The notes beneath the pieces are model-generated. The model saw nothing but the letters and a program-made list of their open reading frames with translations, was not told the DNA's origin and made no database searches. Shown in pieces: positions 1 through 64,000 of a stretch of DNA of 64,000 bases (its first letter is position 1; the number at the start of each line of letters is the position of its first letter). Made by a program: the position numbers and the translations under genes. Source of the stretch: Desulfuromusa kysingii (GTDB lineage: Bacteria > Desulfobacterota > Desulfuromonadia > Desulfuromonadales > Geopsychrobacteraceae); NCBI RefSeq assembly GCF_900107645.1, contig NZ_FNQN01000004.1, positions 1-64,000 on the forward strand. The letters are read 5' to 3'.

Positions 1-1
1 G

Positions 2-210
2 CCCGTGTGACGCAGCCGGAATGGAACAGCTGATTTGAGAAACAGAGCGGCAAATGTTTGAGGGCAACAGCCCGAGTTTTTGCCGTTCCTCAAAGCAGCT
101 GTGAAATGAAGGGAACCTGTAGGGCAAGGAGTTCGGGTGCCTTTTTCTGCTCACTCTGTTGTGGCATGACAAAAGAGTGAGGCGTCGGGCGGGGTCGCAA
201 CCCCGCGACC
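2..210. repeat. Dispersed ~209-bp repeat, copy A
   Basis: First of three direct copies of the same element (others begin at 1867 and 2346). It starts CCCGTGTGACGCAGCC and ends GGTCGCAACCCCGCGACC, itself a small palindrome. Near its right end is a long hairpin (CTCACTCTgTTGT, loop ggcatg, ACAAaAGAGTGAG), here with one mismatch. No convincing protein is encoded. It may begin before the window. Similar sequences with a hairpin of this kind are, from memory, scattered through many proteobacterial genomes, usually beside genes. Confidence 0.85.
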
Positions 211-243
211 TGGTTGTTATCAAACTAGATCCCCGCGAAACCC

Positions 244-1626
244 TCAGAAAAGCGATGCAATATAAGCAAAGAGTCCCGACTCTTTAACCTTGGCATAAAG
301 CACAATAGCGACCGCCAATGGTGTAATGTAACGAATCATAAAATGCCAGAGAGAGTAAACCCATGCCGGGCTAGCTGCCAGCATCTCTTTTTTATCCTGC
401 TCATTTTTCCAAAACCATCCGACGTAGATCGAAATGAGCAACCCCGAAATGGGGAGCATATAATTGGAAGCAACAAGATCGATGGAATCGAAAAAAGCCC
501 TATCCCCCAGTGGTGTCCAGCTTCCGAGCATGTTGTATGAGAGCGCTGACGGAATACCGACGATAAAGCAGAGGATTGCCAGAGTTGTCGTCGCCGCCTT
601 ACGGTTCCAGCCTCTTTCATCAATAAGATAAGCCACCTGTGCTTCCATCAGGGAAATGGTGCTCGTCAATGCAGCAAAGGCAATCAGGAGAAAAAAGAGA
701 ATGGCAAGAAAATAGCCACCGGGAATTTTGGAGAAAACAATCGGAATGGTCTTGAAAACCAATCCAGGGCCAGCCGCAGGCTGCATGCCGACGGCAAAAA
801 CAACAGAAAAGATAGCGAGACCGGCGATCAAGGCAATTGCGGTATCGAGCAATGCAACACGCAGGCTGGCACCGACGATATTTGATCCCTTGCTGAGGTA
901 AGAGCCATAGGTCACAATGATCGCCATCCCAAGCGATAGCGTATAAAAAGAGTGTCCCATAGCTTCGAGAACGGAAACCGGGGTCAATTTGCTAAAATCA
1001 GGGTAAAACATGAAGTGCAGAGATTCAGCCGCCCCAGCACTAAGCATCCCGTTGATAAACAATAACAGCAACAGACCAAAAAGAATCGGCATCAAAATTT
1101 TACTCCAGCGCTCGATACCTTTATGGACTCCACCAATGACAATTCCCAGACTTAAAGCAATGAAGGCAAAGTGACAAATAACCTGTCGGGTTCCGTCACC
1201 AATCAGGCCACCGAACATCCCCTCAATCGCTTCTGGGGATTGTCCAACAAAGGCCCCCTGCAAGGCACGCCAGACATACTCAAGGGTCCAGCCAGCAACA
1301 ACAGAATAATAGGACAAAATGATAAAGGCAGCAGCGACGCTGAACCAGCCGGCAAGTCTCCAGGGAGAACGTTTTCCTTCAAGGAAGGTAAAGGCACCGA
1401 CGGCATCTTTCTGGGTGTGAGCACCAATCATCAGCTCTGAAATCATGATCGGCAAGCCGACAATAGCGATACAAAACAGATAAACCAAGACAAAGGCGCC
1501 ACCACCATTTTGCCCCGCAATGTAAGGAAATTTCCAAATATTACCAAGTCCAACAGCGCTCCCTGCAGCTGCCAGAATAAAACCGATCCGCGTCGCCCAT
1601 TGCCCACGCGGTTGTACGTTGTTCAT
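244..1626 (-). CDS. Neurotransmitter:sodium symporter (SNF) family transporter
   Basis: Inner-membrane Na+-coupled symporter of the NSS/SNF family (LeuT fold), importing a small neutral solute, most often an amino acid. The substrate cannot be read from the sequence. The 460-residue product has the family length and about 11-12 hydrophobic segments. The N-terminal signature GSAVGLGNIWKFPY lies at about residues 22-35 and is followed by GQNGGGAF; these unwound TM1 residues bind Na+ and substrate in LeuT. The ATG at 1626 is preceded by AGAAAGGAAGC, a good ribosome-binding site. The gene stands alone between two copies of the dispersed repeat. A promoter-like sequence and a terminator-like hairpin lie in its leader, so attenuation is possible. 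Family assignment is firm. Confidence 0.95.
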   Translation of the reverse strand: MNNVQPRGQWATRIGFILAAAGSAVGLGNIWKFPYIAGQNGGGAFVLVYLFCIAIVGLPIMISELMIGAHTQKDAVGAFTFLEGKRSPWRLAGWFSVAAAFIILSYYSVVAGWTLEYVWRALQGAFVGQSPEAIEGMFGGLIGDGTRQVICHFAFIALSLGIVIGGVHKGIERWSKILMPILFGLLLLLFINGMLSAGAAESLHFMFYPDFSKLTPVSVLEAMGHSFYTLSLGMAIIVTYGSYLSKGSNIVGASLRVALLDTAIALIAGLAIFSVVFAVGMQPAAGPGLVFKTIPIVFSKIPGGYFLAILFFLLIAFAALTSTISLMEAQVAYLIDERGWNRKAATTTLAILCFIVGIPSALSYNMLGSWTPLGDRAFFDSIDLVASNYMLPISGLLISIYVGWFWKNEQDKKEMLAASPAWVYSLWHFMIRYITPLAVAIVLYAKVKESGLFAYIASLF

Positions 1627-1725
1627 GGTGCTTCCTTTCTTCTGTTCAGAGGTTCAATTTTCTTGTTGTTACAATCATTCAACGGGTTAATAGTGACACA
1701 GTGATAAAACTCAGGCCGCAAAAAA

Positions 1726-1760
1726 GGGGAGATAGTCTCCTCGTGCAAGACTGTCTCCCC
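1726..1760 (-). terminator. Intrinsic terminator-like hairpin in the leader of the SNF transporter
   Basis: On the minus strand GGGGAGACAGTCT pairs with AGACTATCTCCCC (13 bp including one G-U) and is followed at once by TTTTTT, the form of a rho-independent terminator. It lies about 100 nt upstream of the transporter start and just downstream of the promoter-like sequence at 1780-1808. It may be an attenuator rather than the end of another gene, since the nearest upstream minus-strand gene, hisI, ends almost 900 bp away. Confidence 0.6.
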
Positions 1761-1779
1761 CTGAAATACATGATGTGAA

Positions 1780-1808
1780 ACAATACAACTCAAAAGCGGT
1801 AGGGTCAA
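1780..1808 (-). promoter_or_regulatory. Probable sigma-70 promoter of the SNF transporter
   Basis: Minus strand: TTGACC (1803-1808), 17-bp spacer, TATTGT (1780-1785). The predicted start near 1773 would place the 1726-1760 hairpin at the very beginning of the transcript. Confidence 0.45.
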
Positions 1809-1866
1809 TTATAGAATTGTTTTCAAGGTAAGCATGATGGGGAACAGAAGTTTTTTGTCGTCAATT

Positions 1867-2075
1867 CCCGTGTGACGCAGCCGAAATGGAATAGCTGATT
1901 TGAGAAACAGAGCGGCAAATGTCTGAGGGCTTCAGCCCGAGTTTTTGCCGCTCCTCAAAGCAGCTGTGGAATGGAGGGTACCCGCAGGGCAAGGAGTTCA
2001 GGTGCCTTTTTTTGCTGACTTTTTTGTGGCACGACAAAAAAGCCAGGCGTCGGGCGGGGCCGCAACCCCGCGACC
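1867..2075. repeat. Dispersed ~209-bp repeat, copy B
   Basis: Second direct copy. Its hairpin is at 2015-2046 (CTGACTTTTTTGT, loop ggcacg, ACAAAAAAGCCAG). Compared with copy C the third base pair has switched from C-G to G-C, so both sides changed together. Similarity to copy C continues into the flanks (GTCAATT before, AGAACCGGC after), so the full unit is somewhat longer than 209 bp. Short frames across it are present only because they track the repeat. Confidence 0.85.
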
Positions 2076-2130
2076 TTAAGGGGTATTATTTAAGAATCTA
2101 AGAAGAACCGGCGGGTCTCGTCCCGCCAGA

Positions 2131-2310
2131 CGAGTGACTTTTCTATCACGACATAGAAAAGGCACCAAAAGAGGTCGCCCCAATACCAGCGCCTGCCAAG
2201 GCAGGTTCCTTCCGCTACGCAAACCAGCGATGCGCTCGCAAAACTCGGGGGTTTCACCCCCTCAAACATTCCTCGCTTATCTCATCGCTGTTTTGCTCCG
2301 CTCCAGCGCG
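2131..2310. repeat. Diverged inverted copy of the dispersed repeat (copy D)
   Basis: Read as given, this stretch resembles the reverse complement of copies A-C in the same order of blocks: a hairpin (CTTTTCTAT, loop cacgac, ATAGAAAAG at 2138-2161), GGCACC, a CAGGTTCCTTCC-like block, then AAAACTCGGG and CCCTCAAACATT. The hairpin stem sequence is almost wholly different from that of A-C although the structure remains. Edges are approximate. Confidence 0.5.
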
Positions 2311-2345
2311 GGCATCAGGGGGGAAATGCACTTTGGTAGTCAATT

Positions 2346-2553
2346 CCCGTGTGACACAGCCGGAATGGAACAGCTGATTTGAGAAGCAGAGCGGCAAATG
2401 TCTGAGGGCGACAGCCCGAGTTTTGCCGCTCTTCAAAGCAGCTGAGGAATGGAGGGAACCCATAGGGCAAGGAGCTCGGGTGCCTTTTTCTGCTCACTCT
2501 TTTGTGGCATGACAAAAGAGTGAGGCGTCGAGCGGGGTCGCAACCCCGCGACC
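2346..2553. repeat. Dispersed ~209-bp repeat, copy C
   Basis: Third direct copy, with the most perfect hairpin: 13 bp at 2493-2505 and 2512-2524 around loop ggcatg. It lies between copy D and the end of hisI. Together with B and D it fills the whole 1.0-kb interval from the SNF leader to hisI, where no gene is credible. Confidence 0.85.
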
Positions 2554-2635
2554 TTAGAGGTTAGTTCTAGCGATCCAAGAGAACCGGCAGGGTTCGTCTC
2601 ATCAAACGAGAGTCAAAACACAAACTTAATGCAAA

Positions 2636-3031
2636 TCACACCATCTGCAGTTTTTTACTCTCCAAATCAATCTTGCGATAAAAACAGGTCTCACGGGTTT
2701 TTCCAGTTTCAGGATCTTTAGTGTGGCAGGAACCGCCACCTTGGGGAATAACTCGGTAAATAATCGCATCCTGATCACAATCGAGCAAAACTTCAACAAT
2801 CTTGAGAAAATCCCCGGAAGTTTCCCCCTTGGTCCAGAGTGCGTTGCGTGAAGTCGACCAGAAGGTTGCCATCCTCTTTGACAACGAGGCCTCCAGTGCC
2901 AGCTCATTGACATAAGCCACCATCAAAATCCTGCCGTCAGCGACATCCTGAACCACGGCTGGTATCAGTCCACCCCGCTTTGCAAAATCAATCAGCAACT
3001 CTGTCCCCTCTTCCAACTCTTTGTTCGCCAT
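2636..3031 (-). CDS. hisI: Phosphoribosyl-AMP cyclohydrolase
   Basis: Cytoplasmic enzyme of histidine biosynthesis that opens the adenine ring of phosphoribosyl-AMP (third step). The 131-residue protein is the monofunctional form, without the HisE pyrophosphohydrolase domain. Visible family motifs are MVAYVNEL, FWSTSRNALWTKGETSG, the Mg-binding DCDQDAI, and the zinc cysteines in GGGSCHTK and ETCFYR. The start is the ATG of MANKELEE at 3031, with GGAGAG six bases before it; a longer frame would need an upstream TTG. It lies 178 bp downstream of hcp on the same strand but after a terminator, so it probably has its own transcript. No other his gene is nearby. Confidence 0.95.
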   Translation of the reverse strand: MANKELEEGTELLIDFAKRGGLIPAVVQDVADGRILMVAYVNELALEASLSKRMATFWSTSRNALWTKGETSGDFLKIVEVLLDCDQDAIIYRVIPQGGGSCHTKDPETGKTRETCFYRKIDLESKKLQMV

Positions 3032-3146
3032 TCTTCTCTCCAATATCTATTTACGCTTAAAAACGTTTGTTGTCGCCGTTCAGATGTGCGGCATTTTGCC
3101 AACTGGAGGGAGAAACATCAATAGCAGTTTTATCTTCGCCAAATAA

Positions 3147-3180
3147 AAAGGGCGCAAGACCCTAAGATCTTCCGCCCTTT
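3147..3180 (-). terminator. Rho-independent terminator of hcp
   Basis: Minus strand: AAAGGGCG pairs with CGCCCTTT, with a shorter inner AAGA/TCTT stem, followed by a T-rich tract. It begins about 30 bp after the hcp stop. Confidence 0.75.
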
Positions 3181-3209
3181 GTTTATTTGAACAGGATATA
3201 ACCGAATGA

Positions 3210-4838
3210 TTAATTTCCAGCCATGATCGCAGCAACATCTTCTTTGACGTCACCAGTCGCCTTAATATCGAACTTCTCGACCAGCACTTTGGCAACATTT
3301 GGAGACAAGAATGCTGGCAATGTTGGCCCCAGGCGGATGTGTTTGACACCCAGTGCGAGGAGTGCGAGCAGAACGATCACCGCTTTTTGCTCATACCAGG
3401 CGATATCATAGGAAATCGGCAGGTCGTTGATATCATCCAGACCGAAAACTTCCTTCAATTGCAGCGCAATATATGCGAGTGAATAGGAATCGTTACATTG
3501 ACCGGCATCAAGTACCCGTGGAATTCCACCAATATCGCCGAGATCCAGCTTGTTATAACGGAACTTGGCACAACCAGCTGTAAGGATAACGGTATCATCA
3601 GGGAGCTCTTTGGCAACGTCAGTAAAGTAATTCCGGCTGGCTTGACGACCATCACAACCGCCCATGACGACGAAGCGTTTCAGCGCACCGGACTTCACCG
3701 CGTCGACCACTTTATCAGCTAGCGCCATCACCTGAGCATGAGCGAAACCACCAACGATTTCACCTGTTTCAATTTCGACTGGGGGTTCACAGGTTTTAGC
3801 CTTCTCAATAATTTGCGAGAAATCCTTGTGGCCACCTTCAGGACGATCAGCAATATGGATAGCTCCTGGCCAACCAGCCATACCAGTCGTGTAGAAACGA
3901 TCTTTGTAAGCTTCTTTAACCGGGGTAATACAGTTGGTTGTCATCAGAATCGGGCCATTAAATGAAGCAAATTCTTTATCTTGATGCCACCATGAATCAC
4001 CGTAGTTACCAACAAAATGCTCATATTTTTTAAATTCTGGATAATAGTTAGCGGGCAACATTTCACAATGAGTATAAACGTCAACACCAGTGCCTTCAGT
4101 CTGCTTGAGCAGCTCTTCCATATCTTTCAGATCATGTCCGGAGATAAGGATTCCGGGATTTTTACCAACGCCAATATTCACTTTGGTAATTTCAGGATTA
4201 CCATAGGTTGTCGTGTTAGCTTCATCCAGCAATGCCATCGCAGTGACAGCGGTTTCCCCACATTTCATCACCATGCCGACCATTTCATCAACACTCAGAT
4301 CCTGTGTTGTTGACACCAGAGCATCCACCATAAAGTCATAAATTTCGCTCTTCTCAAAACCAAGCATCGCCGCATGATCGGTATAGGCAGCCATCCCCTT
4401 CAGACCGTAAATCAGCAATTCACGTAAGGAGCGAACATCTTCGTTAGGTTGTGACAAGACACCAACTTCTGCAGCTTTAGCAGCAAAATCAGCTTCAGCG
4501 CCATTCCAATTGGCGACATCGGCATCACTACTGAAACCAATCGCAGCTTTCAACCCGTCACGTTTGGCAATGGTGGCCTTAATCAATTCAACAAATCGGG
4601 CATTATCAAAGTTAGCATTGGTAATCGTTGCAAACAGTCCCTGGGAAATAAACAAACCGATCGATTTGTCCAATTTACCCTGCTTTTTAGCTTCGTCAGC
4701 AACAACGGCCAACCCTTTCAGGGTAAAAACCAAAAGATCCTGCAAATTAGCGGTATCCTCTTTTTTTCCACAGACGCCGGCAATAGTGCAGCCAGTATTT
4801 TTAGCCGTTTCCTGACACTGAAAACAAAACATACTCAT
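3210..4838 (-). CDS. hcp: Hybrid-cluster protein (hydroxylamine reductase / prismane protein)
   Basis: Cytoplasmic iron-sulfur protein; family members act as high-affinity NO reductases, reduce hydroxylamine in vitro, and are part of the nitrosative stress response. The N-terminal cysteines are C-X2-C-X8-C-X5-C (residues 5, 8, 17, 23), the class I pattern of strict anaerobes holding a [4Fe-4S] cluster. Ligands of the hybrid Fe-S-O cluster are all visible: SGHDLKD (His), THCEMLPA (Glu), [17 protein letters not shown] and [10 protein letters not shown] (Cys), and WYEQKAV (Glu). The 542-residue length is normal. The ATG at 4838 follows AGGAGT by nine bases. Transcribed divergently from the DUF1858/ABC cluster, with an FNR-like site upstream. 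No hcr-type reductase gene is adjacent. Confidence 0.97.
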
Positions 4839-4918
4839 GTTGGTTGACTCCTTTAGTTTGGGTGATTGGGACGCAATTTCTTTGTGCTGGAAAATGCCAC
4901 AACCGCGACATTAAAAAA

Positions 4919-4932
4919 TTGACGCAAATCAA
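4919..4932 (-). promoter_or_regulatory. FNR/CRP-family site upstream of hcp
   Basis: Read toward hcp the site is TTGATTTGCGTCAA, one base from the perfect FNR/DNR/HcpR-type palindrome TTGAT-N4-ATCAA. Its centre is 87 bp before the hcp start. If it acts at -41.5, transcription would start near 4884; the -10 there (CATTTT) is weak, as expected for an activated promoter. Confidence 0.65.
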
Positions 4933-5083
4933 AAAACAACAAAAATAGTCATGTTTCTTTCAATTGCCATTGAATTTCGAGTATAACAGGCAAACAAAAA
5001 GATGCCAGCATCCCCACTATTTAAATCAACAACCAGACAAAATAATCCCCGCACTCAATTGTTGATGATTTTAGTTATATTTA

Positions 5084-5097
5084 TTGATTTGCATCAA
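5084..5097 (+). promoter_or_regulatory. FNR/CRP-family site upstream of the Hcp-associated cluster
   Basis: TTGATTTGCATCAA, a perfect TTGAT-N4-ATCAA palindrome. A TATGCT -10 lies at 5120-5125, which gives a start near 5132, exactly 41.5 bp from the centre of the site: the geometry of a class II activated promoter. It matches the hcp site in 13 of 14 bases, in the same orientation relative to its gene. Confidence 0.72.
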
Positions 5098-5170
5098 TTT
5101 ATCTTGCGGCACTTTCAGTTATGCTCCGTTCCAGATAATCAATCGACACTCAAAACATGGAGAGACAATA

Positions 5171-6403
5171 ATGACAACGGCCCTACTGAATAAAGATATG
5201 ACGGTTAAGGACGTTCTTGATCGCTGGCCTGAAACCTTGGAAGTGTTTGTTGCCAATGGCTTTGCAAATTTTCGTGATGAGAAACAACGCAACGCTGTCG
5301 GTGCTTTTCTGAAACTGGAACGGGCCGCGCAGACGAAAAAGTATGATCTGGATAATTTTCTGAATCTGTTGCAAGCCAGAATCGATGAGGAGTTGCATCA
5401 GGTTGATGTCACTATGAAGACAACTGAGAAAGCTGACAGTCAGGTCAACGTCTCTGGCCTGCTCCCCTGCCCGGTACGGTTACCACTCCTGGAGGGGTTT
5501 GACGCTTTTATAGAGAAGTATACTGCAGAAACCGGCAATAGTGTCAGCTATAAGTTGGAAGCAGCATCGGTCGGTGCAAGCTGGATCGAAGAGAATATTC
5601 AGGGGATTGAAAACGTCAACGACCTCCCAGATATCTTCCTCTCTGCCGGATTTGAAACCTTCTTTGATCAGAAAACCATCGGTCGGTTCAAAGATCAGAA
5701 GGTCTTTACCGATATCACCGCGACAGCGGTTAATCCTGACTTTGCGGGCATTGATATTAAAGATCCGAAACAGGACTATTCAATTATTGCTGCGGTTCCT
5801 GCGGTATTTATGGTCAATCATGATGTCCTTGGTGATCTACCGATTCCACGCCGCTGGTCTGACTTATTGAAACCTGAATATCAAGAAAAAGTTGCCCTAC
5901 CTGTGGGTGATTTCGACCTGTTTAACGCAATTCTTCTTGCTATTCATAAAGAACATGGGGATGCCGGGGTCAAAAAACTCGGCCGCTGTATGCTCAAGTC
6001 GATGCACCCATCACAGATGGTCAAGAATGCGCAGCGGGTTGCAGAAGAAAAACCCCTGATCACGATCATGCCTTACTTTTTCACTAAAATGGCACGTATG
6101 GTGAAGAGTTTAGAGATCATCTGGCCCGAAGATGGAGCGGTGGTCAGTCCTATTTTTATGCTGACCAAGCGTGATTGTCTAAATAAAGTCAGGCCCATTG
6201 CTGAATTTTTGTCCAGTAAAGCGGTTGGAGAAATTCTGGCACAAAAAGGGTTATTCCCCTCACTGCACCCTGATGTTGACAATCAACTCTCTGGCCAACA
6301 CCCATGGAAGTGGATTGGCTGGGACTACATCTACCAAAATGACATTGGTGCCTTGATTCAGCGCACGACACAAATTTTTGAAGCTTCAATGAACGAACTA
6401 TAA
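5171..6403 (+). CDS. DUF1858 domain fused to a solute-binding-like domain, no signal peptide
   Basis: First gene of a four-gene cluster. Residues about 8-75 (MTVKDVLDRWPETLEVFVANG and on) resemble DUF1858/TIGR03980, the hybrid-cluster-protein-associated redox disulfide domain, but the usual CxxC position reads GFANF with no cysteine. Residues about 95-400 look like a type 2 periplasmic binding protein of the ferric-iron/thiamine/polyamine class (LPCPVRLPLLEGFDAFIEKY, YSIIAAVPAVFMVNHDVLGD, PRRWSDLLKPEYQEKVALP). There is no signal peptide, lipobox or membrane segment, so a cytoplasmic location is likely, which is unusual for this fold. Start chosen at 5171, after GGAGAGAC; an upstream in-frame ATG would overlap the FNR-like site and promoter. 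Role unknown; a ligand- or metal-carrying part of a maturation system is an inference. Confidence 0.85.
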   Translation: MTTALLNKDMTVKDVLDRWPETLEVFVANGFANFRDEKQRNAVGAFLKLERAAQTKKYDLDNFLNLLQARIDEELHQVDVTMKTTEKADSQVNVSGLLPCPVRLPLLEGFDAFIEKYTAETGNSVSYKLEAASVGASWIEENIQGIENVNDLPDIFLSAGFETFFDQKTIGRFKDQKVFTDITATAVNPDFAGIDIKDPKQDYSIIAAVPAVFMVNHDVLGDLPIPRRWSDLLKPEYQEKVALPVGDFDLFNAILLAIHKEHGDAGVKKLGRCMLKSMHPSQMVKNAQRVAEEKPLITIMPYFFTKMARMVKSLEIIWPEDGAVVSPIFMLTKRDCLNKVRPIAEFLSSKAVGEILAQKGLFPSLHPDVDNQLSGQHPWKWIGWDYIYQNDIGALIQRTTQIFEASMNEL

Positions 6404-6413
6404 AGGAATTGAC

Positions 6414-7112
6414 ATGCGTTTTTTAACCATATCCGGTCCCCCATCATCGGGAAAGACATCTGTTATTTTAAGAGTGATTGAAGCGTTGCAAACGCGGCAG
6501 CAGAAGATTGGTGTGGTCAAGTTTGACTGCCTGCTGACAGACGATGACAAGCTCTACGCCAAGAAAGGGGTGCTGGTCAAAAAAGGACTTTCCGGCGCAC
6601 TCTGCCCTGATCACTATTTTGTCAGCAATATCGAATCCTGCGTCACCTGGGGACACGAAAATGGCTGCGAATATCTGATCAGTGAAAGTGCTGGACTCTG
6701 TAATCGTTGTTCGCCACATATCAAAGAGATTACCGCTGTCTGTGTGATCGACAATCTCAGCGGCATCAATACCCCGAAAAAAATTGGGCCGATGTTAAAG
6801 TCAGCCGATATTGTTGTTATTACCAAAGGGGATATCGTCTCCCAAGCAGAACGGGAAGTTTTTGCCTCGCGGGTGAGACAGGTCAACCCCGGAGCCATTA
6901 TTATGAATGTTAACGGAATCACCGGACAGGGCGCCTTTGAGCTGACCAGCCTGTTTGAGGATGCTTCAGATATTGAAACGTTGAAGGGTAAAGTCTTACG
7001 TTTTTCCATGCCTTCAGCGCTCTGCTCCTACTGTCTGGGGGAAACCCGGATCGGTGAAGAGCATCAGACAGGGAACATCCGCAAGATGGATCTCCAGGAA
7101 GGATCAGCCTGA
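6414..7112 (+). CDS. HypB/UreG/CobW-like P-loop GTPase
   Basis: 232-residue cytoplasmic P-loop NTPase. Walker A is GPPSSGKTS (residues 8-16). ESAGLCNRCSPH at about 93-104 carries a CxxC with a following His, a likely metal site. VVITKGDIV (about 136-144) resembles the base-recognition strand of HypB and UreG, and VNGITGQG follows. A C-terminal CSYCLGETRIG segment gives a second CxxC. HypB, UreG and CobW relatives load metals into enzymes or insert metallocofactors. Starts 10 bp after the previous stop with AAAGGA before the ATG, and its stop overlaps the next start by one base, so the genes are almost certainly co-transcribed. The target metalloprotein is unknown; Hcp is the obvious candidate from context. 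Confidence 0.85.
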   Translation: MRFLTISGPPSSGKTSVILRVIEALQTRQQKIGVVKFDCLLTDDDKLYAKKGVLVKKGLSGALCPDHYFVSNIESCVTWGHENGCEYLISESAGLCNRCSPHIKEITAVCVIDNLSGINTPKKIGPMLKSADIVVITKGDIVSQAEREVFASRVRQVNPGAIIMNVNGITGQGAFELTSLFEDASDIETLKGKVLRFSMPSALCSYCLGETRIGEEHQTGNIRKMDLQEGSA

Positions 7113-8110
7113 TGAAAGCCACAACATTATTGTCTCAACCGCTGACAGAAACCTTGGTTGAACATCCCTATATCGAAGATTTTATGACCTCCTTTGGTCT
7201 GGTGATCAAACCTGACAGCAACAGCTTACAACATTATCTTGATCACCTGGATCCTGATGCATTGGAGGATCTTGGCATCAGTAGCGAACAACTACGACAA
7301 AGTCTTGACAGTTTTCTTGCTGGCATGTTGGCGCTATCAGACCCGATGGATAAAGTTGAATCGCTGACAATTGTTGGCGGGGTTGATAAATCGGGAAAAG
7401 CGGAAAATCTGCAATTGACTTTGAAACCTGGCGAAGTCATCTGTATCGTCGGTCCGACTGGATCAGGGAAAAGCCGCCTGCTAGCTGACATTGAGTGGGT
7501 TGCCCAAGGCGACACTCCGACCAAAAGAAAAATTCTCATCAACGATCAGGTGCCTGATAGTAAATGGCGGTTTTCGACCGAGCATAAGTTGGTAGCCCAA
7601 TTGTCACAGAATATGAACTTTGTGATGGATCTGTCAGCGGAAGAATTTATCCGCATGCATGCAGAGAGCCGCTTGGTCACTGACCCGGAAGCAAAAGTTG
7701 CCCAGATCCTGCTACAGGCCAACGAACTGGCCGGAGAGACATTTGCTCCTGATACGCCGGTGACATCTTTAAGCGGCGGGCAATCCCGTGCATTGATGAT
7801 TGCCGATATGGCGATTCTGAGCAAATCACCGATTGCGTTGATTGATGAAATCGAGAACGCCGGAATTGATCGTAAAAAAGCCCTGGAGCTGCTCGTTCAA
7901 GAAGAAAAAATCATCCTCATGGCAACTCACGATCCAATTCTTGCCTTGATGGGCGATCGACGGGTGGTGATTAAAAACGGTGGTATTGAGAAGATTATTG
8001 AGTCGAGTGAAGCAGAACGCAAAAACCTGGTCACTTTGGAGGCCCTCGACAACAAACTACTCGCGCTAAGAAATAGAATCCGAACCGGGGATACCCTGGA
8101 AAATCTCTAA
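7112..8110 (+). CDS. Stand-alone ABC ATPase with an N-terminal DUF1858-like domain
   Basis: 332-residue soluble ATPase with all ABC motifs: Walker A GPTGSGKS (about 113-120), signature LSGGQSR (about 222-228), Walker B ALIDEIENAG (about 244-253) and H-loop ATHD. No permease gene is nearby and the protein has no membrane span, so it is probably not a transporter subunit. The first ~75 residues (LTETLVEHPYIEDFMTSFGL and on) resemble the DUF1858-type helical domain of the first gene in the cluster, again without cysteines, so two proteins share an N-terminal module. Start at 7112 overlaps the GTPase stop (TGATG). A power-stroke or remodelling ATPase in cofactor delivery is an inference. Confidence 0.85.
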   Translation: MKATTLLSQPLTETLVEHPYIEDFMTSFGLVIKPDSNSLQHYLDHLDPDALEDLGISSEQLRQSLDSFLAGMLALSDPMDKVESLTIVGGVDKSGKAENLQLTLKPGEVICIVGPTGSGKSRLLADIEWVAQGDTPTKRKILINDQVPDSKWRFSTEHKLVAQLSQNMNFVMDLSAEEFIRMHAESRLVTDPEAKVAQILLQANELAGETFAPDTPVTSLSGGQSRALMIADMAILSKSPIALIDEIENAGIDRKKALELLVQEEKIILMATHDPILALMGDRRVVIKNGGIEKIIESSEAERKNLVTLEALDNKLLALRNRIRTGDTLENL

Positions 8111-8131
8111 ACCCACAAAAGGGAGACTGAA

Positions 8132-8374
8132 ATGCACGACGGCTGTAGTGGAAGTTTTGGCAATGGTGAGCAAATTGTCAACAAATTAAGGCAGATGGGA
8201 TTCAGCAGTTATGCTATGCCGATACCCATTGAGATTAAATGTACCAGCTGTGAGACAACTTTCACCATGGAAACAATGGAAGACAAGTGTGACAGTTGCG
8301 GCATGACCTATGGTGTCACACCCTGCCATGCAACAGATCCCGGAAGCATCCAACCGGCAGGTATCAACTATTAA
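8132..8374 (+). CDS. Small zinc-ribbon protein of the Hcp-associated cluster
   Basis: 80-residue protein with two CxxC knuckles, CTSC at about 38-41 and CDSC at about 53-56, forming a probable zinc ribbon. A third conserved-looking tail, YGVTPCHATDP, has one more Cys-His pair, and another Cys lies at residue 5. Last gene of the cluster, 21 bp after the ATPase, with GGGAGA before its ATG. Small proteins with a similar ...GVTPC...DP..IQ.AGI tail occur, from memory, in other anaerobes. It may bind metal or nucleic acid, or be a partner of the GTPase; no function is shown. Confidence 0.8.
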   Translation: MHDGCSGSFGNGEQIVNKLRQMGFSSYAMPIPIEIKCTSCETTFTMETMEDKCDSCGMTYGVTPCHATDPGSIQPAGINY

Positions 8375-8381
8375 GTCAATC

Positions 8382-8407
8382 GCGGGCGAACCGCTTCGTT
8401 CGCCCGC
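8382..8407. terminator. Hairpin between converging genes
   Basis: Perfect 10-bp stem GCGGGCGAAC / GTTCGCCCGC with a six-base loop, directly after the zinc-ribbon gene and before the convergent PilZ gene. No clear T-tract on either side, so it may act as a weak terminator or as a 3-prime-end protector. Confidence 0.5.
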
Positions 8408-8441
8408 CTTGAACCACAATCGGGGCTACGACTCAAACTTT

Positions 8442-9092
8442 TCACAACAGCTCCTCGCTGGCAGAGGTAGAAATGTATTGCCATAACACGGCCCGATCAG
8501 CACTCTTCAGCGGGTAAAACTTAATCCCGACGTTATGTTTGGCATGCTGAGCCTCTTTAGCTTTTTCAGTCCAGCAAACCTGTCCGGTGACAAAAATAAC
8601 ACTTTCATCTCCCGGCAGAGAAAATTCCAGCGCGATCTCCTCCCGAACCTTTGGTAACGGGTTTGATCCCGGCACTTCCACCCGTGCACCCTCCATACTT
8701 AAGTTATAAAAGTTACAGCTGCAGGCGTTTTTGCCGTAACAAACTTCGACCCGAAAAGGGGTTGAAAACTGTAATCGAAAGTTGTCCCGAGCTCCGGTCA
8801 TCATCCCTTGCAGAATCGTCAAAAACTGCTTGATGCTCTTCTTGCTTTCAGCCGAGCTACGACCATTTTCCGCCATCGAATTATTCTCGTCAATCACTTC
8901 ATCGAGGAGTTTTCGATAGCGAAAAAAACGTTTCAGCAGATCCTGCCGGTCGAAAGTAAAACCGTTGGATGAAACCAGGACATTATTAACGGCAACTTCA
9001 GCGCCGCAGTGTTCGCATACAATTGTCTGAATTTCTGCCAACAGCGCAGATTTAATATATTTACTGCATTTTGGACATTTCATTATCAACAT
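8442..9092 (-). CDS. Zinc-ribbon and PilZ domain protein
   Basis: 216-residue cytoplasmic protein. The N-terminus has a zinc ribbon (CPKC and CEHC about 17 residues apart, near residues 6-27), followed by a charged helical region. The C-terminal ~110 residues look like a PilZ domain: RDNFRLQFSTPFRVEV gives an R-X3-R-like basic start, then SMEGARVEV (the usual D/NxSxxG motif) and VGIKFYPL. PilZ domains bind cyclic di-GMP. The neighbouring HD-GYP regulator degrades this messenger, so a shared signalling role is plausible. Start at 9092 is chosen because ATG there follows GAGG by six bases; a GTG 36 bp upstream has no ribosome-binding site. The RxxxR motif is imperfect, so c-di-GMP binding is not certain. 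Confidence 0.8.
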   Translation of the reverse strand: MLIMKCPKCSKYIKSALLAEIQTIVCEHCGAEVAVNNVLVSSNGFTFDRQDLLKRFFRYRKLLDEVIDENNSMAENGRSSAESKKSIKQFLTILQGMMTGARDNFRLQFSTPFRVEVCYGKNACSCNFYNLSMEGARVEVPGSNPLPKVREEIALEFSLPGDESVIFVTGQVCWTEKAKEAQHAKHNVGIKFYPLKSADRAVLWQYISTSASEELL

Positions 9093-9156
9093 AACTGAGC
9101 CTCGTATTTGATCTTTAAGACTGTCCACGCTGTCGGCACGAAACGGTCATAACCTA

Positions 9157-10275
9157 TTAATTATGATAGGTTTCTTCATCGAGATAACGTTCTTTAATTT
9201 CAAGAATTTCTGCCAAATTTTCAATGAACAGGTCAACCATGACAGGTTCGAAATGTTTACCCGATTCCGCTTTCAGCAAGGCGATAGTCTTTTCCACCGA
9301 CCACGCTTTCTTATAGGGTCGTTCTGAGGTTAACGCATCAAAAACATCACTGATTGCCGCGATTCTGGCAGAAATAGGGATCTCCTCACCAGAAATTCCC
9401 CGCGGATATCCGCTCCCATCCCACTTTTCATGATGGTAAAGAGCGGTTTCACGAGCAAGAACAATCAACTTGGAATCATTATCACCAATGATCTTGGCCC
9501 CTATTTCTGGATGATGTTGCATGACTTTCCACTCTTCTGGAGAGAGCTTCCCAGGCTTAAGCAAAATACTGTCCGGGATACCAATCTTACCGACATCATG
9601 CATGGTACTGGCATAAAGCAACTGTTCGGCATAATCTTTTCCCAAGCCACGCTTAAGTGCCAAAAGACTGCAAGTGTGACTCATCCGATTGACATGGGCT
9701 CCGGTTTCATTATCGCGTAGTTCGCCGGCGGCTCCCAGACGCTTGACGATCTCAAACTGGGTCGCAAGGATTTCACGCGTCCGTTTACGTACCTCTTGTT
9801 CCAGAATATCAGCACGTACGACCTGACGAGTATAATACAAACGTGTCTGCAGGGTATTTTCGATCCGTAACAGGACTTCCCAATCTTCAAAGGGTTTGGT
9901 AATAAAGTCCTTGGCCCCAGCTTCCAACGCCTGCTGACGGGTTTCTTGATCGGTTTGAGCGGTCAGGACAATGACGGGTAGAAATTCGTCCCGAGTGACC
10001 TCTTTAAGTTGTTGTAAGACCTCAATCCCTGACATTTTCGGCATACGGATATCGAGCAGAAGCAAATCAAAGGTATGTTCCCGATACAAAGAAAGGACCT
10101 GGGTTGGATCCGTGGTAGAGTAAATATTCTCGTATTCTTCTTCGTCTAAAACCGCCTCAAGGAGAGCGACATTTGATGGGTTGTCGTCAACAATCAAAAT
10201 CTTTGCATCGTGTATATCTGCGAGTGCAGAGCCCACAGAGAGATCGGTTAAATCAAGAGCCATGTTCATGTTCAA
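9157..10275 (-). CDS. Response regulator with HD-GYP phosphodiesterase domain
   Basis: 372-residue cytoplasmic regulator. Residues about 24-140 form a receiver domain: KILIVDDNPSN, the phosphoacceptor in LLLLDIRMPKMSG, and KPFEDWEV. After a coiled linker comes an HD-GYP domain (about 175-355) with ETGAHVNRMSH, the metal-binding HD in MHDVGKIGIPD, and HHEKWDGSGYPRG carrying the GYP motif, so it should hydrolyse cyclic di-GMP. Its start overlaps the stop of the hybrid kinase by 4 bp, so the two are co-expressed and the kinase is the likely phosphodonor. RpfG-like architecture. Start ATG near the overlap; MNMNMA gives alternative ATGs two and four codons in. Confidence 0.93.
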   Translation of the reverse strand: MNMNMALDLTDLSVGSALADIHDAKILIVDDNPSNVALLEAVLDEEEYENIYSTTDPTQVLSLYREHTFDLLLLDIRMPKMSGIEVLQQLKEVTRDEFLPVIVLTAQTDQETRQQALEAGAKDFITKPFEDWEVLLRIENTLQTRLYYTRQVVRADILEQEVRKRTREILATQFEIVKRLGAAGELRDNETGAHVNRMSHTCSLLALKRGLGKDYAEQLLYASTMHDVGKIGIPDSILLKPGKLSPEEWKVMQHHPEIGAKIIGDNDSKLIVLARETALYHHEKWDGSGYPRGISGEEIPISARIAAISDVFDALTSERPYKKAWSVEKTIALLKAESGKHFEPVMVDLFIENLAEILEIKERYLDEETYHN

Positions 10276-13200
10276 TCCTTCAAAAGGTCCGTCATCGTTG
10301 TATAGAGTAAATCGACATCAATCGGTTTTGGTATATAGCTATTAAACCCTTGCGTATGGACCCTCTTAATAGTTTTCTCCATAGCATCAGCACTCACAGC
10401 AAGAACCGGAACACTTGTTAATTCAGGGTTTTTCTTTATCCGACGCAGCGCTTGAAAGCCATCGATATCGGGTAAATCAAGATCCATCAGAATCAAGTCT
10501 GGTCGATTTTCTGAGGCCATGGAAACACCCTCTTCGCCAGTAGAAGCCACGACTAAACGTAAGTTTTCTAACTCGAGAAAAAGGTCCTGCATAAAAATAA
10601 TATTGGTTGGATCGTCTTCAACATACAATACCAGCTTCTGCTGTCGGCTGGCGACCGGTGTTGCCTCATTATTGCTGACCTCAAGACTGTTCACCCCTTT
10701 CACGATGAAACTTTCTTGATCCACCGGCAAAGTAAACCAGAAGAGGCTACCTTGATTCAACTCACTCTGAAAACCAATTTCTCCACCCATTTTTTCAACT
10801 AACTGCCTGGTAATCGTCATGCCAATCCCAGTTCCTTCAATCTTGCTGGCATTTTCTACAGCACGAGTAAACGGGACAAACAGATCTTTCTGTTTCTCTT
10901 GCGCAATACCAATGCCGGTATCTTCAATAACAAAACGCAAAAATTCAGGGTTCTCGGTTTCAATGTCTATAGTGACCGTGCCGCTCTCTCGGTTGTATTT
11001 GATCGCATTCGATAGAATATTTAACACAACTTGTTTCATCCGTGTCAGATCGGCCTTCACTAACGGCAGGTCTTTACCTGCATACCGACAGGTCATGGAA
11101 ATCGATTTTTCGTTAGCCATAGCAGCCGTCAGAGATAGACAGTCGTCAATAACAATATGTGGTTCTAGCGACTCTAAAGCGAGGGCAAATTCTCCTGATT
11201 CTATCCGTGCCAAATCAAGAATTTCATTGATCAGTTGCAGCAAGTGTTGACCGGCAGTATGAATCTGCGCCGTCATATTCCGCTGTTTTTCATTTAAAGG
11301 ATTCTTTTTACTCTTCAGCATCAGCTGAGAAAATCCATTAATGGCATTCAACGGCGTCCTTAGTTCGTGACTCATATGAGAGAGAAAGTTGGATTTAGCC
11401 TGATTGGCCATCTCTGCTTGTTCTTGCGCTTTCTTTAATTCGGTAATATTTTCTTTAACGGCAACGAAATGGGTTATCTCTTCCTGAGTGTTTCTTATCG
11501 GAATAACCAACACACTCTCATCATAGAGTTCTCCATTTTTTTTCTTATTGATAAACTCACCCTGCCAAATTTTACCCGCTTTGATCGTTGACCACAGCTG
11601 TTTAAAAAGCAACTTTGGAGTAAAACCCGATTGCAGAATCCGCGGATTCAATCCAACGGCCTCAGCAAAACTGTATCCAGTGATTTCCTCAAAGGCAGGG
11701 TTAACATATTCAATAATCCCATCAACGTCAGTAATAACGACACTACTGGGTGACTGCTCCACCACCATTTTTAATTTACGCGTCTCTTCCTCCGAGACTT
11801 TCCTGATGGTGATATCACGAGAAGAGAGGATATAAGCATCACGACCATCATCCTGTTGAAATTTCTGAATCAGTGATTCTATGACATGGATACTGCCCCT
11901 TCTATCTTTGAGTCGGTACTCCATGGGAACAGACCCTTTATAGGCTTCATATAGGGCAGAGATACCCAGGTGTTTTAAATCTTCGGGGAGAACTAAATCA
12001 CTCACATGCATTCCGACCAATTTCTCCGCCGCGATCCCCAATAGTTTTTCTACCGCAGGACTGGTGTAGAGAATACGACCATCAACATCCAAGATGGTCA
12101 TAATATCGGAAATATTTTCTATCAATCGCCGGAAATGTCTCTCACTCTTAATCAGCGTTAATTGGGCCTTCTTACGTTGTAGAATTTGTTCTTCAAGTTC
12201 CTTGGTCCGTCTTTCAACAGTCTCTTCGAGATGGGTATTGAGTTGTTTTAGAGCTTTTTCGGCGTTCCTTTTTGTGCTGATATCCTGCCGATATTCAATC
12301 ATCTGGATCAGTTTCCCGTCACGATCAAAAACCGGATAGCCGTGCACCTCAATAGCAACCTCTTCACCCTGAAGGTTGATATAACTATGCTCAACAACGA
12401 CAGGAGCTTGCGATTGCTTGACTTGCTGCAAAGCACAAGGAAGACCTGGACCCGTGCAAGGCTTGTCACGATCATGAGTGAGGGCATAGCAGGTTGTACA
12501 GGTGCGATTGGCACTGTTGCGAGCCGCCGAGTTTGCCAGCACGATTGCGTAATTTTCGACATCAATGACATAAAATGGGTGGACCAATGACTCAATAACA
12601 TTGTTGAGAAAATCTGCGTCTTGCTTAATTTGCAGTTGCGCGCTTTTCCGCTCGGATATCTCTTGATTTAATGATGCTGTTCGCTGTTGGACAATCTTTT
12701 CCAGATTCTCGTTGGTATTTTGCAGTTCCTGTTGGTAGCTGTCTCGTTCGTGAAGAATTCTTTTGATCGATCGCAGAACCACCCACCCCATCAGCAAAAT
12801 GAAAGCGACGACACAAAAGGATAAAATGCTTTCAACCCTGGTGTAGGTTTGGCTTAAACGGTTATAAATTCCCTGAATCCGCTCCATTTCTTTTTGACTT
12901 GAAAAGTGGATACGGTTGGAATTCTCCACAATTTGCGAAAAAAGAAGCTCAATACCCTTGAAATAGTCCCTGACCTCGCGATCGGACCCAACAATTTCAA
13001 AAAGATCTCTGTTTTGCAGGATGGCAATCTTCGTTGCCACAACAGCTTTAAAGTTAACAATAATCTGATCGAGATCTTCCAGCTTTGCCTTGAGTTCAAT
13101 TATTTCGCGATCAATACGGAGGTGCCCCACATTGCTATAGTTCAACTTTTTTGAAGCGATTTCTTCATTGCCGAAGTTCACGGTATAGGTCAGGGTCTTT

Positions 13201-13529
13201 TCACCCTCCAATTCGAGCACCGCCAATATATTCAAAATTTCCTTCTGGTAACCATGCAAAAGAGTCAAAACAGTCTCTATCTCAGAAACAGATTCGGCAT
13301 TTGACATCTGGTGAAGTTTAACATCGACTGCTAACAGGTTTTTTTGCAAAAGGTATGAAAGTTCTAATTTCTGCTGCTCATTATTCAACAATAAATGCAG
13401 ATGATCACGACGCTGGTCGAGAAGACTGTGCCCAAACATCTGCACAGCGTAACTGACCAAAAGGAGACAGAGCAGAAGGGTAATCTGAGCAATAATATTG
13501 CGATGGAATAATTTGAGAATATTGCTCAT
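10272..13529 (-). CDS. Membrane hybrid sensor histidine kinase with three PAS domains
   Basis: 1085 residues. Two membrane spans (about 12-33 and 232-252) enclose a ~200-residue periplasmic helical sensor region. A coiled coil leads to PAS domains at about 300-420, 465-570 and 585-700. The first PAS contains CTTCYALTHDRDKPC and a third cysteine cluster GLPCAL, which could bind a metal or redox group. The HisKA domain has the phosphoacceptor His in SHMSHELRTPLNAI (about 715-730), then an HATPase domain with GTGIGMTIT (about 830-945) and a C-terminal receiver (about 965-1083) with LILMDLDLPDIDGF. It probably passes phosphate through its own receiver or straight to the HD-GYP protein encoded 4 bp inside its end. 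The signal is unknown. Confidence 0.93.
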   Translation of the reverse strand: MSNILKLFHRNIIAQITLLLCLLLVSYAVQMFGHSLLDQRRDHLHLLLNNEQQKLELSYLLQKNLLAVDVKLHQMSNAESVSEIETVLTLLHGYQKEILNILAVLELEGEKTLTYTVNFGNEEIASKKLNYSNVGHLRIDREIIELKAKLEDLDQIIVNFKAVVATKIAILQNRDLFEIVGSDREVRDYFKGIELLFSQIVENSNRIHFSSQKEMERIQGIYNRLSQTYTRVESILSFCVVAFILLMGWVVLRSIKRILHERDSYQQELQNTNENLEKIVQQRTASLNQEISERKSAQLQIKQDADFLNNVIESLVHPFYVIDVENYAIVLANSAARNSANRTCTTCYALTHDRDKPCTGPGLPCALQQVKQSQAPVVVEHSYINLQGEEVAIEVHGYPVFDRDGKLIQMIEYRQDISTKRNAEKALKQLNTHLEETVERRTKELEEQILQRKKAQLTLIKSERHFRRLIENISDIMTILDVDGRILYTSPAVEKLLGIAAEKLVGMHVSDLVLPEDLKHLGISALYEAYKGSVPMEYRLKDRRGSIHVIESLIQKFQQDDGRDAYILSSRDITIRKVSEEETRKLKMVVEQSPSSVVITDVDGIIEYVNPAFEEITGYSFAEAVGLNPRILQSGFTPKLLFKQLWSTIKAGKIWQGEFINKKKNGELYDESVLVIPIRNTQEEITHFVAVKENITELKKAQEQAEMANQAKSNFLSHMSHELRTPLNAINGFSQLMLKSKKNPLNEKQRNMTAQIHTAGQHLLQLINEILDLARIESGEFALALESLEPHIVIDDCLSLTAAMANEKSISMTCRYAGKDLPLVKADLTRMKQVVLNILSNAIKYNRESGTVTIDIETENPEFLRFVIEDTGIGIAQEKQKDLFVPFTRAVENASKIEGTGIGMTITRQLVEKMGGEIGFQSELNQGSLFWFTLPVDQESFIVKGVNSLEVSNNEATPVASRQQKLVLYVEDDPTNIIFMQDLFLELENLRLVVASTGEEGVSMASENRPDLILMDLDLPDIDGFQALRRIKKNPELTSVPVLAVSADAMEKTIKRVHTQGFNSYIPKPIDVDLLYTTMTDLLKD

Positions 13530-14250
13530 TAACCTAAAAATCCATATTTACGGAAAACATTCTGACCAAAATCTAAGCTAGCCAACGGAAAAAACTTGCA
13601 GCCTAAATCATGATTTTACCTAAGATTGAAACTCTTCATGACCAAGGGTTATTTCTGACTGAATTCTGCTCCGAGCAAAATAAAGTCCATCATCTCATCA
13701 TAAACACCAGTCTTAACGACAATATTCTCGCTCTCCCAACTCACAGCTACGACTTCAGCGAAACCAATAACATTTTAAACGTCAGAGCAAGATTGAACAT
13801 TGCCACAATCATTGTCATGTCACTAGAAATAAAAATAGTGGAATTATCCTCATCTTCTGCTTCTAAATCTGCGTGCAAGTCACAGGCGCACAAAAAAAGA
13901 GGCTAAATGAAACCAATGAAAATTTTCATCTACCCCCCTTTTTCATTATTAGATATTATCAATTAATAATATGTCATACAATAAGATATTGCAAGTGTAA
14001 TGATCAATAAAAGATGAGCGAACAAAAACATACCACACAATAACCGTCAAGATGCTTCCGGACAAACACAGTCTGAGGATGTCACGATCAATCAGGGCCG
14101 AAAATACGCTAGTGAAAGGATAGAGAAACTGGACAATTTCATGAGATTTGGACATCCATTATTTTATCGATGGGGACGAACAAGACAACTCTATGGGGAA
14201 ATAGAGAGAGAAACGGACTTTAGATTGGGGCCATGACAACTTATGAAAAA
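13530..14250. other. AT-rich intergenic region with no credible gene
   Basis: About 720 bp between the kinase start and the rplI terminator. Short frames exist on both strands (for example 13610-13906 on plus and 13949-14155 on minus) but none has a good ribosome-binding site or a recognisable product. In relatives this side of rplI often carries dnaB; it is absent here. The 13950-14000 stretch is very AT-rich (TTATCAATTAATAATATG) and could hold promoters. Confidence 0.5.
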
Positions 14251-14254
14251 ATGT

Positions 14255-14290
14255 AAATAGGACGACAGATTCGACTCTATCGTCCTATTT
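14255..14290 (-). terminator. Rho-independent terminator of the rpsF-rplI operon
   Basis: AAATAGGACGA pairs with TCGTCCTATTT (11 bp) around a loop with a further AGA/TCT pair. T-rich sequence follows on the minus strand, so it can end transcription from rplI; a shorter T-run follows on plus as well. Confidence 0.75.
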
Positions 14291-14321
14291 TTGTCCCACA
14301 AAACATAAAAACTATGTAAAT

Positions 14322-14780
14322 CTATGCTTCTTCTTCAGCAATAACAGTGACTTTCAATTCAGCAACAACACCAACATCTAACTTAACTGAAACAATATGT
14401 TCACCAAGAGACTTGATGGCTTCACCAAGTTGAATTTTCTTTCGATCAATATCGACACCGGCGTCTTTGAGCTTAGCTTCGAGATCCATAGAAGTCACCG
14501 AACCAAACAACTTACCTTCTTCACTGGCACGTTGAGTAAATTCACAACTAACTTTTTCAATCCGAGCCTTGATGCCTTCAGCATCCTTGGTCGCTTTTTC
14601 AAGTTTACGAGCTAATTGACGTTTCTGATGATCTAGCTCTTTGACATTTTTTTCATTGGCCGCGCTGGCCAAACCTTTGGGGATCAAGTAATTTCTGGCA
14701 TAACCAGCCTTGACCGACACCACATCACCGATGATCCCAAGACCATCGATATTCTCTTTTAAAATAATGTTGTTATTCAT
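14322..14780 (-). CDS. rplI: 50S ribosomal protein L9
   Basis: 152-residue structural protein of the large ribosomal subunit. It binds 23S rRNA near the L1 stalk with its N-terminal domain, which is joined by a long helix to a C-terminal domain. The N-terminus MNNNIILKENIDGLG and GYARNYLIPKGLA are the L9 signature. Start chosen at 14780, where ATG follows GGAGAGAC; the frame extends 28 codons further up into the preceding gene without support. Last gene of the rpsF-rpsR-DUF2232-rplI group and followed by a terminator. Confidence 0.97.
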   Translation of the reverse strand: MNNNIILKENIDGLGIIGDVVSVKAGYARNYLIPKGLASAANEKNVKELDHQKRQLARKLEKATKDAEGIKARIEKVSCEFTQRASEEGKLFGSVTSMDLEAKLKDAGVDIDRKKIQLGEAIKSLGEHIVSVKLDVGVVAELKVTVIAEEEA

Positions 14781-14805
14781 GTCTCTCCTCCGTATTGGAT
14801 CGAGT

Positions 14806-15735
14806 TTATATGTTCTTTTGTCTGGGGCGGCGAAAATCAATCCACAGATCAAAGACACCGGCACAGGTAATAATTATTGGTAATGGGTTCAATATCAACA
14901 AAAGAAAATAGATCAGCCCTTTTACCAGAGGTGGATAAGTTTTTTTCTGTAAAAAACTGTTCACGACTGCCATCCCCTGTAAAAAGTACAGGGGTAACAA
15001 GACCACCAACAGATTTCTACCAATCAGCGATACGGCCTCAAGCGGCAGTAGCAAGAAAAAACCTGCGACAATCAGCACCCAGATCAACCCAGGTGGCAAA
15101 CGCCAACGTGAAAACGCTATTCCCGCAATATGGTAATGCTGCCCTTTTAACCGCTGTAACAACAACAAGCATAAGGACTGAATTGCCAGCAACGATGCAA
15201 AATAGAGCCCATAGAAGTTCTTGCCGATAAAATCACTCAGACCATCGACAACTTGTTGCATATTTTGCAGTTGGTCATCACTGAAGCCACTAGCGCGATA
15301 AACTTGCATAGCCTGATCAACTTCGGATTGCAGCATTTGATCAATCAGGGTCTGAAGGTTGACTCCACTAACGAGGACAGTGAACAGGATCATTAATGCC
15401 GTAGCGACTGCCGATCCTGCCGTTGCATACAAAACTGACCGATCCCAAGACCGCTGCTGGCGTAAAAAAAAGGGCAGTAATAGCGAACCAACACCAAAAA
15501 CTCCTAAATAGGCAGCCAAAGTGTAAGTTGTTGCCAATTGTAGCAATAATGCGCTGGTAACAATAACGATGACTAAACTTGAGCGTAAACCAAAACGCAT
15601 ACCCAAGTATGCTGCAGCAAGGGGAGTTAAGAGATTCAGAAACCCACCGGCCGGACCTATCCAACTGACCCCAAGTAAGCAGATCAGAGTGGCTCCGATA
15701 CCAACTACAGTATAAAGTGCCGACTGCCCTTTCAT
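14806..15735 (-). CDS. DUF2232 (YybS-like) membrane protein
   Basis: 309-residue integral membrane protein with about eight hydrophobic segments (for example GIGATLICLLGVSWIGPAGG near the N-terminus and LVKGLIYFLLLILNPLPIII near the C-terminus). Proteins of the DUF2232/YybS family are commonly encoded between rpsR and rplI in Firmicutes and Desulfuromonadia, exactly as here. The biochemical role is not established; some members resemble small-molecule transport components. It starts 23 bp after rpsR and ends 25 bp before rplI, so it is probably translated from the same mRNA as the ribosomal proteins. Confidence 0.85.
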   Translation of the reverse strand: MKGQSALYTVVGIGATLICLLGVSWIGPAGGFLNLLTPLAAAYLGMRFGLRSSLVIVIVTSALLLQLATTYTLAAYLGVFGVGSLLLPFFLRQQRSWDRSVLYATAGSAVATALMILFTVLVSGVNLQTLIDQMLQSEVDQAMQVYRASGFSDDQLQNMQQVVDGLSDFIGKNFYGLYFASLLAIQSLCLLLLQRLKGQHYHIAGIAFSRWRLPPGLIWVLIVAGFFLLLPLEAVSLIGRNLLVVLLPLYFLQGMAVVNSFLQKKTYPPLVKGLIYFLLLILNPLPIIITCAGVFDLWIDFRRPRQKNI

Positions 15736-15758
15736 CTTTATATCAACAAAACCTCACC

Positions 15759-16028
15759 TTAAAGAGAGTGCGATGACGTATAGGGTAACAGTGCAACCTG
15801 CCGAGCATTTTTAATCGCTTCCGCAATTTGTCGCTGGTGCGCAGCGCAGGTCCCGGAAATACGTCGAGGAACGATTTTACCGCGTTCTGACAAGTAATAT
15901 TTCAAGTTATTAACATCTTTGTAGTCGATCGTCTGTTTTTTATCTGCACAATAGCGACAAACTTTACGTCTGCCAAAGCGACGCCGTGGTGGTGCCGATG
16001 ATGGACGAGATGGTCTTTCATAAGCCAT
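15759..16028 (-). CDS. rpsR: 30S ribosomal protein S18
   Basis: 89-residue protein of the small subunit that sits next to S6 on 16S rRNA. It has the basic core [20 protein letters not shown] and a CRYC pair near residue 24, with a third Cys in SGTCAAH, so it is the cysteine-containing form that may bind zinc. The serine/proline/arginine-rich N-terminus is normal for the group. ATG at 16028 follows AGGAGAATG-type Shine-Dalgarno sequence. It lies 62 bp downstream of rpsF. Confidence 0.97.
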
Positions 16029-16090
16029 AAATCATTCTCCTAAGTTGTCATCATCCGGAAGGTTCTGGACGGTGACCTGATAATTGTTAT

Positions 16091-16507
16091 TTATTTTTCT
16101 TCGCTGATCTCTACGACTTCGGTCACGACTTCGGTCACGACTTCGGTCACGACTTCGGTCTCTTCAGTAGCAGTCTCTGTTGCCTCAACAACGGGTTCAG
16201 CTTCAACCACAGCAGGAAATTCACCTTCAAATCGAACCGTCAAAAACCGGAGGATTTGTTCATCGAGACGCAGACGTCGCTCAAATTCAGCGATAACTTT
16301 TGGCTCAGCAGAGAAGAGGGTCTGAACATAGTTGCCACGTTCAACCTTTTTAATCGGGTACGCTAGCTTCCGTGTTCCCCAGTTATCAACCTTGTTAATT
16401 TCAGCGGACTGATCTGTAAGTGCCGCCTTGAATTTTTCCACCTTAGCTGTCAGCTCTTCGCCAACGACATCAGGATGGATGATGTAGAGTGATTCGTAAT
16501 TTCTCAT
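16091..16507 (-). CDS. rpsF: 30S ribosomal protein S6 with repeated acidic tail
   Basis: 138-residue small-subunit protein that pairs with S18. The core starts MRNYESLYIIHPDVVGEELT and holds the conserved NWGTRKLAYPIKK and GNYVQTLF. After about residue 95 comes a long acidic tail containing four exact TEVV units encoded by a 12-bp tandem DNA repeat (16113-16160). S6 tails are acidic in many bacteria and in E. coli are lengthened by RimK with glutamates; here the acidic tail is genome-encoded. Start at 16507 is the ATG after AAAGGAG; a longer frame upstream reads through the 5-prime untranslated region. Confidence 0.95.
   Translation of the reverse strand: MRNYESLYIIHPDVVGEELTAKVEKFKAALTDQSAEINKVDNWGTRKLAYPIKKVERGNYVQTLFSAEPKVIAEFERRLRLDEQILRFLTVRFEGEFPAVVEAEPVVEATETATEETEVVTEVVTEVVTEVVEISEEK
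16113..16160. repeat. 12-bp tandem repeat, four exact units, inside rpsF
   Basis: ACGACTTCGGTC repeated four times without a mismatch, in frame (12 bp = 4 codons), encoding (TEVV)4 in the S6 tail. Such a perfect array may vary in number between strains by slippage. Confidence 0.95.
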
Positions 16508-16737
16508 CAATGGAACTCCTTTAGGATTAGCAGCCCCGGAACAACCCGGAGCAAGGATATGCTCAATCCCCCATGGAATTGAGCGAAACAATGGTTTCTA
16601 TCATAGTCTAATGTTTGGTTCAAGTCTTTTCCCCAGAGCAACTGGAGATGAAACGAATATACGTAAAGATCGAATCGATCCTTCTACCGTGATGGAGAGC
16701 ACCAAATTCATACCACTAAAGCCGCTATCAACCCGGA

Positions 16738-17832
16738 CTAAACGTTAAACCGAAAATGCATAACATCACCATCAACGACGCGGTATTCTTTTCCCTCAAG
16801 TCGCAGCAGGCCTTTCTCTTTAGCGCCGGCTTCACCACCAGAGGAAACATAATCATCATAGGCGATAACTTCTGCGCGGATAAATCCTTTTTCAAAATCG
16901 GTATGAATGACTCCAGCAGCCTGAGGAGCGAGGGCACCATCGGTCACGGTCCATGCACGAACCTCTTTGGGGCCCGCAGTGAAGTACGTAATCAAGCCTA
17001 GCAAGCGGTAACCGGCATGGATCATCCGTTCAAGTCCAGCTTCCTCAAGACCCAATTCCTGCAAAAATTCTTTTTTTTCTTCACTGTCCAGTTCGGCGAC
17101 TTCGGACTCTATCTTGCCACAGATGGTGACCATTTCAGCCCCTTCGGACAGGGCATGGTCTCGTACTTTCTGGACAAAAGGATGGGAGCCACCAAGATCA
17201 TCCTCGGCAACATTAGCGACATAGAGAACTGGCTTCATTGTAATCAAGTGAACACCTGAGATCGCACTTAGTTCTTCTGCGTCAAGAGAGACAGCGCGCG
17301 CGGGCAGACCGTCATTGAGCGCAGTCGCTAATTTTTCCAGAACCCGAAGTTCTGCCTGTAACTGCTTATCACCACCCCGAACAAGCTTCTGACTACGAAG
17401 AATCCTCTTGTCGATACTGTCTAAATCGGCAAGGTTCAATTCTGTCTGGATCACCTCAATATCCCGGACAGGATCAACATTGCCATCGACATGAACCACA
17501 TTTTCGTCTTCGAAACAACGAACAATATGGGCAATAGCATCGACCTGACGGATATGACCGAGAAACTGATTACCCAATCCTTCGCCCTGGCTGGCGCCAC
17601 GAACCAATCCAGCAATATCTACAAATTCCATCGCCGTCGGCAGAATATCTTTGGGATGGACGAGACTGGCGAGAACTTCCATGCGCGAATCAGGGACCGA
17701 AACGACACCAACATTTGGTTCAATGGTGCAAAAAGGGTAGTTCGCTGACTCTGCCCCTGCCGAAGTAATAGCATTAAAGATAGTTGATTTCCCAACATTA
17801 GGAAGGCCGACTATTCCACACTTAAAACCCAT
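16738..17832 (-). CDS. ychF: Redox-regulated ATPase of the Obg family (YchF/OLA1)
   Basis: 364-residue cytoplasmic P-loop protein of the TRAFAC class. It binds ribosomes and prefers ATP to GTP because its G4 motif is altered. G1 is [15 protein letters not shown] (residues 8-22), G3 is [17 protein letters not shown], and the variant G4 region is around [12 protein letters not shown]. The C-terminal TGS-like domain contains [15 protein letters not shown] and the conserved [12 protein letters not shown]. Full family length. It lies between hppA and rpsF in the same orientation; pth-ychF neighbours are common. Confidence 0.96.
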
Positions 17833-17907
17833 AATTCACCCTGTAAAATAAAGATAGCCGGAGCATAAACTCCGGCTATCAGGTTAATCAAATTATGCTC
17901 CTAGCTA

Positions 17908-19923
17908 TCAAACAAGTAGCGGAGCAATAACAAGTGCGACAACACTCATCAGCTTGATGAGGATATTCATTGCCGGACCAGAAGTATCTTTGAAGGGGTC
18001 ACCAACAGTATCACCAATAACAGCAGCAGCGTGGGCATCGCCCCCTTTGCTTTCACCTTCAAGTTGACCGCTCTCAATATATTTTTTGGCATTATCCCAA
18101 GCACCACCACCATTTGACATCATCAAAGCAAGCAGTACCCCGGCAACAGTCGCTCCGGCAAGCATGCCACCCAAGGCTTCTTTGCCAAGCAATAATCCAA
18201 TCAAAACGGGAGCGGCTACGGCGATGACACCGGGAAGAACCATCTCTCTCAAAGCAGCTTTTGCGGAGATATCAACACAGCGTTGGGAATCAGGCTTAAC
18301 CCCTTCCCGTCCTTCCAATAATCCGGGAGTATCGCGGAATTGTCGACGAATCTCATCAACCATAGCTCCGGCAGCCTTGCCAACACTGGTCATAGTGAGA
18401 GCGCCCATAAAGAAAGGTAGCGCGCCACCGATCAACAGCCCGATAACAACCATTGGATTGATCAGGTTGATAACTTCCAGTTGAACCGTTGTTGCGTAAG
18501 CAGAGAACAGTGCCAGTGCAGTCAGAGCAGCTGAACCAATAGCAAAACCTTTACCAATTGCTGCAGTGGTATTGCCGATAGCATCCAGACCGTCGGTGAT
18601 TTTTCTGACATCAGGCCCCAAGCCAGCCATCTCAGAGATACCACCCGCATTATCAGCAACAGGACCGTAAGCGTCGACGGTCATGGTAACCCCAACTGTT
18701 GCTAACATACCAACCGCTGCGATACCAATACCATAGAGACCAGCACAGTAATTCGCAATAAAGATACTGATACAAATAATAATAATAGGCAGTGCCGTTG
18801 ACTCAAGACCAACAGCTAATCCGTGGATAATATTGGTCGCTGGTCCCGTTTTACTGGCTTCAGCAATCCTTGCGACAGGACCGTGAGCAGTATAGTATTC
18901 GGTGATTTGCCCGATAGCAATCCCGGCCAGAGTACCAGCGAGAATAGCCCAGAAAATTCCAGTATTTAACCCAGCAAATTGAATATAGATAAAGGCAGCA
19001 ATCAAGAAACCACCGGCAGCGACAAAAGTCGTATAATGTAATGCCTTGGCAGGATCCATCCCTTTGAGCAGTTTCATCGAACCAATACCGATAAAGGAGA
19101 ACAACAGCCCAATCATAGCCAGAGCTAAAGGCAACAACATCGTACTGGCTTGCACATCGGCACCCACGCCCAGTTTGGCCAACAGTTCAGGACCAGCAGC
19201 AGCAGCAATAGCAACGGTAGCGATAATAGATCCAACATAGGATTCAAAGATATCGGCACCCATCCCCGCAGTATCACCGACACAATCCCCAACATTATCA
19301 GCGATAACGCCTGGGTTGCGTGGATCATCTTCAGGGATACCAGCTTCAACCTTACCAACAAGGTCAGCGCCGACGTCAGCAGCTTTGGTATAAATACCGC
19401 CACCAACACGTGCAAACAAAGCGATTGAAGAAGCTCCCATGGCGAAACCATTGATATATTTAGCTGTTTCAGGATCACCACCAAAGAAAATATAGCCAAC
19501 ACCAACCCCGACTAATCCCAAAGATGCGACAGCCAGCCCCATAACAGCACCGCCGTTAAAAGAGACTTCCAACGCTTTAGCTTGCCCATGAGCCCTGGCA
19601 GCTTCGCAGGTTCTGACATTCGCACGGGTCGCGGCTTTCATGCCAATGAAACCACAGGTCATGGAGCAAATAGCACCACCCAGAAAGGCGAGTGCAGTCT
19701 GAATCGCCATAGCGGCTGCAATCAGAATAAATACGACAACAATGAAGATCGCTAACACTCGGTACTCGCGTCCGAGAAAAGCCATCGCTCCAGCATGAAT
19801 ATCATCTGAAATTTCACGCATTTTTTCATTTCCGACCGGTTGTGCCTTGACTACATTGTAGAGCACAATCGCGATCACAAATCCGATTACCCCTAAGATA
19901 GGAGCCCACATTTGCAGTTGCAT
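17908..19923 (-). CDS. hppA: Membrane-bound ion-pumping pyrophosphatase, K+-dependent type
   Basis: 671-residue integral inner-membrane pump that couples pyrophosphate hydrolysis to H+ or Na+ export. About 16 hydrophobic spans. Pyrophosphate-binding motifs [20 protein letters not shown] and [20 protein letters not shown] are present, as is the C-terminal [15 protein letters not shown] loop. The diagnostic [10 protein letters not shown] has Ala where K+-independent enzymes have Lys, so it should need K+; that class includes both H+ and Na+ pumps and I cannot separate them by eye. The gene lies between pth and ychF, where relatives often have no hppA. The pump may recover energy from the pyrophosphate made by nearby biosynthetic genes. 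Confidence 0.96.
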
Positions 19924-19949
19924 TGGTTCTTCACCTCTCTGAGTTTGTG

Positions 19950-20528
19950 TTAGTGTTCATCTAGTAGGTTATAATTATTAAAAGTATTCATTGCTTCTGT
20001 GACACCACTTGAAAGAATTCTCTCAACGGCATCAGCTGCAGTAGCAATTAATTCAGGGAGCAATTGTTTTTCTTTCGGGGCAAAACCGCTCAACACATGG
20101 CTGGTGATATCACCTCGTTCTGGCCGACCGATACCAATTCGTAAACGGATAAATTCCTTACACCCTAATACGGCAATAATATCTCTCAGGCCGTTATGAC
20201 CGCCATGGCCACCTTCGCCCTTAATCCGTAAACGCCCAAAAGGGAGATCGAGATCGTCGCAGATGACAATCAAATCCCCCGGGTCAATTCCGAGGGATCG
20301 ATAAGCAGCGTTGACACTTGCACCGCTGCAATTCATATAAGTCTGAGGCAAAAGAATCGTCGCTTCACTGATTGCTATTCGACCCACTCCATAACAACCT
20401 TGATAACCTTTTTTCTTCAGCGTAATCCGTTGCCGTTGTGCAACTTGCTCTGCAACCTGAAAACCGATGTTGTGCCGTGTTCCAGTATATTTATCCCCAG
20501 GGTTCCCGAGGCCAACAACTAACTTCAC
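19950..20528 (-). CDS. pth: Peptidyl-tRNA hydrolase
   Basis: 192-residue cytoplasmic enzyme that frees tRNA from prematurely released peptidyl-tRNA. Signature residues are all seen: [19 protein letters not shown] with the catalytic His, PQTYMNCSG with the substrate-binding Asn, and [17 protein letters not shown] then HNGLRDI. Follows rplY by 20 bp and precedes hppA, so it is part of the prs-rplY-pth group. Length and motifs are typical. Confidence 0.97.
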
Positions 20529-20548
20529 GTTATATCCAGTCGCAGATC

Positions 20549-21193
20549 TTATTCAGCCGCAGCCTCATCACCTTCAGCAGCAACTGCACCTTCAACATCC
20601 TCGAGCTCTTCGTCTTCGCTAACCTCAACCTCTTCTTTAACGATATGTAAAGTCAACACCGTAAAGTTAACATCATGGACAAGCTCGACACCAGCAGGAA
20701 CAGGAACTTGATCGATATGGACATTATCACCAATAGCAAGATCGGTGACATCAATATCGATGGACTGTGGAACCTGAGTCGGCAGACAAAGAACTTCTAA
20801 TTCATTCCGTACCACTTGCAGTGTTCCGCCTTCTTTCTGACCAATAGCTGTGCCAACAACATTAACCGGCACCATAAAGAGGGCTTTTTCAGTAAGATTA
20901 ATCGCATGAAAATCAGCGCTGATCATATCGCGACTCAATGGATGGATATCAGCATTTTTCAGAATCACAACCTTACCTGCAAGTTCTGCAGCACCTTTTA
21001 AGGTGATCAGGGTGTTCATTCCAGCTTCACCAGAGATAGCCGCTTCCAACTCTTTAGGATCAACAACAATAGCTGTTGACTCAAGGTCCTTACCATAAAC
21101 AACGGCAGGCAATTTTCCCGCCATTCTCAGTTTACGAGCAACACCTTTGCCACTTTTCTCACGAACATCTACACTTAATTCCGCTTGTTCCAT
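20549..21193 (-). CDS. rplY: 50S ribosomal protein L25/TL5/CTC
   Basis: 214-residue 5S-rRNA-binding protein of the large subunit, in the long general-stress (CTC/TL5) form. The N-terminal L25 domain has SGKGVARKLRMAGKLPAVVYG; the C-terminal beta domain has LEVLCLPTQVPQSIDIDVTDL. It ends in a strongly acidic tail (EDEELEDVEGAVAAEGDEAAA). CTC-type genes commonly sit between prs and pth, as here. ATG at 21193 follows GGAGGATAG. Confidence 0.96.
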   Translation of the reverse strand: MEQAELSVDVREKSGKGVARKLRMAGKLPAVVYGKDLESTAIVVDPKELEAAISGEAGMNTLITLKGAAELAGKVVILKNADIHPLSRDMISADFHAINLTEKALFMVPVNVVGTAIGQKEGGTLQVVRNELEVLCLPTQVPQSIDIDVTDLAIGDNVHIDQVPVPAGVELVHDVNFTVLTLHIVKEEVEVSEDEELEDVEGAVAAEGDEAAAE

Positions 21194-21226
21194 CTATCTA
21201 TCCTCCATCAGTAAGGAAACTAATTT

Positions 21227-22165
21227 TTATACAAACAATGAGCTGACCGATTCAGCGTTATGAGTCCGGCGGATCGCTTCCGCCAACAGATGACTGACCG
21301 AAAGACTCTGTAAAGTACCACACTGGTTCTGTTTATCGTGTGTTGGAATCGTATCAGTAATAAAAACTTTTTTCAGCGGACTCTCAGAAATCCGTTGTAA
21401 CGCAGGGCCAGAAAGCACACCATGAGTCGCACAGGCATAAATATCGATCGCACCTTGATCTTGCAATGCCGTCGCAGCGGCACAGAGAGTTCCCGCAGTA
21501 TCAATCATATCATCAATGATGACACAGTTTTTTCCTTGAACATCACCGAGGATATGCATCACTTCGGCAACATTCGGTCCGCTACGGCGTTTGTCGATGA
21601 TCGCCAGTCCAGCATTAAGTCGCTTAGCAAAAGCCCGTGCCCGCTCCGTACCACCAGCGTCAGGAGAGACAACCATCAAGTCGGTAATGTTCTGGCGCCT
21701 GATCTCATCAAGCATTACGGGGGCTGCATATAGGTGATCTACCGGGATGTCAAAAAACCCCTGAATCTGGCCCGCATGTAAATCCATTGTCAACAGACGA
21801 TCAATTCCGGCCACAGACATCAAATCGGCGACAAGCTTGGCAGTAATCGGCGCCCGTGGGGCGACTTTACGGTCCTGACGAGCATATCCAAAATAGGGAA
21901 CCACGGCATTAATCCGCGCAGCAGACGCCCGTTTAAGCGCATCGACCATAACCAGTAACTCCATCAGATTATCATTCGCTGGAGATGAGGTTGACTGAAC
22001 CACGTAAGCATCACGTCCACGAACGTTTTCACCGATTTCGACTAATACTTCACCATCGGAAAAAGTCCTCACTTTTGCATCTCCCAAAGAGACATTGAGA
22101 TGCTGACAAAGATCACGAGCCAATGGCTGGTTCGAGTTACCGGCAAAAATTTTAATCATCCCCAC
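21227..22165 (-). CDS. prs: Ribose-phosphate pyrophosphokinase (PRPP synthetase)
   Basis: 312-residue cytoplasmic enzyme making PRPP from ribose 5-phosphate and ATP, feeding nucleotide, histidine and tryptophan synthesis. Class I motifs: [29 protein letters not shown] (flexible loop), [15 protein letters not shown], and the PRPP loop [13 protein letters not shown]. Two starts are possible: the GTG at 22165 (with AAAGG ten bases before) or the ATG two codons in at 22159 (typical MIKIFAGN start but with a G-run directly against it). Downstream of tRNA-Gln and upstream of rplY. Confidence 0.95.
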
Positions 22166-22177
22166 AGATCATACACC

Positions 22178-22500
22178 TTTTCTGGCTGGAAGAACGCAAA
22201 ATGGCTGAATCATGCCAGCTGCACAACTCAACCAACCCATCTGCAGACTTATATGCGCTGATGCACCAGTGAATCAGCGTTCATTCCGCTTTGGTTCCCT
22301 TCAAAATTATGTATTTTATAAACTAAAATGATTGGCACAGGGAATCACCAAATTGTCTACTGACATTACGTCATCGCCTGCACTGTCTATCGTTTTCGCT
22401 GATGCGGACACCCCACTTACATTTTCCGACAAACAATGTCCGACAAGCACTGTCAGTACTGACTTCGCTTCGACTTTCGTTAAAGTCCAGCATCTATGTA
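22178..22500. other. prs leader / tRNA-Gln spacer
   Basis: About 320 bp between prs and tRNA-Gln without a credible gene. It holds a perfect 12-bp palindrome GTCAGTACTGAC at 22452-22463 and several GTC(C/A)GACA-like motifs near it. No clear terminator follows the tRNA on the minus strand, so prs could be co-transcribed with it. Confidence 0.4.
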
Positions 22501-22502
22501 AA

Positions 22503-22577
22503 TGGCTGGGGCGCCAGGAATCGAACCTGGGAATGCCGGAATCAAAATCCGGTGCCTTACCGCTTGGCGACGCCCCA
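22503..22577 (-). tRNA. tRNA-Gln (anticodon TTG)
   Basis: 75-nt tRNA with encoded CCA. On the minus strand the acceptor stem is TGGGGCG / CGCCCCA, the D-loop contains AAGCGGTAAGGC, the anticodon stem CCGGA/TCCGG encloses loop TTTTGAT with anticodon TTG, and the T-arm is CCAGGTTCGATTCCTGG. It lies between ispE and prs, an arrangement usual in Desulfuromonadia. Confidence 0.97.
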
Positions 22578-22681
22578 TTAAGAATTCAAACCACAACTCA
22601 TATCTAGCAAAAGTACCGAACCGGCAGGTTTTACCCAAGATACTTTCTTCTGTCAACAGGTTAATTCGAATTCAAAGTCGA

Positions 22682-23524
22682 CTAAAGTGGATGAACAGGG
22701 AACACCAGCCAATCATCCTGAGCCGCGAAGACATCTCCTGCCCGTCTCGCTGTTTCAAAGTCGTCAAAAACACCAAAAACCGTTGACCCGCTGCCTGACA
22801 TCAGCGCCCCAAGAGCCCCCGCTGCAAGGAGCCGCTGTTTAATCTCTGCAATCACCGGATATTGTTGCAAAGTCACTGACTCCAGATCGTTATACAATGC
22901 CTTCTGGAGATCAATTTTAGTCACGACAGAAAACCTCGGAAGGTTAGCCAGTTCCCCCCCTTTTGTCAACCGTAAACTTCGGTAAACATCAGCTGTCGAG
23001 ACAGTTATTCTTGGATTTATCAGCAGGTAGGCAACGGCCGGCAAAACAGGAAGAGGCTCAAGAGTGGTCCCCACCCCTGTCGCCCATGCCGGTTGCCCAA
23101 AGACAAAGAAAGGAACGTCAGCACCAAGCTCACCACCTAACGCCAACAACTGCGCGACACTGGCGGGACAACCTAACATCTCATTCAAGCCAAGCAACAC
23201 TGTCGCAGCATCTGAAGAGCCGCCTCCTAAGCCCGCCGCAACCGGTATTTTTTTATCAATACAAATATCAACGCCAACGTCAATACCGGCCAGATCTAAC
23301 AGTGCCCGTGCAGCCCGCGCTGCTATGTTCTCACCACCTGCGGGAAGATCAACCCCGGCACACTCAACACGCACCCCAAGCTCGTTACCAACACGAATAC
23401 TGATAGTATCGTAAAGATCAACCCTTTGCATCGCCATAGCAAGTTCATGATACCCACTGGGCAATCGCCCTAGAACATGCAAACAAAGATTAATTTTAGC
23501 TGGTGCCTTAAAAGTTTTTTGCAA
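22682..23524 (-). CDS. ispE: 4-diphosphocytidyl-2-C-methyl-D-erythritol kinase
   Basis: 280-residue GHMP kinase of the MEP isoprenoid pathway; phosphorylates CDP-methylerythritol at the 2-hydroxyl with ATP. N-terminal KAPAKINLCLHVLGRLPSGYHEL carries the substrate-binding Lys. The ATP loop is PVAAGLGGGSSDAA (about 93-106), and MSGSGSTVFGVF near the C-terminus is the third GHMP motif. First gene of the leftward group that runs through tRNA-Gln and prs. Isoprenoids made here also supply undecaprenyl phosphate for MraY in the dcw cluster of this window. Confidence 0.96.
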   Translation of the reverse strand: MQKTFKAPAKINLCLHVLGRLPSGYHELAMAMQRVDLYDTISIRVGNELGVRVECAGVDLPAGGENIAARAARALLDLAGIDVGVDICIDKKIPVAAGLGGGSSDAATVLLGLNEMLGCPASVAQLLALGGELGADVPFFVFGQPAWATGVGTTLEPLPVLPAVAYLLINPRITVSTADVYRSLRLTKGGELANLPRFSVVTKIDLQKALYNDLESVTLQQYPVIAEIKQRLLAAGALGALMSGSGSTVFGVFDDFETARRAGDVFAAQDDWLVFPVHPL

Positions 23525-23653
23525 AATTCAAATAACTCCTTTTTTTCAAGAACACTCTGGAATAAACGACAAAGACAGTCAAGCCCATAAAGAGACAATC
23601 CCTGCCAACATTTAAACTATCGATACCCCAGTATTTTGACCATTTTCCACCAA

Positions 23654-23675
23654 ATATGGCCTTTTTCAGCCATAT
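23654..23675. promoter_or_regulatory. Inverted repeat upstream of the TAXI TRAP operon
   Basis: ATATGGC, eight bases, GCCATAT. Its centre lies about 110 bp upstream of the sigma-54-like promoter at 23772-23787, a usual distance for an enhancer-binding-protein site. Role inferred from position only. Confidence 0.4.
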
Positions 23676-23771
23676 GTTGCGGCGATCCATGGATGATAAA
23701 AAACGAAAGAAATTGATTAAAAGGCAAACCCATGCTATTTATGTGCGTATTAAACAAACATCATTCTAAAA

Positions 23772-23787
23772 TGGCATTGTTATTGCT
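23772..23787 (+). promoter_or_regulatory. Sigma-54-type promoter of the TAXI TRAP operon
   Basis: TGGCATTGTTATTGCT matches the -24/-12 consensus (GG-N10-GC, TGGCAY-N5-TTGCW). It would start transcription near 23799, about 180 nt before the binding-protein gene. The ~455-bp region from 23525 to the gene holds no other feature I can support. Confidence 0.65.
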
Positions 23788-23980
23788 GATACCTACGGCA
23801 ATTGCATCACGCACATCAACTGCCATAATTCTTTAGAAAAGCGAGGATAAAATGGTTAACCTTAATTTCAAAACATCAGTATAAAATCATGATGTTTATT
23901 TTCTATAAAATCGACAAGTTACATTATTTATACGCTCCATAGCATCACTTTCCATTAACCGTACAAAAGGAGGTTGTAAG

Positions 23981-24937
23981 ATGAAAAACATTGTTAGGTT
24001 TTTCTCACTATTAATCGTGGCGTCTTTCACATTGGCCGTTCCGGCGATCGCTAAAGACCGCATCGTTTTTGGTGGTGGTCCAGCCGGTGGGACCTTTCAG
24101 ACCGTTGCTAATGCCATTCAGGTTTATGGTCCCGTAAAAGCAATGGACTTCAGCCTGAAAGCACAATCTTCAGCTGGCTCGGTTGAGAATCTACGTAAAA
24201 CTAATGCTGGCAGAATGGATTTCAGTGTTGTTTATTCCGGTCATGCTTATCTTGGAGCAAACGGTCTGATGAAAAACGATGCCAATAAATATGAAGACAT
24301 AAGGGCCGTTTCCTTCCTCTACGGTGCACCTGCTCAGTTGGTGGTCCGTAAGGATTCCGGTATCAAATCAACCAAAGATCTAGCTGGCAAGAAAGTCGGG
24401 GTTGGCAATGCTGGCTCTGGCGCCTTTGCTAACTGTGAACTCTTCTTCAATCACATGGGCATTTGGGACAATATCGAGCGTAACGCCATGGGCTACAACG
24501 ATGCAGCTGCAGCATTTGGTAACAATCAACTCGATGCTTTCTGGATCTTCGCCGGTCACCCAGTTGGTGCCATCATTATGGCTGCCCAAACCAACGATAT
24601 TGATCTAATCAACCTTGGGGCTGATGCTGAAGCCGCCAGTTTCTTTAAAAAATATCCCTACTTTTCAAAGCTCAACATCCCCGCAGGAACCTACAAAGGA
24701 GTCGATGTTGAAACGCCAACCTTTCAAGATTCAGCTCTTTGGGTAGCCAACAAAGATGTTCCTGATGAGGTTGTCTATCAACTCCTCTCTGCCATCTACA
24801 CTGACGAAGGGTTAGCACACATGGTTGCCCAAAAGAAAACCTTTAAAACCATGTCTATAAAAAGTGGTGTTGACGGTATTGTTACCCCAATGCATCCAGG
24901 TGCTATTAAGTTCTGGAAAGAGAAAGGCGTTCTCTAA
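23981..24937 (+). CDS. TAXI-family TRAP transporter solute-binding protein
   Basis: 318-residue periplasmic receptor that captures an organic anion for a TRAP permease (TAXI class, TRAP-associated extracytoplasmic immunogenic protein). A signal peptide covers about residues 1-24, with likely cleavage after AIA. The mature start DRIVFGGGPAGGTFQTVANA is the TAXI signature, followed by TKDLAGKKVGVGNAGSGA. AAAGGAGG stands seven bases before the ATG. The permease gene follows after a stable hairpin. Some TAXI receptors bind 2-oxoglutarate or glutamate, but the substrate here is not readable. Expression is probably from the sigma-54-like promoter at 23772. Confidence 0.94.
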   Translation: MKNIVRFFSLLIVASFTLAVPAIAKDRIVFGGGPAGGTFQTVANAIQVYGPVKAMDFSLKAQSSAGSVENLRKTNAGRMDFSVVYSGHAYLGANGLMKNDANKYEDIRAVSFLYGAPAQLVVRKDSGIKSTKDLAGKKVGVGNAGSGAFANCELFFNHMGIWDNIERNAMGYNDAAAAFGNNQLDAFWIFAGHPVGAIIMAAQTNDIDLINLGADAEAASFFKKYPYFSKLNIPAGTYKGVDVETPTFQDSALWVANKDVPDEVVYQLLSAIYTDEGLAHMVAQKKTFKTMSIKSGVDGIVTPMHPGAIKFWKEKGVL

Positions 24938-24958
24938 CCCCCTGACTCCTTTTAGATT

Positions 24959-24989
24959 TTCAAGCCAGAGCTAAACGCTCTGGCTTGAA
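24959..24989 (+). terminator. Stable intercistronic hairpin after the TAXI binding protein
   Basis: Perfect 13-bp stem TTCAAGCCAGAGC / GCTCTGGCTTGAA with a five-base loop, followed by a short CTTTT. Probably a partial terminator or 3-prime protector that keeps the binding protein in excess over the permease. Confidence 0.65.
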
Positions 24990-25105
24990 CTTTTACCGTG
25001 CATTCTTTTTAAACTCAGGATCAGAGACAACAAATAGTCACGTTTAACAATATATACCGTATCACTGGATGGAATCATCAAACTCAAACTCAATTGAGGT
25101 CTCTT

Positions 25106-26836
25106 GTGTACAATGAATTAAATCGATTTGAGCAGATTATGTTTGACATCTGCGCCCTATCCTTGCTGTTGTTCTACTCCTATGCCGCCATAATCTCTCC
25201 GGCATCGACCCAACTCCATCGGGGTGTTTACGTCATCATCACTTATCTCCTGGTTTTCCTGATATATAAGAGTAAATCAGTCTTGATGCGTATTGTCGAC
25301 TACATCCTGATGATTGCTTCGGCTACAACCATCACCTATTGGATACTTAATTTCGAGGCAATCAATTACCGAACCGGGGCCGAAACGACAACAGACACAT
25401 ACATTGCCATGGTTGGTGTGCTTATCAGTATTGAACTGGCAAGAAGGGTAGTCGGTAATGTTTTTGTCATTATTGGTATTGCTATGTTGGCCTATGGGGT
25501 TTATGGCGATATCATGCCCGACCTTTTCTCTCATGCCGGGGCAACGTTCCCAGAACTTTGTGTTTCGATTTTTTACAAAAGCGACGGTATCTTCGGGATC
25601 ATGGCCAATGTTTTGGCCACCTATATCATCCTCTTTGTTTTATTTGGCGCCTTCCTGGAAAAAAGTGGCGCACAGAAATTCTTTATCGACTTCCCACTGG
25701 CAGCCGTGGGGCATAAGGTTGGTGGTCCCGGCAAGGTTGCTATCATTGCCTCTGGTCTCTTCGGCTCCATTTCAGGAAGTGCCATCGCAAACGTTGTCTC
25801 AACTGGCGCATTTACGATACCGATGATGAAAAAGGCAGGCTTCAAACCACATGTAGCTGGTGGCATTGAGCCGGCCGCTTCAATTGGCGGAATGTTTATG
25901 CCACCCATCATGGGCGCTGGCGGATTTATCATGGCTGAACTCACTGGACAACCCTATTCGAGAATCATGCTTGTCGCACTGTTTCCTGCATTCATGTATT
26001 TTTTCAGTGTTTTTGTCATGGTTCACTATGTCGCCAAAAAAGACAATGTCATTGGTGAGAAGTCAGAACACAGTGCCATGGAAATTTTCAAAAAAGAGTG
26101 GTTCTATACAATCCCCCTCATCACGATTACAATTTTTATGCTCTATGGTTATTCTCCGGGCTACTCTGCAATTCTTGGATTGATTTCTTGTATTGTCATC
26201 TCCTGGGTTCGAAAAGAGACACGTATTGGACCAAAGCAATTCCTGGAAGCTGCTCGCAAAGGAACAGAGAGTAGTCTCAAGATTGGTGCCACCGTCGGCG
26301 TTATTGGCATCATCATCGGGGTATTAACTTACAGCGGTCTCGTCTTAACATTTGCAGATATCGTCATTGGCCTTGCTGGAGGATCGCTACTTTTAACTAT
26401 CGCTTTGATTGCCTTAGCTTCTCTGGTCTTAGGTATGGGGGTTCCGGTTACAGCAGCCTACCTGATTACAGCTGTGGTTGCCGTCCCAGCCCTCACCCAT
26501 CTGGGGGTCAATGAACTTGCAGCACATATGATTGTTTATTGGCTTTCCCAGGATTCCAACATTACACCACCAGTTTGTATCGCTGCCTTCGCTGGAGCGA
26601 CTATCGCTGGTGCCAACATGTGGAAAACAGCATTTTCAGCATTCAAATTTGCAAAATTTCTTTACCTTGGCCCGCTACTATTCGGTTATGTTCCTGGCTT
26701 CGCCCTTAATGGTTCAGCAACGGACATCATTAAAGCCTTTATTTTTATCATCATTGGTACCTGGCTCTATTCTTACATCCTTAGTGGTATCTGGTTAAAA
26801 ACCTGGCTAAGTTTTGGCAAAAACGAGACCGCCTAG
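25106..26836 (+). CDS. TRAP transporter fused permease (DctQ-DctM type)
   Basis: 576-residue inner-membrane permease with the small (4-span) and large (about 12-span) TRAP subunits fused, as is normal for TAXI systems. Motifs typical of the large subunit: GAFLEKSGAQKFFIDFPLA, GKVAIIASGLFGSISGSAIANV, EPAASIGGMFMPPIMGAGGF and SLVLGMGVPVTAAYL. It moves the TAXI-bound solute using a Na+ or H+ gradient. Start taken as GTG at 25106, six bases after GAGG; a TTG four codons upstream is less likely. A terminator follows. Confidence 0.92.
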   Translation: MYNELNRFEQIMFDICALSLLLFYSYAAIISPASTQLHRGVYVIITYLLVFLIYKSKSVLMRIVDYILMIASATTITYWILNFEAINYRTGAETTTDTYIAMVGVLISIELARRVVGNVFVIIGIAMLAYGVYGDIMPDLFSHAGATFPELCVSIFYKSDGIFGIMANVLATYIILFVLFGAFLEKSGAQKFFIDFPLAAVGHKVGGPGKVAIIASGLFGSISGSAIANVVSTGAFTIPMMKKAGFKPHVAGGIEPAASIGGMFMPPIMGAGGFIMAELTGQPYSRIMLVALFPAFMYFFSVFVMVHYVAKKDNVIGEKSEHSAMEIFKKEWFYTIPLITITIFMLYGYSPGYSAILGLISCIVISWVRKETRIGPKQFLEAARKGTESSLKIGATVGVIGIIIGVLTYSGLVLTFADIVIGLAGGSLLLTIALIALASLVLGMGVPVTAAYLITAVVAVPALTHLGVNELAAHMIVYWLSQDSNITPPVCIAAFAGATIAGANMWKTAFSAFKFAKFLYLGPLLFGYVPGFALNGSATDIIKAFIFIIIGTWLYSYILSGIWLKTWLSFGKNETA

Positions 26837-26852
26837 ACGATCAGCATTAGAA

Positions 26853-26901
26853 AACCGAAGGACAGAACCTCTAATTCTACAAACGGTTCTGCCCTTCGGT
26901 T
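26853..26901 (+). terminator. Terminator of the TAXI TRAP operon
   Basis: AACCGAAGG...AGAACC pairs with GGTTCT...CCTTCGGTT and is followed by TAATTTT. Begins 16 bp after the permease stop. Confidence 0.7.
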
Positions 26902-27084
26902 AATTTTCACACAATTCTAAAACACCATCCTGAAAACCATAAATAACAATAACAATAACCGTAAATATAAAAAATAACTCGGTTATGAAGCCATGCATCA
27001 ACCGCAACAAATAGGCCATTTTTCGCCACAGAATGCTAAGAATAGCCAGAAGAACCCCACCAACAAAACCCAAGCTGATGGCAT
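26900..27084 (-). other. Possible small membrane-protein gene or remnant
   Basis: On the minus strand an ATG at 27084, preceded by AAGGATTAG, opens a 28-residue hydrophobic frame (MPSAWVLLVGFFWLFLAF...) ending at 26998. An overlapping second frame (27019 to 26900, MAYLLRLMHGFITELFFIF...) is also strongly hydrophobic. Either a tiny membrane peptide, or a small gene broken by a frameshift. It is divergent from the DctP promoter. Weak support. Confidence 0.2.
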
Positions 27085-27134
27085 CTAATCCTTAAGAGGC
27101 CGTTTTTACACACTTACAAACATGATTTTAAAAA

Positions 27135-27150
27135 TGGCACCATCATTGCT
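27135..27150 (+). promoter_or_regulatory. Sigma-54-type promoter of the DctPQM operon
   Basis: TGGCACCATCATTGCT fits the -24/-12 consensus at every key base (TGGCAC-N5-TTGCT, GG-N10-GC). Transcription would begin near 27162, about 110 nt before dctP. Sigma-54 control by a DctD-type activator is known for C4-dicarboxylate TRAP systems; no such activator gene is in the window. Confidence 0.78.
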
Positions 27151-27271
27151 AATCGTCCACTCGTAGTCGATTTAAAATGGTATTTGAATTTCCATGTAAT
27201 GAATTTTTAAAACCATTTCAAATGTCACCATGGTGGTGACAATGCAAACTAATTTTATTAAGGAGAGAGCA

Positions 27272-28267
27272 ATGAAGAGAAACAAACTAGTCCTTGCAGG
27301 ACTGCTAGTAGCAGTGGCCTTTATGGCATCCGTTACGATTGCATCGGCAGCACCGATTGTCATCAAGTTTTCCCACGTTGTTGCAGAAAATACCCCTAAA
27401 GGACAGATGGCTAACAAATTTAAGCAACTGGTTGATGAACGCTTGGCGGGCAAGGTTGTTGTCGAAGTCTTCCCTAACTCTCAACTCTTTGGTGACAACA
27501 ATGTTCTTGAAGCCATGCTTCTTGGTGATGTTCAGCTAGCGGCTCCATCCTTATCTAAATTTGAAAAGTACACCAAGTCGCTACAAATTTTTGACCTTCC
27601 CTTCCTCTTCAAAGATATGGAAGCGGTTGAAACCTTCCAACAAGGCCCTATTGGCCAGAAAATGTTGTCATCAATCAAGAAAAAAGGGCTTGTTGGCCTC
27701 GGTTACCTGCATAACGGCATGAAGCAATTATCAGCCAGTGATCCTCTACGTGTTCCTGCCGATGCCAAGAATAAAAAATTCAGAATCATGACTTCAGATG
27801 TTCTTGCAGCACAGTTTGAAGCTGTTGATGCAATGCCGCTGAAAAAGCCATTCTCTGAAGTTTTTACTCTGCTTCAGACCAAAGCGATCGACGGTCAGGA
27901 AAACACTTGGTCAAACATCTATTCAAAAAAATTCTATGAAGTTCAGCCCTACATCACCGAGACGAACCACGGTGTCCTCGATTATCTGCTCGTGACTTCT
28001 GCTGAATTCTGGATGGGACTTCCTGACGACATCCGCACTGAAATCAAGAACGCATTGGACGAAGCGACCTTGTTCGGTAATGAAGTTTCAGCACAGAAAG
28101 CGATTGCTGACCGTCAGAAAATCATCGATTCTAAACGTTCAGAAGTTCTCGTGCTGACTGACGCTGAGCGCGCTCTTTGGGTCGAAGCGATGAAACCTGT
28201 TTGGAAAAAGTTTGAAGGTCCAATTGGTAAAGAATATATCGAAGCTGCCGCCGCTATTTCTTACTAA
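27272..28267 (+). CDS. dctP: DctP-type TRAP transporter solute-binding protein
   Basis: 331-residue periplasmic receptor with a signal peptide (about 1-27, cleavage after ASA). Mature protein begins APIVIKFSHVVAENTPKG, the DctP-family start. KKFRIMTSDVL contains the conserved carboxylate-binding Arg, and PFSEVFTLLQTKAIDGQEN is the family motif. C4-dicarboxylates are the commonest substrates, but other monocarboxylates are possible. Start at 27272 follows AGGAGAGAG; the frame extends 14 codons upstream without support. First gene of dctPQM under the sigma-54-like promoter. Confidence 0.94.
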   Translation: MKRNKLVLAGLLVAVAFMASVTIASAAPIVIKFSHVVAENTPKGQMANKFKQLVDERLAGKVVVEVFPNSQLFGDNNVLEAMLLGDVQLAAPSLSKFEKYTKSLQIFDLPFLFKDMEAVETFQQGPIGQKMLSSIKKKGLVGLGYLHNGMKQLSASDPLRVPADAKNKKFRIMTSDVLAAQFEAVDAMPLKKPFSEVFTLLQTKAIDGQENTWSNIYSKKFYEVQPYITETNHGVLDYLLVTSAEFWMGLPDDIRTEIKNALDEATLFGNEVSAQKAIADRQKIIDSKRSEVLVLTDAERALWVEAMKPVWKKFEGPIGKEYIEAAAAISY

Positions 28268-28285
28268 TATCCAATCTCTTGTTTT

Positions 28286-28313
28286 ACACGGGTTTTGGTG
28301 ACAAAACCCGTGT
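28286..28313 (+). terminator. Stable intercistronic hairpin between dctP and dctQ
   Basis: Perfect 12-bp stem ACACGGGTTTTG / CAAAACCCGTGT with a GTGA tetraloop (GNRA type), followed by CATTTTATT. Probably favours high DctP over DctQM, like the hairpin at 24959 in the neighbouring TRAP operon. Confidence 0.65.
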
Positions 28314-28347
28314 CATTTTATTCGTATGGTTTGAATGAGGTTTTCAT

Positions 28348-28905
28348 ATGTTTAGTCGGATAATAAACAGCATAGAAGAATCGGTCATTGCCTTACTTCT
28401 AGCAACGATGACTCTACTGGTTTTTGTCGAGGTCATTTTACGCTTCGGTTTTGGCATTGGCCTAATGTGGTCTCAAGAATTAACTTTGACCATCTCTGCC
28501 TGGATGGTTCTTTTCGGAGTTTCATATGGCATCAAAGTAGGCTCTCACATTGGCGTTGATGCTCTGGTTAAAATCATGCCGCCCACGGCACGTCGAATTA
28601 TCAGTGGTATCTCCGTTGTTGCCTGCTTGGCATACTGTTCACTTTTTATTAAAGGTGCCTGGGTCTATCTTGCAAAAATGCATCTGATTGGCATTGAACT
28701 TGAGGATATGCCAATTCCAAAATGGATTGCTCATAGCATCCTCCTGATAGGTATGATCATGATTGCAATACGTCTATTAATTTTACTCTGGAATATCGTT
28801 ATCGGTAAAACTGACGGGTTTAAACTTGCTGATGAAGCCAAAGATAGCATGCATCTAGCTGAGGAAACTAAAGCTGCAACGACTCAGGGAGGTAAATCAG
28901 CATGA
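28348..28905 (+). CDS. dctQ: TRAP transporter small permease subunit
   Basis: 185-residue inner-membrane protein with four hydrophobic spans, the small subunit of a DctPQM system. Typical features: EVILRFGFGIGLMWSQELT, TISAWMVLFGVSYGIKVGSHIGVDAL, and a short charged C-terminal tail. GAGG precedes the ATG by seven bases. Its last 4 bp overlap dctM, so translation is coupled. Confidence 0.93.
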   Translation: MFSRIINSIEESVIALLLATMTLLVFVEVILRFGFGIGLMWSQELTLTISAWMVLFGVSYGIKVGSHIGVDALVKIMPPTARRIISGISVVACLAYCSLFIKGAWVYLAKMHLIGIELEDMPIPKWIAHSILLIGMIMIAIRLLILLWNIVIGKTDGFKLADEAKDSMHLAEETKAATTQGGKSA

Positions 28906-30302
28906 CAACTGGAGCACTCTTTCTCATTCTTCTGCTTTGCCTGCTGACAGGCATGCCGATTGCGTTTGCATTAGGATTGTCAAGTATCACCACAATACTT
29001 ATCTTTTCCAATGACTCATTGGCTTCAATCGCGTTGAAACTGTTTGCATCACAATCAGAACACTACACCTTGCTGGCTATTCCGTTTTTCATTCTTTCAT
29101 CGACTTTTTTGTCAACGGGTGGTGTTGCCAACAGAATTATTAATTTTGCCATTGATTGCGTTGGCTGGATTCGTGGGGGTCTAGCAATGGCTTCCGTTAT
29201 GGCCTGTATGATTTTTGCCGCTGTTTCAGGGTCATCTCCAGCAACCGTCGCCGCAATCGGCTCTATTGTTATTGTCGGCATGGTTAAGGCGGGTTACCCT
29301 GAATCACTCGCTGCTGGAGTCATCACCAACGCCGGAACCCTAGGCATACTGATCCCACCTTCTATCGTTATGCTGGTATATGCTGCCGCGACAGAAGAGT
29401 CTGCAGCCAGATTATTTATGGCAGGTCTGGTTCCCGGTCTGCTCATGGGCATAATGTTGATGATCATCATCTACATCGTTGCCCGGGTCAAAGGACTCCC
29501 CGCACAACCATGGGTCGGATTTAAAAATCTTGCCAGATCAAGCATGAGTGCCGGCTGGGGTCTGATGATGATTGTTATCGTTCTCGGCTCCATCTATGGT
29601 GGTATCTGTAGCCCGACTGAAGCAGCAGCTATTTCTGCGGTCTATGCATTTTTTATTGCTATGTTTATTTACCGTGACATGGGCCCACTCAAAGGGATTC
29701 CATGGAAAGAAAATCACAATGACTCTATCGCCAAGATGATCTTCCGCAACTTGCAGTTGTCAGTTGTCGCCCTGCCAAAATCAATTTTTGACAAGGACCT
29801 CCACAAAGTTTTCCGCGATGCGTCCAAAGTTTCCATCATGTTGCTGTTTATTATTGGCAATGCGATGCTTTTCGCTCATGTTTTGACAACGGAACGGATT
29901 CCTCATCACATCGCTGAAATCATCGTCGGTTGGGGTCTCCCAGCTTGGGGTTTCCTCGTCGTGGTTAATATCCTGCTGCTGATGGCAGGAAACTTTATGG
30001 AACCCTCCGCTATTTTATTAATCATGGCACCAATCCTGTTTCCAATTGCAGTCAAACTTGGAATCGACCCGATCCACCTTGGTATTATCATGGTCGTCAA
30101 CATGGAAATTGGTATGATCACTCCACCGGTGGGATTGAATCTATTCGTGACTGCGGGGATTACAGGGCACAATATAACCTGGGTTCTCAAAGCAGCATTA
30201 CCATGGTTATTGGTGCTCCTGACTTTCTTGATCATGATCACCTACATTCCACAGATTTCATTGTGGCTACCTGAGTATATCGATCATCTTAAAGGTTATT
30301 AA
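28902..30302 (+). CDS. dctM: TRAP transporter large permease subunit
   Basis: 466-residue inner-membrane channel subunit with about 12 spans. LLTGMPIAFALGLSS, GGLAMASVMACMIFAAVSGSSPATVAAIGSI, and GMITPPVGLNLFVTAGI are DctM signatures. It is about 30-40 residues longer than the usual ~425 because of a hydrophilic insert near the middle (about residues 262-305, KGIPWKENHNDSIAKMIF and on). Start overlaps dctQ by 4 bp. Closed by a strong terminator 23 bp after its stop. Confidence 0.94.
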   Translation: MTTGALFLILLLCLLTGMPIAFALGLSSITTILIFSNDSLASIALKLFASQSEHYTLLAIPFFILSSTFLSTGGVANRIINFAIDCVGWIRGGLAMASVMACMIFAAVSGSSPATVAAIGSIVIVGMVKAGYPESLAAGVITNAGTLGILIPPSIVMLVYAAATEESAARLFMAGLVPGLLMGIMLMIIIYIVARVKGLPAQPWVGFKNLARSSMSAGWGLMMIVIVLGSIYGGICSPTEAAAISAVYAFFIAMFIYRDMGPLKGIPWKENHNDSIAKMIFRNLQLSVVALPKSIFDKDLHKVFRDASKVSIMLLFIIGNAMLFAHVLTTERIPHHIAEIIVGWGLPAWGFLVVVNILLLMAGNFMEPSAILLIMAPILFPIAVKLGIDPIHLGIIMVVNMEIGMITPPVGLNLFVTAGITGHNITWVLKAALPWLLVLLTFLIMITYIPQISLWLPEYIDHLKGY

Positions 30303-30324
30303 TTCATCTCAGTAACCTCACCAT

Positions 30325-30360
30325 AAAAAAAGACCTCTCGTTTTCGAGAGGTCTTTTTTT
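30325..30360. terminator. Strong bidirectional terminator after dctM
   Basis: Perfect stem AAAAAAAGACCTCTCG / CGAGAGGTCTTTTTTT with a TTTT loop. It has a T-run on plus and, because of the A-run, also on minus, so it serves dctM and the convergent small basic gene. Confidence 0.93.
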
Positions 30361-30394
30361 ACACCGGTTATATCGTTAAGCTAAAAGAGAGGCG

Positions 30395-30520
30395 CTAATG
30401 TTCCGCTGCGTCCTCTTTCTCCTTTTCTTCCTGCTTACGCTTATTTTTTTCGTCCTTTTTAGCTTTTTTAGCAAGCTCTTTCTGCCGTTTTTCAAAGCCA
30501 TAATTCGGTTTTTTGGCCAT
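30395..30520 (-). CDS. Small conserved basic protein (41 aa)
   Basis: 41-residue, highly charged peptide that reads MAKKPNYGFEKRQKELAKKA then alternating Lys/Glu, predicted as one long helix. Small proteins with the same PNYGFEKRQKEL start occur, from memory, across many proteobacteria as conserved hypotheticals. AAGGATC stands seven bases before the ATG. It sits 69 bp downstream of the DEAD-box helicase on the same strand, which with its basic nature hints at an RNA- or ribosome-related role; this is inference. Function unknown. Confidence 0.75.
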   Translation of the reverse strand: MAKKPNYGFEKRQKELAKKAKKDEKNKRKQEEKEKEDAAEH

Positions 30521-30589
30521 CAATAGATCCTTTTAAGCAATGAGTTAAATGCACATAAATACAATTTTAAGCAGTCAACACCAACCCCG

Positions 30590-31846
30590 TTAACGTCCTC
30601 GCCCACCGGCAACCTGTTTATTGCCCGTTCGCGAACGCGGTTTAGGTTTATTCTTTTGTAACTTATTGCGAGTTGCAGGTTGAGCTGGTCGTCGTTGCGG
30701 TTGTGCAACCCTTTTCGGTGCAGGGACATCGTAATCAAAACCTGCGATCTGATGGCGATCAATCGGGGTCCCAAGAATTCGCTCAATAGAACGAACCATC
30801 AACTTGTCATCGTTACTGACCAGGGTAAATGCCTTACCTGTACGCGCAGCACGACCAGTTCGGCCAATCCTGTGAATATAAGCATCGACAGTGTCAGGCA
30901 CATCAAAGTTAATGACGTGCGAAATCAAAGAGACATCGATACCCCGAGCGGCAATATCGGTTGCAACCAGAATCCGAAACTTACCATCACGAAAGCCATC
31001 CAGAGCAGACTGACGCCGTGACTGAGACAGGTTCCCTTGCAGTGAAGCGGCCCGATAACCACACTTACTAAGCTTTTCTCCGAGTCTTTTAGCGCGATGT
31101 TTCGTCCGGGTAAAAATCAGAACGGACTCCGTCTCTGTCTGCTCCAGTATTTTCAATAACAAATTTGTCTTCAAATGTTGAGGGACAGGATATAACGCAT
31201 GGCTGACAGTTTCTGCCGGGGCGACGGTATCCACCTGTATGGTTTCGGGATTAGTCAGGAGTTCATGCGCGAGAGTACGAATCTCCTTTGACATCGTCGC
31301 AGAAAAAAGCAATGTCTGCCGTTTTATTGGCAGTGACTTCACAATTCTGCGAATATCGGGTAAAAAGCCCATGTCAAACATGCGATCGGCCTCATCAAGG
31401 ACAAGCAGATCTAATTGCCGCAGATTAATCGTCCCCTGTTTAATATGATCCAGTAAGCGGCCTGGACAGGCAACAACAATTTCAACACCATTCCGAAGTT
31501 TGGTCACCTGTGGTTTAATACCGACCCCACCATACACCGTAAGGCTGCGCAAGCCGGTCTGTTGACCAAGAAGGTCGAGTGAGTTGTGAATCTGTTCCGC
31601 AAGTTCACGGGTGGGGGCAATGATAAGAGCACGGACGCAACCACGAGGACCGTTCATCAGTTGGTGCAGAATAGGCAACCCGAACGCCGCCGTCTTCCCT
31701 GTCCCTGTTTGCGCCAACCCCAAGACATCGCAACGTTGCATGATTTTAGGGATGGCCCGCTCCTGAATCGGAGTCGGATGGGTAAATCCTGCAGCAACAA
31801 CCCCTGCGGAAATGGTGGGATGAAAGTTAAAATCGGTGAAATTCAT
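30590..31846 (-). CDS. DEAD-box RNA helicase, RhlE-like
   Basis: 418-residue ATP-dependent RNA helicase. Domain 1 (about 1-205): Q-motif GFTHPTPIQ, Walker A AQTGTGKTAA, PTRELAEQ, DEAD and SAT. Domain 2 (about 215-370): VLIFTRTKHRAK, ARGID, and HRIGRTGRAAR. The last ~45 residues are a basic, proline- and arginine-rich RNA-binding tail (PQRRPAQPATRNKLQKNKPK). Close to RhlE/cold-shock helicases that unwind structured rRNA or mRNA. Start is the ATG at 31846 after AAAGGA; a TTG six codons upstream is less likely. The ~185-nt leader contains a terminator-like hairpin, so attenuation is possible. Confidence 0.93.
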   Translation of the reverse strand: MNFTDFNFHPTISAGVVAAGFTHPTPIQERAIPKIMQRCDVLGLAQTGTGKTAAFGLPILHQLMNGPRGCVRALIIAPTRELAEQIHNSLDLLGQQTGLRSLTVYGGVGIKPQVTKLRNGVEIVVACPGRLLDHIKQGTINLRQLDLLVLDEADRMFDMGFLPDIRRIVKSLPIKRQTLLFSATMSKEIRTLAHELLTNPETIQVDTVAPAETVSHALYPVPQHLKTNLLLKILEQTETESVLIFTRTKHRAKRLGEKLSKCGYRAASLQGNLSQSRRQSALDGFRDGKFRILVATDIAARGIDVSLISHVINFDVPDTVDAYIHRIGRTGRAARTGKAFTLVSNDDKLMVRSIERILGTPIDRHQIAGFDYDVPAPKRVAQPQRRPAQPATRNKLQKNKPKPRSRTGNKQVAGGRGR

Positions 31847-31930
31847 ATATTCCTTTATAGACAAGCCGGTCCGAATTATTTTTTTGACTGTAACGAAAGA
31901 ATCGACACTACGGACAGGCTCAGAATAAAA

Positions 31931-31956
31931 AAGGCCCCGGTATATCCCGGAGCCTT
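31931..31956 (-). terminator. Terminator-like hairpin in the helicase leader
   Basis: Minus strand: AAGGCTCCGGG, loop, CCGGGGCCTT, followed by TTTTATT. Located between the promoter at 32037-32066 and the helicase start at 31846. It could end transcription of the radical SAM gene upstream, attenuate the helicase mRNA, or both. Confidence 0.7.
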
Positions 31957-32036
31957 GAAGAATGTCTTTTTCAATCTTGGAACAGTGGTATTCAAATACC
32001 CTCCGCTAACCATCGTATAAAGATAACGGATTTTTA

Positions 32037-32066
32037 ATATTAACTGATACACGCAACTAATGTCAA
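32037..32066 (-). promoter_or_regulatory. Probable sigma-70 promoter of the DEAD-box helicase
   Basis: Minus strand: TTGACA (32061-32066), 18-bp spacer, TAATAT (32037-32042). Start expected near 32030, which gives a ~184-nt leader. Confidence 0.6.
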
Positions 32067-32157
32067 GTTTCAAACGGGGCAATTACCGCTTCAGCTCCCT
32101 CGTTGCTTCACCAACGGATATTTAACGGCTTTTTCTAAGCACCTATTGAGAACAATA

Positions 32158-33864
32158 CTAACAATGACAGGTCCCTTCACCACAGACGCCACAACGTTGA
32201 CAATCGGGTGTACAGGGAGACGTCAGTTTTTGCTGCAGTGCCCGCTGATATTCGTGCCAGAGGTAACCCTTCTTCACTCCCTGATCAAGAATATCCCAAG
32301 GAAAAACTTCATCAGCTCCCCTCTCACGCGTCACATAAAAATCGAGGGACAAGCCACTCTTCTTGCATAACTGCTTCAGATTATCTCCTGCAGTTAATCG
32401 TGGTAGTAACGGCCCAATACGTCGATCAGCCCGCGACAAAAAGGTCTGTAATATCGCTGAGCGTATTGACTCATTATTCATGCGAGTGTTGGGAATATGT
32501 GAAATCGCAGCCTGCAACCTACGAATCTTCTTTTTCAGGCTGGTCCCAGGTTCCATTCCTGCCCATTGGAATGGCGTGAACGGTTTGGGAATAAATGGAT
32601 TAACACTCAACGTTAAATTGCCGAGTTGTCCACGGATGCGGCCAGCTTCTCGCCAAATAACCGCAATTTTTTCCGTTAGATCAACGATCGCATCAATATC
32701 ACTCTGCTGTTCTTCGGGGAAGCCTATAATGAAATAGAGCTTAAGATTCTTAATACCACCATCCGCCAACAACTGTACTGCCGCCAATATCTGCTCTTCA
32801 CTAATCCCCTTATTAATAAAATCACGCAACCTCTGACTTCCTGCTTCAGGAGCTATAGCGACCGACCGGTGTCCAGCTTGGTTGATAATGGCAACCTCTG
32901 CCGGGGTTAAGGCATCAAGTCTGAGACTCGACATGGAGATCTGCCCATCGCGCTCCATGATCCCTTTTTGTAAATTCTCGATCTCTGAATAATCAGAAAC
33001 CGCTGCGGCAACAAGACCGATGCGTTCTCGTTGACAGAGACCGACCTCAACCTGCTCAATAAGATTGTCCAAGCTTCGTTCACGCGGAGGAAGGTAGACA
33101 AACCCGGCCGCACAAAACCGACAACCGCGTGAACAACCACGCGAGATCTCGGTTAAAGCCATCGTGCCAAACTCAGTGTCACTCGTCTGCACAAAACTGC
33201 GACTCGCAGACTGATCCAAATCGGCTAAAAACTGCCTTGCAACTCTCGCAGGAGCACCAGCCTCAACATCGACTTGCGTAATTTCTCCGGTATGAGCATA
33301 AATTGGATGATAAAATCTTGGAACATAAATCCCAGGTAACTGCGCCATCTTTTGCAAACAATCGTCACGATCAAGGGATCTTTCCAGCAAGAGGTCAATA
33401 AGTCCGGACAACAGGGGTTCTGCTTCTCCAATCGCCACCAGGTCAACAATGTCTGCCAAAGGTTCAGGGTTGATAAAAGCACAGACACCACCAAACAGGA
33501 TCAGCGGCCAGGAAGGGTCACGATCGGCAGACATCATGGGGATACCAGCCAGGTTCAAGATAGTAGGCAAATTCAGGTAATCATTCTCAAAAGAGATCGA
33601 AAAGGCAAGCAGATCAAAATCGCTTAAAGGACGCCCTGACTCAAGGGAAACAAGAGAACATCCAGGTTGCGCCAACTCTTCCTTATCAGGCAGAAAAAAC
33701 CGCTCACACAGACAATCGTTGCGCTGATTCAAGAGGTGATACACAGTTAAAAACCCGAGATTACTCATGCCATGATGATAAGTATTCGGATAGATGAGGG
33801 CCACGCGGAAGCGACTTTGTTGCCACGAATGGAAGACTGTCCCCGTTTCTGCTTCAAGTCTCAT
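32158..33864 (-). CDS. B12-binding-type radical SAM protein
   Basis: 568-residue cytoplasmic enzyme. The N-terminal ~190 residues resemble a cobalamin-binding-like Rossmann domain (RVALIYPNTYHHGMSNLGF, LLAFSISFENDYLNLP, LILFGG). The radical SAM core follows, with the cluster motif CSRGCRFC near residue 240 and IAPEAGSQRLRDFINKGI further on. The C-terminus is cysteine-rich (CTPDCQRCGVCGEGTCHC), likely an additional Fe-S or metal site. Similar TIGR03960-type proteins are widespread in anaerobes; the reaction is not established. Start set at ATG 33864; an upstream TTG at 33891 is also possible and neither has a clear ribosome-binding site. Confidence 0.85.
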   Translation of the reverse strand: MRLEAETGTVFHSWQQSRFRVALIYPNTYHHGMSNLGFLTVYHLLNQRNDCLCERFFLPDKEELAQPGCSLVSLESGRPLSDFDLLAFSISFENDYLNLPTILNLAGIPMMSADRDPSWPLILFGGVCAFINPEPLADIVDLVAIGEAEPLLSGLIDLLLERSLDRDDCLQKMAQLPGIYVPRFYHPIYAHTGEITQVDVEAGAPARVARQFLADLDQSASRSFVQTSDTEFGTMALTEISRGCSRGCRFCAAGFVYLPPRERSLDNLIEQVEVGLCQRERIGLVAAAVSDYSEIENLQKGIMERDGQISMSSLRLDALTPAEVAIINQAGHRSVAIAPEAGSQRLRDFINKGISEEQILAAVQLLADGGIKNLKLYFIIGFPEEQQSDIDAIVDLTEKIAVIWREAGRIRGQLGNLTLSVNPFIPKPFTPFQWAGMEPGTSLKKKIRRLQAAISHIPNTRMNNESIRSAILQTFLSRADRRIGPLLPRLTAGDNLKQLCKKSGLSLDFYVTRERGADEVFPWDILDQGVKKGYLWHEYQRALQQKLTSPCTPDCQRCGVCGEGTCHC

Positions 33865-33972
33865 TGTCTTACTGTTGCTATTTTTCCTCAATTTAAATCC
33901 TCAAAAACTCACAACCACCGGAAAAAAGCACAACGGAAGAAAAAGAGTTCACAAAAAGATGATCTCATCAGA

Positions 33973-35877
33973 CTACTTAAGCAGCTTAGAAATAATCTCC
34001 TGATATTTTGTTTCGATGACGTGACGCTTCTTTTTCAGGGTATTCGTTAACTCTTCCCCCATCTTGAATTCCTTGTCGAGAAAATGAATATTTTGCAGTT
34101 TCTCAAACGGCTTAAAACCATTCTTGGCATGCAGCAAATGATTAATTTCGGCTTTAATACGACTGATATTTTGTTTGTCCATGATCCACTTATCGGTGGA
34201 CTCATCTCCGGTATCAAACTTACTGCTAATGAAGGTACGTAACTGGTCAAAGTCGGGAACAATCAGCGCCCCCAACCCTTTTTTATCTTGACCGACCAAT
34301 ACCGCATCACTGACAAAAGGTAATTTAGTGATTGCCGATTCAATCCGGCTAGGATCGATATTCTCACCGCTGGCTAATACAATAATTTCTTTAGAGCGAC
34401 CGGTAATAACAAGTTCACCAGTGAGAGTCAATTTCCCCAGATCGCCGGTCCTGAAAAATCCATCAGCGGTAAATGCCTTTTCGTTTTCCTCGTCATTGTC
34501 ATAATAACCGGGAAAAACCTGTTCACCGCGCACCTCAATTCCACCAACTTCTCCAGCCGGCAACGGTTGTCCATTCTCATCAACAATTCGTAATTCAGTA
34601 TGTTGAGTCGGCGGGCCCAGAGTTCCAAAAACATCACACAACACCGAGCGCCCCGCAATAGCTGGAGCACATTCGGTCATCCCATAGGCATTCACAATTC
34701 GGATTCCTATGGCATCAATCCATTCATCCAGATAAGGGGGCAAACTGCCACCACCACTGATCGCTAGGCGCAGACAACCACCAAATTTTTCCTGCACAAG
34801 TCGCATTTTCTTTTGCGCGAATCGGTTTAACGGCGCCAATAGCAACAACAGAATGAACGCCTTAATTTTATGACCAAGGCGTTGCAAGAGGGGAACTTTT
34901 GCGAACAGTGGCAATTGATTCTTTAACACACGCTGCTGATATTTATAGCGGGCAGAAACATTAACCAGAAATTTAAACACCCGTGCCTTACGGGGATCCT
35001 GTTTTTCCAGCGTCTGATTAATCTTACTGTACATTGATTCCCACAGGCGTGGCACTGTTGCAACAATTGTCGGTTGATATTTTTCAAGATCAGCCGCAAA
35101 AGTCCTCACCGAGGAATAAAAGATCTTACAACCTTTAGAGAGAGCTATATACTCTGTCGCACGCTCAAAAATATGCCAACTTGGGAGGATTGAAACCCAA
35201 CGATCACTTTCCTCCAAAGCAATGAGATCGGGCATATTTAACACATTATACATAATATTTTTATGGGTCAGCAGAACCCCTTTTGGCATTCCAGTTGTCC
35301 CTGACGTATAAATTAAAGTGAAGACATCATCTAACGTAATGGCATAACGACGCGCAATAAACTTTTCTGTGTCCTCCGAACTGATCACTCTATTTTTGAG
35401 AATATCATTATAACTATACGTAGAATCAAACCAGCGGTGAGTTTTTTCTCCTTCAATGACAAAGATAGCTTTTAACTTTTTCAGTTTTTTTAGCATCTCT
35501 TCATGAGCTTTTAACAGTTGCTCGGTTTCAATGATTAAAAAATCACATTCGGCATGCTGCAAAATATATTCGAGCTCCATGGTCGAGGTGTCACTACCTC
35601 GGGGGATGCTGATAGCTCCAAGAGAGATCAAGGCAAAATCAGAAACAATCCAACCATAACGGTTGTCAGAAAGGAGCATCACCTTGCTCCCCTTACAAAC
35701 CTTATGAGACATGAATGCTTTAGAGAGAATCAGAGCATCTTCAAATAACTTTTCATAAGTAACCTCAAATTCGGTATTACTTGAACGATAAACAAAAGCT
35801 GTTTTTTGAGCATAGTCACTGCTGCTGTTCAACAACATGTCGAACAGTGTCCCTTTTTCTAAGATTGTATCTGGCAT
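33973..35877 (-). CDS. Long-chain fatty-acid--CoA ligase (AMP-binding)
   Basis: 634-residue ANL-superfamily enzyme that activates a fatty acid through an acyl-adenylate to acyl-CoA. AMP-binding loop LIYTSGTTGMPKGV (about 185-198), AYGMTECAPA (about 397-406) and the hinge region GYYDNDEENEKAFTADGFFRTGDLG with GRSKEIIVLASGENIDP. The long middle insert matches bacterial FadD15/long-chain synthetases. No signal peptide or membrane span, so it is cytoplasmic or peripheral at the inner membrane. Start at ATG 35877 after CAGGA; a TTG 11 codons upstream is less likely. It probably salvages fatty acids; no beta-oxidation genes adjoin it. Confidence 0.93.
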   Translation of the reverse strand: MPDTILEKGTLFDMLLNSSSDYAQKTAFVYRSSNTEFEVTYEKLFEDALILSKAFMSHKVCKGSKVMLLSDNRYGWIVSDFALISLGAISIPRGSDTSTMELEYILQHAECDFLIIETEQLLKAHEEMLKKLKKLKAIFVIEGEKTHRWFDSTYSYNDILKNRVISSEDTEKFIARRYAITLDDVFTLIYTSGTTGMPKGVLLTHKNIMYNVLNMPDLIALEESDRWVSILPSWHIFERATEYIALSKGCKIFYSSVRTFAADLEKYQPTIVATVPRLWESMYSKINQTLEKQDPRKARVFKFLVNVSARYKYQQRVLKNQLPLFAKVPLLQRLGHKIKAFILLLLLAPLNRFAQKKMRLVQEKFGGCLRLAISGGGSLPPYLDEWIDAIGIRIVNAYGMTECAPAIAGRSVLCDVFGTLGPPTQHTELRIVDENGQPLPAGEVGGIEVRGEQVFPGYYDNDEENEKAFTADGFFRTGDLGKLTLTGELVITGRSKEIIVLASGENIDPSRIESAITKLPFVSDAVLVGQDKKGLGALIVPDFDQLRTFISSKFDTGDESTDKWIMDKQNISRIKAEINHLLHAKNGFKPFEKLQNIHFLDKEFKMGEELTNTLKKKRHVIETKYQEIISKLLK

Positions 35878-36114
35878 TTGCAATAATCCTGAGCAAGAAA
35901 TTGTGGTCAAAAATTTTTATCTTAATGTAGCATTCTATGCATTTTAATTCGATATTTTCCTCAACCGACAAAGGAAATAGCGAATTTTTTCCACCCTGTG
36001 TACAGTTCAGTACTCAAGTCATGATGAAGTGCAATCACTCCACAGACACAAACAGTCATGATTGTAAGGCAAAAGTCGGCAGAGCAGCAAAACAAACACC
36101 ATCAGAACACAAAA

Positions 36115-36143
36115 AGGCATGTCGAAAATGATTCGACATGCCT
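36115..36143 (-). terminator. Terminator of the torD-molybdopterin-ferredoxin operon
   Basis: AGGCATGTCGAA pairs perfectly with TTCGACATGCCT around a five-base loop, followed by TTTTTG on the minus strand. Begins about 90 bp past the ferredoxin gene. Confidence 0.8.
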
Positions 36144-36232
36144 CTATTTTTCATCTTTGCTGTGCTGTTTTTCTTCAGAATCAACTGTTATTACAACCTG
36201 TTGGCATCTTCTCCAGTCTTCTGGTCACACAT

Positions 36233-37057
36233 TTATTCTGATTCTTTTTTATCCGTCTCCGTATCAAGAAGCAAACCACCAGCCATACCAATCAAGGCAA
36301 AGTTCGTAACCCCTTTGAAAGTCGATTTGGCCAGACGTTCCATCAACAAACGCCGTGTATTGACATTCGCCACCGGCTTAGTCATCGGCGTACAGGTGCT
36401 GGTCAACAAAGACATATCTCTCTCATTGCCATAATAACTCACATTAGGGCCAATTTTGACCTCCTCTGATTCTAAACCGACAGCTCCTTTTTTAATATAC
36501 TTAGATACCTCAGAATCAGGATCTGACAAATCACCAAAGATCCGAGCTCCGGCCAGACAAGTCTGAACACAGGCAGGTTCTTTGCCAACAGCCAGACGTT
36601 CGACACAAAAGGTGCACTTATCCGCTTTGGGTTCATCACCCTCTTCATTGATATAACGTGCCCCATACGGACAGGCATCGGCACAAGCGCCGCAGCCCCA
36701 ACATCCCTCTTTGTTGATCTGAACCGTTCCATCAAAGGGGTCTTTCCACGTCGCTGCGACCTCCATCGTCACTTCTTTTCCGGTTTTCTTGTCGACAAAA
36801 GTCCGCTTTTCGAGATCGTAAGGACAAGCTTCGACGCAGGAAGGTTCATCGCAGTGATTACACAACCCGGGATAATAGGTGGATGACAAGCCATGCGGTG
36901 TTTTCGCAGGCCCGAGACGGTCGACCCAGCAACGATGTTGTTCACGACCTTCTGAATCCTTGCCAACGGGAACTTCCCATTCAGCGCGGCAAGCAACAGA
37001 GCAAGCGTGACAACCGATGCACTTTTCTAAATCAATAACCATGGCATATTGACTCAT
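36233..37057 (-). CDS. Four-cluster ferredoxin subunit of a molybdopterin oxidoreductase
   Basis: 274-residue electron-transfer subunit (DmsB/PsrB/TtrB type) carrying four cysteine groups: CIGCHACSVAC (about 14-24), CNHCDEPSCVEAC (about 66-78), CWGCGACADAC (about 118-128) and CTFCVERL with CVQTC, for four [4Fe-4S] clusters. It has no Tat signal of its own, which is normal as B subunits are exported with the A subunit. The last ~45 residues form an extra tail with a weakly hydrophobic stretch (GVTNFALIGMAGGLLL) that might attach to the membrane, as no NrfD/PsrC-like anchor gene follows. Starts 40 bp after the catalytic gene. Confidence 0.92.
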   Translation of the reverse strand: MSQYAMVIDLEKCIGCHACSVACRAEWEVPVGKDSEGREQHRCWVDRLGPAKTPHGLSSTYYPGLCNHCDEPSCVEACPYDLEKRTFVDKKTGKEVTMEVAATWKDPFDGTVQINKEGCWGCGACADACPYGARYINEEGDEPKADKCTFCVERLAVGKEPACVQTCLAGARIFGDLSDPDSEVSKYIKKGAVGLESEEVKIGPNVSYYGNERDMSLLTSTCTPMTKPVANVNTRRLLMERLAKSTFKGVTNFALIGMAGGLLLDTETDKKESE

Positions 37058-37097
37058 GATTCCTCCATCATGTTATGAAATAAACTTTATTGGCTAA

Positions 37098-39338
37098 TTA
37101 TGCGGGAATATCCAGTATTTTTCCTTCTTTCACAATACGGACAAAACTGTTGCGCATCCCGTGTGTACCTGTCTCTGGATCAATGGTACGATTACTGATC
37201 AGTGCATTATCATCAATTCCCACATTTGCACCGACACTCAGCTGTGGATTACGGCTACCGTAACCATGGGAAGTGTAAATCACGTCCTTACGGATGCCGG
37301 GCGTAGTTTTCAAAATTGAAGTACCAGCACTTACAATCCCAACATCATTGACCAGCGCAACCTCATCGCCATCTTTGAGCCCCAGATGAACAGCGATTTC
37401 GTCATTAACCCAGACAGGATTACGCGGGATCTCATTGTGCAACCAGGCATTATTTTGAGTCCGGTTAAAGGAGTGAACCGGCACCCGCCCATAAACTAAT
37501 CGAGCATACCCTTTCGGTGGCTGTGGAACCGGGACATAAGTCGGCGCTCCAGGGAATCCAGCCTCTTCAACATTGCTGTTATAAAAATCAACATCAAACG
37601 ACACACCGTATGGATCTTCACCCGGCTGGAGATGGATACCATCTTCCTGTTGCAGTTGTTTCAACGACAACTCGGCGCCAGCAAGAATGGTTTCCACCAT
37701 CTCTTCTGCAGACTTAACCGGGATATGTTCCGCGCAATTCATCCGTTTAGCCAGCTCATTGGTAATCCATACCGAATCCTTGCGTTCATGGTCTGCCGAT
37801 GTTGGTGAGACCAAAGGAACTCGAGCTGAAATGTATTGTTGATGCGGCTGTGAGTAATCCCACTGCGTTCCTCTTTTGACGTAATCATAGCGTTCCAGAT
37901 AGCTGGTCTCCGGCAACAGGATATCGGCATACATGGTAATATCTGTCGGCATGACATCACACACCATGACAAAATCCATCTGCTCGATCATCTTGATTGT
38001 CAGCCCTGGGTCAGGAATTGTTTGCATCGGGTTCTGTCCCCAGGCAATCATCCCTTTGATTGGGTACGGGTCGCCTGACACGGCTGTTTCACGAATCAGA
38101 TCAGTTGGTGTTCCTGGGGGAGAAAAGGGGTGCATTTCACCTTGATAGTGTAAAGACTCCTCATGGGGATTCACCACGCGTGGCCAACCACATCGGCCGA
38201 CTTTGGGATTCTTAGGTTTCACAAAGCCACCTTTGACACCAATTGTCCCAAGCAGCCCTGTCAGACACGCCAATCCACGCTCACGTTGAAAGTCGTTACC
38301 ATTCCAGGTCGTATGTCGACCGGGGTGAATGGAGACATGAGGAGCATTTGCAGCCAATAGATCCGCAACCTGTTTGATCTGCTTAGCAGGAACATCACAG
38401 ATATTTGCAGCCCACTCTAGACTTGCGTGGGAAATGCCTTCGACAAAATCATCGAAACCATAACCATAATCATCAACATATTCTTTGTCGTATTTTTCTT
38501 CTTTGACCAGATAATTCATGATCGCCACCAAAAAGGCGGTATCGGTACCGGGCTTAATTTGCACCCAGATGTCCGCTTTGGCTGCAGAGGCAGAAAAACG
38601 GGGATCAACGACAACCAGCTTGGCGCCATTTTCCAACCCTTTAAGATACTTTTTCAGATGCGAGACATGGACGTTTTCACCAAGATGGGTGCCAAGCATA
38701 AAAATTGCTTTGGCATTTGGCATATCGACTTCTTCACCTGCTGGTGTCCCTAAAGTATGAATATAAGCCATATCACGTGAGCCGCGACATTGGAAGAATG
38801 ATGCCTCAGAATTGTTTGGCGTACCAATGACATACTCAAAAAATTCCATAGGATACTTAGCCGATGATCCATGCGGGAAAATCGCCAGTGATTTTTCATC
38901 GTATTTATCTATAATCGCATTCATCCGCGATGCACATTCGTCCAACGCCTCATCCCAGGAGATCCGTTTCCATACCGGTGCTCCGCGCTTACCGATATTC
39001 TTCAACGGATATTTCAAGCGATCGGGATCATAAAGTAATTTCACTCCAGCATTACCACGGGCACAGATACTTTTGCCATTATCAATACTTTTAGGATTAC
39101 CCTCTAATTTAACGAGCTTTCCATCCCTGACTTTACCGACCATTTGGCAGCGCCAGAAACACATGCCACAGATGCCACCGGTGACAGTTTTTGTCCCCGC
39201 AAAACTGCCAGGGGCGGTATAGGGTGTACGCACAAAGACGTCCTCTGCCTTGGCCATCCGGGCAAAAGGGATCGCTGCTGCGGCACAACCGGCAGATTGT
39301 AAAAATTTACGTCGGGTCAAATTAATTGTCATGCTCAT
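37098..39338 (-). CDS. Tat-exported molybdopterin oxidoreductase catalytic subunit (PsrA/PhsA-like)
   Basis: 746-residue Mo/W-bisPGD enzyme. Twin-arginine signal TRRKFLQSAG at about 8-17, so it is folded in the cytoplasm and exported. The N-terminal [4Fe-4S] motif is CGMCFWRCQMVG with a fourth Cys in SICARGNAG. In GTPNNSEASFFQCRGS the Cys sits where sulfur- and arsenic-type reductases have their metal-ligating Cys, while DMSO reductases have Ser. This points to polysulfide, thiosulfate, tetrathionate, arsenate or selenate-type chemistry; the true substrate is not readable. The chaperone gene overlaps its start by 17 bp and the ferredoxin subunit follows. Confidence 0.93.
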   Translation of the reverse strand: MSMTINLTRRKFLQSAGCAAAAIPFARMAKAEDVFVRTPYTAPGSFAGTKTVTGGICGMCFWRCQMVGKVRDGKLVKLEGNPKSIDNGKSICARGNAGVKLLYDPDRLKYPLKNIGKRGAPVWKRISWDEALDECASRMNAIIDKYDEKSLAIFPHGSSAKYPMEFFEYVIGTPNNSEASFFQCRGSRDMAYIHTLGTPAGEEVDMPNAKAIFMLGTHLGENVHVSHLKKYLKGLENGAKLVVVDPRFSASAAKADIWVQIKPGTDTAFLVAIMNYLVKEEKYDKEYVDDYGYGFDDFVEGISHASLEWAANICDVPAKQIKQVADLLAANAPHVSIHPGRHTTWNGNDFQRERGLACLTGLLGTIGVKGGFVKPKNPKVGRCGWPRVVNPHEESLHYQGEMHPFSPPGTPTDLIRETAVSGDPYPIKGMIAWGQNPMQTIPDPGLTIKMIEQMDFVMVCDVMPTDITMYADILLPETSYLERYDYVKRGTQWDYSQPHQQYISARVPLVSPTSADHERKDSVWITNELAKRMNCAEHIPVKSAEEMVETILAGAELSLKQLQQEDGIHLQPGEDPYGVSFDVDFYNSNVEEAGFPGAPTYVPVPQPPKGYARLVYGRVPVHSFNRTQNNAWLHNEIPRNPVWVNDEIAVHLGLKDGDEVALVNDVGIVSAGTSILKTTPGIRKDVIYTSHGYGSRNPQLSVGANVGIDDNALISNRTIDPETGTHGMRNSFVRIVKEGKILDIPA

Positions 39339-39930
39339 TGTCCTCCTTTGTGAAAAAATGTATCAGCTCGGCCATAATTCGGAAATACGGGTGACGGGTA
39401 TTTGTCACAACACGGTCATGAAACAATTGAAACCAGGGTCGAAAATATATCGCCATAAACTGCTCGGATTCACACAGCTTACCGTCTTGCAATAAGAGAG
39501 ACAAAAACCGCAACTCATGGTTTAAATGATCCGGGATATCATTCGGGCCACGCAAGTCAAAGCCCTGCTGGTGATAAAACCTTTTTGTTTTCTCGGCACT
39601 GGGGCCAAACAGAATACCTTCGGAATCGGTATAGACAGATCCATAAGGAGGGGCAACGATATGGGGAATAGCGTTGATAAACATGCGAGTGTATTCCACC
39701 TGCAATTCTACCATTCCCAGTTCAGAGAGAATGTGATCCTGGTGTGGCAAGGCTTCAAGGGCCTCATTCCACCCCAGTTCGTCAAGGATCGAATAAAGCA
39801 ACTGCAAATGATCAACCGTCAACCAGTCGGGTTGAGGGTATTCCATCGACTGAGCCATAAACTTGAGCCACCCAGCTAAACGCAAAGCGACGGCATCATG
39901 TGATTCTGCTGCGGCACGACATTGGGCCAT
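39322..39930 (-). CDS. TorD/DmsD-family chaperone for the molybdopterin enzyme
   Basis: 202-residue, mostly helical cytoplasmic protein of the TorD/NarJ/DmsD type, which holds the Tat signal of its partner until the cofactor is inserted. LQVEYTRMFINAIPHIVAPPYGSVYTD is the family core (L-x-x-E-Y-T-R-L-F and P-P-Y-x-S-V-Y). Its end overlaps the catalytic subunit by 17 bp, so partner assignment is strong. Start chosen at ATG 39930 after CAGGGA; an upstream TTG 14 codons away is unlikely. Confidence 0.9.
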   Translation of the reverse strand: MAQCRAAAESHDAVALRLAGWLKFMAQSMEYPQPDWLTVDHLQLLYSILDELGWNEALEALPHQDHILSELGMVELQVEYTRMFINAIPHIVAPPYGSVYTDSEGILFGPSAEKTKRFYHQQGFDLRGPNDIPDHLNHELRFLSLLLQDGKLCESEQFMAIYFRPWFQLFHDRVVTNTRHPYFRIMAELIHFFTKEDNEHDN

Positions 39931-40182
39931 AAATATTCCCTGATATGAGGATAACGGGTTATAATTCGACAATGATGAAAGAGCGATTGTTCTTTCTTGT
40001 ATAGCATTTAAGTTTTCGATTAATCAAATCTGTTTTTTAAATATGATCCCTGGTAATAATTTAAATAAATAATGTGAAACTGAAACGGTGCAGACGCGGT
40101 GGTCAAAAGTTGTGTCGGTTTACAGGAAGGCTTCGTTATAGGTTGTTCTGTCTGACAGTATGGATGATCAGCATAAAAAAAA
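39931..40182. other. Intergenic region upstream of the torD-like gene
   Basis: About 250 bp without a credible gene. On the minus strand GCTATACAAG near 39998 could be the -10 of the torD operon. I see no FNR-type palindrome here; a GATTAATC at 40016-40024 has the wrong spacing. Confidence 0.35.
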
Positions 40183-40201
40183 GGGACCACAAAGTGGTCC
40201 C
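40183..40201 (-). terminator. Terminator of the dcw cluster
   Basis: Perfect GGGACCAC / GTGGTCCC with a three-base loop and eight T on the minus strand. It lies 150 bp after ftsZ and is the last of four successive hairpins (40183-40273). Confidence 0.88.
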
Positions 40202-40204
40202 AGT

Positions 40205-40273
40205 GACGAGGGAGTCGTCGGGAATACATAAAAAAGTACAGAAAGCTGTACATCTGCCGGGCGGAGAACCGGC
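40205..40273 (-). other. Run of three further hairpins between ftsZ and its terminator
   Basis: Minus strand order: GCCGG...CCGGC (40256-40272 region), GTACAG/CTGTAC followed by TTTTTT (40236-40251, a terminator in its own right), then GACGA/TCGTC (40205-40219). Together with the 40183 terminator this looks like a folded RNA end or a processed small RNA. No family match recognised. Confidence 0.45.
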
Positions 40274-40350
40274 TTGCATCACAACATAAACGCTATTAAC
40301 AACCTGGTTGCAACTTACAATCCAGAGTTTTTAGGGACGAGAAATGGCTG

Positions 40351-41535
40351 TCAGTCTACCCGTCGACGGAGAAAAGTGGGTATATCAAACTGTTCATCAT
40401 CAACAAACAAATCTCGTGTTGTACTCGACAGATCACGGTTTCTCCGATTCATGGAAGAAATGGGCTGTTGATTACGAATATGGGTTGGCACATCGAGATC
40501 CTCGATTTTAGTGCTGATCTGGGATAACGTTTGCGACCGTTGATCGACGGCATCGACAATATTGGGTTTTTCCTCAAAAGCTTCACCAAATCCGGTGGCA
40601 ATTGCAGTGATTTTTATTTTATCACCCAGACTTTCATCAATCACCAAACCGACGATAATATTGGCATCTTCATGAACTTTTTCGTGGATAATGGTTGAAG
40701 CCTCTTCAAATTCTTCCATTGTCATACTCGATGAGCCTGAGATATTGACCAACACTCCCATGGCACCAGAGATATCAACCTCTTCGAGCAACGGACTACT
40801 AATAGCATTATGCGCGGCTTCAGCTGCACGACGTTCCCCCTCAGCGACACCGATCCCCATCATGGCCATACCGTGATTACTCATGACTGTCCGGACATCT
40901 GCAAAGTCGACATTGATCAAACCTTCAGTTGTGATCAAATCAGAAATCCCTTGGACGGCCTGACGAAGAACATCATCAGCGGGTTTAAATGCATCGAGAA
41001 TACTCATATGCTTTCCGGCCAAACCCAGCAAACGATCGTTGGGAACAACCACAAGAGAATCAACAACTTCACGCAGCTCAGCAATACCAGCCTCAGCTCG
41101 CTTCATCCGTTGACGACCTTCTCGGGTAAATGGTTTTGTTACCACTCCGACAGTCAAGGCCCCTGCTTCTTTAGCCGCTGCGGCGATAATTGGTGCAGCT
41201 CCAGTTCCTGTGCCGCCTCCCATGCCAGCAGCGACAAAAATCATGTCAGCACCTTCAAACATCTCAACTAATCGCTGCTTATCTTCTTCTGCGGCCTGGC
41301 GACCGATTTCGGGATTGGCCCCGGCTCCTAAACCTTTGGTCAGGTGCCCACCGAGCTGAACCTTCATAGAGGCATCACTGCGTCGTAACGCCTGCGCATC
41401 AGTATTCGCGGTCAGAAATTCTACACCTTCAACGTTGTTACGGATCATTGTATTTACAGCGTTACCACCACCGCCACCAACACCGATCACCTTAATTTTT
41501 GCTGCTTGATCCAATTCGGCTTCAAACTGGAACAT
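40351..41535 (-). CDS. ftsZ: Cell division GTPase FtsZ
   Basis: 394-residue tubulin-like GTPase that forms the Z-ring at midcell. GTP-binding GVGGGGGNAVNTM, the tubulin signature GGGTGTGAAP, and the T7-loop NVDFADVRTVM are present. A variable linker leads to the conserved C-terminal peptide DIPTFLRRR that binds FtsA and other partners. Start set at MFQFEAELD (41535, with GAGGGAG before it); an ATG seven codons upstream at 41556 has an equally good GGAGGG site, so both are possible. Last gene of the dcw cluster; a promoter-like sequence lies in the gap after ftsA. Confidence 0.97.
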   Translation of the reverse strand: MFQFEAELDQAAKIKVIGVGGGGGNAVNTMIRNNVEGVEFLTANTDAQALRRSDASMKVQLGGHLTKGLGAGANPEIGRQAAEEDKQRLVEMFEGADMIFVAAGMGGGTGTGAAPIIAAAAKEAGALTVGVVTKPFTREGRQRMKRAEAGIAELREVVDSLVVVPNDRLLGLAGKHMSILDAFKPADDVLRQAVQGISDLITTEGLINVDFADVRTVMSNHGMAMMGIGVAEGERRAAEAAHNAISSPLLEEVDISGAMGVLVNISGSSSMTMEEFEEASTIIHEKVHEDANIIVGLVIDESLGDKIKITAIATGFGEAFEEKPNIVDAVDQRSQTLSQISTKIEDLDVPTHIRNQQPISSMNRRNRDLSSTTRDLFVDDEQFDIPTFLRRRVD

Positions 41536-41617
41536 GACTCCCTCTTGATTAGGCATAATGCCCTCCCTGATGTTGCGTTTTCGACTTCTCCGCGAACTCG
41601 AAAACTAGTTATATTCA

Positions 41618-41623
41618 AGTATA
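41618..41623 (-). promoter_or_regulatory. Possible extended -10 of an ftsZ promoter
   Basis: Minus strand TGTATACT in the 120-bp ftsA-ftsZ gap, the largest gap in the cluster. The -35 is weak, so this is tentative. Confidence 0.3.
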
Positions 41624-41677
41624 CACAATTTACCAAAATTTCCTATATTTAACAAGTAATTATTGCATAATTAACTA

Positions 41678-42907
41678 TTAAAAAAACTCGCTGAACCACT
41701 CTTTCATACGCTGTGAAACCCGCTCAAATACGTTCTTCTCACCGATCTTAAAGCTCTGTACCTGGGTGTTCATACTTCCATACTTCACCAAGCCGACTCC
41801 TGTCGCGTAGATCGGCGAGTTTACAACATCAACCAATCCGCCGATTCCTACAGGATTTCCACGTCTTACCGGAAGATTAAACACTTGCTCTGCCAGTTCT
41901 GGCATCCCCGGCAAAATGGCGCTACCGCCGGTTATAACAACTCCTGATGCAATTAAATCGCCATAGCCACTCTTGGTAATTTCCCGATTCACCAGTGAAA
42001 AAATTTCTTCCACTCGCGGTTCAAGGATTTCTGCTAACAGTTGTCGCGATAATATTCGTGATTCGCGTCCGCCGACCGATGGCACTTCAATGGTCTCATC
42101 TTTTCCGACCATTGAGGTCAAACAACAGCCGTAAGCCTGTTTAATTTTTTCAGCCTCTGCCATCGGGGTCCTGAGCCCAACCGCGATGTCATTGGTTAAG
42201 TGATCACCGCCGATCGAAAGGACAGACGTGTGCTTTATTGCTCCTTCTGAAAAGATTGCAATATCAGCCGTTCCGCCACCTATATCGACGAGTGCAACTC
42301 CTAACTCTTTTTCATCGGATGACAAAACCGCTTCACTGCTGGCCAACTGCTCCAACACAATATCTGCAACATCAGCTCCCGCGCGATTACAGCTTTTAAT
42401 GATATTCTGCGCGCTGGCAACTGCTCCGGTGACGATATGAACCTTTGCTTCTAAGCGCACTCCGCTCATTCCCAGAGGTTCACGAATCCCATCCTGATCA
42501 TCGATGATAAATTCCTGCGGCAGGATGTGCATAACTTCACGATCCATTGGGATCGCAATCGCCTTCGCTGCGTCAATCACCCGCTGCAAGTCTTCACTGG
42601 TCACTTCACGATTTTTAATCGCAATCACCCCTTGCGAATTTAATCCCTTGATGTGACCACCCGCAATTCCGGCATACACCGATTTAATTTCGCATCCAGC
42701 CATCAACTCTGCTTCGCGGATCGCTTTTTGGATTGCCGAGACAGTGCTTTCAATATTAATCACGACCCCTTTACGCAACCCCTTTGATGGGCTGGTTCCA
42801 ATACCGACAACATCGAGACCGTCCTCTGTCATATTGCCGACAATACAGCAGATTTTTGTGGTCCCGATATCTAGCCCGACAATTAAATTTTCAGTTCGTT
42901 TACTCAT
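41678..42907 (-). CDS. ftsA: Cell division protein FtsA
   Basis: 409-residue actin-like ATPase that ties FtsZ filaments to the inner membrane. Phosphate 1 motif VGLDIGTTKICCIVG (residues 9-23), ALVDIGGGTADIAIF (phosphate 2), and GVVITGGSAILPGM (adenosine) are visible, with an SHS2/1C-type domain between about 85 and 165. The C-terminal amphipathic helix FERVSQRMKEWFSEFF is the membrane-targeting sequence. Follows ftsQ by 15 bp. Confidence 0.97.
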   Translation of the reverse strand: MSKRTENLIVGLDIGTTKICCIVGNMTEDGLDVVGIGTSPSKGLRKGVVINIESTVSAIQKAIREAELMAGCEIKSVYAGIAGGHIKGLNSQGVIAIKNREVTSEDLQRVIDAAKAIAIPMDREVMHILPQEFIIDDQDGIREPLGMSGVRLEAKVHIVTGAVASAQNIIKSCNRAGADVADIVLEQLASSEAVLSSDEKELGVALVDIGGGTADIAIFSEGAIKHTSVLSIGGDHLTNDIAVGLRTPMAEAEKIKQAYGCCLTSMVGKDETIEVPSVGGRESRILSRQLLAEILEPRVEEIFSLVNREITKSGYGDLIASGVVITGGSAILPGMPELAEQVFNLPVRRGNPVGIGGLVDVVNSPIYATGVGLVKYGSMNTQVQSFKIGEKNVFERVSQRMKEWFSEFF

Positions 42908-42922
42908 GACACCCCCTTGGTA

Positions 42923-43777
42923 TCAGCTTTGGCCATTTTTTTTCAGCCGTTCAATTCGCACAATCACTTTTTCATTAACGTTCAGATCGATATAGTCGAG
43001 CACCTGCAGTTTCGGTTGCAGTTGCGCATATATTTTTTCTAGGCGGTCTAACTTTTTACTATGTCCGGTGTAACCCAGCTTGACCTCTACTCCACCGGCC
43101 AAGGTATAAATTGAAAGTTGCCCTCCTGCTTCGTGGTGGATCTCCGACACTTGATCAATGCTAAACAGTTGCCGGTTCTTCAAATCATCCAGAAGTGCCA
43201 CAATCTGACGTAAATATTGGGCATACTCCGCGTCGTGTTGCTGCGCCTTTTCCTGGTTAAAACCGGTCACGATAGGAAAGTCCAGATTGTCACCAGCGCC
43301 CAGAACCTTAAAGATTTCCCCCTGACTATCCAGGTAGTAGAGGTAACCAAGATTCACAATGGCAACGGGTTCTCGCTCTTGAAGAGTTATCACCACCTGG
43401 CGCGGAAAGATTCTTTGCACTTGCACTTCTTTAACCCATGGGTTTTCCTCAATCTTCTGACCAATCAACTGCAAATCAAGATGAAAGGTATTGACACCCA
43501 TCTCAATGTCCGACAATGCCTCAATCTGTTCTTCACTCAAGCGTTGATTTCCCTGAACCCGAATCTGATCAATTCGGAACAAGTCAGATGTTAACAACAG
43601 TTGAGTCACAAAAAAGCCACCAACAATAATCAGAACAGCGCTGAATACTGTGGTCCCGACACGCAACGTCCGGCGCAACAGCTTGCGCCAATTCAGTGGC
43701 TTAGCCTGTTTATTCAGCTTATTCTGGCGCACTTTCCTGCTTTGTTTCTGATTTTTTTTCAGATCACGCATCGGCAA
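42923..43777 (-). CDS. ftsQ: Cell division protein FtsQ
   Basis: 284-residue bitopic inner-membrane protein linking FtsBL to the rest of the divisome. A long basic N-terminal tail (about 1-40) is followed by one membrane span (VFSAVLIIVGGFFVTQLLL, about 41-60), then a POTRA domain starting FRIDQIRVQGNQRLSEEQI and a beta domain. The C-terminal QPKLQVLDYIDLNVNEKVIVR is typical. One base pair separates it from ddl. The overall sequence varies but position and architecture leave little doubt. Confidence 0.93.
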   Translation of the reverse strand: MPMRDLKKNQKQSRKVRQNKLNKQAKPLNWRKLLRRTLRVGTTVFSAVLIIVGGFFVTQLLLTSDLFRIDQIRVQGNQRLSEEQIEALSDIEMGVNTFHLDLQLIGQKIEENPWVKEVQVQRIFPRQVVITLQEREPVAIVNLGYLYYLDSQGEIFKVLGAGDNLDFPIVTGFNQEKAQQHDAEYAQYLRQIVALLDDLKNRQLFSIDQVSEIHHEAGGQLSIYTLAGGVEVKLGYTGHSKKLDRLEKIYAQLQPKLQVLDYIDLNVNEKVIVRIERLKKNGQS

Positions 43778-43778
43778 C

Positions 43779-44705
43779 TCATTTGTCTATATCGGCATCA
43801 AGCAAGATCATCTCGACTAATTGCGGGAAATCTATCCCTGCCACTTTAGCCGCTTGCGGCAATAAACTTGTTGCCGTCATTCCGGGAATCGTATTTACTT
43901 CAATACATTGGAAATCATCCTCGCGGCACATAAAGTCAACCCGGGCAGCGCCCCGGCAACCAAGGACGTGACACGCCTTTACCGCAGCTTGCTGAACCAG
44001 CTTATAAAGCGCGGGAGAGATCGGCGCCGGGATCAAATATTTTGTTGCTCCAGTCGTGTATTTAGACTGGTAATCATAGAAGCCACTTCGGGGAACAATC
44101 TGAATAACCGGAAAAGCCTCCCCATTAAGCACAGACACGGTCAATTCAATTCCGTCAATGTATTCTTCGACCAACACTGTCCCGTCCAAATCAGCCGCCC
44201 GTTGAATCCCTGCCGCTAGTTCAGTTTGATTTTTAACGATCGTAATCCCGATCGTTGATCCTTCGCGCGATGGCTTGACCACGACGGGTAAATCCTGACA
44301 ACGGAGCAGCAGGTCTTTGGTTGAATCGCCGGGTCGCATGAAATCAAAGCGAGGAGTCGGCAACTGATGATAGGAGAATATTTGCTTGGTCATCACTTTA
44401 TCAATCGCTATACTCGAGGCCATGACACCACTTCCGGTGTAAGGAATCTGCATCATTTCCAGGAGCCCCTGAACCCGACCATCTTCACCAAAACGACCAT
44501 GGAGAGCAATAAAAGCGACCTCAATACCCGCCTGTAACAATTGTTGCGGCAGCCCCTTGTTGACATCAATCGCAACGACATCGTAGCCCAACTGTTGCAA
44601 AGCTGAGAGAGAAGCATTCCCCGTTTTCAGGGATATTTCCCGCTCCGCCGACAAGCCTCCGAGCAAAACCCCGATTTTTTTGGTTTTCATCTCTTCCCGG
44701 GTCAT
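43779..44705 (-). CDS. ddl: D-alanine--D-alanine ligase
   Basis: 308-residue ATP-grasp enzyme joining two D-Ala for the peptidoglycan stem peptide. IGVLLGGLSAEREISLKTG is the N-terminal signature with the D-Ala-binding Glu; VVKPSREGSTIGITIV is the ATP-grasp loop; GCRGAARVDFM and IEVNTIPGMTATSLLP are the C-terminal metal and substrate motifs. Several starts are possible: ATG 44714 overlaps the murC stop, ATG 44705 has AAGGA eight bases upstream and is preferred, and ATG 44690 lies next to the conserved part. It directly follows murC; murB, usually between them, is missing. Confidence 0.95.
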   Translation of the reverse strand: MTREEMKTKKIGVLLGGLSAEREISLKTGNASLSALQQLGYDVVAIDVNKGLPQQLLQAGIEVAFIALHGRFGEDGRVQGLLEMMQIPYTGSGVMASSIAIDKVMTKQIFSYHQLPTPRFDFMRPGDSTKDLLLRCQDLPVVVKPSREGSTIGITIVKNQTELAAGIQRAADLDGTVLVEEYIDGIELTVSVLNGEAFPVIQIVPRSGFYDYQSKYTTGATKYLIPAPISPALYKLVQQAAVKACHVLGCRGAARVDFMCREDDFQCIEVNTIPGMTATSLLPQAAKVAGIDFPQLVEMILLDADIDK

Positions 44706-44710
44706 ACGAC

Positions 44711-46096
44711 TCATCCTTGCAACTCTTTCTGACGGAGTTTGTCTGCCAACAAATGGCAAACCTGATTGATACTTCCGGCACCAAGGGTCACCACCATATC
44801 TCCTGGCTCAACAATGTCAGCGAGGAACTCCGCGACCTCTTCCAGAGTATGCCGATAAGCCACGGCTTTATGTCCATGCTCGATAATCCCCTGAACCAAT
44901 TGTTCTCCAGAGACCCCTTCAATGGCCGCCTCACCAGCGGCATAGATATCGGTAATCACAAGTTGATCAGCTTGATAAAAAGCCGTCAAAAAGTCCTCGT
45001 ATAACGCTTTGGTGCGGCTGTAGCGATGGGGTTGAAAAGCGGCGATGACGCGCTTATTCCATCCACTTTTTGCGGCGTTAAGGGTGGCCTTTATTTCCGC
45101 TGGATGGTGGCCATAATCATCAATGATCATGATGTTATTAATTTCATCCCGCAGCTGAAAGCGCCGCTGCAACCCGCCAAAATTGCGAAACCCACCAATA
45201 ACGGTTTGAAAAGGTATTTCCAGTTCATGGGCAACAGCGATGACCGACAGAGCATTGAGAACATTGTGACGCCCCGGCATTTTGAAGGAGATACGTCCTA
45301 ACTCTTGGCCTTGATAAAAAGCGGTAAAGCTGGTTCGACCCTGACGATGCAGCACATCTTCAGCGTAGAAATCAGCCTGACTACTGAACCCATAAGTGGT
45401 AAAGCGTTTTTTAACAAAGGGGAGGATCGCCTGAATATTCTCGTCTTCCAGACAGAGGACTGCGCGGCCATAAAATGGAACTTTATTGATGAAATTGATA
45501 AAAATCTGTTTAATTTCTTCAATCCCGGAATAAAAATCCAGATGATCAGCGTCGATATTTGTAACCACCGCAATTGTCGGAGACAGATGCATAAAGGAGC
45601 CATCGGATTCATCGGCCTCCGCCACCAGGAACTTGCCACGACCCAATTTGGCATTGGAACCAAACGCATCCAGCTTTCCGCCAATCACCGCCGTCGGATC
45701 TACTCCGGCATGATGCAGCACGACCGACATCATGCTGGTGGTGGTGGTTTTACCATGAGTGCCAGCTATGGCAATGCCATATTTCATCCGCATCAACTCT
45801 GCTAGCATTTCGGCCCGTGGAATCACAGCAACATGCTGCCGTAACGCTTCAACAACCTCCGGATTGTCAGCTTTGACAGCCGTCGAAGTAACGACGACAT
45901 CGACCGCAGTGATATTTTCTGCCCTGTGGCCAATAACAATTTCGCCGCCAAGCTCAGCCAGTCGCGCGGTCGTATCCGACTCGCGCAGATCGGAACCGGA
46001 GACCCGATAGCCTAGATTGAGCAGCAACTCTGCGATACCACTCATGCCGATACCACCGATGCCAACAAAATGTATTTTCTTTATATGTCCGTACAT
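44711..46096 (-). CDS. murC: UDP-N-acetylmuramate--L-alanine ligase
   Basis: 461-residue cytoplasmic Mur ligase that adds L-Ala to UDP-MurNAc. [18 protein letters not shown] is the MurC nucleotide fold start, [11 protein letters not shown] the ATP loop (about 110-120), and [14 protein letters not shown] the conserved C-terminal motif. Normal length with no added domain, so MurB is not fused to it. It adjoins murG by a single base and leads into ddl. Confidence 0.97.
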
Positions 46097-47188
46097 TTAA
46101 TCTCCCTCAAGCGGGGCCATCTCGAGCACTCGGCGGCATTCGTTAAGAATCCGTCCGGCCGCACCGTGAAAACCAATTTGACGTCCCTGCTCTGCCATTC
46201 TTTTTAATTCTTCGCGATCCTCAAATAGCTCTTTCACCACTGCAGCAAGGCGATCAGCGGTTAGATCCGCTTGCGGGATCAATTTTGCAGCTCCAACTTT
46301 TTCCAGTGATCTGGCATTCGCAGTTTGATGATCTCCTGCGGCTTGAGGTAACGGGATCAATATTGCCGCCCGACCACAGGAGGTCAACTCCGCCAATGTT
46401 GTTGCTCCAGCACGACAGATCACCAAACTCGCCTGCGCATAAGCAGTCAACATATCGTCAATAAATGGGACCACTTGCTGGGGGTCAAATCCTGCCTGTC
46501 GATACGCCTGCTGAACTTGGTGAAAATCTGCTTCGCCGGTCTGGTGCAGAATTTCCGGCTTTGGCTCCCATGATTTGAGCAACGGCAGCATTTCAATCAC
46601 CGTCTCATTTATGGCTCTCGCCCCCTGACTGCCGCCGAAAACTAACAACTTTCCTGGAACAGCGATCTCTGCGGTGATGTCTTCAAATCCTTGCCGCAGT
46701 GGATTTCCAGTGAGCACCGTTTTAGCCTCATTGAACCCAGCGTCACTATTAGCAACAGACAAACAAACGGCCTTTGCCCACCGCCCCAACAGGCGATTAC
46801 TTAACCCCGGGATCGCATTCTGTTCGTGAATCAAGTAAGGAACACCCCGCATTTTTGCTGCCAGCAACACAGGCACAGAGGCATATCCACCGACACCAAC
46901 AACCACATCTGGTTGAAAACTGGCCAATATCTTATTGGCTTGAAAAAGGCTCTTGAGTAATTTCGGGATCAATTCCAACCGACCTCGCCAACCACGCCCC
47001 ACAACACCGACCATATCCACAGTTGCCAATGGTAATCCGAGCTTTGGCAGTAATCGCTGTTCTAAACCTCGTTCGGTCCCGACAAATTGTACTGCTGCGG
47101 TCTTATCCTGCTGGAGCAATAGCTGCGCAAGCGCGACTGCGGGGAATAGGTGTCCTCCGGTTCCACCACCTGCCAGCAGCAATTTCAT
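46097..47188 (-). CDS. murG: UDP-GlcNAc--lipid I GlcNAc transferase
   Basis: 363-residue peripheral inner-membrane GT-B glycosyltransferase making lipid II from lipid I. Glycine-rich loops GGGTGGHLFPAVALA (residues 7-21) and GVGGYASVPVLLAA bind lipid I; HEQNAIPGLSNRLL and FGGSQGARAIN follow; CRAGATTLAELTSCGRAAILIPLP binds UDP-GlcNAc. Overlaps ftsW by 4 bp and touches murC. Confidence 0.97.
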   Translation of the reverse strand: MKLLLAGGGTGGHLFPAVALAQLLLQQDKTAAVQFVGTERGLEQRLLPKLGLPLATVDMVGVVGRGWRGRLELIPKLLKSLFQANKILASFQPDVVVGVGGYASVPVLLAAKMRGVPYLIHEQNAIPGLSNRLLGRWAKAVCLSVANSDAGFNEAKTVLTGNPLRQGFEDITAEIAVPGKLLVFGGSQGARAINETVIEMLPLLKSWEPKPEILHQTGEADFHQVQQAYRQAGFDPQQVVPFIDDMLTAYAQASLVICRAGATTLAELTSCGRAAILIPLPQAAGDHQTANARSLEKVGAAKLIPQADLTADRLAAVVKELFEDREELKRMAEQGRQIGFHGAAGRILNECRRVLEMAPLEGD

Positions 47189-48288
47189 TTTTTAGCTCCC
47201 AGCGTATTTGAAATATTCAACAAGATACCAACCGCGACTAGACTCACTACCAAGCTCGTTCCACCGTAGGAGATAAAGGGCAACGCCAAACCTTTCGTTG
47301 GCAGCAACCCCATACAGACTGCCAAGTTGACAAAAGCTTCCAAACCAAGCAACAAGCTCAACCCAAACGCCAGATTGCGCCCAAATGGTTCGGGACAATG
47401 CAGAGCAATCCTGATGCCACAGAGAACCAACATCAGGAAAAGTGCCGCAATCACCAGAACCCCGACCAAGCCAAGCTCTTCACCAATCACCGAAAAAATA
47501 AAATCGGTGTGCGCTTCCGGCAGATAAAATAACTTTTGCTCCCCGATCCCAAGCCCTTGCCCCAATATGCCCCCTTTGCCAAAAGCGACCATACTCTGGA
47601 TGATCTGAAATCCCGTATCAAAAGGGTCTGCCCATGGATCCACAAAGGCCATAATCCGGCGACGGCGATACTCAACCTGCATCACCAGAAAATAGACAAC
47701 GGGTAAAGTCAACAAGACAGTCAGAATGATATAGCGATAACGCACCCCGGCGACGAAAAGCATCGATAGAGCAACTCCGGCAATAATCATGGCGCTGCCC
47801 AAATCTGGTTGCAGGATCAACATCCCCAGCAATAAGCAGAGGACAATCATGTAGGGAAGATACCCTTTCAGTAACAACCGAACTTTTTCTTTTTTTCGCG
47901 TCAGTGAATGCGCCAGATAGAGAACCAGCGTCAATTTGACCAGCTCGGCCGGTTGCACTGTCAGCCCCGGAATTCGCAGCCAGCGCATGGCCCCCCCGAC
48001 ACGGACCCCGAGTCCGGGAATAAACAGCAAAGCCAGCAAGACAATGCTTCCGAGCAAGGAAATAACCGCTAACTTACGCCAATTGTTATAATTGAAGTAG
48101 GTGGCAACAGCCATCATGATAAATCCCACCAAAGCATAAAAAAGTTGCCTTTTGAGGAAGTAGAATCCATCGTTAAAGCGTTCTGCAGCCATAATAGCTG
48201 ACGAGGAATAGACCATGACGACACCAATACAGGTCAGTGAAACCGTCAACAGAAGCAGAGTGGTATCGACATTTCGATGGAGAGTCAT
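47185..48288 (-). CDS. ftsW: Septal peptidoglycan polymerase FtsW (SEDS)
   Basis: 367-residue SEDS-family membrane protein with about ten spans that polymerises lipid II at the septum with PBP3. YSSSAIMAAERFNDGFYFLKRQ, the PDLGSAMII loop with the catalytic-region Asp, PEAHTDFIFSVIGEELG, and LPFISYGGTSLVVSLVAVGILLNIS are classic FtsW motifs. Overlaps murD and murG by 4 bp each. Confidence 0.96.
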   Translation of the reverse strand: MTLHRNVDTTLLLLTVSLTCIGVVMVYSSSAIMAAERFNDGFYFLKRQLFYALVGFIMMAVATYFNYNNWRKLAVISLLGSIVLLALLFIPGLGVRVGGAMRWLRIPGLTVQPAELVKLTLVLYLAHSLTRKKEKVRLLLKGYLPYMIVLCLLLGMLILQPDLGSAMIIAGVALSMLFVAGVRYRYIILTVLLTLPVVYFLVMQVEYRRRRIMAFVDPWADPFDTGFQIIQSMVAFGKGGILGQGLGIGEQKLFYLPEAHTDFIFSVIGEELGLVGVLVIAALFLMLVLCGIRIALHCPEPFGRNLAFGLSLLLGLEAFVNLAVCMGLLPTKGLALPFISYGGTSLVVSLVAVGILLNISNTLGAKK

Positions 48289-49646
48289 AGGGTCTCCCTC
48301 GCCGGTGAAAGTTGTTGGACCAAACGCTCAAATTCATCACCGCGGGCCTGAAAACTGGCAAACATGTCAAAACTGGAGCACGCGGGGGAAAGTAAGACCG
48401 TTCCGCCTGGCTTGGTTATGACAAACGCCTGCTGCACTGCCGCTTGCAGATCCGACACAATCCTGATTTCGCAACAACCGGACAACGCCGCCGCCATCTT
48501 CTGCGCTGCTTCACCAATTAAAATCAGACAACTGACTTTCTGCTCAAGTTGCGGCCGTAACAAAGTGTAATCACCACCCTTGTCCTTACCGCCGGCAATC
48601 AACGTCACTGCAGATGAAAATCCAGCCAAACTTTTCATCACGCTCCCGACATTGGTCCCTTTTGAGTCGTTATACCAATCCACCCCATCCAATTGCCGTA
48701 CCCGTTGCATCCGATGTTTCAGGCCACCGAATGAACAGACAGCGTTCCAGGCGAGTTCGGCAGGGCAACCTTGCAACAGCGCAGGAATCATCGCCGCCAT
48801 GGCGTTCTCAATATTGTGCTCGCCGGAGAGTTGCAAGGACGACAACGGGAGTTGGATATCAGCGCCAGACCAGTTCCACACCAGCCGGTCACCCAACCGG
48901 ACCATTCCATCAACCATCCGTCCTTTGGCTGAGAACCACACTTTGGTCGCTGGCAAATCAGCGGTCAACCGGCACACCTCTGCATCGTCAGCATTTAAGA
49001 CAACAAAATCAGCGGCTGTCATATTGCGGAAGACTTGCAACTTGGCGCGATAATAACTCTGCAGATCGGGGTAACGATCAAGATGGTCTGAACTTAAATT
49101 CAGGAGTAAGGCGATAGATGGGTGAAATTGATCAATCGTCTCCAATTGGAACGAGGAGAGTTCAACCACGACACCATCAATTGCAACTGCACATGCTTCG
49201 ACCAGAGGGGTCCCTAGATTGCCACCAACAAAAACTTTTTTCCCCCAGGCCGCCATTATTTCTCCAATCAGGCTGGTCGTCGTGGACTTCCCATTGGTGC
49301 CAGTAACTCCAATAATCGGAACCCTGATTTCACGCGAGGCAATCTCAATTTCTCCGAGTAACGGGATAGCGCAGGAAGACGCCCGACGCAGTGGCTCGCA
49401 AGTCAGGGAGACGCCTGGACTCACAGCAATCAGATCAGCTTGCGCAAACAACTCCAGATCATGACCGCCCAGATCGAAACGGATTGGCAGCGTGCTCAAC
49501 GAATCCAGACCAGCCAACTGTTTGCGCTCGCGCAGGTCAGATATCGCGACTGTCGCCCCGCGCTCGTAAAAATAACTTGCCAGCGCAATGCCACTCCGCC
49601 CAGCACCGATGACAACAATCTTTTTGCCGCTATAATTTATTTTCAT
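48285..49646 (-). CDS. murD: UDP-N-acetylmuramoylalanine--D-glutamate ligase
   Basis: 453-residue cytoplasmic Mur ligase that adds D-Glu. N-terminal [19 protein letters not shown] loop [15 protein letters not shown] (about 115-128), [17 protein letters not shown] in the central domain and [17 protein letters not shown] with the C-terminal carbamate/Mg region. Overlaps both neighbours by 4 bp, showing tight translational coupling in the operon. Confidence 0.97.
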
Positions 49647-50719
49647 CGCAGTTTCAACGTCGAGAGAGCAATAAGTGCCAGCACAATGCTGATAATCCAG
49701 AAACGAACAATGATCTTCGGCTCAGGCCACCCCTTCAATTCAAAATGGTGGTGGATTGGGGCCATCCTGAAAACCCTACGCCCCCAATAACGAAATGAAA
49801 TCACTTGGACAATCACCGACAGCGCTTCGATAACAAAGATGCCACCGACGATCACCAGGACAAATTCATTCTTGGTAATCACTGCGATCGTCCCCAATGC
49901 GCCGCCAAGGGATAAACTGCCAACATCGCCCATGAATACCTGGGCAGGATAACTGTTAAACCACAAGAACCCGAGTCCAGCGCCAACCATAGCGCCGCAG
50001 AGGATGGCCAGTTCTCCGGCACCTTGAATCCCGGTAATTTGCAGATAATTTGCCAGCTTGGCATTACCAACAAGATAAGCCAGCAACAGAAACGTTCCCG
50101 AAGCTATGATCATCGGTCCGATGGCAAGACCATCGAGGCCATCGGTCAAGTTCACGGCGTTACTGGCCCCAACCATCACCAGAACAGCAAAGGGGATATA
50201 AAACGCACCGAGGTCAGGATTGATATTTTTAAAAAAGGGTAAACTCAAATGGGTATCAAAATCACCACTTTGATAGAGGATTAATGAAGCCCCGAGAGCA
50301 ATCAAAATCTGCCAAAACATTTTCTGTCGTGCGGAGATTCCATCACTGTTTTTACGCACCACCTTGAGATAATCATCAGTAAAACCAATCGCGCCGTAAC
50401 CACAAATCACCATCAATGTGACCCAGATGTAAGGATTCATCAGGTCAGCCCAGAGCAATGTCGGGAGGATAATCGCCAACAGGATCAGCGCGCCCCCCAT
50501 GGTCGGCGTCCCCTCTTTGACGAAATGGGACTCGGGACCAACCTTACGGATCGTCTGCCCTATTTGCATCCGCTGTAACGTCGCGATCAACCAGGGACCA
50601 AGGATAAAAGAGATCAACAGGGCGGTAATTGTCGCGTAAATAGTCCGGAAGGTAATGTAGCGAAAGACATACAATACCGAATATTCTGTATGCAGAGGAT
50701 ATAAGAGGTGATATAGCAA
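49643..50719 (-). CDS. mraY: Phospho-N-acetylmuramoyl-pentapeptide transferase
   Basis: 358-residue inner-membrane enzyme with about ten spans that transfers phospho-MurNAc-pentapeptide to undecaprenyl phosphate (lipid I). [11 protein letters not shown], the catalytic [30 protein letters not shown] and [16 protein letters not shown] are all present. It follows murF by 3 bp; ATG at 50719 is standard for the family, which starts with a short periplasmic segment. Confidence 0.97.
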
Positions 50720-50722
50720 CTG

Positions 50723-52126
50723 CTAGTTTCCTTTCTTACCGTTGACAGAGGCCGCAACGGTTGCCTTTAATGCTGCTGCCAATTGTTCCAACCGCACCCC
50801 TCTTGAGCCCTTCACTAAGACCTTATCTCCAGAGCGTTGCTGTTTTTGTAGATATTCAATTGCAGCAGCGGTATCGGCTAATGCGACCATCTGCTCAGGG
50901 TTCATTCCAGCAGTCGCTGCCCCCTGGCATATTTGCGTCGCAAAGCCACCAACGGCAATCAACAGCTCGGTCTTTTCCGCCGCTTTTGCGCCAAGGTCAA
51001 TATGCATTTTTGCTGATTTCTCACCGAGTTCGAGCATGTCGCCAAGGACGGCAACCCGTCTCCCCGGCCCTGGCAATGTCGCCAGGACATCAAGAGCAGC
51101 ATAAGCTGATAACGGGTTGGAATTATAACTGTCATCCAGCAATAACCCACCACAGGGCAAAGGAGAAAGATTCATTCGCCCAGGGATCGCCCTAAACTTC
51201 GCCAACCCCGTCACAATCTCCGTCATAGGTACGCTCAATTCGCTGGCCGCAGCAGCTGCAGCCAAGGCATTCAAGACATTGTGTTTTCCGGGGAGTGCCA
51301 ACTGTACCGCCGATTTCTGTCCTGCAATCAACAGCTCAAAACGGACGCCTATCCGGTCCTCTTCAATATTTTCAGCGCGCACCTGAGCATCGATCGAGAG
51401 GCCATAGGTGAGCTTCTTTACGCCGTTTGCTACCGGTAACCGAGCCACTCTGTAATCATCACGATTGAGAATGGCAGTCCCACCTTGCAGGCCAGCAAAA
51501 AGTTCGCCCTTTGCCCTTGAAACCCCATCGAGCCCCTGTAATGTCGCCAAATGTGCCGGGCCGATATTGGTAATAATGCCAACCGTTGGCCGAGCAATCT
51601 CTGTCAACCGTTCAATTTCGCCAATAGCGCTGGTTCCCATCTCCAGAACGGCCCACTGATGTTCTTTTTCCAGACGAAACAGAGTTAAAGGCAAGCCGAT
51701 CAAGTTGTTAAAATTGCCAGCTGTTTTTAAACCTGGACCGACTTGTAACAAAATTGTGGCGAGCATCTCCTTGGTGGTGGTCTTACCCACCGAACCGGTG
51801 ATGGCCACGAGCGGGCCGTTGAGTTGCAACCGGTATGCAGCAGCAATATCGCCAAGAGCCCGCAAGGTATCTGCAACCCGAACAACTGGAACACTCAAGC
51901 CAGCGACAACCTCTTCAGTCAGACACGCGGCAACCCCGTTTTTCACCGCTTGACTGAGGTAATCGTGGCCATCAAAGCGCTCTCCACGTAAAGGGACAAA
52001 TAGCGACCCTGGAATCAAGTTACGGCTATCGGTCGAGATGCCGCTGAGCTGACAATTAACCTTCCGTCCAGAAAAATCGCCGTCAGTGATCCTTGCAATA
52101 CGCTCCAGATCAAACATGTCGGTCAT
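50723..52126 (-). CDS. murF: UDP-MurNAc-tripeptide--D-alanyl-D-alanine ligase
   Basis: 467-residue cytoplasmic Mur ligase adding D-Ala-D-Ala (made by Ddl) to the tripeptide. ATP loop AITGSVGKTTTKEMLATIL (about 108-126), GTSAIGEIERLTEIARP, the Mur ligase motif NILNALAA-like GKHNVLNALAAAAAA, and LLDDSYNSNPLSAYAAL. Starts 17 bp inside the end of murE. Confidence 0.97.
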   Translation of the reverse strand: MTDMFDLERIARITDGDFSGRKVNCQLSGISTDSRNLIPGSLFVPLRGERFDGHDYLSQAVKNGVAACLTEEVVAGLSVPVVRVADTLRALGDIAAAYRLQLNGPLVAITGSVGKTTTKEMLATILLQVGPGLKTAGNFNNLIGLPLTLFRLEKEHQWAVLEMGTSAIGEIERLTEIARPTVGIITNIGPAHLATLQGLDGVSRAKGELFAGLQGGTAILNRDDYRVARLPVANGVKKLTYGLSIDAQVRAENIEEDRIGVRFELLIAGQKSAVQLALPGKHNVLNALAAAAAASELSVPMTEIVTGLAKFRAIPGRMNLSPLPCGGLLLDDSYNSNPLSAYAALDVLATLPGPGRRVAVLGDMLELGEKSAKMHIDLGAKAAEKTELLIAVGGFATQICQGAATAGMNPEQMVALADTAAAIEYLQKQQRSGDKVLVKGSRGVRLEQLAAALKATVAASVNGKKGN

Positions 52127-53648
52127 CTCCTGTCTCAGACGGTAATGCTTCTGAATTATTAGCCCCGTTCAAAACCCGATCCAGCTCCTCACGGTCATCA
52201 AAATGATTCTTTTTGGTGCCAACAATCTGATAATTCTCATGCCCCTTACCAGCGACCAACAGCATGTCCCCGGAATGAGCTAACATGCAGGCAAACTCAA
52301 TCGCTTCCCGTCGATCCGGAATGACGATAAACCCATCCGCGTCAGCAGCCTGTGTCATATCCAGCTCCTGGCTACCAGCCGCTACAGCACCAGACTTCAT
52401 TTGCACCAAAATTTCCAAGGGATCCTCTGTCCTGGGATTATCGGAGGTAAAAATTGCCAGATCAGAATATTTAACCGCAGCAGCAGCCATCATCGGTCGT
52501 TTGCCTTTATCACGGTCACCACCGCAACCAACCAGAGTTAACAGGCGCTTTGGTTGTAATTTTGATAACGTTTTTAAAGCCTGATCCAACGCTCCGGGCG
52601 TGTGAGAATAATCAACCAGAGCTAAGACATTTTTATCATTCTTGACCTTTTCGACTCGTCCTGGCACTTGCGGTGCCTGCGTGATCCCCTTGGAGATCGC
52701 GGCATTGCCAATCCCAAGTTGTTGTGCTGTGGCTACAGCACCGAGCAGATTGTAGACATTAAAATCCCCAATCATGCCGCTTTTAATCACAACATCCCCT
52801 TGCGGACTTGTAAATGTTGCGTCAATCTGGTCACGACCAACGGTGACGTGAAGAGGGTAAACATCCGCACGGTCATCCAGCCCAAACGCGATCCATTGAG
52901 GGTTTTCCTGCAACAGGTCGGCTCCCCAAGTGTCATCCCGATTGATCACCGCAATGCCTTCACCCAACAACTCTGTAAACAGCCGCCGCTTACTGGCAAA
53001 GTAGCGCTCAAAGGTTTCATGGTAGTCAAGATGATCTTGAGTCAGATTGGTAAACACCGCAGCATTAAATTCGATGCCGTCAACACGATGCTGCTCCAAA
53101 GCGTGGGAAGAGACCTCAAGGATCAGAACATCCGCACCTTTCTGTAGAAATTCAGCCATCATCTGCAGCAAATCAAGAGATTCCGGAGTTGTGATTGCGG
53201 CCTCATATTGGACATCACCAAAGCGGCACTCAATGGTTCCGAATACGGCTGGAGAAAATCCGGCTTGCTTAAAGATAGATTCCAGCAGATAGGTCGTCGT
53301 CGTTTTTCCGTTCGTTCCGGTAACACCGATAACCGGAACCTTAGCTGTAGGATGGCCATAATACGCTGCGGCAATGGCGGCCATAGCCTGTCGAGCATTT
53401 GCGACCTTGACATAGCAGACCCCTTCCACACAGACATCAGGAAGACGCTCCGCAACAACAGCGACCGCCCCAGCCTGTACAGCCTGAGGAAGGTAGTCAA
53501 AGCCATCGACCTTGGCACCAGGGAGGGCAAAAAACAGTGTGCCGGCCTGAACTTTCCGGGAATCACAAGCCAAGCCCGAGATAGCCATCGTCATTGAACC
53601 AACGACGTCAAGTGGCTGTGTCGCGACTAGCAACTGTTCCAAATTCAT
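52110..53648 (-). CDS. murE: UDP-MurNAc-L-Ala-D-Glu:meso-DAP ligase
   Basis: 512-residue cytoplasmic Mur ligase that adds the third stem residue. ATP loop [17 protein letters not shown] and the substrate-selective DNPRTEDP. That DNPR motif marks the meso-diaminopimelate enzyme, not the L-Lys one, and so predicts Gram-negative type peptidoglycan. Start chosen at ATG 53648 (MNLEQLL) after GAGGACAG; an ATG eight codons earlier at 53672 (GGAG upstream) is possible. Overlaps murF by 17 bp. Confidence 0.97.
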   Translation of the reverse strand: MNLEQLLVATQPLDVVGSMTMAISGLACDSRKVQAGTLFFALPGAKVDGFDYLPQAVQAGAVAVVAERLPDVCVEGVCYVKVANARQAMAAIAAAYYGHPTAKVPVIGVTGTNGKTTTTYLLESIFKQAGFSPAVFGTIECRFGDVQYEAAITTPESLDLLQMMAEFLQKGADVLILEVSSHALEQHRVDGIEFNAAVFTNLTQDHLDYHETFERYFASKRRLFTELLGEGIAVINRDDTWGADLLQENPQWIAFGLDDRADVYPLHVTVGRDQIDATFTSPQGDVVIKSGMIGDFNVYNLLGAVATAQQLGIGNAAISKGITQAPQVPGRVEKVKNDKNVLALVDYSHTPGALDQALKTLSKLQPKRLLTLVGCGGDRDKGKRPMMAAAAVKYSDLAIFTSDNPRTEDPLEILVQMKSGAVAAGSQELDMTQAADADGFIVIPDRREAIEFACMLAHSGDMLLVAGKGHENYQIVGTKKNHFDDREELDRVLNGANNSEALPSETGDDRHV

Positions 53649-53675
53649 AAGCTGTCCTCGTTGATTAACCATAGG

Positions 53676-55628
53676 TTATGCTCCAAAACGGATCCAAGCT
53701 TGCTTGCCATACTCGATAACTTTTCCCGGCTCTGGATATTGCTTGACCGCCTGTCCACTGCCAGATAGTTTTAAGTTCAGCTTCTTTTTCTCCATGAGTT
53801 GTAAGACCTGCCGATAACTCATCCCGAAAAAGTTCGGCATCCTCAAACCGTTGCTGGACTCAACATCGGGAAGCAATGCGGCTAAATCGGGCAAAGGCTC
53901 TTCAGCTAATTGCTCCGGGGTCAACGCCACAACAGTCCCTTTAGGCAGAATATTTAAATGACTTAAGGTTTGGCCAGCAATCCGAGCAAATACTGGTGCT
54001 GCAACCAAACCACCGTAATCCTTCCCTTTCGGTTCATCGACAGTCACTGCTATAACAATGGCAGGATTCTCAGCCGGCACAAATCCAACAAAGGAGGAGA
54101 CATGTTTATCCAGTGAATAGCCACCAGTCACCGTGTCGACTTTTTGAGCGGTGCCGGTCTTCCCTGCGATCTGATATCCAGGAACGGCAGCTCTGGTGCC
54201 AGTTCCCCCCGGTTCCGTCACCGATATCATCATATCTCTGACTTGCTGGGCGGTTTTTTCAGAAATGACCCGTCGTCGTACTTGAGGAAGGCGTTTTTGT
54301 ATTTGCTGGCCTTCAGCGTCAGTTATTCTTTCAACCAGATAGGGCTCCATCAGCAAACCACCATTGGCAATTGCGGCTATGGCAGATGCCATTTGAATCG
54401 GCGTCACACTTAAGCCCTGACCGAAAGAAATTGCCGCAAGATCGATCTCAAACCAGTTAGACGGTTCACGTAACATCCCGCTCACTTCTCCGGGCAAGTC
54501 CAGCCCCGACTTTTCGCCAAAACCGAAATCTCGAATATAGGAGTAAAACTTCTCGCGCTCCAGCGCTTTACCCAACTTGGCAGAACCAATATTGCTGCTG
54601 AACTTAAGAACTTCTTGCAAGGTGAGTTGTTGAAATTTGACATGGTCACGAATCGTCTTTCCACCGACAGAATATCGTCCATTTTCACAATAGATTTTCT
54701 GCCCCGGCCGAACTAAGCCCTCCTCTAAAACCCCTGCCATCAAAAAGGTTTTAAAGGTTGATCCAGGCTCATACATATCACAAACAGCGCGGTTACGCCG
54801 ATTTCCGGCAGGTGATTGCCCGGCAAGATTGGGGTTGTAGTCCGGCTGGCTTGCCATGGCAAGGACGCGACCACTTGCCGGTTCGAGCATCACCACAGTG
54901 CCACCGACAGCGCCGGTCTCACGCACGACTCGCGCTAACTCTTTTTCGGCTACATACTGCAATGATCGATCTAAGGTCAGGAAAAGGTTGTGGCCAGCGA
55001 CACCGCCCTGAACCAACTGATCGGCGGAAGACAGCCCCCGTCCTCGAGCATCACGAAGTGAGACGAGCCGCCCCGATTCACCTTGCAACTGTCGATCATA
55101 CTCAAGCTCAAGACCTTCAAGCCCTTTGGGATCTAATCCGATAAAGCCGAGGACGTGTGCAGCGGTACTTGTCTGTGGATAATAGCGCTTCCGTTCGGTA
55201 ACAAACTGCAACCCATCAATCTTTAGAGCACGCACCTGCTTCGCAACATCAGGATCAAGTTTTCGTTGCAACCACACAAATCTTTTCGGGGCTGACAACA
55301 ACCGGGTGAGTTCTTTTTCGGAAACTTTAAGGATTTCTTTCAGTCGTTTAGCGACTGCCTTGGGATTTTTGACTTGTTTCGGATCTGCAAAGAGGGACTC
55401 AGCGGCCAAACTCACCGCCAGAGGGTCACCATTCCGGTCGAAGATACTTCCCCGTTGTGGCGCTAATTTGACAACGCGTTGACGCTGTTGATCGGCTCGC
55501 TGTTGCAGATCAGGAGCTTGGACAACTTGCAAATAATAAGCGCGCCCGGCAATCGTCAGGAAAGCCAGGATAAATAAAAACCCGTAGATGCGGATGCGAA
55601 TTTGAACTCCGCGTTCCGATAATGCCAT
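53676..55628 (-). CDS. ftsI: Septal penicillin-binding protein (FtsI/PBP3) with PASTA domain
   Basis: 650-residue class B PBP, transpeptidase of the septum that works with FtsW. One N-terminal membrane span (about 13-32), then the PBP dimerisation domain (QRGSIFDRNGDPLAVSL), and the transpeptidase with catalytic PGSTFKTF (SxxK), SSNIG (SxN) and AGKTGTAQK (KTG). About 65 C-terminal residues (MPNFFGMSYRQVLQLMEKKK and on) form a PASTA domain, as in Firmicute and Desulfuromonadia homologues but not E. coli FtsI. Start at ATG 55628, one base after the ftsL stop and behind GGAG; the longer frame lies inside ftsL. Confidence 0.95.
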   Translation of the reverse strand: MALSERGVQIRIRIYGFLFILAFLTIAGRAYYLQVVQAPDLQQRADQQRQRVVKLAPQRGSIFDRNGDPLAVSLAAESLFADPKQVKNPKAVAKRLKEILKVSEKELTRLLSAPKRFVWLQRKLDPDVAKQVRALKIDGLQFVTERKRYYPQTSTAAHVLGFIGLDPKGLEGLELEYDRQLQGESGRLVSLRDARGRGLSSADQLVQGGVAGHNLFLTLDRSLQYVAEKELARVVRETGAVGGTVVMLEPASGRVLAMASQPDYNPNLAGQSPAGNRRNRAVCDMYEPGSTFKTFLMAGVLEEGLVRPGQKIYCENGRYSVGGKTIRDHVKFQQLTLQEVLKFSSNIGSAKLGKALEREKFYSYIRDFGFGEKSGLDLPGEVSGMLREPSNWFEIDLAAISFGQGLSVTPIQMASAIAAIANGGLLMEPYLVERITDAEGQQIQKRLPQVRRRVISEKTAQQVRDMMISVTEPGGTGTRAAVPGYQIAGKTGTAQKVDTVTGGYSLDKHVSSFVGFVPAENPAIVIAVTVDEPKGKDYGGLVAAPVFARIAGQTLSHLNILPKGTVVALTPEQLAEEPLPDLAALLPDVESSNGLRMPNFFGMSYRQVLQLMEKKKLNLKLSGSGQAVKQYPEPGKVIEYGKQAWIRFGA

Positions 55629-55629
55629 A

Positions 55630-55947
55630 TCACTCCACCCTGATAATTTGTCCGGGAGAAGGGGTACGCAACCCCAGGGTTTTTCTTGCCAAACCTTCAA
55701 TACGCTCATCTCGGGCAAGAAATGCGGCTTCGGTCTTCAGCTCTTTTATTTGCTGTTCGTAACCACGAATGTCACGTTGCAGTGCAGAAATATCGTATTC
55801 AAGATTGATCGCATGTATCCGTGACCAGACAAACAACAGAGACAAAAGAGAAACGAATAAAATCGCCACAAACACCGAAGAGATCCGGGGGCGATAAAAC
55901 GAAAACCCAGTAATTTTGACTGCTACTTGTGAGACGGTCTCTGACAT
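55630..55947 (-). CDS. ftsL: Cell division protein FtsL
   Basis: 105-residue bitopic membrane protein. One span at about 21-41 (SVFVAILFVSLLSLLFVWSRI) and a periplasmic coiled coil (LEYDISALQRDIRGYEQQIKEL) that pairs with FtsB. Sequence similarity in this family is low, so the call rests on its position between rsmH and ftsI and its architecture. It lies 29 bp after rsmH and one base from ftsI. Confidence 0.88.
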   Translation of the reverse strand: MSETVSQVAVKITGFSFYRPRISSVFVAILFVSLLSLLFVWSRIHAINLEYDISALQRDIRGYEQQIKELKTEAAFLARDERIEGLARKTLGLRTPSPGQIIRVE

Positions 55948-55976
55948 TTACAATCCCTTCTTCTCTATGAACCTGA

Positions 55977-56918
55977 TCAACAACGCTCAACGGCCCTTAA
56001 AACTGCGCTGCGAGAGCGGGCATTCTGTTCCACTTCAGCAGCACTTGCCTTAATCCCTCTACGTGTCAGAACTTTTACATCTGGAGTGTTGTTGCACTGA
56101 CAAACGGGTAAACGAGGTGGGCAAATACACCCCCTGGCTTTCTCCCGAAATAAATGCTTAACGATTCTGTCTTCTAACGAGTGAAAACTGATCACCACCA
56201 GTCGCCCACCGGGCTTTAACAGCGAAATCCCGGATTCGACCCCCCGCTTCACCTGTCCCAGTTCATCGTTGATATAGATTCTTAATGCCTGAAAAACTCT
56301 GGTAGCCGGATGGATTTTATCGGGTCGATGCCCGCCAGGAACAGCATCACGAACCAATTCAGCCAGCTCCCCTGTGCTCAACAATGGCGACTCTTGCCGT
56401 TTAGCAATAATCCGTCGCACGATCCGCCGACTGTAGCGTTCTTCACCATATTCAAAAAAGATACGGACAAGTTCTGCCTCCTCAGCCTGATTGACAACAT
56501 CAGCAGCCGTTTCCACTGCAGTGGTATCCATACGCATATCAAGAGGAGCGTCATAACGAAAAGAGAAGCCCCGCTCCGGGGTATCAAGTTGGTAGGAGGA
56601 GACGCCAAGATCAAGTAACATCCCATCAAGACCATCGACATCAAGAGACATCAAAACCTGATCCGCCCGGTCAAAAGTCGCATGATGAAGACTGACCCGA
56701 TCGCCATAAGGGGAGAGGACTTCAGCCGCTTTCTGCAATGCAGCTGGATCTCGGTCCAGTCCAATTAAACGGCTACCTGCAGCACCTTCGAGGATCAGCT
56801 GTGAATGCCCGGCTCCACCGAGGGTTCCATCCAGATAGATGCCGCCAGCCACAGGCTGGAGCCAGTGGAGAACTTCCTCCGGCATCACCGACAAATGCTC
56901 AAAGGGAGCTGATGACAT
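55977..56918 (-). CDS. rsmH: 16S rRNA m4C1402 methyltransferase
   Basis: 313-residue SAM-dependent enzyme (MraW) that N4-methylates C1402 in the ribosomal P site. HLSVMPEEVLHWL, SAM loop YLDGTLGGAGHSQLIL, LIGLDRDPAALQKA, LLDLGVSSYQLDTPERGFSF, and FHSLEDRIVKHLFRE are family signatures. Two base pairs separate it from mraZ. A CxC-type cluster CICPPRLPVCQC near the end is usual. Confidence 0.97.
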   Translation of the reverse strand: MSSAPFEHLSVMPEEVLHWLQPVAGGIYLDGTLGGAGHSQLILEGAAGSRLIGLDRDPAALQKAAEVLSPYGDRVSLHHATFDRADQVLMSLDVDGLDGMLLDLGVSSYQLDTPERGFSFRYDAPLDMRMDTTAVETAADVVNQAEEAELVRIFFEYGEERYSRRIVRRIIAKRQESPLLSTGELAELVRDAVPGGHRPDKIHPATRVFQALRIYINDELGQVKRGVESGISLLKPGGRLVVISFHSLEDRIVKHLFREKARGCICPPRLPVCQCNNTPDVKVLTRRGIKASAAEVEQNARSRSAVLRAVERC

Positions 56919-56920
56919 CT

Positions 56921-57364
56921 TTAAAATCCCAAATCTGCTTGCCCTTGAGCATCTTCATCCAACATGGACTCAGATTCAGCAGCAATCAAGGTATGAGCGA
57001 TCTGACTCCAAATTTCAATTTTCTCAAACATGCCGACAACAACAACGTCCTTATCCAAGCCAGCATGCTCTCGTAAAGATTGGGGAATTTGAATCCGTCC
57101 TTGAGCGTTGAATGAACACTCTTTTGCTGGCGCGATTCGACTACGAATATTAGCCTCACGCTTCGGTCCGGGAGGCATCGAAAAAACGTTGGCACAGATT
57201 TCTTCCCAACGAGGAGGTGGGTAAGCAACCAGACCATTTTTATAACGGGTGACGACTAGCCCCACAGAATCATATTTTTGACGTAGCTCGTCCCTGAATG
57301 AAGCGGGAATACTGACTCGCCCCTTCAGATCGATACTAACTTTATGTTCACCCGAAAATTTCAT
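56921..57364 (-). CDS. mraZ: Transcriptional regulator / division protein MraZ
   Basis: 147-residue DNA-binding protein with two SpoVT/AbrB-like half-domains: FSGEHKVSIDLKGRVSIPASFRDEL and CSFNAQGRIQIPQSLREHAGL, each with the DxxGR-type core. MraZ represses its own dcw promoter by binding closely spaced direct repeats. Three such repeats overlap the region just upstream of this gene. Start set at ATG 57364; a GTG six codons upstream would lie inside the repeats. First gene of the cluster. Confidence 0.95.
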   Translation of the reverse strand: MKFSGEHKVSIDLKGRVSIPASFRDELRQKYDSVGLVVTRYKNGLVAYPPPRWEEICANVFSMPPGPKREANIRSRIAPAKECSFNAQGRIQIPQSLREHAGLDKDVVVVGMFEKIEIWSQIAHTLIAAESESMLDEDAQGQADLGF

Positions 57365-57365
57365 A

Positions 57366-57394
57366 TTGACACCACTTGACACTATTTGACACTA
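57366..57394 (-). promoter_or_regulatory. MraZ operator: three 10-bp direct repeats
   Basis: Minus strand shows TAGTGTCAAA, TAGTGTCAAG, TGGTGTCAAT directly before the mraZ ATG: three units at a 10-bp pitch. MraZ of other bacteria binds GTG(T/G)- or TGGG-type repeats at this spacing. They lie just downstream of the predicted start site, placed for repression. Confidence 0.8.
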
Positions 57395-57404
57395 GGTTAG
57401 TGAA

Positions 57405-57433
57405 AATATAGCGATGGCATCTATAACTGTCAA
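57405..57433 (-). promoter_or_regulatory. Sigma-70 promoter of the dcw cluster
   Basis: Minus strand: TTGACA (57428-57433), exactly 17 bp, TATATT (57405-57410). Near-consensus. Start expected near 57398, so the MraZ boxes cover about +4 to +32. Confidence 0.82.
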
Positions 57434-57690
57434 GCAGAAATGCTGGTTTCTGGAGATTACTTGGTCTGGAAAATCTTGCTATGACGGGGACTTGGCTCTA
57501 ATGATAAGTGAAAAACGGAAAGTTATCTGAAAGTTGACAGCTATCAACTTGTTTTTTGGTCAAAAACATTCAGAATAACTCTCAAAAAATGAAGAACAAA
57601 GATCGTCGTCTTTGCGGCAGAACCCCGCAGAATTCCACTACATTACTCCCCTATCAGGGGCTCAAGATCACAGTGGTATCCGCCTCTCAT

Positions 57691-57725
57691 TGGGGCATTT
57701 TGCCACCTTGTGGCAAAATGCCCCA
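57691..57725. promoter_or_regulatory. Perfect 16-bp inverted repeat, likely activator site
   Basis: TGGGGCATTTTGCCAC, loop CTT, then the exact reverse complement. It lies about 60 bp upstream of a sigma-54-type promoter, so it may be an enhancer-binding-protein site. A short loop without a T-tract makes a terminator less likely. Confidence 0.55.
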
Positions 57726-57765
57726 GCAAAACTGGCTTGCACGACGTAAAAACAGCAAGCTTGGC

Positions 57766-57781
57766 TGGCATAATGTTTGCT
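57766..57781 (+). promoter_or_regulatory. Sigma-54-type promoter upstream of the Bat operon
   Basis: TGGCATAATGTTTGCT: GG-N10-GC with TTGCT, close to the -24/-12 consensus. It would start transcription near 57793, in front of the hypothetical gene at 57928 and the moxR-bat operon. The rest of the 57434-57927 gap has no credible gene. Confidence 0.6.
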
Positions 57782-57927
57782 GCACAAAAATCATTTGCAG
57801 ATGGGACGCAAAATAGTCCATTTTAAAGAAAGGCCCCCTATCTCTTTTAAGGGGATCTGTTTCTTGCTTTTAAAAGTTGAACCCTGACGTCGATTTTTTC
57901 TTTCAAATCGCTTAACGAATCATTGCT

Positions 57928-58344
57928 ATGAAGATCCTTGTTCATTACATATTCTGGGGGATTCTCGGGCTGACACTCCTCACTCCGATCACCGTTGGAC
58001 AACTCCAGCAACAGACCTCTCCCTTGTCTGATTCAACAAATAATGTTATCACCCGTCAAAGAATTGTTGCAGCGGTATTGGATGTTTCATCGGAGCCATT
58101 GGAATCTGAGAACCCAACCCGTTTCATCGCCGCTAAAATTCAAAACCCGCTTCTGCCTGCAGCACTGACGCTGGCCGTGCGACACAGCCCTGAAAAACTG
58201 AATCAATCTGCGGAAGCTGTAGGTCGTCAGGGTTTCTCACGCCCTCCCCCGATCCTGTTCCAACTGTCAATTATACCGACCAGCGTCATTGGTCGCTTCC
58301 CATGGGCAACACAGGATCATAGTCATCGCATCATAATGGCTTGA
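57928..58344 (+). CDS. Hypothetical protein with N-terminal membrane segment or signal
   Basis: 138-residue product, not recognised. The first ~25 residues (ILVHYIFWGILGLTLLTPITVGQ) form a hydrophobic segment or signal peptide; the rest is polar with no motif I know. The base composition at third positions looks like neighbouring genes, but the ATG has no clear ribosome-binding site, so it could be a spurious frame in the moxR leader. It ends 44 bp before moxR, on the same strand and downstream of the sigma-54-like promoter. Confidence 0.4.
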   Translation: MKILVHYIFWGILGLTLLTPITVGQLQQQTSPLSDSTNNVITRQRIVAAVLDVSSEPLESENPTRFIAAKIQNPLLPAALTLAVRHSPEKLNQSAEAVGRQGFSRPPPILFQLSIIPTSVIGRFPWATQDHSHRIIMA

Positions 58345-58388
58345 TTTAAGAGCTTCAATTTCAACCTATTGTTAGAGGACTTCAGATT

Positions 58389-59369
58389 ATGGAAACTGTA
58401 CAACAACGCTTCCTGACCCTGGCCGAACGTCTTGGTCAGCAGGTGATCGGACAACCACAACTGATTGAGCGCCTACTGATCGCGTTATTAGCGGATGGTC
58501 ACCTGTTGGTCGAAGGGGCCCCTGGATTGGCCAAGACCCGAGCAATTCGGCAGCTTGGCGATCACCTCCAAGGGAGTTTTCACCGCGTTCAATTTACCCC
58601 CGACCTCCTTCCAGCCGACCTCACCGGAACCGAAGTGTTCCGTCCTCAGGATGGCAGTTTCGTTTTTCATCAGGGCCCGCTGTTCCATAATCTGATTCTT
58701 GCAGATGAAATCAATCGAGCCCCAGCCAAGGTCCAATCAGCATTGTTGGAAGCGATGGCAGAGCGACAAATTACGGTGGGACAGACCAGCTACCAACTGA
58801 ACGACCCTTTTCTGGTGATGGCGACCCAGAATCCGATCGAGCAGGAAGGCACCTATCCATTGCCCGAAGCTCAGCTTGATCGGTTTCTGTTGCATGTATA
58901 TATCGATTATCCAGACGTTGATGTTGAACGCCAGATCCTGAAATTGGCCCGCGATGAAGCACGGATGGACACCAATCATGGCAAACAGGAGTCTCCGTCT
59001 TTTCCCCCCATTCGCAGTGACGAATTGCGTCAGGCACGAAGTCAAGTGCTTGACCTCTATCTGGCGGAGAACCTGCAGGAATACTTGCTACAACTGGTTC
59101 TGGCAACCCGTAACCCGGCCCCCTGGGGCGAAGACCTGGTTGGCTGGCTCAACTATGGTGCCAGCCCCCGGGCTACCATCGCCCTTGATCGCTGCGCTCG
59201 GGCTCGCGCTTGGTTAGTCGGCCGCGACTATGTCACTCCAGAAGACATCCAGCAGGTTGCTTTCGACGTGTTACGCCACCGACTCCTGCTTAGCTATACA
59301 GCGGAAGCCGAAGGGGTGACGACCAACAGAGTGATCAGCGAATTGATATCAAGGGTTCCAGTCCCCTAG
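58389..59369 (+). CDS. MoxR-family AAA ATPase
   Basis: 326-residue AAA+ ATPase. Walker A GAPGLAKTR (about 39-47), Walker B ILADEINRAPAKVQSALLEAM, sensor region MATQNPIEQEGTYPLPEAQLDRF. MoxR proteins act as chaperones for VWA-domain or metalloenzyme partners, and here the partners are encoded just downstream. RBS: AGAGGACTTCAGATTATG. First secure gene of the moxR-DUF58-DUF4381-batA-batB-batD operon. Confidence 0.95.
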   Translation: METVQQRFLTLAERLGQQVIGQPQLIERLLIALLADGHLLVEGAPGLAKTRAIRQLGDHLQGSFHRVQFTPDLLPADLTGTEVFRPQDGSFVFHQGPLFHNLILADEINRAPAKVQSALLEAMAERQITVGQTSYQLNDPFLVMATQNPIEQEGTYPLPEAQLDRFLLHVYIDYPDVDVERQILKLARDEARMDTNHGKQESPSFPPIRSDELRQARSQVLDLYLAENLQEYLLQLVLATRNPAPWGEDLVGWLNYGASPRATIALDRCARARAWLVGRDYVTPEDIQQVAFDVLRHRLLLSYTAEAEGVTTNRVISELISRVPVP

Positions 59370-59456
59370 AAAACCGACTTTAAATGCTGATTTCTGTCAT
59401 TTATTTTTGCCCTTGCGGAGAGATTCGCCAACAACCATGGAGAAAGAACCAGCAGC

Positions 59457-60401
59457 ATGAACATTCCAACTCCGTCACCTGTACAAATTAACCTACAGCG
59501 TCTCGTCGCCCTGAGAGCCGCCCCAGGACAAGGACTGCCTTCGCAGCGTCAAGTTCTGGCGGTGCAATCTGGCGGTCATCTCTCCCGCTTCCATGGTCGT
59601 GGGATGGAGTTTGCTGAAGTCCGTGCTTATCAACCGGGAGACGATGTCCGCAGCATTGACTGGCGAGTTACAGCACGCCGTGGCAAAGTCCACACCAAAC
59701 TCTTTCACGAAGAACGGGAACGACCAGTGCTGCTGGCTCTCGATTATCGGCGGCCGATGTTTTTTGCCACCCGCGGCCGCTTCAAGTCCGTCCTCGCCTC
59801 CGAATTGACCGCTTTGCTTGCCTGGCGAGCTCAGGCACAGGGCGATCGGGTCGGCGGCTTTATTTTTTCTGATGAAGGGCAGATCGAGTCTCGTCCGGCG
59901 GGTGGCCGGCGTGGGGTTTTACGGCTGTTACAGCAGATGGTGACCAACCCTGCCTGGCAGCGCCCTCCCCATCTCCCTTTTGAACCCCAACAACGGCTTG
60001 CAAAAACGATTCAAGGGCTACGGCGTGTGACCCGTCCCGGCAGCTTGGTGTTGCTCCTCAGTGACTTTAATCAGTGGGATGACGAAGTCGAAAAACAGTT
60101 GGCACAGTTAGCCCGGCAAGCCCAGCTGGCGCTCTATTTCGTTTACGACTCCCTCGAAGCTGAACTGCCCCGTGCTGGCAGCTATCGCCTCAGCGATGGA
60201 GATACTGACCTGGCTATCGCCACCGACCAGGAATCACTCCGCAACAACTACCGAGCTCACTTTGCTGCCCATCAAGAGAGAATTGAATCTTTCTGTAAGC
60301 GTTATCGGTGCCAATTTTATGCCATATCCACAGTTCAGGACCCGCAACAGATGTTGCAAGCGGCAATGACGACCAGGGGGCAGCAGCATGCAACCCATTG
60401 A
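59457..60401 (+). CDS. DUF58 (VWA-like) protein
   Basis: 314-residue cytoplasmic protein of the DUF58 family always found beside MoxR. Hallmark GRGMEFAEVRAYQPGDDVRSIDWRVTARRG lies at about 49-78, followed by a VWA-like fold (ERERPVLLALDYR, LVLLLSDFNQWDD) in which the usual metal-site DxSxS is replaced, here by DYRRP. GGAGAAAGAACCAGCAGC precedes the ATG. Its end overlaps the next gene by 14 bp. Works with MoxR in aerotolerance or envelope stress in related systems. Confidence 0.92.
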   Translation: MNIPTPSPVQINLQRLVALRAAPGQGLPSQRQVLAVQSGGHLSRFHGRGMEFAEVRAYQPGDDVRSIDWRVTARRGKVHTKLFHEERERPVLLALDYRRPMFFATRGRFKSVLASELTALLAWRAQAQGDRVGGFIFSDEGQIESRPAGGRRGVLRLLQQMVTNPAWQRPPHLPFEPQQRLAKTIQGLRRVTRPGSLVLLLSDFNQWDDEVEKQLAQLARQAQLALYFVYDSLEAELPRAGSYRLSDGDTDLAIATDQESLRNNYRAHFAAHQERIESFCKRYRCQFYAISTVQDPQQMLQAAMTTRGQQHATH

Positions 60402-60888
60402 ATCCGCACAGACGGCCCAAAAGTTGCCGCTGCGAGATATCCACCTGCCGCCAACTCCAAGCTGGTGGCCGTTAGCTCCGGGCTGGTATCTACTGATTGT
60501 CTTGCTGTTGCTGATATTGCTGCTACTGTGGTTTCTCTGGCAGCGGGCACAGCGGCTGCGTTATCGGCGCCAAGTCCTTCAGCAACTGGACCAACTCGCG
60601 AAGATGGATTCAGATCACACTTTGATCGCAGAGCTGTCGGTATTGCTGCGGCGCTCCGCCCTGCACGCCTTTCCCGATGAAAATTGTGCCGCTTTAAACG
60701 GTGAGGAGTGGCTCCAGTTTCTCGATCGCCACGCAGCAGAACCGTCCTTTACAACAGGTATCGGTCGTTGTCTGGCAGCGGGTCCCTATCAACCGACGAG
60801 CGAGGTTGACCGCGACGCCCTGCTCGCCCTCTGTCGCTGTTGGCTGAAGCGCTTGCCACCGACACTCCGAAGCAGGAGGAAGGGATGA
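60388..60888 (+). CDS. DUF4381 membrane protein
   Basis: 166-residue protein with one membrane span (GWYLLIVLLLLILLLLWFLWQ, about 31-51) preceded by a Pro-rich N-terminus (LPLRDIHLPPTPSWWPLAPG) and followed by a helical cytoplasmic domain with CAALNGEEWLQFLDR. DUF4381 members occupy this spot in Bat operons. Overlaps both neighbours. Confidence 0.87.
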   Translation: MQPIESAQTAQKLPLRDIHLPPTPSWWPLAPGWYLLIVLLLLILLLLWFLWQRAQRLRYRRQVLQQLDQLAKMDSDHTLIAELSVLLRRSALHAFPDENCAALNGEEWLQFLDRHAAEPSFTTGIGRCLAAGPYQPTSEVDRDALLALCRCWLKRLPPTLRSRRKG

Positions 60889-61883
60889 TTCATTTTGCCT
60901 GGCCCTGGGCGTTTGCCCTGCTACCACTCCCTTACCTGATTTATCGACTGGCACCACCAGCTCTGGCCGCCGAAGAGGCCGCCCTTTGGGTCCCACAGCT
61001 CGCCCCCTTTAGTGTCGCCCAGCATCAGCATGAGCAGAGGAAACACTCGCGCTTTGAATTATTCTTGGCGTTGTTCTGCTGGTTACTCCTGGTGATTGCC
61101 TGTGCCCGACCACAGTGGCTCGGAGAGCCGCTGGAGCTACCGGTCTCCGGCCGTGACCTACAACTGGCAGTTGACCTTTCCGGCAGTATGCAGACTGAAG
61201 ATTTCGACCTGCACGGCTCTCAGGTCGACCGCTTGACAGCGCTCAAGGCCGTTGCTGAACCATTTATTGAGGCACGAGTCGGTGATCGTATCGGCCTAAT
61301 TCTATTTGGCGAGCAAGCTTATGTCCAAGCACCATTGAGCTTTGACCGGGAGACGATCAAGAGCCTGCTCAATGAGGCAGCCATCGGTCTGGCCGGAGAT
61401 CGGACTGCCATCGGTGACGCTATAGGTCTGGCTCTGAAACGGGCAACAGCAGATGAAGCTAAACATCAGGTCCTGATTCTGCTCACCGATGGGGTCAATA
61501 ATGCCGGTCAGCTCTCCCCCCTTAAAGCCGCAGAGCTTGCAGCTCAACAAGGTCTAAAAATTTACACGATTGGTCTTGGGGCCGACACGATGAAGGTGCG
61601 CTCTTTCATCTTTTCTCAGACCATCAATCCATCGAGAGATCTGGACGAAAAGACCCTGCAAGCGATCGCTGAGACCACGGGAGGGCTTTATTTTCGCGCC
61701 CATGATAGCGCTGAGCTCAAAAAGATTTACTCTCTCCTCGACCAACTCGAACCAGTAGAACGGGAACAGGAGGTCTACCGACCTATCACCGCCCTCTTCC
61801 CTTGGCCGCTGGGGGCAGCACTATGCGGCGTTCTGTTGCTGGCAGGATTGCAGCTGCTGCCAACCTTACGGAGGAGTCGATGA
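60885..61883 (+). CDS. batA: BatA-type von Willebrand factor A membrane protein
   Basis: 332-residue inner-membrane VWA protein. N-terminal spans (about 4-20 and 56-74), then a VWA domain with an intact metal-site motif DLSGSMQTEDF (about 102-112), DRIGLILFGEQAYVQAPL and LLTDGVNNAG, and a final span near the C-terminus (GAALCGVLLLAGLQLLP). Start ATG 60885 overlaps the DUF4381 stop (ATGA) and follows AGGAGGAAGGG; a longer upstream frame lies inside DUF4381. Confidence 0.92.
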   Translation: MIHFAWPWAFALLPLPYLIYRLAPPALAAEEAALWVPQLAPFSVAQHQHEQRKHSRFELFLALFCWLLLVIACARPQWLGEPLELPVSGRDLQLAVDLSGSMQTEDFDLHGSQVDRLTALKAVAEPFIEARVGDRIGLILFGEQAYVQAPLSFDRETIKSLLNEAAIGLAGDRTAIGDAIGLALKRATADEAKHQVLILLTDGVNNAGQLSPLKAAELAAQQGLKIYTIGLGADTMKVRSFIFSQTINPSRDLDEKTLQAIAETTGGLYFRAHDSAELKKIYSLLDQLEPVEREQEVYRPITALFPWPLGAALCGVLLLAGLQLLPTLRRSR

Positions 61884-63673
61884 ATGATTTTCATTTTTTA
61901 CGCGGGGAGTGGTTTCTGGTCCTCCCGGTGGCTCTTATCCTGCTCTGGCAACTGTGGAACCGAAGGTTGCGTAGCCGCAGCTGGCAAGAAATCTGTGACC
62001 CGGACTTGTTGCCGCACCTGTTGCTCAACCGCTCACAGCGCCGTGCAAACTGGCCACTGTGGCTGTTGTTCACCGGCCTGTTGCTGACCCTGATTGCCCT
62101 CGCCGGCCCCACTTGGAAAAAACAACCCCAACCGCTATTGCGTCAACAATCAGCCTTAATCGTTCTCCTGGATCTTTCCCGCTCGATGCATGCTGCAGAT
62201 TTGCAGCCAAATCGACTGCAGCGGGCACGGCTAAAGGTGAAAGATATTCTCCGCCAGAGACGCGAAGGCCAGACCGCACTCATCGTCTTTGCTGGAGACG
62301 CTTTTGTGGTTACCCCGTTGACCGATGACACCCACACCATTGAATTGCTCCTCAATAGCCTCGACCCGGAACTGATGCCGGTACAAGGGAGCAATCCGGT
62401 ACGGGCGATGGAGTTGGGAGCAGAACTACTCCAACGTGCCGGGCTAGATCAGGGAGTCCTGCTGCTGGTGACTGATGAGGATCATCCTGAAAAAAGCGAA
62501 GCCACAGCAGCTAAACTTAAGCAGCAGGGGTTAGAACTGGACGTTCTCGGCGTAGGAACCCCGGAGGGGGCACCCATCCCCATGGCCGATGGCGGATTTT
62601 ACAAAAACTCACAGGGGGACATGGTCCTACCACAATTGAATCAGCCCGGACTGCGTCAGCTCGCCACTGCAGGGGGAGGTCAATATCGGCAACTCCAGAC
62701 CGACGACAGTGATTTTCGGCAACTTTTAAGCACCATCGACAATCACCGTCTTGATCTCAACAAACAGGAAACGACGCGACAAGGAGACCGTTGGCAGGAG
62801 GCAGGCATCTGGTTACTCTGGCCTCTGGCTCTATTATCAGCGTGCGCTTTCCGGCGCGGCTGGTTAGCCGTATTCACCTTGTTGCTGTTGTTACCACCGA
62901 CAGCCGAGGCTGCAAGTTGGCAAGATCTCTGGCAGCGCCCAGATCAACAGGCATTCAATGAGTTTAAAAGTAAAAATTACGATGCCGCCGCCAGTCGCTT
63001 TGAAGATCCACGTTGGAAAGCCAGCGCCCTCTATCGCTCCGATCATTACGAAGAGGCTCTTAAAGCCCTCCCTAAACCTAAGAATGCAGATGACTGGTAC
63101 AATCGGGGAAATATTCAGGCGCAATCAGGGCGTCTCCCTGAAGCGCTAAAATCTTATGATCAAGCTCTGCAATTGAATTCCAACCATGAGGACGCCAAAA
63201 TCAACCGAAAACTGGTCGAGGAGACCCTTCAGCAACAACAGCAACAACAGCAACAGCAACAGCAACAGCAGAATCAAAACCAACAAGACAAAAATCAACA
63301 AGGTCAGAATCAGCAGGACCAGAATGAACAACAATCACAAGATCAATCGGCGCAACAACAATCTTCAACTGCGCAACCACAGGGGCAACCGGACCCGTCT
63401 CCAGCAACAGACAAAGAGACTGAAAAGGGGCAACAACAGCCTCAGCAGAACGTCGCTGAACCGATCAAAGAAATCACAAGCGACAATCAAGAGAACCAAG
63501 AAGGACAACAACAACCTGCTGCGACAGCGACTGGCGATAAAACTGCTGAGCAGCGGGAATTACAGCAGTGGTTGCGTCGCATACCTGATGATCCCGGGGA
63601 GCTGATGCGGCGTAAATTTCTATATCAATACCGCCAACGCGGTCAACAATTGGAGAGTGATCGACCATGGTAA
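61880..63673 (+). CDS. batB: BatB/BatC-type VWA-TPR protein with glutamine-rich tract
   Basis: 597-residue membrane protein combining BatB and BatC. Spans near 10-27 and 58-76; VWA domain with DLSRSMHAADL (about 95-105) and LLLVTDEDHPEKS; a third span near 315-345; then TPR-like repeats (DWYNRGNIQAQSGRLPEALKSY). A low-complexity Gln/Asn tract (63230-63500) precedes the conserved C-terminal LQQWLRRIPDDPGELMRRKF. ATG 61880 overlaps the batA stop and follows GGAGGAG. The poly-Gln tract is probably variable between strains. Confidence 0.92.
   Translation: MNDFHFLRGEWFLVLPVALILLWQLWNRRLRSRSWQEICDPDLLPHLLLNRSQRRANWPLWLLFTGLLLTLIALAGPTWKKQPQPLLRQQSALIVLLDLSRSMHAADLQPNRLQRARLKVKDILRQRREGQTALIVFAGDAFVVTPLTDDTHTIELLLNSLDPELMPVQGSNPVRAMELGAELLQRAGLDQGVLLLVTDEDHPEKSEATAAKLKQQGLELDVLGVGTPEGAPIPMADGGFYKNSQGDMVLPQLNQPGLRQLATAGGGQYRQLQTDDSDFRQLLSTIDNHRLDLNKQETTRQGDRWQEAGIWLLWPLALLSACAFRRGWLAVFTLLLLLPPTAEAASWQDLWQRPDQQAFNEFKSKNYDAAASRFEDPRWKASALYRSDHYEEALKALPKPKNADDWYNRGNIQAQSGRLPEALKSYDQALQLNSNHEDAKINRKLVEETLQQQQQQQQQQQQQQNQNQQDKNQQGQNQQDQNEQQSQDQSAQQQSSTAQPQGQPDPSPATDKETEKGQQQPQQNVAEPIKEITSDNQENQEGQQQPAATATGDKTAEQRELQQWLRRIPDDPGELMRRKFLYQYRQRGQQLESDRPW
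63230..63372 (+). repeat. CAA/CAG-rich low-complexity tract in batB
   Basis: About 14 consecutive Gln codons (mixed CAA and CAG) from 63229, then a Gln/Asn/Asp-rich run to about 63500. In frame within batB; disordered linker between TPR and C-terminal motif. Confidence 0.85.
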
Positions 63674-64000
63674 AACGGACTTTTTGCATTATTCTAATCC
63701 TGTTGTTGTCCCCACTGAGTCTGCTGGCGGCTCAGGTCTCAGCCGTTGCTGATCGTGACCGGATCGGCGCAGGAGAGAGCTTGCAACTTGAATTGCGCGT
63801 TCAAGGGAGCGCCGAAGACGATCCCGACCTGCGCCCCTTGGATGAAAACTGGGACATTCTCAACCGCTCCCAGAGCAAACAGATGCAAATTATCAACGGC
63901 AAGATCAGCCACTCACTGGTCATTAGTCTCGCCTTGATGCCCCGCCATACTGGAGAGTTGGAGATTCCTTCTATTTGTTTTGGCAGTGACTGCACCATCC
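63667..64000 (+). CDS. batD: BatD-family protein, N-terminal part (cut by the window end)
   Basis: Open to the window edge (111 codons seen). N-terminal signal peptide or membrane segment FCIILILLLSPLSLLAAQ, then a periplasmic beta-sandwich start VSAVADRDRIGAGESLQLEL and PLDENWDILNRSQSKQMQI, typical of BatD (oxygen-tolerance protein) repeats. The ATG at 63667 overlaps the batB stop by 7 bp. No frameshift in the part visible. Confidence 0.88.
   Translation, partial: MVKRTFCIILILLLSPLSLLAAQVSAVADRDRIGAGESLQLELRVQGSAEDDPDLRPLDENWDILNRSQSKQMQIINGKISHSLVISLALMPRHTGELEIPSICFGSDCTI

Follow-up and report, generated by a model that had tools for sequence, protein, structure and literature searches.

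A conserved gene cassette beside hcp in Desulfuromusa kysingii: a candidate cytosolic machine for metal handling under nitrosative stress

The hcp locus of Desulfuromusa kysingii

The sequence analyzed here, a stretch of 64,000 nucleotides from the D. kysingii genome (hereafter the window), encodes a class I hybrid cluster protein (hcp, 3210–4838, minus strand; TIGR01703, 753 bits against a cut-off of 360.8), which exhibits an N-terminal CX2CX8CX5C motif and whose hybrid-cluster Cys motifs we read as retained. The search of the D. kysingii genome itself revealed only 1 hcp, the copy in the window. Divergently from it, the plus strand carries a tightly packed cassette (5171–8374), comprising the genes of a 410-aa DUF1858-SBP_bac_6 protein (henceforth SBP, 5171–6403; DUF1858, 60 bits against a cut-off of 32.2; SBP_bac_6, 275 bits), a 232-aa UreG/HypB-like GTPase with a TKGD motif (6414–7112; PF02492, 51.1 bits against a gathering cut-off of 20.7), a 332-aa soluble ABC ATPase (7112–8110; ABC_tran, 63 bits against a cut-off of 25), whose gene overlaps that of the GTPase by 1 base, and a small, weakly HypA-like zinc-ribbon protein of 80 aa (8132–8374; below cut-off). 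The coordinates and content that a previous sequence-only reading had given for these four packed genes divergent from hcp proved right, and the same order was found in dozens of loci from many phyla. The ATG start of SBP at 5171 is preceded by GGAG; an alternative in-frame TTG start further upstream would overlap a promoter box. On the other side, the cassette is adjoined across the genus by a gene for a PilZ protein with an N-terminal zinc-ribbon-like stretch (8442–9128 in the window, minus strand), which is probably unrelated to it.

The promoter region shared by hcp and the cassette contains two HcpR/FNR-type boxes, TTGACGCAAATCAA on the hcp side (4919–4932) and TTGATTTGCATCAA 87 bases upstream of the SBP start (5084–5097). 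Both are half-site variants of the TTGAC-N4-GTCAA-type upstream box that defines the HcpR regulon, and HcpR is predicted to bind them. Two TTGAY-N4-RTCAA boxes, one per side, were present in 13/13 of the divergent hcp-SBP intergenic regions examined. The window has two more matches to this pattern, at 57534–57547 and, inside hcp, at 3498–3511 (0.6 expected in the window).

Domain analysis of the cassette proteins

The DUF1858 domain of SBP (residues 7–63, 5189–5359, plus strand; Pfam PF08984, 60 bits) is free of cysteines and opens the protein in the aligned rows, with no signal peptide, as had been claimed. The earlier assignment of this domain to DUF1858/TIGR03980 held only for its first half: the TIGR03980 score is 22.3 bits, with 44.95 needed, and the redox cysteines are absent, so the domain is DUF1858 and not TIGR03980. 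The model of SBP (pLDDT 86) has its nearest solved folds in the ferric-binding proteins FbpA, FutA1 and cFbpA (TM about 0.5–0.7). The iron-binding tyrosine pair of 1y4t aligns with Phe303-Phe304 of SBP, and since the paired tyrosines are thus lost, Fe3+ binding in the manner of FbpA was ruled out. Alignment of the family revealed instead an invariant or near-invariant Cys100-Pro and His279.

The GTPase scores far below the cut-offs of the curated families HypB (TIGR00073, 47.5 bits against 121.2) and UreG (TIGR00101, 29.6 bits against 204.2). Its invariant residues include C64-P-D-H67, C96xxC99 and C204xxC207; the CPDH motif, invariant in 33 sequences, aligns with the CPH motif of UreG with the spacing off by one. 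The CPH motif of UreG binds metal. The description of the protein as a HypB/UreG-like GTPase agrees with the PF02492 match, and that of metal-type residues with the two invariant CxxC pairs and the UreG-like CPxH.

In the ABC ATPase, the Walker A, LSGGQ, Walker B and H-loop motifs are all intact, and its model (pLDDT 87) presents an ordinary nucleotide-binding domain with an additional N-domain. Profile-profile comparison matched its N-terminal ~75 residues to the DUF1858 region of SBP (E 2.2e-5, probability 76%), and the order and pattern of helices in the AlphaFold models are similar in the N-domain of the ABC protein (residues 1–76) and the DUF1858 domain of SBP; therefore both proteins share a DUF1858-like N-domain, as was noticed earlier. 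No permease is present within the type I operons examined (defined below), in agreement with the previous observation that the cassette lacks one, and these operons do not show the exported SBP and membrane permease of a classical ABC importer.

The fourth protein is, as proposed, a zinc ribbon rich in cysteines, with an invariant HxGC near the N-terminus, CxxC...CxxC and C65, while H66 is nearly always present. It falls below the HypA cut-offs of both PF01155 (17.9/28.9 bits) and TIGR00100 (16.8/88.1 bits).

Conservation and two clades of the family

The search with the ABC protein identified at least 555 relatives, the best 80 of which were examined. The order SBP, GTPase, ABC is kept in nearly all complete loci, and this trio across at least 7 phyla; the GTPase and the ABC ATPase remain paired even where SBP has been exchanged. 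The recurrence of this gene order is far above chance, and the shared order across phyla upholds the idea that the four genes form one conserved unit. Several of the counts given below were tallied by hand from result tables and then tested statistically.

Neighboring genes were clustered and named, and the loci were sorted by context. Type I loci are accompanied by hcp, YgbA_NO (PF11756), Rrf2 regulators or an HcpR/FNR-type box, and mostly possess the zinc ribbon. Type II loci, which have no zinc ribbon, neighbor ModA/B/C, ModE, ModD, FecCD and Peripla_BP_2 importers or nifH, nifD, nifB, nifV and anfK. The GTPase tree, built from 86 rows, places all 53 that have a type I context on one side of a single branch (support 91/86, present in 96% of bootstrap trees) and the 19 with a molybdenum- or metal-import context on the opposite side; some rows outside the type I side have no assigned context, two of them from Pseudomonadota. 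On the tree, type I comprises Desulfuromonadota, Deferribacterota, Acidobacteriota, Spirochaetota, Cloacimonadota and Fermentibacterota, including five Deferribacteres with no detected zinc ribbon that were classed by context and tree. By neighborhood, type I occurs also in Clostridia, where some type calls were made from score and neighbors only, for sequences outside the tree. Type II was found in Desulfuromonadota, Bacillota, Bacteroidota and Spirochaetota. Both types of SBP have Cys100 and His279 in common.

Association of type I with hcp and nitric oxide

The hybrid cluster protein is a nitric-oxide-reducing enzyme. Its gene adjoins type I cassettes in four phyla and three gene orders: in Desulfuromusa and its relatives the two are divergent; Cloacimonadota, Spirochaetales, Clostridia and some Geobacter have hcp downstream of the cassette in the same orientation, and in 2.8-Mb single-contig spirochaetes hcp comes upstream of it, again on the same strand. 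The Cloacimonadota row reads Rrf2, cupin, SBP, GTPase, ABC, zinc ribbon, OsmC (in some) and hcp, and one Clostridia genome has a CRP/FNR-type regulator followed by SBP, GTPase, ABC, zinc ribbon and hcp. In the Spirochaetota sample hcp is present in 72 of 247 genomes, among them 12 of the 13 with the GTPase family (p 2e-6); of the nine type I genomes there, seven have hcp adjacent, one has it elsewhere and one has none.

Among Desulfuromonadales, 18 of the 31 type I copies compared lie at most 7 kb from an hcp. Type I shows no significant association with the presence of any hcp there (p 0.33), where hcp is nearly universal. The tree of 80 Hcp proteins from Desulfuromonadales separates two lineages, about 50% identical, of which the one close to the Hcp of the window accompanies type I, even where the loci are unlinked on the chromosome, and the other is found with genomes lacking the cassette. 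Type I and the former lineage occur together in 29 genomes, type I only in 7, the lineage only in 7 and neither in 93 (p 1e-16), figures which shared ancestry and co-transfer inflate. Of the 7 type I-only genomes, 6 are MAGs in which hcp is fragmentary or absent, and the seventh (G036) is near-complete and has type I and no Hcp of the matching lineage; at one further exceptional locus (L055) the linked hcp belongs to the other lineage. No distinct N-terminal cluster motif was found in the cassette-linked lineage, and the differences between the lineages are spread over many positions.

The HcpR/FNR-type box precedes 29 of 31 type I operons (Desulfuromonadota, Deferribacterota and Acidobacteriota), compared with 1.8% of background windows and 0/19 of type II operons. 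Its type I consensus agrees with the published HcpR motif of Geobacter/Desulfuromonas, TTGACnnnnGTCAA (PMC1274295). The NO-linked neighbors of type I are YgbA_NO, Rrf2 and CRP/FNR. A YgbA_NO gene lies beside the cassette in Deferribacteres and some Desulfuromonas (downstream of it, in L056–L068 and L074); ygbA of E. coli is regulated by NsrR and induced by NO (PMC5320621).

The link of type I with Hcp and NO is thus well supported, and the pairing with hcp suggested by the sequence-only reading is supported by the adjacency in several phyla together with the NO-type regulation. A system serving Hcp alone is not supported, given the sister set found with molybdenum uptake and nitrogenase and type I genomes with no detected hcp. 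Six such genomes (G138, G140, G143, G178, G179 and G276) are drafts, in which the absence of hcp may reflect incompleteness; several Clostridia possess the trio with no hcp nearby. Homologs without hcp, named beforehand as evidence against the association, do occur in type II lineages and some Clostridia, but not in most of the window's clade. Since the majority of hcp-bearing genomes lack the cassette, Hcp in general does not need it, and a universal Hcp maturase was ruled out on this ground and by the p value of 0.33 cited above. Class I hcp has been described as a gene that often stands alone and has no known partner (PMC10210160), therefore its linkage with the cassette is, as far as we searched, new to the literature.

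Type II loci, nitrogenase and metal import

In Desulfuromonadales nifD is present in 16 of 18 genomes with type II and in 61 of 118 without it (p 0.002), and nine type II genomes have it on the contig of the trio, no more than about 13 kb away. In several loci (L069, L076, L080, L081, L089 and L097, near 8000–17000) the trio is embedded in ModABC/ModE/ModD and nitrogenase clusters. In Pelosinus it is located between anfK/nifB/nifV and modCBA, and one Clostridia genome combines it with nitrogenase-like genes and a FecCD importer. We regard the type II trio as a candidate for the cytosolic handling of molybdenum on behalf of nitrogenase. It is not a general requirement of this enzyme, since the D. 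kysingii genome has nifD (G000:C8:130575–131963) and no type II trio.

Other members of the family display further arrangements. Four loci (L230:7076–12577 and L232–L234) comprise a GTPase-ABC pair, a divergent SBP, a FecCD/Peripla_BP_2 importer and a small methyltransferase; the first has, in addition, nitrogenase-like genes. In Fusobacterium vincentii the trio (L127:7823–16113), which the tree places with type I, directly precedes DUF6162, three ZnuA-like genes and an ABC-3 permease; the database record labels this chromosome-sized 2.1-Mb molecule a plasmid. A Desulfobacteraceae MAG (L072:1707–11538) carries two incomplete cassettes in tandem with genes of NitT/TauT-type transporters (SsuA-like SBP, SaoP-like permease), the SBP lacking the Cys100 motif. 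Clade B CODH with NitT/TauT transporters (PMC6344411) was considered as a possible parallel. Judging by the neighbors of type II and of the Clostridia, Pelosinus and Fusobacterium members, what unites the family is metal import and metallocluster enzymes.

Predicted function and alternatives

We propose, at roughly even odds (about 0.5), that the cassette is a cytosolic, nucleotide-driven machine handling a metal or metal complex in support of Hcp under nitrosative stress. Its observed basis consists of conservation, gene linkage with hcp, the shared promoter boxes, metal-type residues and the predicted folds; the signs of metal in the family are the conserved Cys and His residues, the ferric-binding-like fold of SBP and relatives beside ModABC, FecCD, ZnuABC and nitrogenase. 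From these we infer the identity of the ligand, a physical complex, the order of steps and Hcp as the client. DUF1858-SBP would hold a metal species in its cleft, possibly by way of Cys100 and His279; the UreG/HypB-like GTPase would take the metal on its CPDH and CxxC sites and free it upon GTP hydrolysis; the ABC ATPase might dock through its own DUF1858-like domain and drive opening or handover, and the HypA-like zinc ribbon could be the adaptor to Hcp. The outcome would be that metal of the iron-sulfur-oxygen cluster of Hcp is supplied or restored where NO would strip it, i.e. the hybrid cluster would be assembled or repaired in the presence of NO, and type II sets may play an equivalent part for nitrogenase and molybdenum. 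Of the cytosolic Hcp/NO-stress machine postulated earlier, the link to Hcp and NO regulation and the metal-type residues stand; service to Hcp only is not supported, and the building, loading or repair of its cluster is a proposal. A broader generalization, which we put forward tentatively, is that SBP, ABC and GTPase form a "transporter without a membrane" that loads or repairs complex clusters, that of Hcp in type I and that of nitrogenase in type II (possibly the molybdenum delivery attributed to NifQ).

Or could the cassette be a general rescue system, which recaptures or redistributes metal from NO-damaged proteins (e.g. dinitrosyl-iron complexes) for many clients, with Hcp a mere neighbor in the regulon? 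Type I genomes with no detected hcp, the presence of YgbA in place of hcp beside type I in Deferribacteres and some Desulfuromonas, and the NO-type regulation in common agree with such a role, which we nevertheless consider rather unlikely in view of the recurrent adjacency of hcp in four phyla and three orders and of the co-occurrence of type I with one Hcp lineage, which extends to unlinked loci. More doubtful is a non-metal ligand, such as a nitroso-thiol, polyamine, sugar phosphate or homocitrate, bound by SBP, its level being signaled or the molecule delivered by the GTPase and the ABC ATPase: relatives in SBP_bac_6 do bind varied ligands (AfuA sugar phosphates, P5PA PLP) and the iron tyrosines of SBP are lost, but the strict conservation of Cys and His in the GTPase, SBP and zinc ribbon and the metal importers beside relatives argue against it.

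The neighborhood of type II (ModA/B/C, ModE, ModD, nitrogenase) and the identical Cys100 and His279 of both SBP types might suggest that both clades handle molybdenum or another oxyanion, type I on behalf of molybdoenzymes co-induced with hcp. We regard this as improbable: 18 of the 38 type I genomes lack moaC, including five single-contig spirochaetes and five Cloacimonadota drafts, so type I occurs without molybdenum-cofactor synthesis and its cargo need not be molybdenum, which weakens the case for this metal; nor does type I go with nifD in Desulfuromonadales (counts 15/21/62/38). Least probable is a classical ABC importer with its permease encoded elsewhere and the GTPase a bystander. SBP and the ABC ATPase do belong to importer families, yet SBP begins with DUF1858 and not with a signal peptide, the type I operons examined have no permease, and it is the GTPase that stays with the ABC ATPase where SBP is exchanged. 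A role in anti-phage defense was rejected, as the PADLOC matches were generic ATPases only.

Returning to metal handling in support of Hcp, no description of how the hybrid cluster is made or restored was met in the literature examined, and a partner cassette kept across phyla opens this question to direct testing. Given the sister sets next to Mod and nif genes, a single type of machine may stand behind two hard metallocluster problems, in a family spread through environmental anaerobes and present also in Fusobacterium.

Comparison with known systems

As a gene partner of hcp, the cassette is comparable to Hcr, the reductase of class II Hcp; however, Hcr is a flavoenzyme, whereas the cassette has no obvious redox cofactor domain. 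Type II sets lie inside Mod and nif clusters as do the NifQ/Mod systems of nitrogenase, with no sequence relation claimed. FbpA, FutA1 and cFbpA are the closest solved folds to SBP, which differs in being cytosolic, bearing DUF1858 and having Cys100 and His279 instead of the iron tyrosines. Its N-domain is DUF1858 by Pfam, with 2fi0 as a solved relative, and unlike TIGR03980 it lacks redox cysteines and scores under that cut-off.

The GTPase shares with UreG and HypB, its top PDB sequence matches apart from those to the RecA P-loop, the P-loop GTPase fold, a similar size and CPDH opposite the CPH of UreG, but it lies far under both curated cut-offs, has extra invariant CxxC pairs, adjoins no nickel enzyme and has SBP and an ABC ATPase as partners. 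Likewise, the fourth protein resembles HypA in its small size, its zinc ribbon and a His close to the N-terminus, while it is shorter, with an invariant HxGC, M1 not always present and an additional C65-H66. No curated family or publication describing the gene combination was found in the open-access literature, which agrees with the sequence-only reading that no such system had been described. Judged by its sequences, which fall outside HypB, UreG, HypA, ABC importers and ferric-binding proteins alike, the architecture appears to be new, and the system may still work like a metallochaperone.

Follow-up and report, generated by a model that had tools for sequence, protein, structure and literature searches.

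The two near-identical palindromes that lie between hcp and a divergent four-gene metal-handling cassette in Desulfuromusa kysingii are most probably operators of HcpR (subgroup HcpR1), each centred at −41.5 in a class II promoter, through which hcp and the cassette would be induced together upon exposure to NO or nitrite; we put the probability of this reading at roughly 84%. What is established at the level of sequence, and supports the proposal, are the sites themselves, how they are conserved and oriented, the spacing to the −10 of either gene, and the way in which the motifs correspond across phyla. In what follows, the window is the whole 64,000-nucleotide stretch of DNA that was analysed; it belongs to a genome assembly of 3.74 Mb in 27 contigs, in which hcp is located on contig C11.

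Palindromes and promoter geometry between hcp and the cassette

The hcp gene (3210..4838, minus strand) encodes an NO-defence enzyme, a hybrid cluster protein (Hcp) of 542 aa that matches the Prismane family and hydroxylamine reductase models, and its ATG at 4838 is separated by 332 bp from the ATG of the cassette at 5171 on the plus strand. Within this intergenic region, the predicted HcpR-type operator facing hcp, TTGATTTGCGTCAA (4919..4932, minus strand, read 4932-4919), and the one facing the cassette, TTGATTTGCATCAA (5084..5097, plus strand), are identical at 13 of 14 positions when each is read toward its own gene, as the first-pass annotation of this DNA had noticed. Both predictions draw on a pattern search of the genome, on shuffles and on conservation in 17 of 17 genomes. 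The distances of 87 and 80 bp to the start codons given in that annotation hold when measured from the palindrome centres (87.5 bp for hcp, 80.5 bp for the cassette), while the near edges of the sites are 80 and 73 bp from the respective ATG. Exact copies of TTGATTTGCRTCAA number two in the whole genome by pattern search, both in this intergenic region. In the regulon scan with the 14-mer that had been suggested as a check on co-regulation, done by pattern search, the six one-mismatch copies came without recognisable nitrogen-oxide genes. No Rfam elements were found within positions 1500-9200 of the window. Positions 1853-2610 hold two copies of a non-coding block of approximately 280 bp, 77-91% identical and 478 bp apart, upstream of a transporter gene (244-1626).

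Two short motifs may resemble each other by chance, and the degenerate pattern TTGAY-N4-RTCAA has 64 sites in this genome; among the roughly 50 that were listed, nearly all of the placed ones are intragenic. When the 332-bp region was shuffled 20,000 times at first order, however, the mean count of this pattern was 0.0086, two or more sites arose with a probability of 5e-5, and a pair alike in at least 13 of 14 positions never appeared (0/20,000). Footprinting extended to 17 genomes with a readable divergent hcp/cassette pair, the genome of the window included, whose intergenic regions range in length from 189 to 410 bp. Every one of these regions contains exactly two perfect TTGAY-N4-RTCAA sites, one per gene (34/34 sites), at 75-110 bp from the start of hcp and 51-105 bp from that of the cassette. 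When the 34 sites are aligned in the direction of their genes, TTGA, the T at position 7 and TCAA are invariant, and the consensus, which leads into a T-rich run, reads TTGA(T/C)(C/T)T(G/A)N(G/A)TCAA; TTGAC half-sites are common among the relatives. At both genes the asymmetric core points the same way with respect to the promoter. This conservation refutes a chance resemblance, to which, given also the shuffles and the conserved −10 spacing, we assign a negligible probability.

The class II spacing that had been claimed for the cassette site and its TATGCT element is present: the predicted −10 (5120..5125, plus strand) is located 22 nt past the operator, which is centred at −41.5 with respect to the start predicted near 5132. 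The earlier claim was confined to the cassette, but the putative hcp promoter has the same geometry, its predicted −10, CATTTT following TGTGG (4891..4896, minus strand, read 4896-4891), being located 22 nt past the facing operator, with a start predicted near 4884. Because each start is placed 7 nt after a −10 that lies at 22 nt, the operator centre would fall at −41.5, the class II arrangement, at both genes. In most relatives the cassette −10 is TATACT, at 22 nt, and the mean match to TATAAT at this spacing is 4.1/6 versus 0.6-2.7 at every other spacing between 10 and 35. For hcp the best −10 spacing is also 22 (mean match 2.8/6), with mostly CATTTT, CATTGT or CACTGT at this position and a conserved TG(T)GG-like stretch preceding it across relatives. 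E. coli FNR and CRP provide the model for class II promoters activated by CRP/FNR proteins. The two predicted promoters resemble such promoters in having an operator centred at −41.5 of the predicted start, a −10 element and no good −35; they differ from the E. coli model in that their starts are predicted from sequence and in that the hcp −10 (CATTTT) is poor, with TG before it.

A candidate HcpR and its relation to FNR and DNR

The first-pass annotation had assigned both sites to one CRP/FNR-family factor, whether FNR, DNR or HcpR. A shared factor is strongly supported, since both sites and their spacing are conserved and the motif switches across phyla at both genes, as described below; among the three names, the evidence favours HcpR, of the HcpR1 subgroup that is close to DNR, and disfavours FNR. 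A search of the genome with HTH_Crp_2 found four CRP/FNR proteins and one MarR-like match. Only one of the four, encoded at G000:C10:67068-67751, shows S-E-x-x-S-R in its recognition helix (LGTTSETLSRTFRKL), as would suit TTGAC/T sites, with a residue 180 of the permitted kind (Ser or Pro) followed by Glu181. The other three carry Arg180, which is reported to go with G3 of TGTGA sites (Rodionov 2005, PMC1274295). The helix of the candidate is kept in its orthologues throughout the order, and its only cysteines are residues 13, 93 and 119, the iron-sulfur cysteines of FNR being absent. Its nearest solved relative is the NO sensor DNR of Pseudomonas (3dkw, E 3.6e-26). We infer that this protein is the regulator of the two promoters; its putative assignment as HcpR follows from the motif and from the helix rule.

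That the sites belong to the oxygen-sensing FNR, and merely mark genes used without oxygen, is very unlikely. The cassette site matches the FNR consensus TTGAT-N4-ATCAA at 10 of 10 positions and the hcp site at 9 of 10, the latter fitting this consensus as well as that of HcpR. However, the FNR pattern of four iron-sulfur cysteines occurs in none of the four CRP/FNR proteins found, a count that covers the HTH_Crp_2 matches and depends on the sensitivity of that model; moreover, many relatives have TTGAC half-sites, and the HcpR2 box stands at the same genes in Bacteroidota.

Published HcpR1 proteins of Geobacter, Desulfuromonas and Desulfotalea have Ser or Pro at position 180 and TTGAC-N4-GTCAA sites (PMC1274295), and this box is found upstream of hcp in Desulfuromonas and Geobacter (PMC1274295; PMC545781 Table 10). 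The two sites of the window resemble TTTTGAttTgtaTCAAtT and tcTTGAtCTgGaTCAAAT, which are among the HcpR sites published for hcp of Desulfuromonas (PMC545781 Table 10). This agreement in target and motif with HcpR1 in the same bacterial order (PMC1274295, PMC545781) stands against a DNR-like or other CRP/FNR regulator from outside the HcpR lineage, which would have a similar NO-response function under another name and which we regard as quite improbable. Such a regulator would be consistent with DNR being the nearest solved relative of the candidate, and with the placement of HcpR1 and DNR together in the published tree (Rodionov 2005, PMC1274295). It would also fit the lack of a close orthologue of the candidate in 5 of the 17 footprinted genomes (G012, G020, G021, G029 and G031), which are mostly incomplete assemblies and three of which yielded no CRP/FNR protein over the cut-off either.

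The preferred arrangement, with HcpR as the regulator, resembles the published HcpR1 regulon (PMC545781, PMC1274295) in the TTGAC-N4-GTCAA-type box before hcp and in the Ser180-Glu181 helix of the regulator. It differs in that hcpR is frequently, though not obligatorily, beside hcp in that regulon, whereas the candidate here is apart from it, on contig C10 rather than C11, and in that the sites favour TTGAT half-sites around a directed YTR core. In addition, the cassette is absent from those published gene lists that were consulted (PMC545781, PMC1274295). The region upstream of the candidate hcpR itself yielded no operator. According to the mechanism that we propose, an HcpR dimer would bind each site at −41.5 and would activate, rather than repress, the class II promoters of hcp (start near 4884) and of the cassette (start near 5132), so that hcp and the four divergent genes would be co-induced when NO or nitrite is sensed, the NO signal being taken from the published work on HcpR.

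Elsewhere in the genome, a third site, TTGATATCAATCAA (L105, G000:C17:80204-80217), is located 200 bp upstream of a gene for a YccM/NapH-like polyferredoxin and has TATGGT at 22 nt. It looked promising because of this class II spacing and because yccM is among the genes named by Rodionov 2004 (PMC545781), but the site is absent upstream of the closest orthologues and present in only 5 of 26 overall, and the YccM-like gene was set aside as a weak candidate for regulon membership. In one relative (L089, G015:C39:8000-13500), the cassette has a YccM-like gene as its divergent neighbour, each of the two being faced by one operator, and hcp lies farther off with a site of its own.

The cassette and its boxes across phyla

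Scanning of the genome collection with the first cassette protein yielded 80 loci, where it is accompanied by the GTPase in 77, the ATPase in 76 and the zinc protein in 68, some loci lying on short contigs. The TTGAY-N4-RTCAA pattern is present upstream of cassette gene 1 at 34 of the 80 loci (Desulfuromonadales, Deferribacterota, Acidobacteriota and Desulfobulbus), and GTAAC-N4-GTTAC, the HcpR2 box (Rodionov 2005, PMC1274295), at another 18 (Marinifilum, Labilibaculum and Ancylomarina), approximately 61 bp from the start. Background in the same 830 kb amounts to 4 sites of the HcpR1 type and 6 of the HcpR2 type, so that about 0.001 of each would be expected per upstream region. No perfect HcpR1 or HcpR2 box was found before the cassette in the loci of Spirochaetota, Cloacimonadota and Fermentibacteria.

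In Desulfuromonadales hcp and the cassette share one intergenic region, and their co-regulation could stem from location, with the cassette having no functional tie to Hcp. We consider this unlikely, because the same box stands at both genes in phyla where they do not occur within 6 kb of each other. Thus no hcp lies within 6 kb of the cassette in the Bacteroidota genomes, and still GTAAC-N4-GTTAC is found at hcp in 6 of 6 tested, and two Ancylomarina genomes of 4.1-4.4 Mb have just three such sites, two of which are at hcp and the cassette. The hcp genes of Deferribacterota, also not within 6 kb of the cassette, carry TTGAY-N4-RTCAA. The two units are separate in Pelovirga terrestris as well. 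Linkage of the two units recurs in other layouts, e.g. in Cloacimonadota and Spirochaetota, where hcp follows the cassette, and an Hcp of the same clade was found in 17 of 17 cassette genomes tested. Judged by their boxes, the cassette and hcp both use whichever HcpR dialect their host does, and this agreement, which we consider our strongest evidence, speaks for HcpR as the regulator and for selection on the pairing.

The Bacteroidota arrangement is like the HcpR2 regulon published for Bacteroides, Clostridia and Thermotogales (PMC1274295) in having GTAAC-N4-GTTAC before hcp, and extends it by placing this box before the cassette as well; in most Bacteroides the published regulon comprises hcp alone (PMC1274295), whereas Marinifilum, Labilibaculum and Ancylomarina would have a second target unit. 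Control of hcp by HcpR was published in 2004-2005 (PMC545781, PMC1274295), and the proposed membership of the cassette in the HcpR regulon is new as far as the literature searched shows.

In Spirochaetota the cassette is immediately preceded by a gene (L243:2076-2471, L254:5531-5932, L216:5552-5962) for an Rrf2-family regulator with several cysteines. The Rrf2 family includes the iron-sulfur and NO sensors IscR and NsrR, which suggests that the cassette of Spirochaetota may be controlled by another iron-sulfur or NO sensor. In Cloacimonadota the cassette stands directly between a gene for a small protein (L204:5626-5964, L232:885-1223; Cupin_2 match in L204) on its upstream side and hcp on its downstream side.

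The Hcp clade and a possible role of the cassette

In many phyla the cassette is retained as a block, and it accompanies one clade of Hcp. The Hcp tree has one fully supported split (100/100), with all 30 grouped Hcps of cassette genomes, which were picked as best matches to the window's Hcp, on the side of the latter and 11 other Hcps on the opposite side. Left out of the grouping were L195, where the cassette adjoins an Hcp from the opposite side of the split, and L072, in which no cassette was detected. The Hcps of the 17 cassette genomes tested are 64-87% identical to that of the window, as compared to 45-51% for most Hcps of cassette-less relatives. Among 60 relatives, which are not independent of each other and some of whose genomes are incomplete, the 2x2 table of Hcp type by cassette reads 19/3/2/36.

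All four cassette genes are on the plus strand. The first (5171..6403), whose start codon agrees with those of relatives, encodes a 410-aa protein in which DUF1858 is fused to an SBP_bac_6 domain of predicted ferric-binding-protein fold; inspection revealed no signal peptide. Its AlphaFold2 model (pLDDT 84.8, pTM 0.74) has ferric-binding proteins as its closest structural matches (1y4t, TM 0.69 by target length, E 2.5e-14; also FutA and FbpA). The second (6414..7112) encodes a CobW/HypB/UreG-like GTPase of 232 aa, which is 70-97% identical even between phyla and whose scores with the HypB and UreG models fall far short of the cut-offs. The third (7112..8110) encodes an ABC-type ATPase of 332 aa, the block containing no permease gene, and the fourth (8132..8374) a small cysteine-rich protein of 80 aa that weakly resembles the zinc part of HypA, below curated cut-offs. 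In combining a HypB/UreG-related GTPase with a weakly HypA-like zinc protein, the cassette is like the accessory systems for nickel insertion (HypA/HypB, UreG, CooC), as it is in having for its partner Hcp, a relative of CO dehydrogenase. Unlike these systems, it adds a cytoplasmic protein of ferric-binding fold and an ABC ATPase without a permease.

We tentatively suggest, while giving it somewhat less than even odds, that the cassette serves, under HcpR control, as dedicated machinery for delivering iron to the hybrid [4Fe-2S-2O] cluster of one Hcp clade or for repairing this cluster. Iron would come from the cytoplasmic ferric-binding-type protein, the HypB/UreG-like GTPase would dock and gate together with the HypA-like zinc protein, and the ABC ATPase would drive the step. 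The operators common to hcp and the cassette, in two motif dialects across phyla, tie a deletable four-gene unit to the question of how the unusual iron-sulfur-oxygen cluster of Hcp is assembled, and they point to a probable regulator and to the inducing conditions under which the cassette may be studied. If true, this role would make the cassette, to our knowledge, the first system to be described for the maturation of hybrid cluster proteins.
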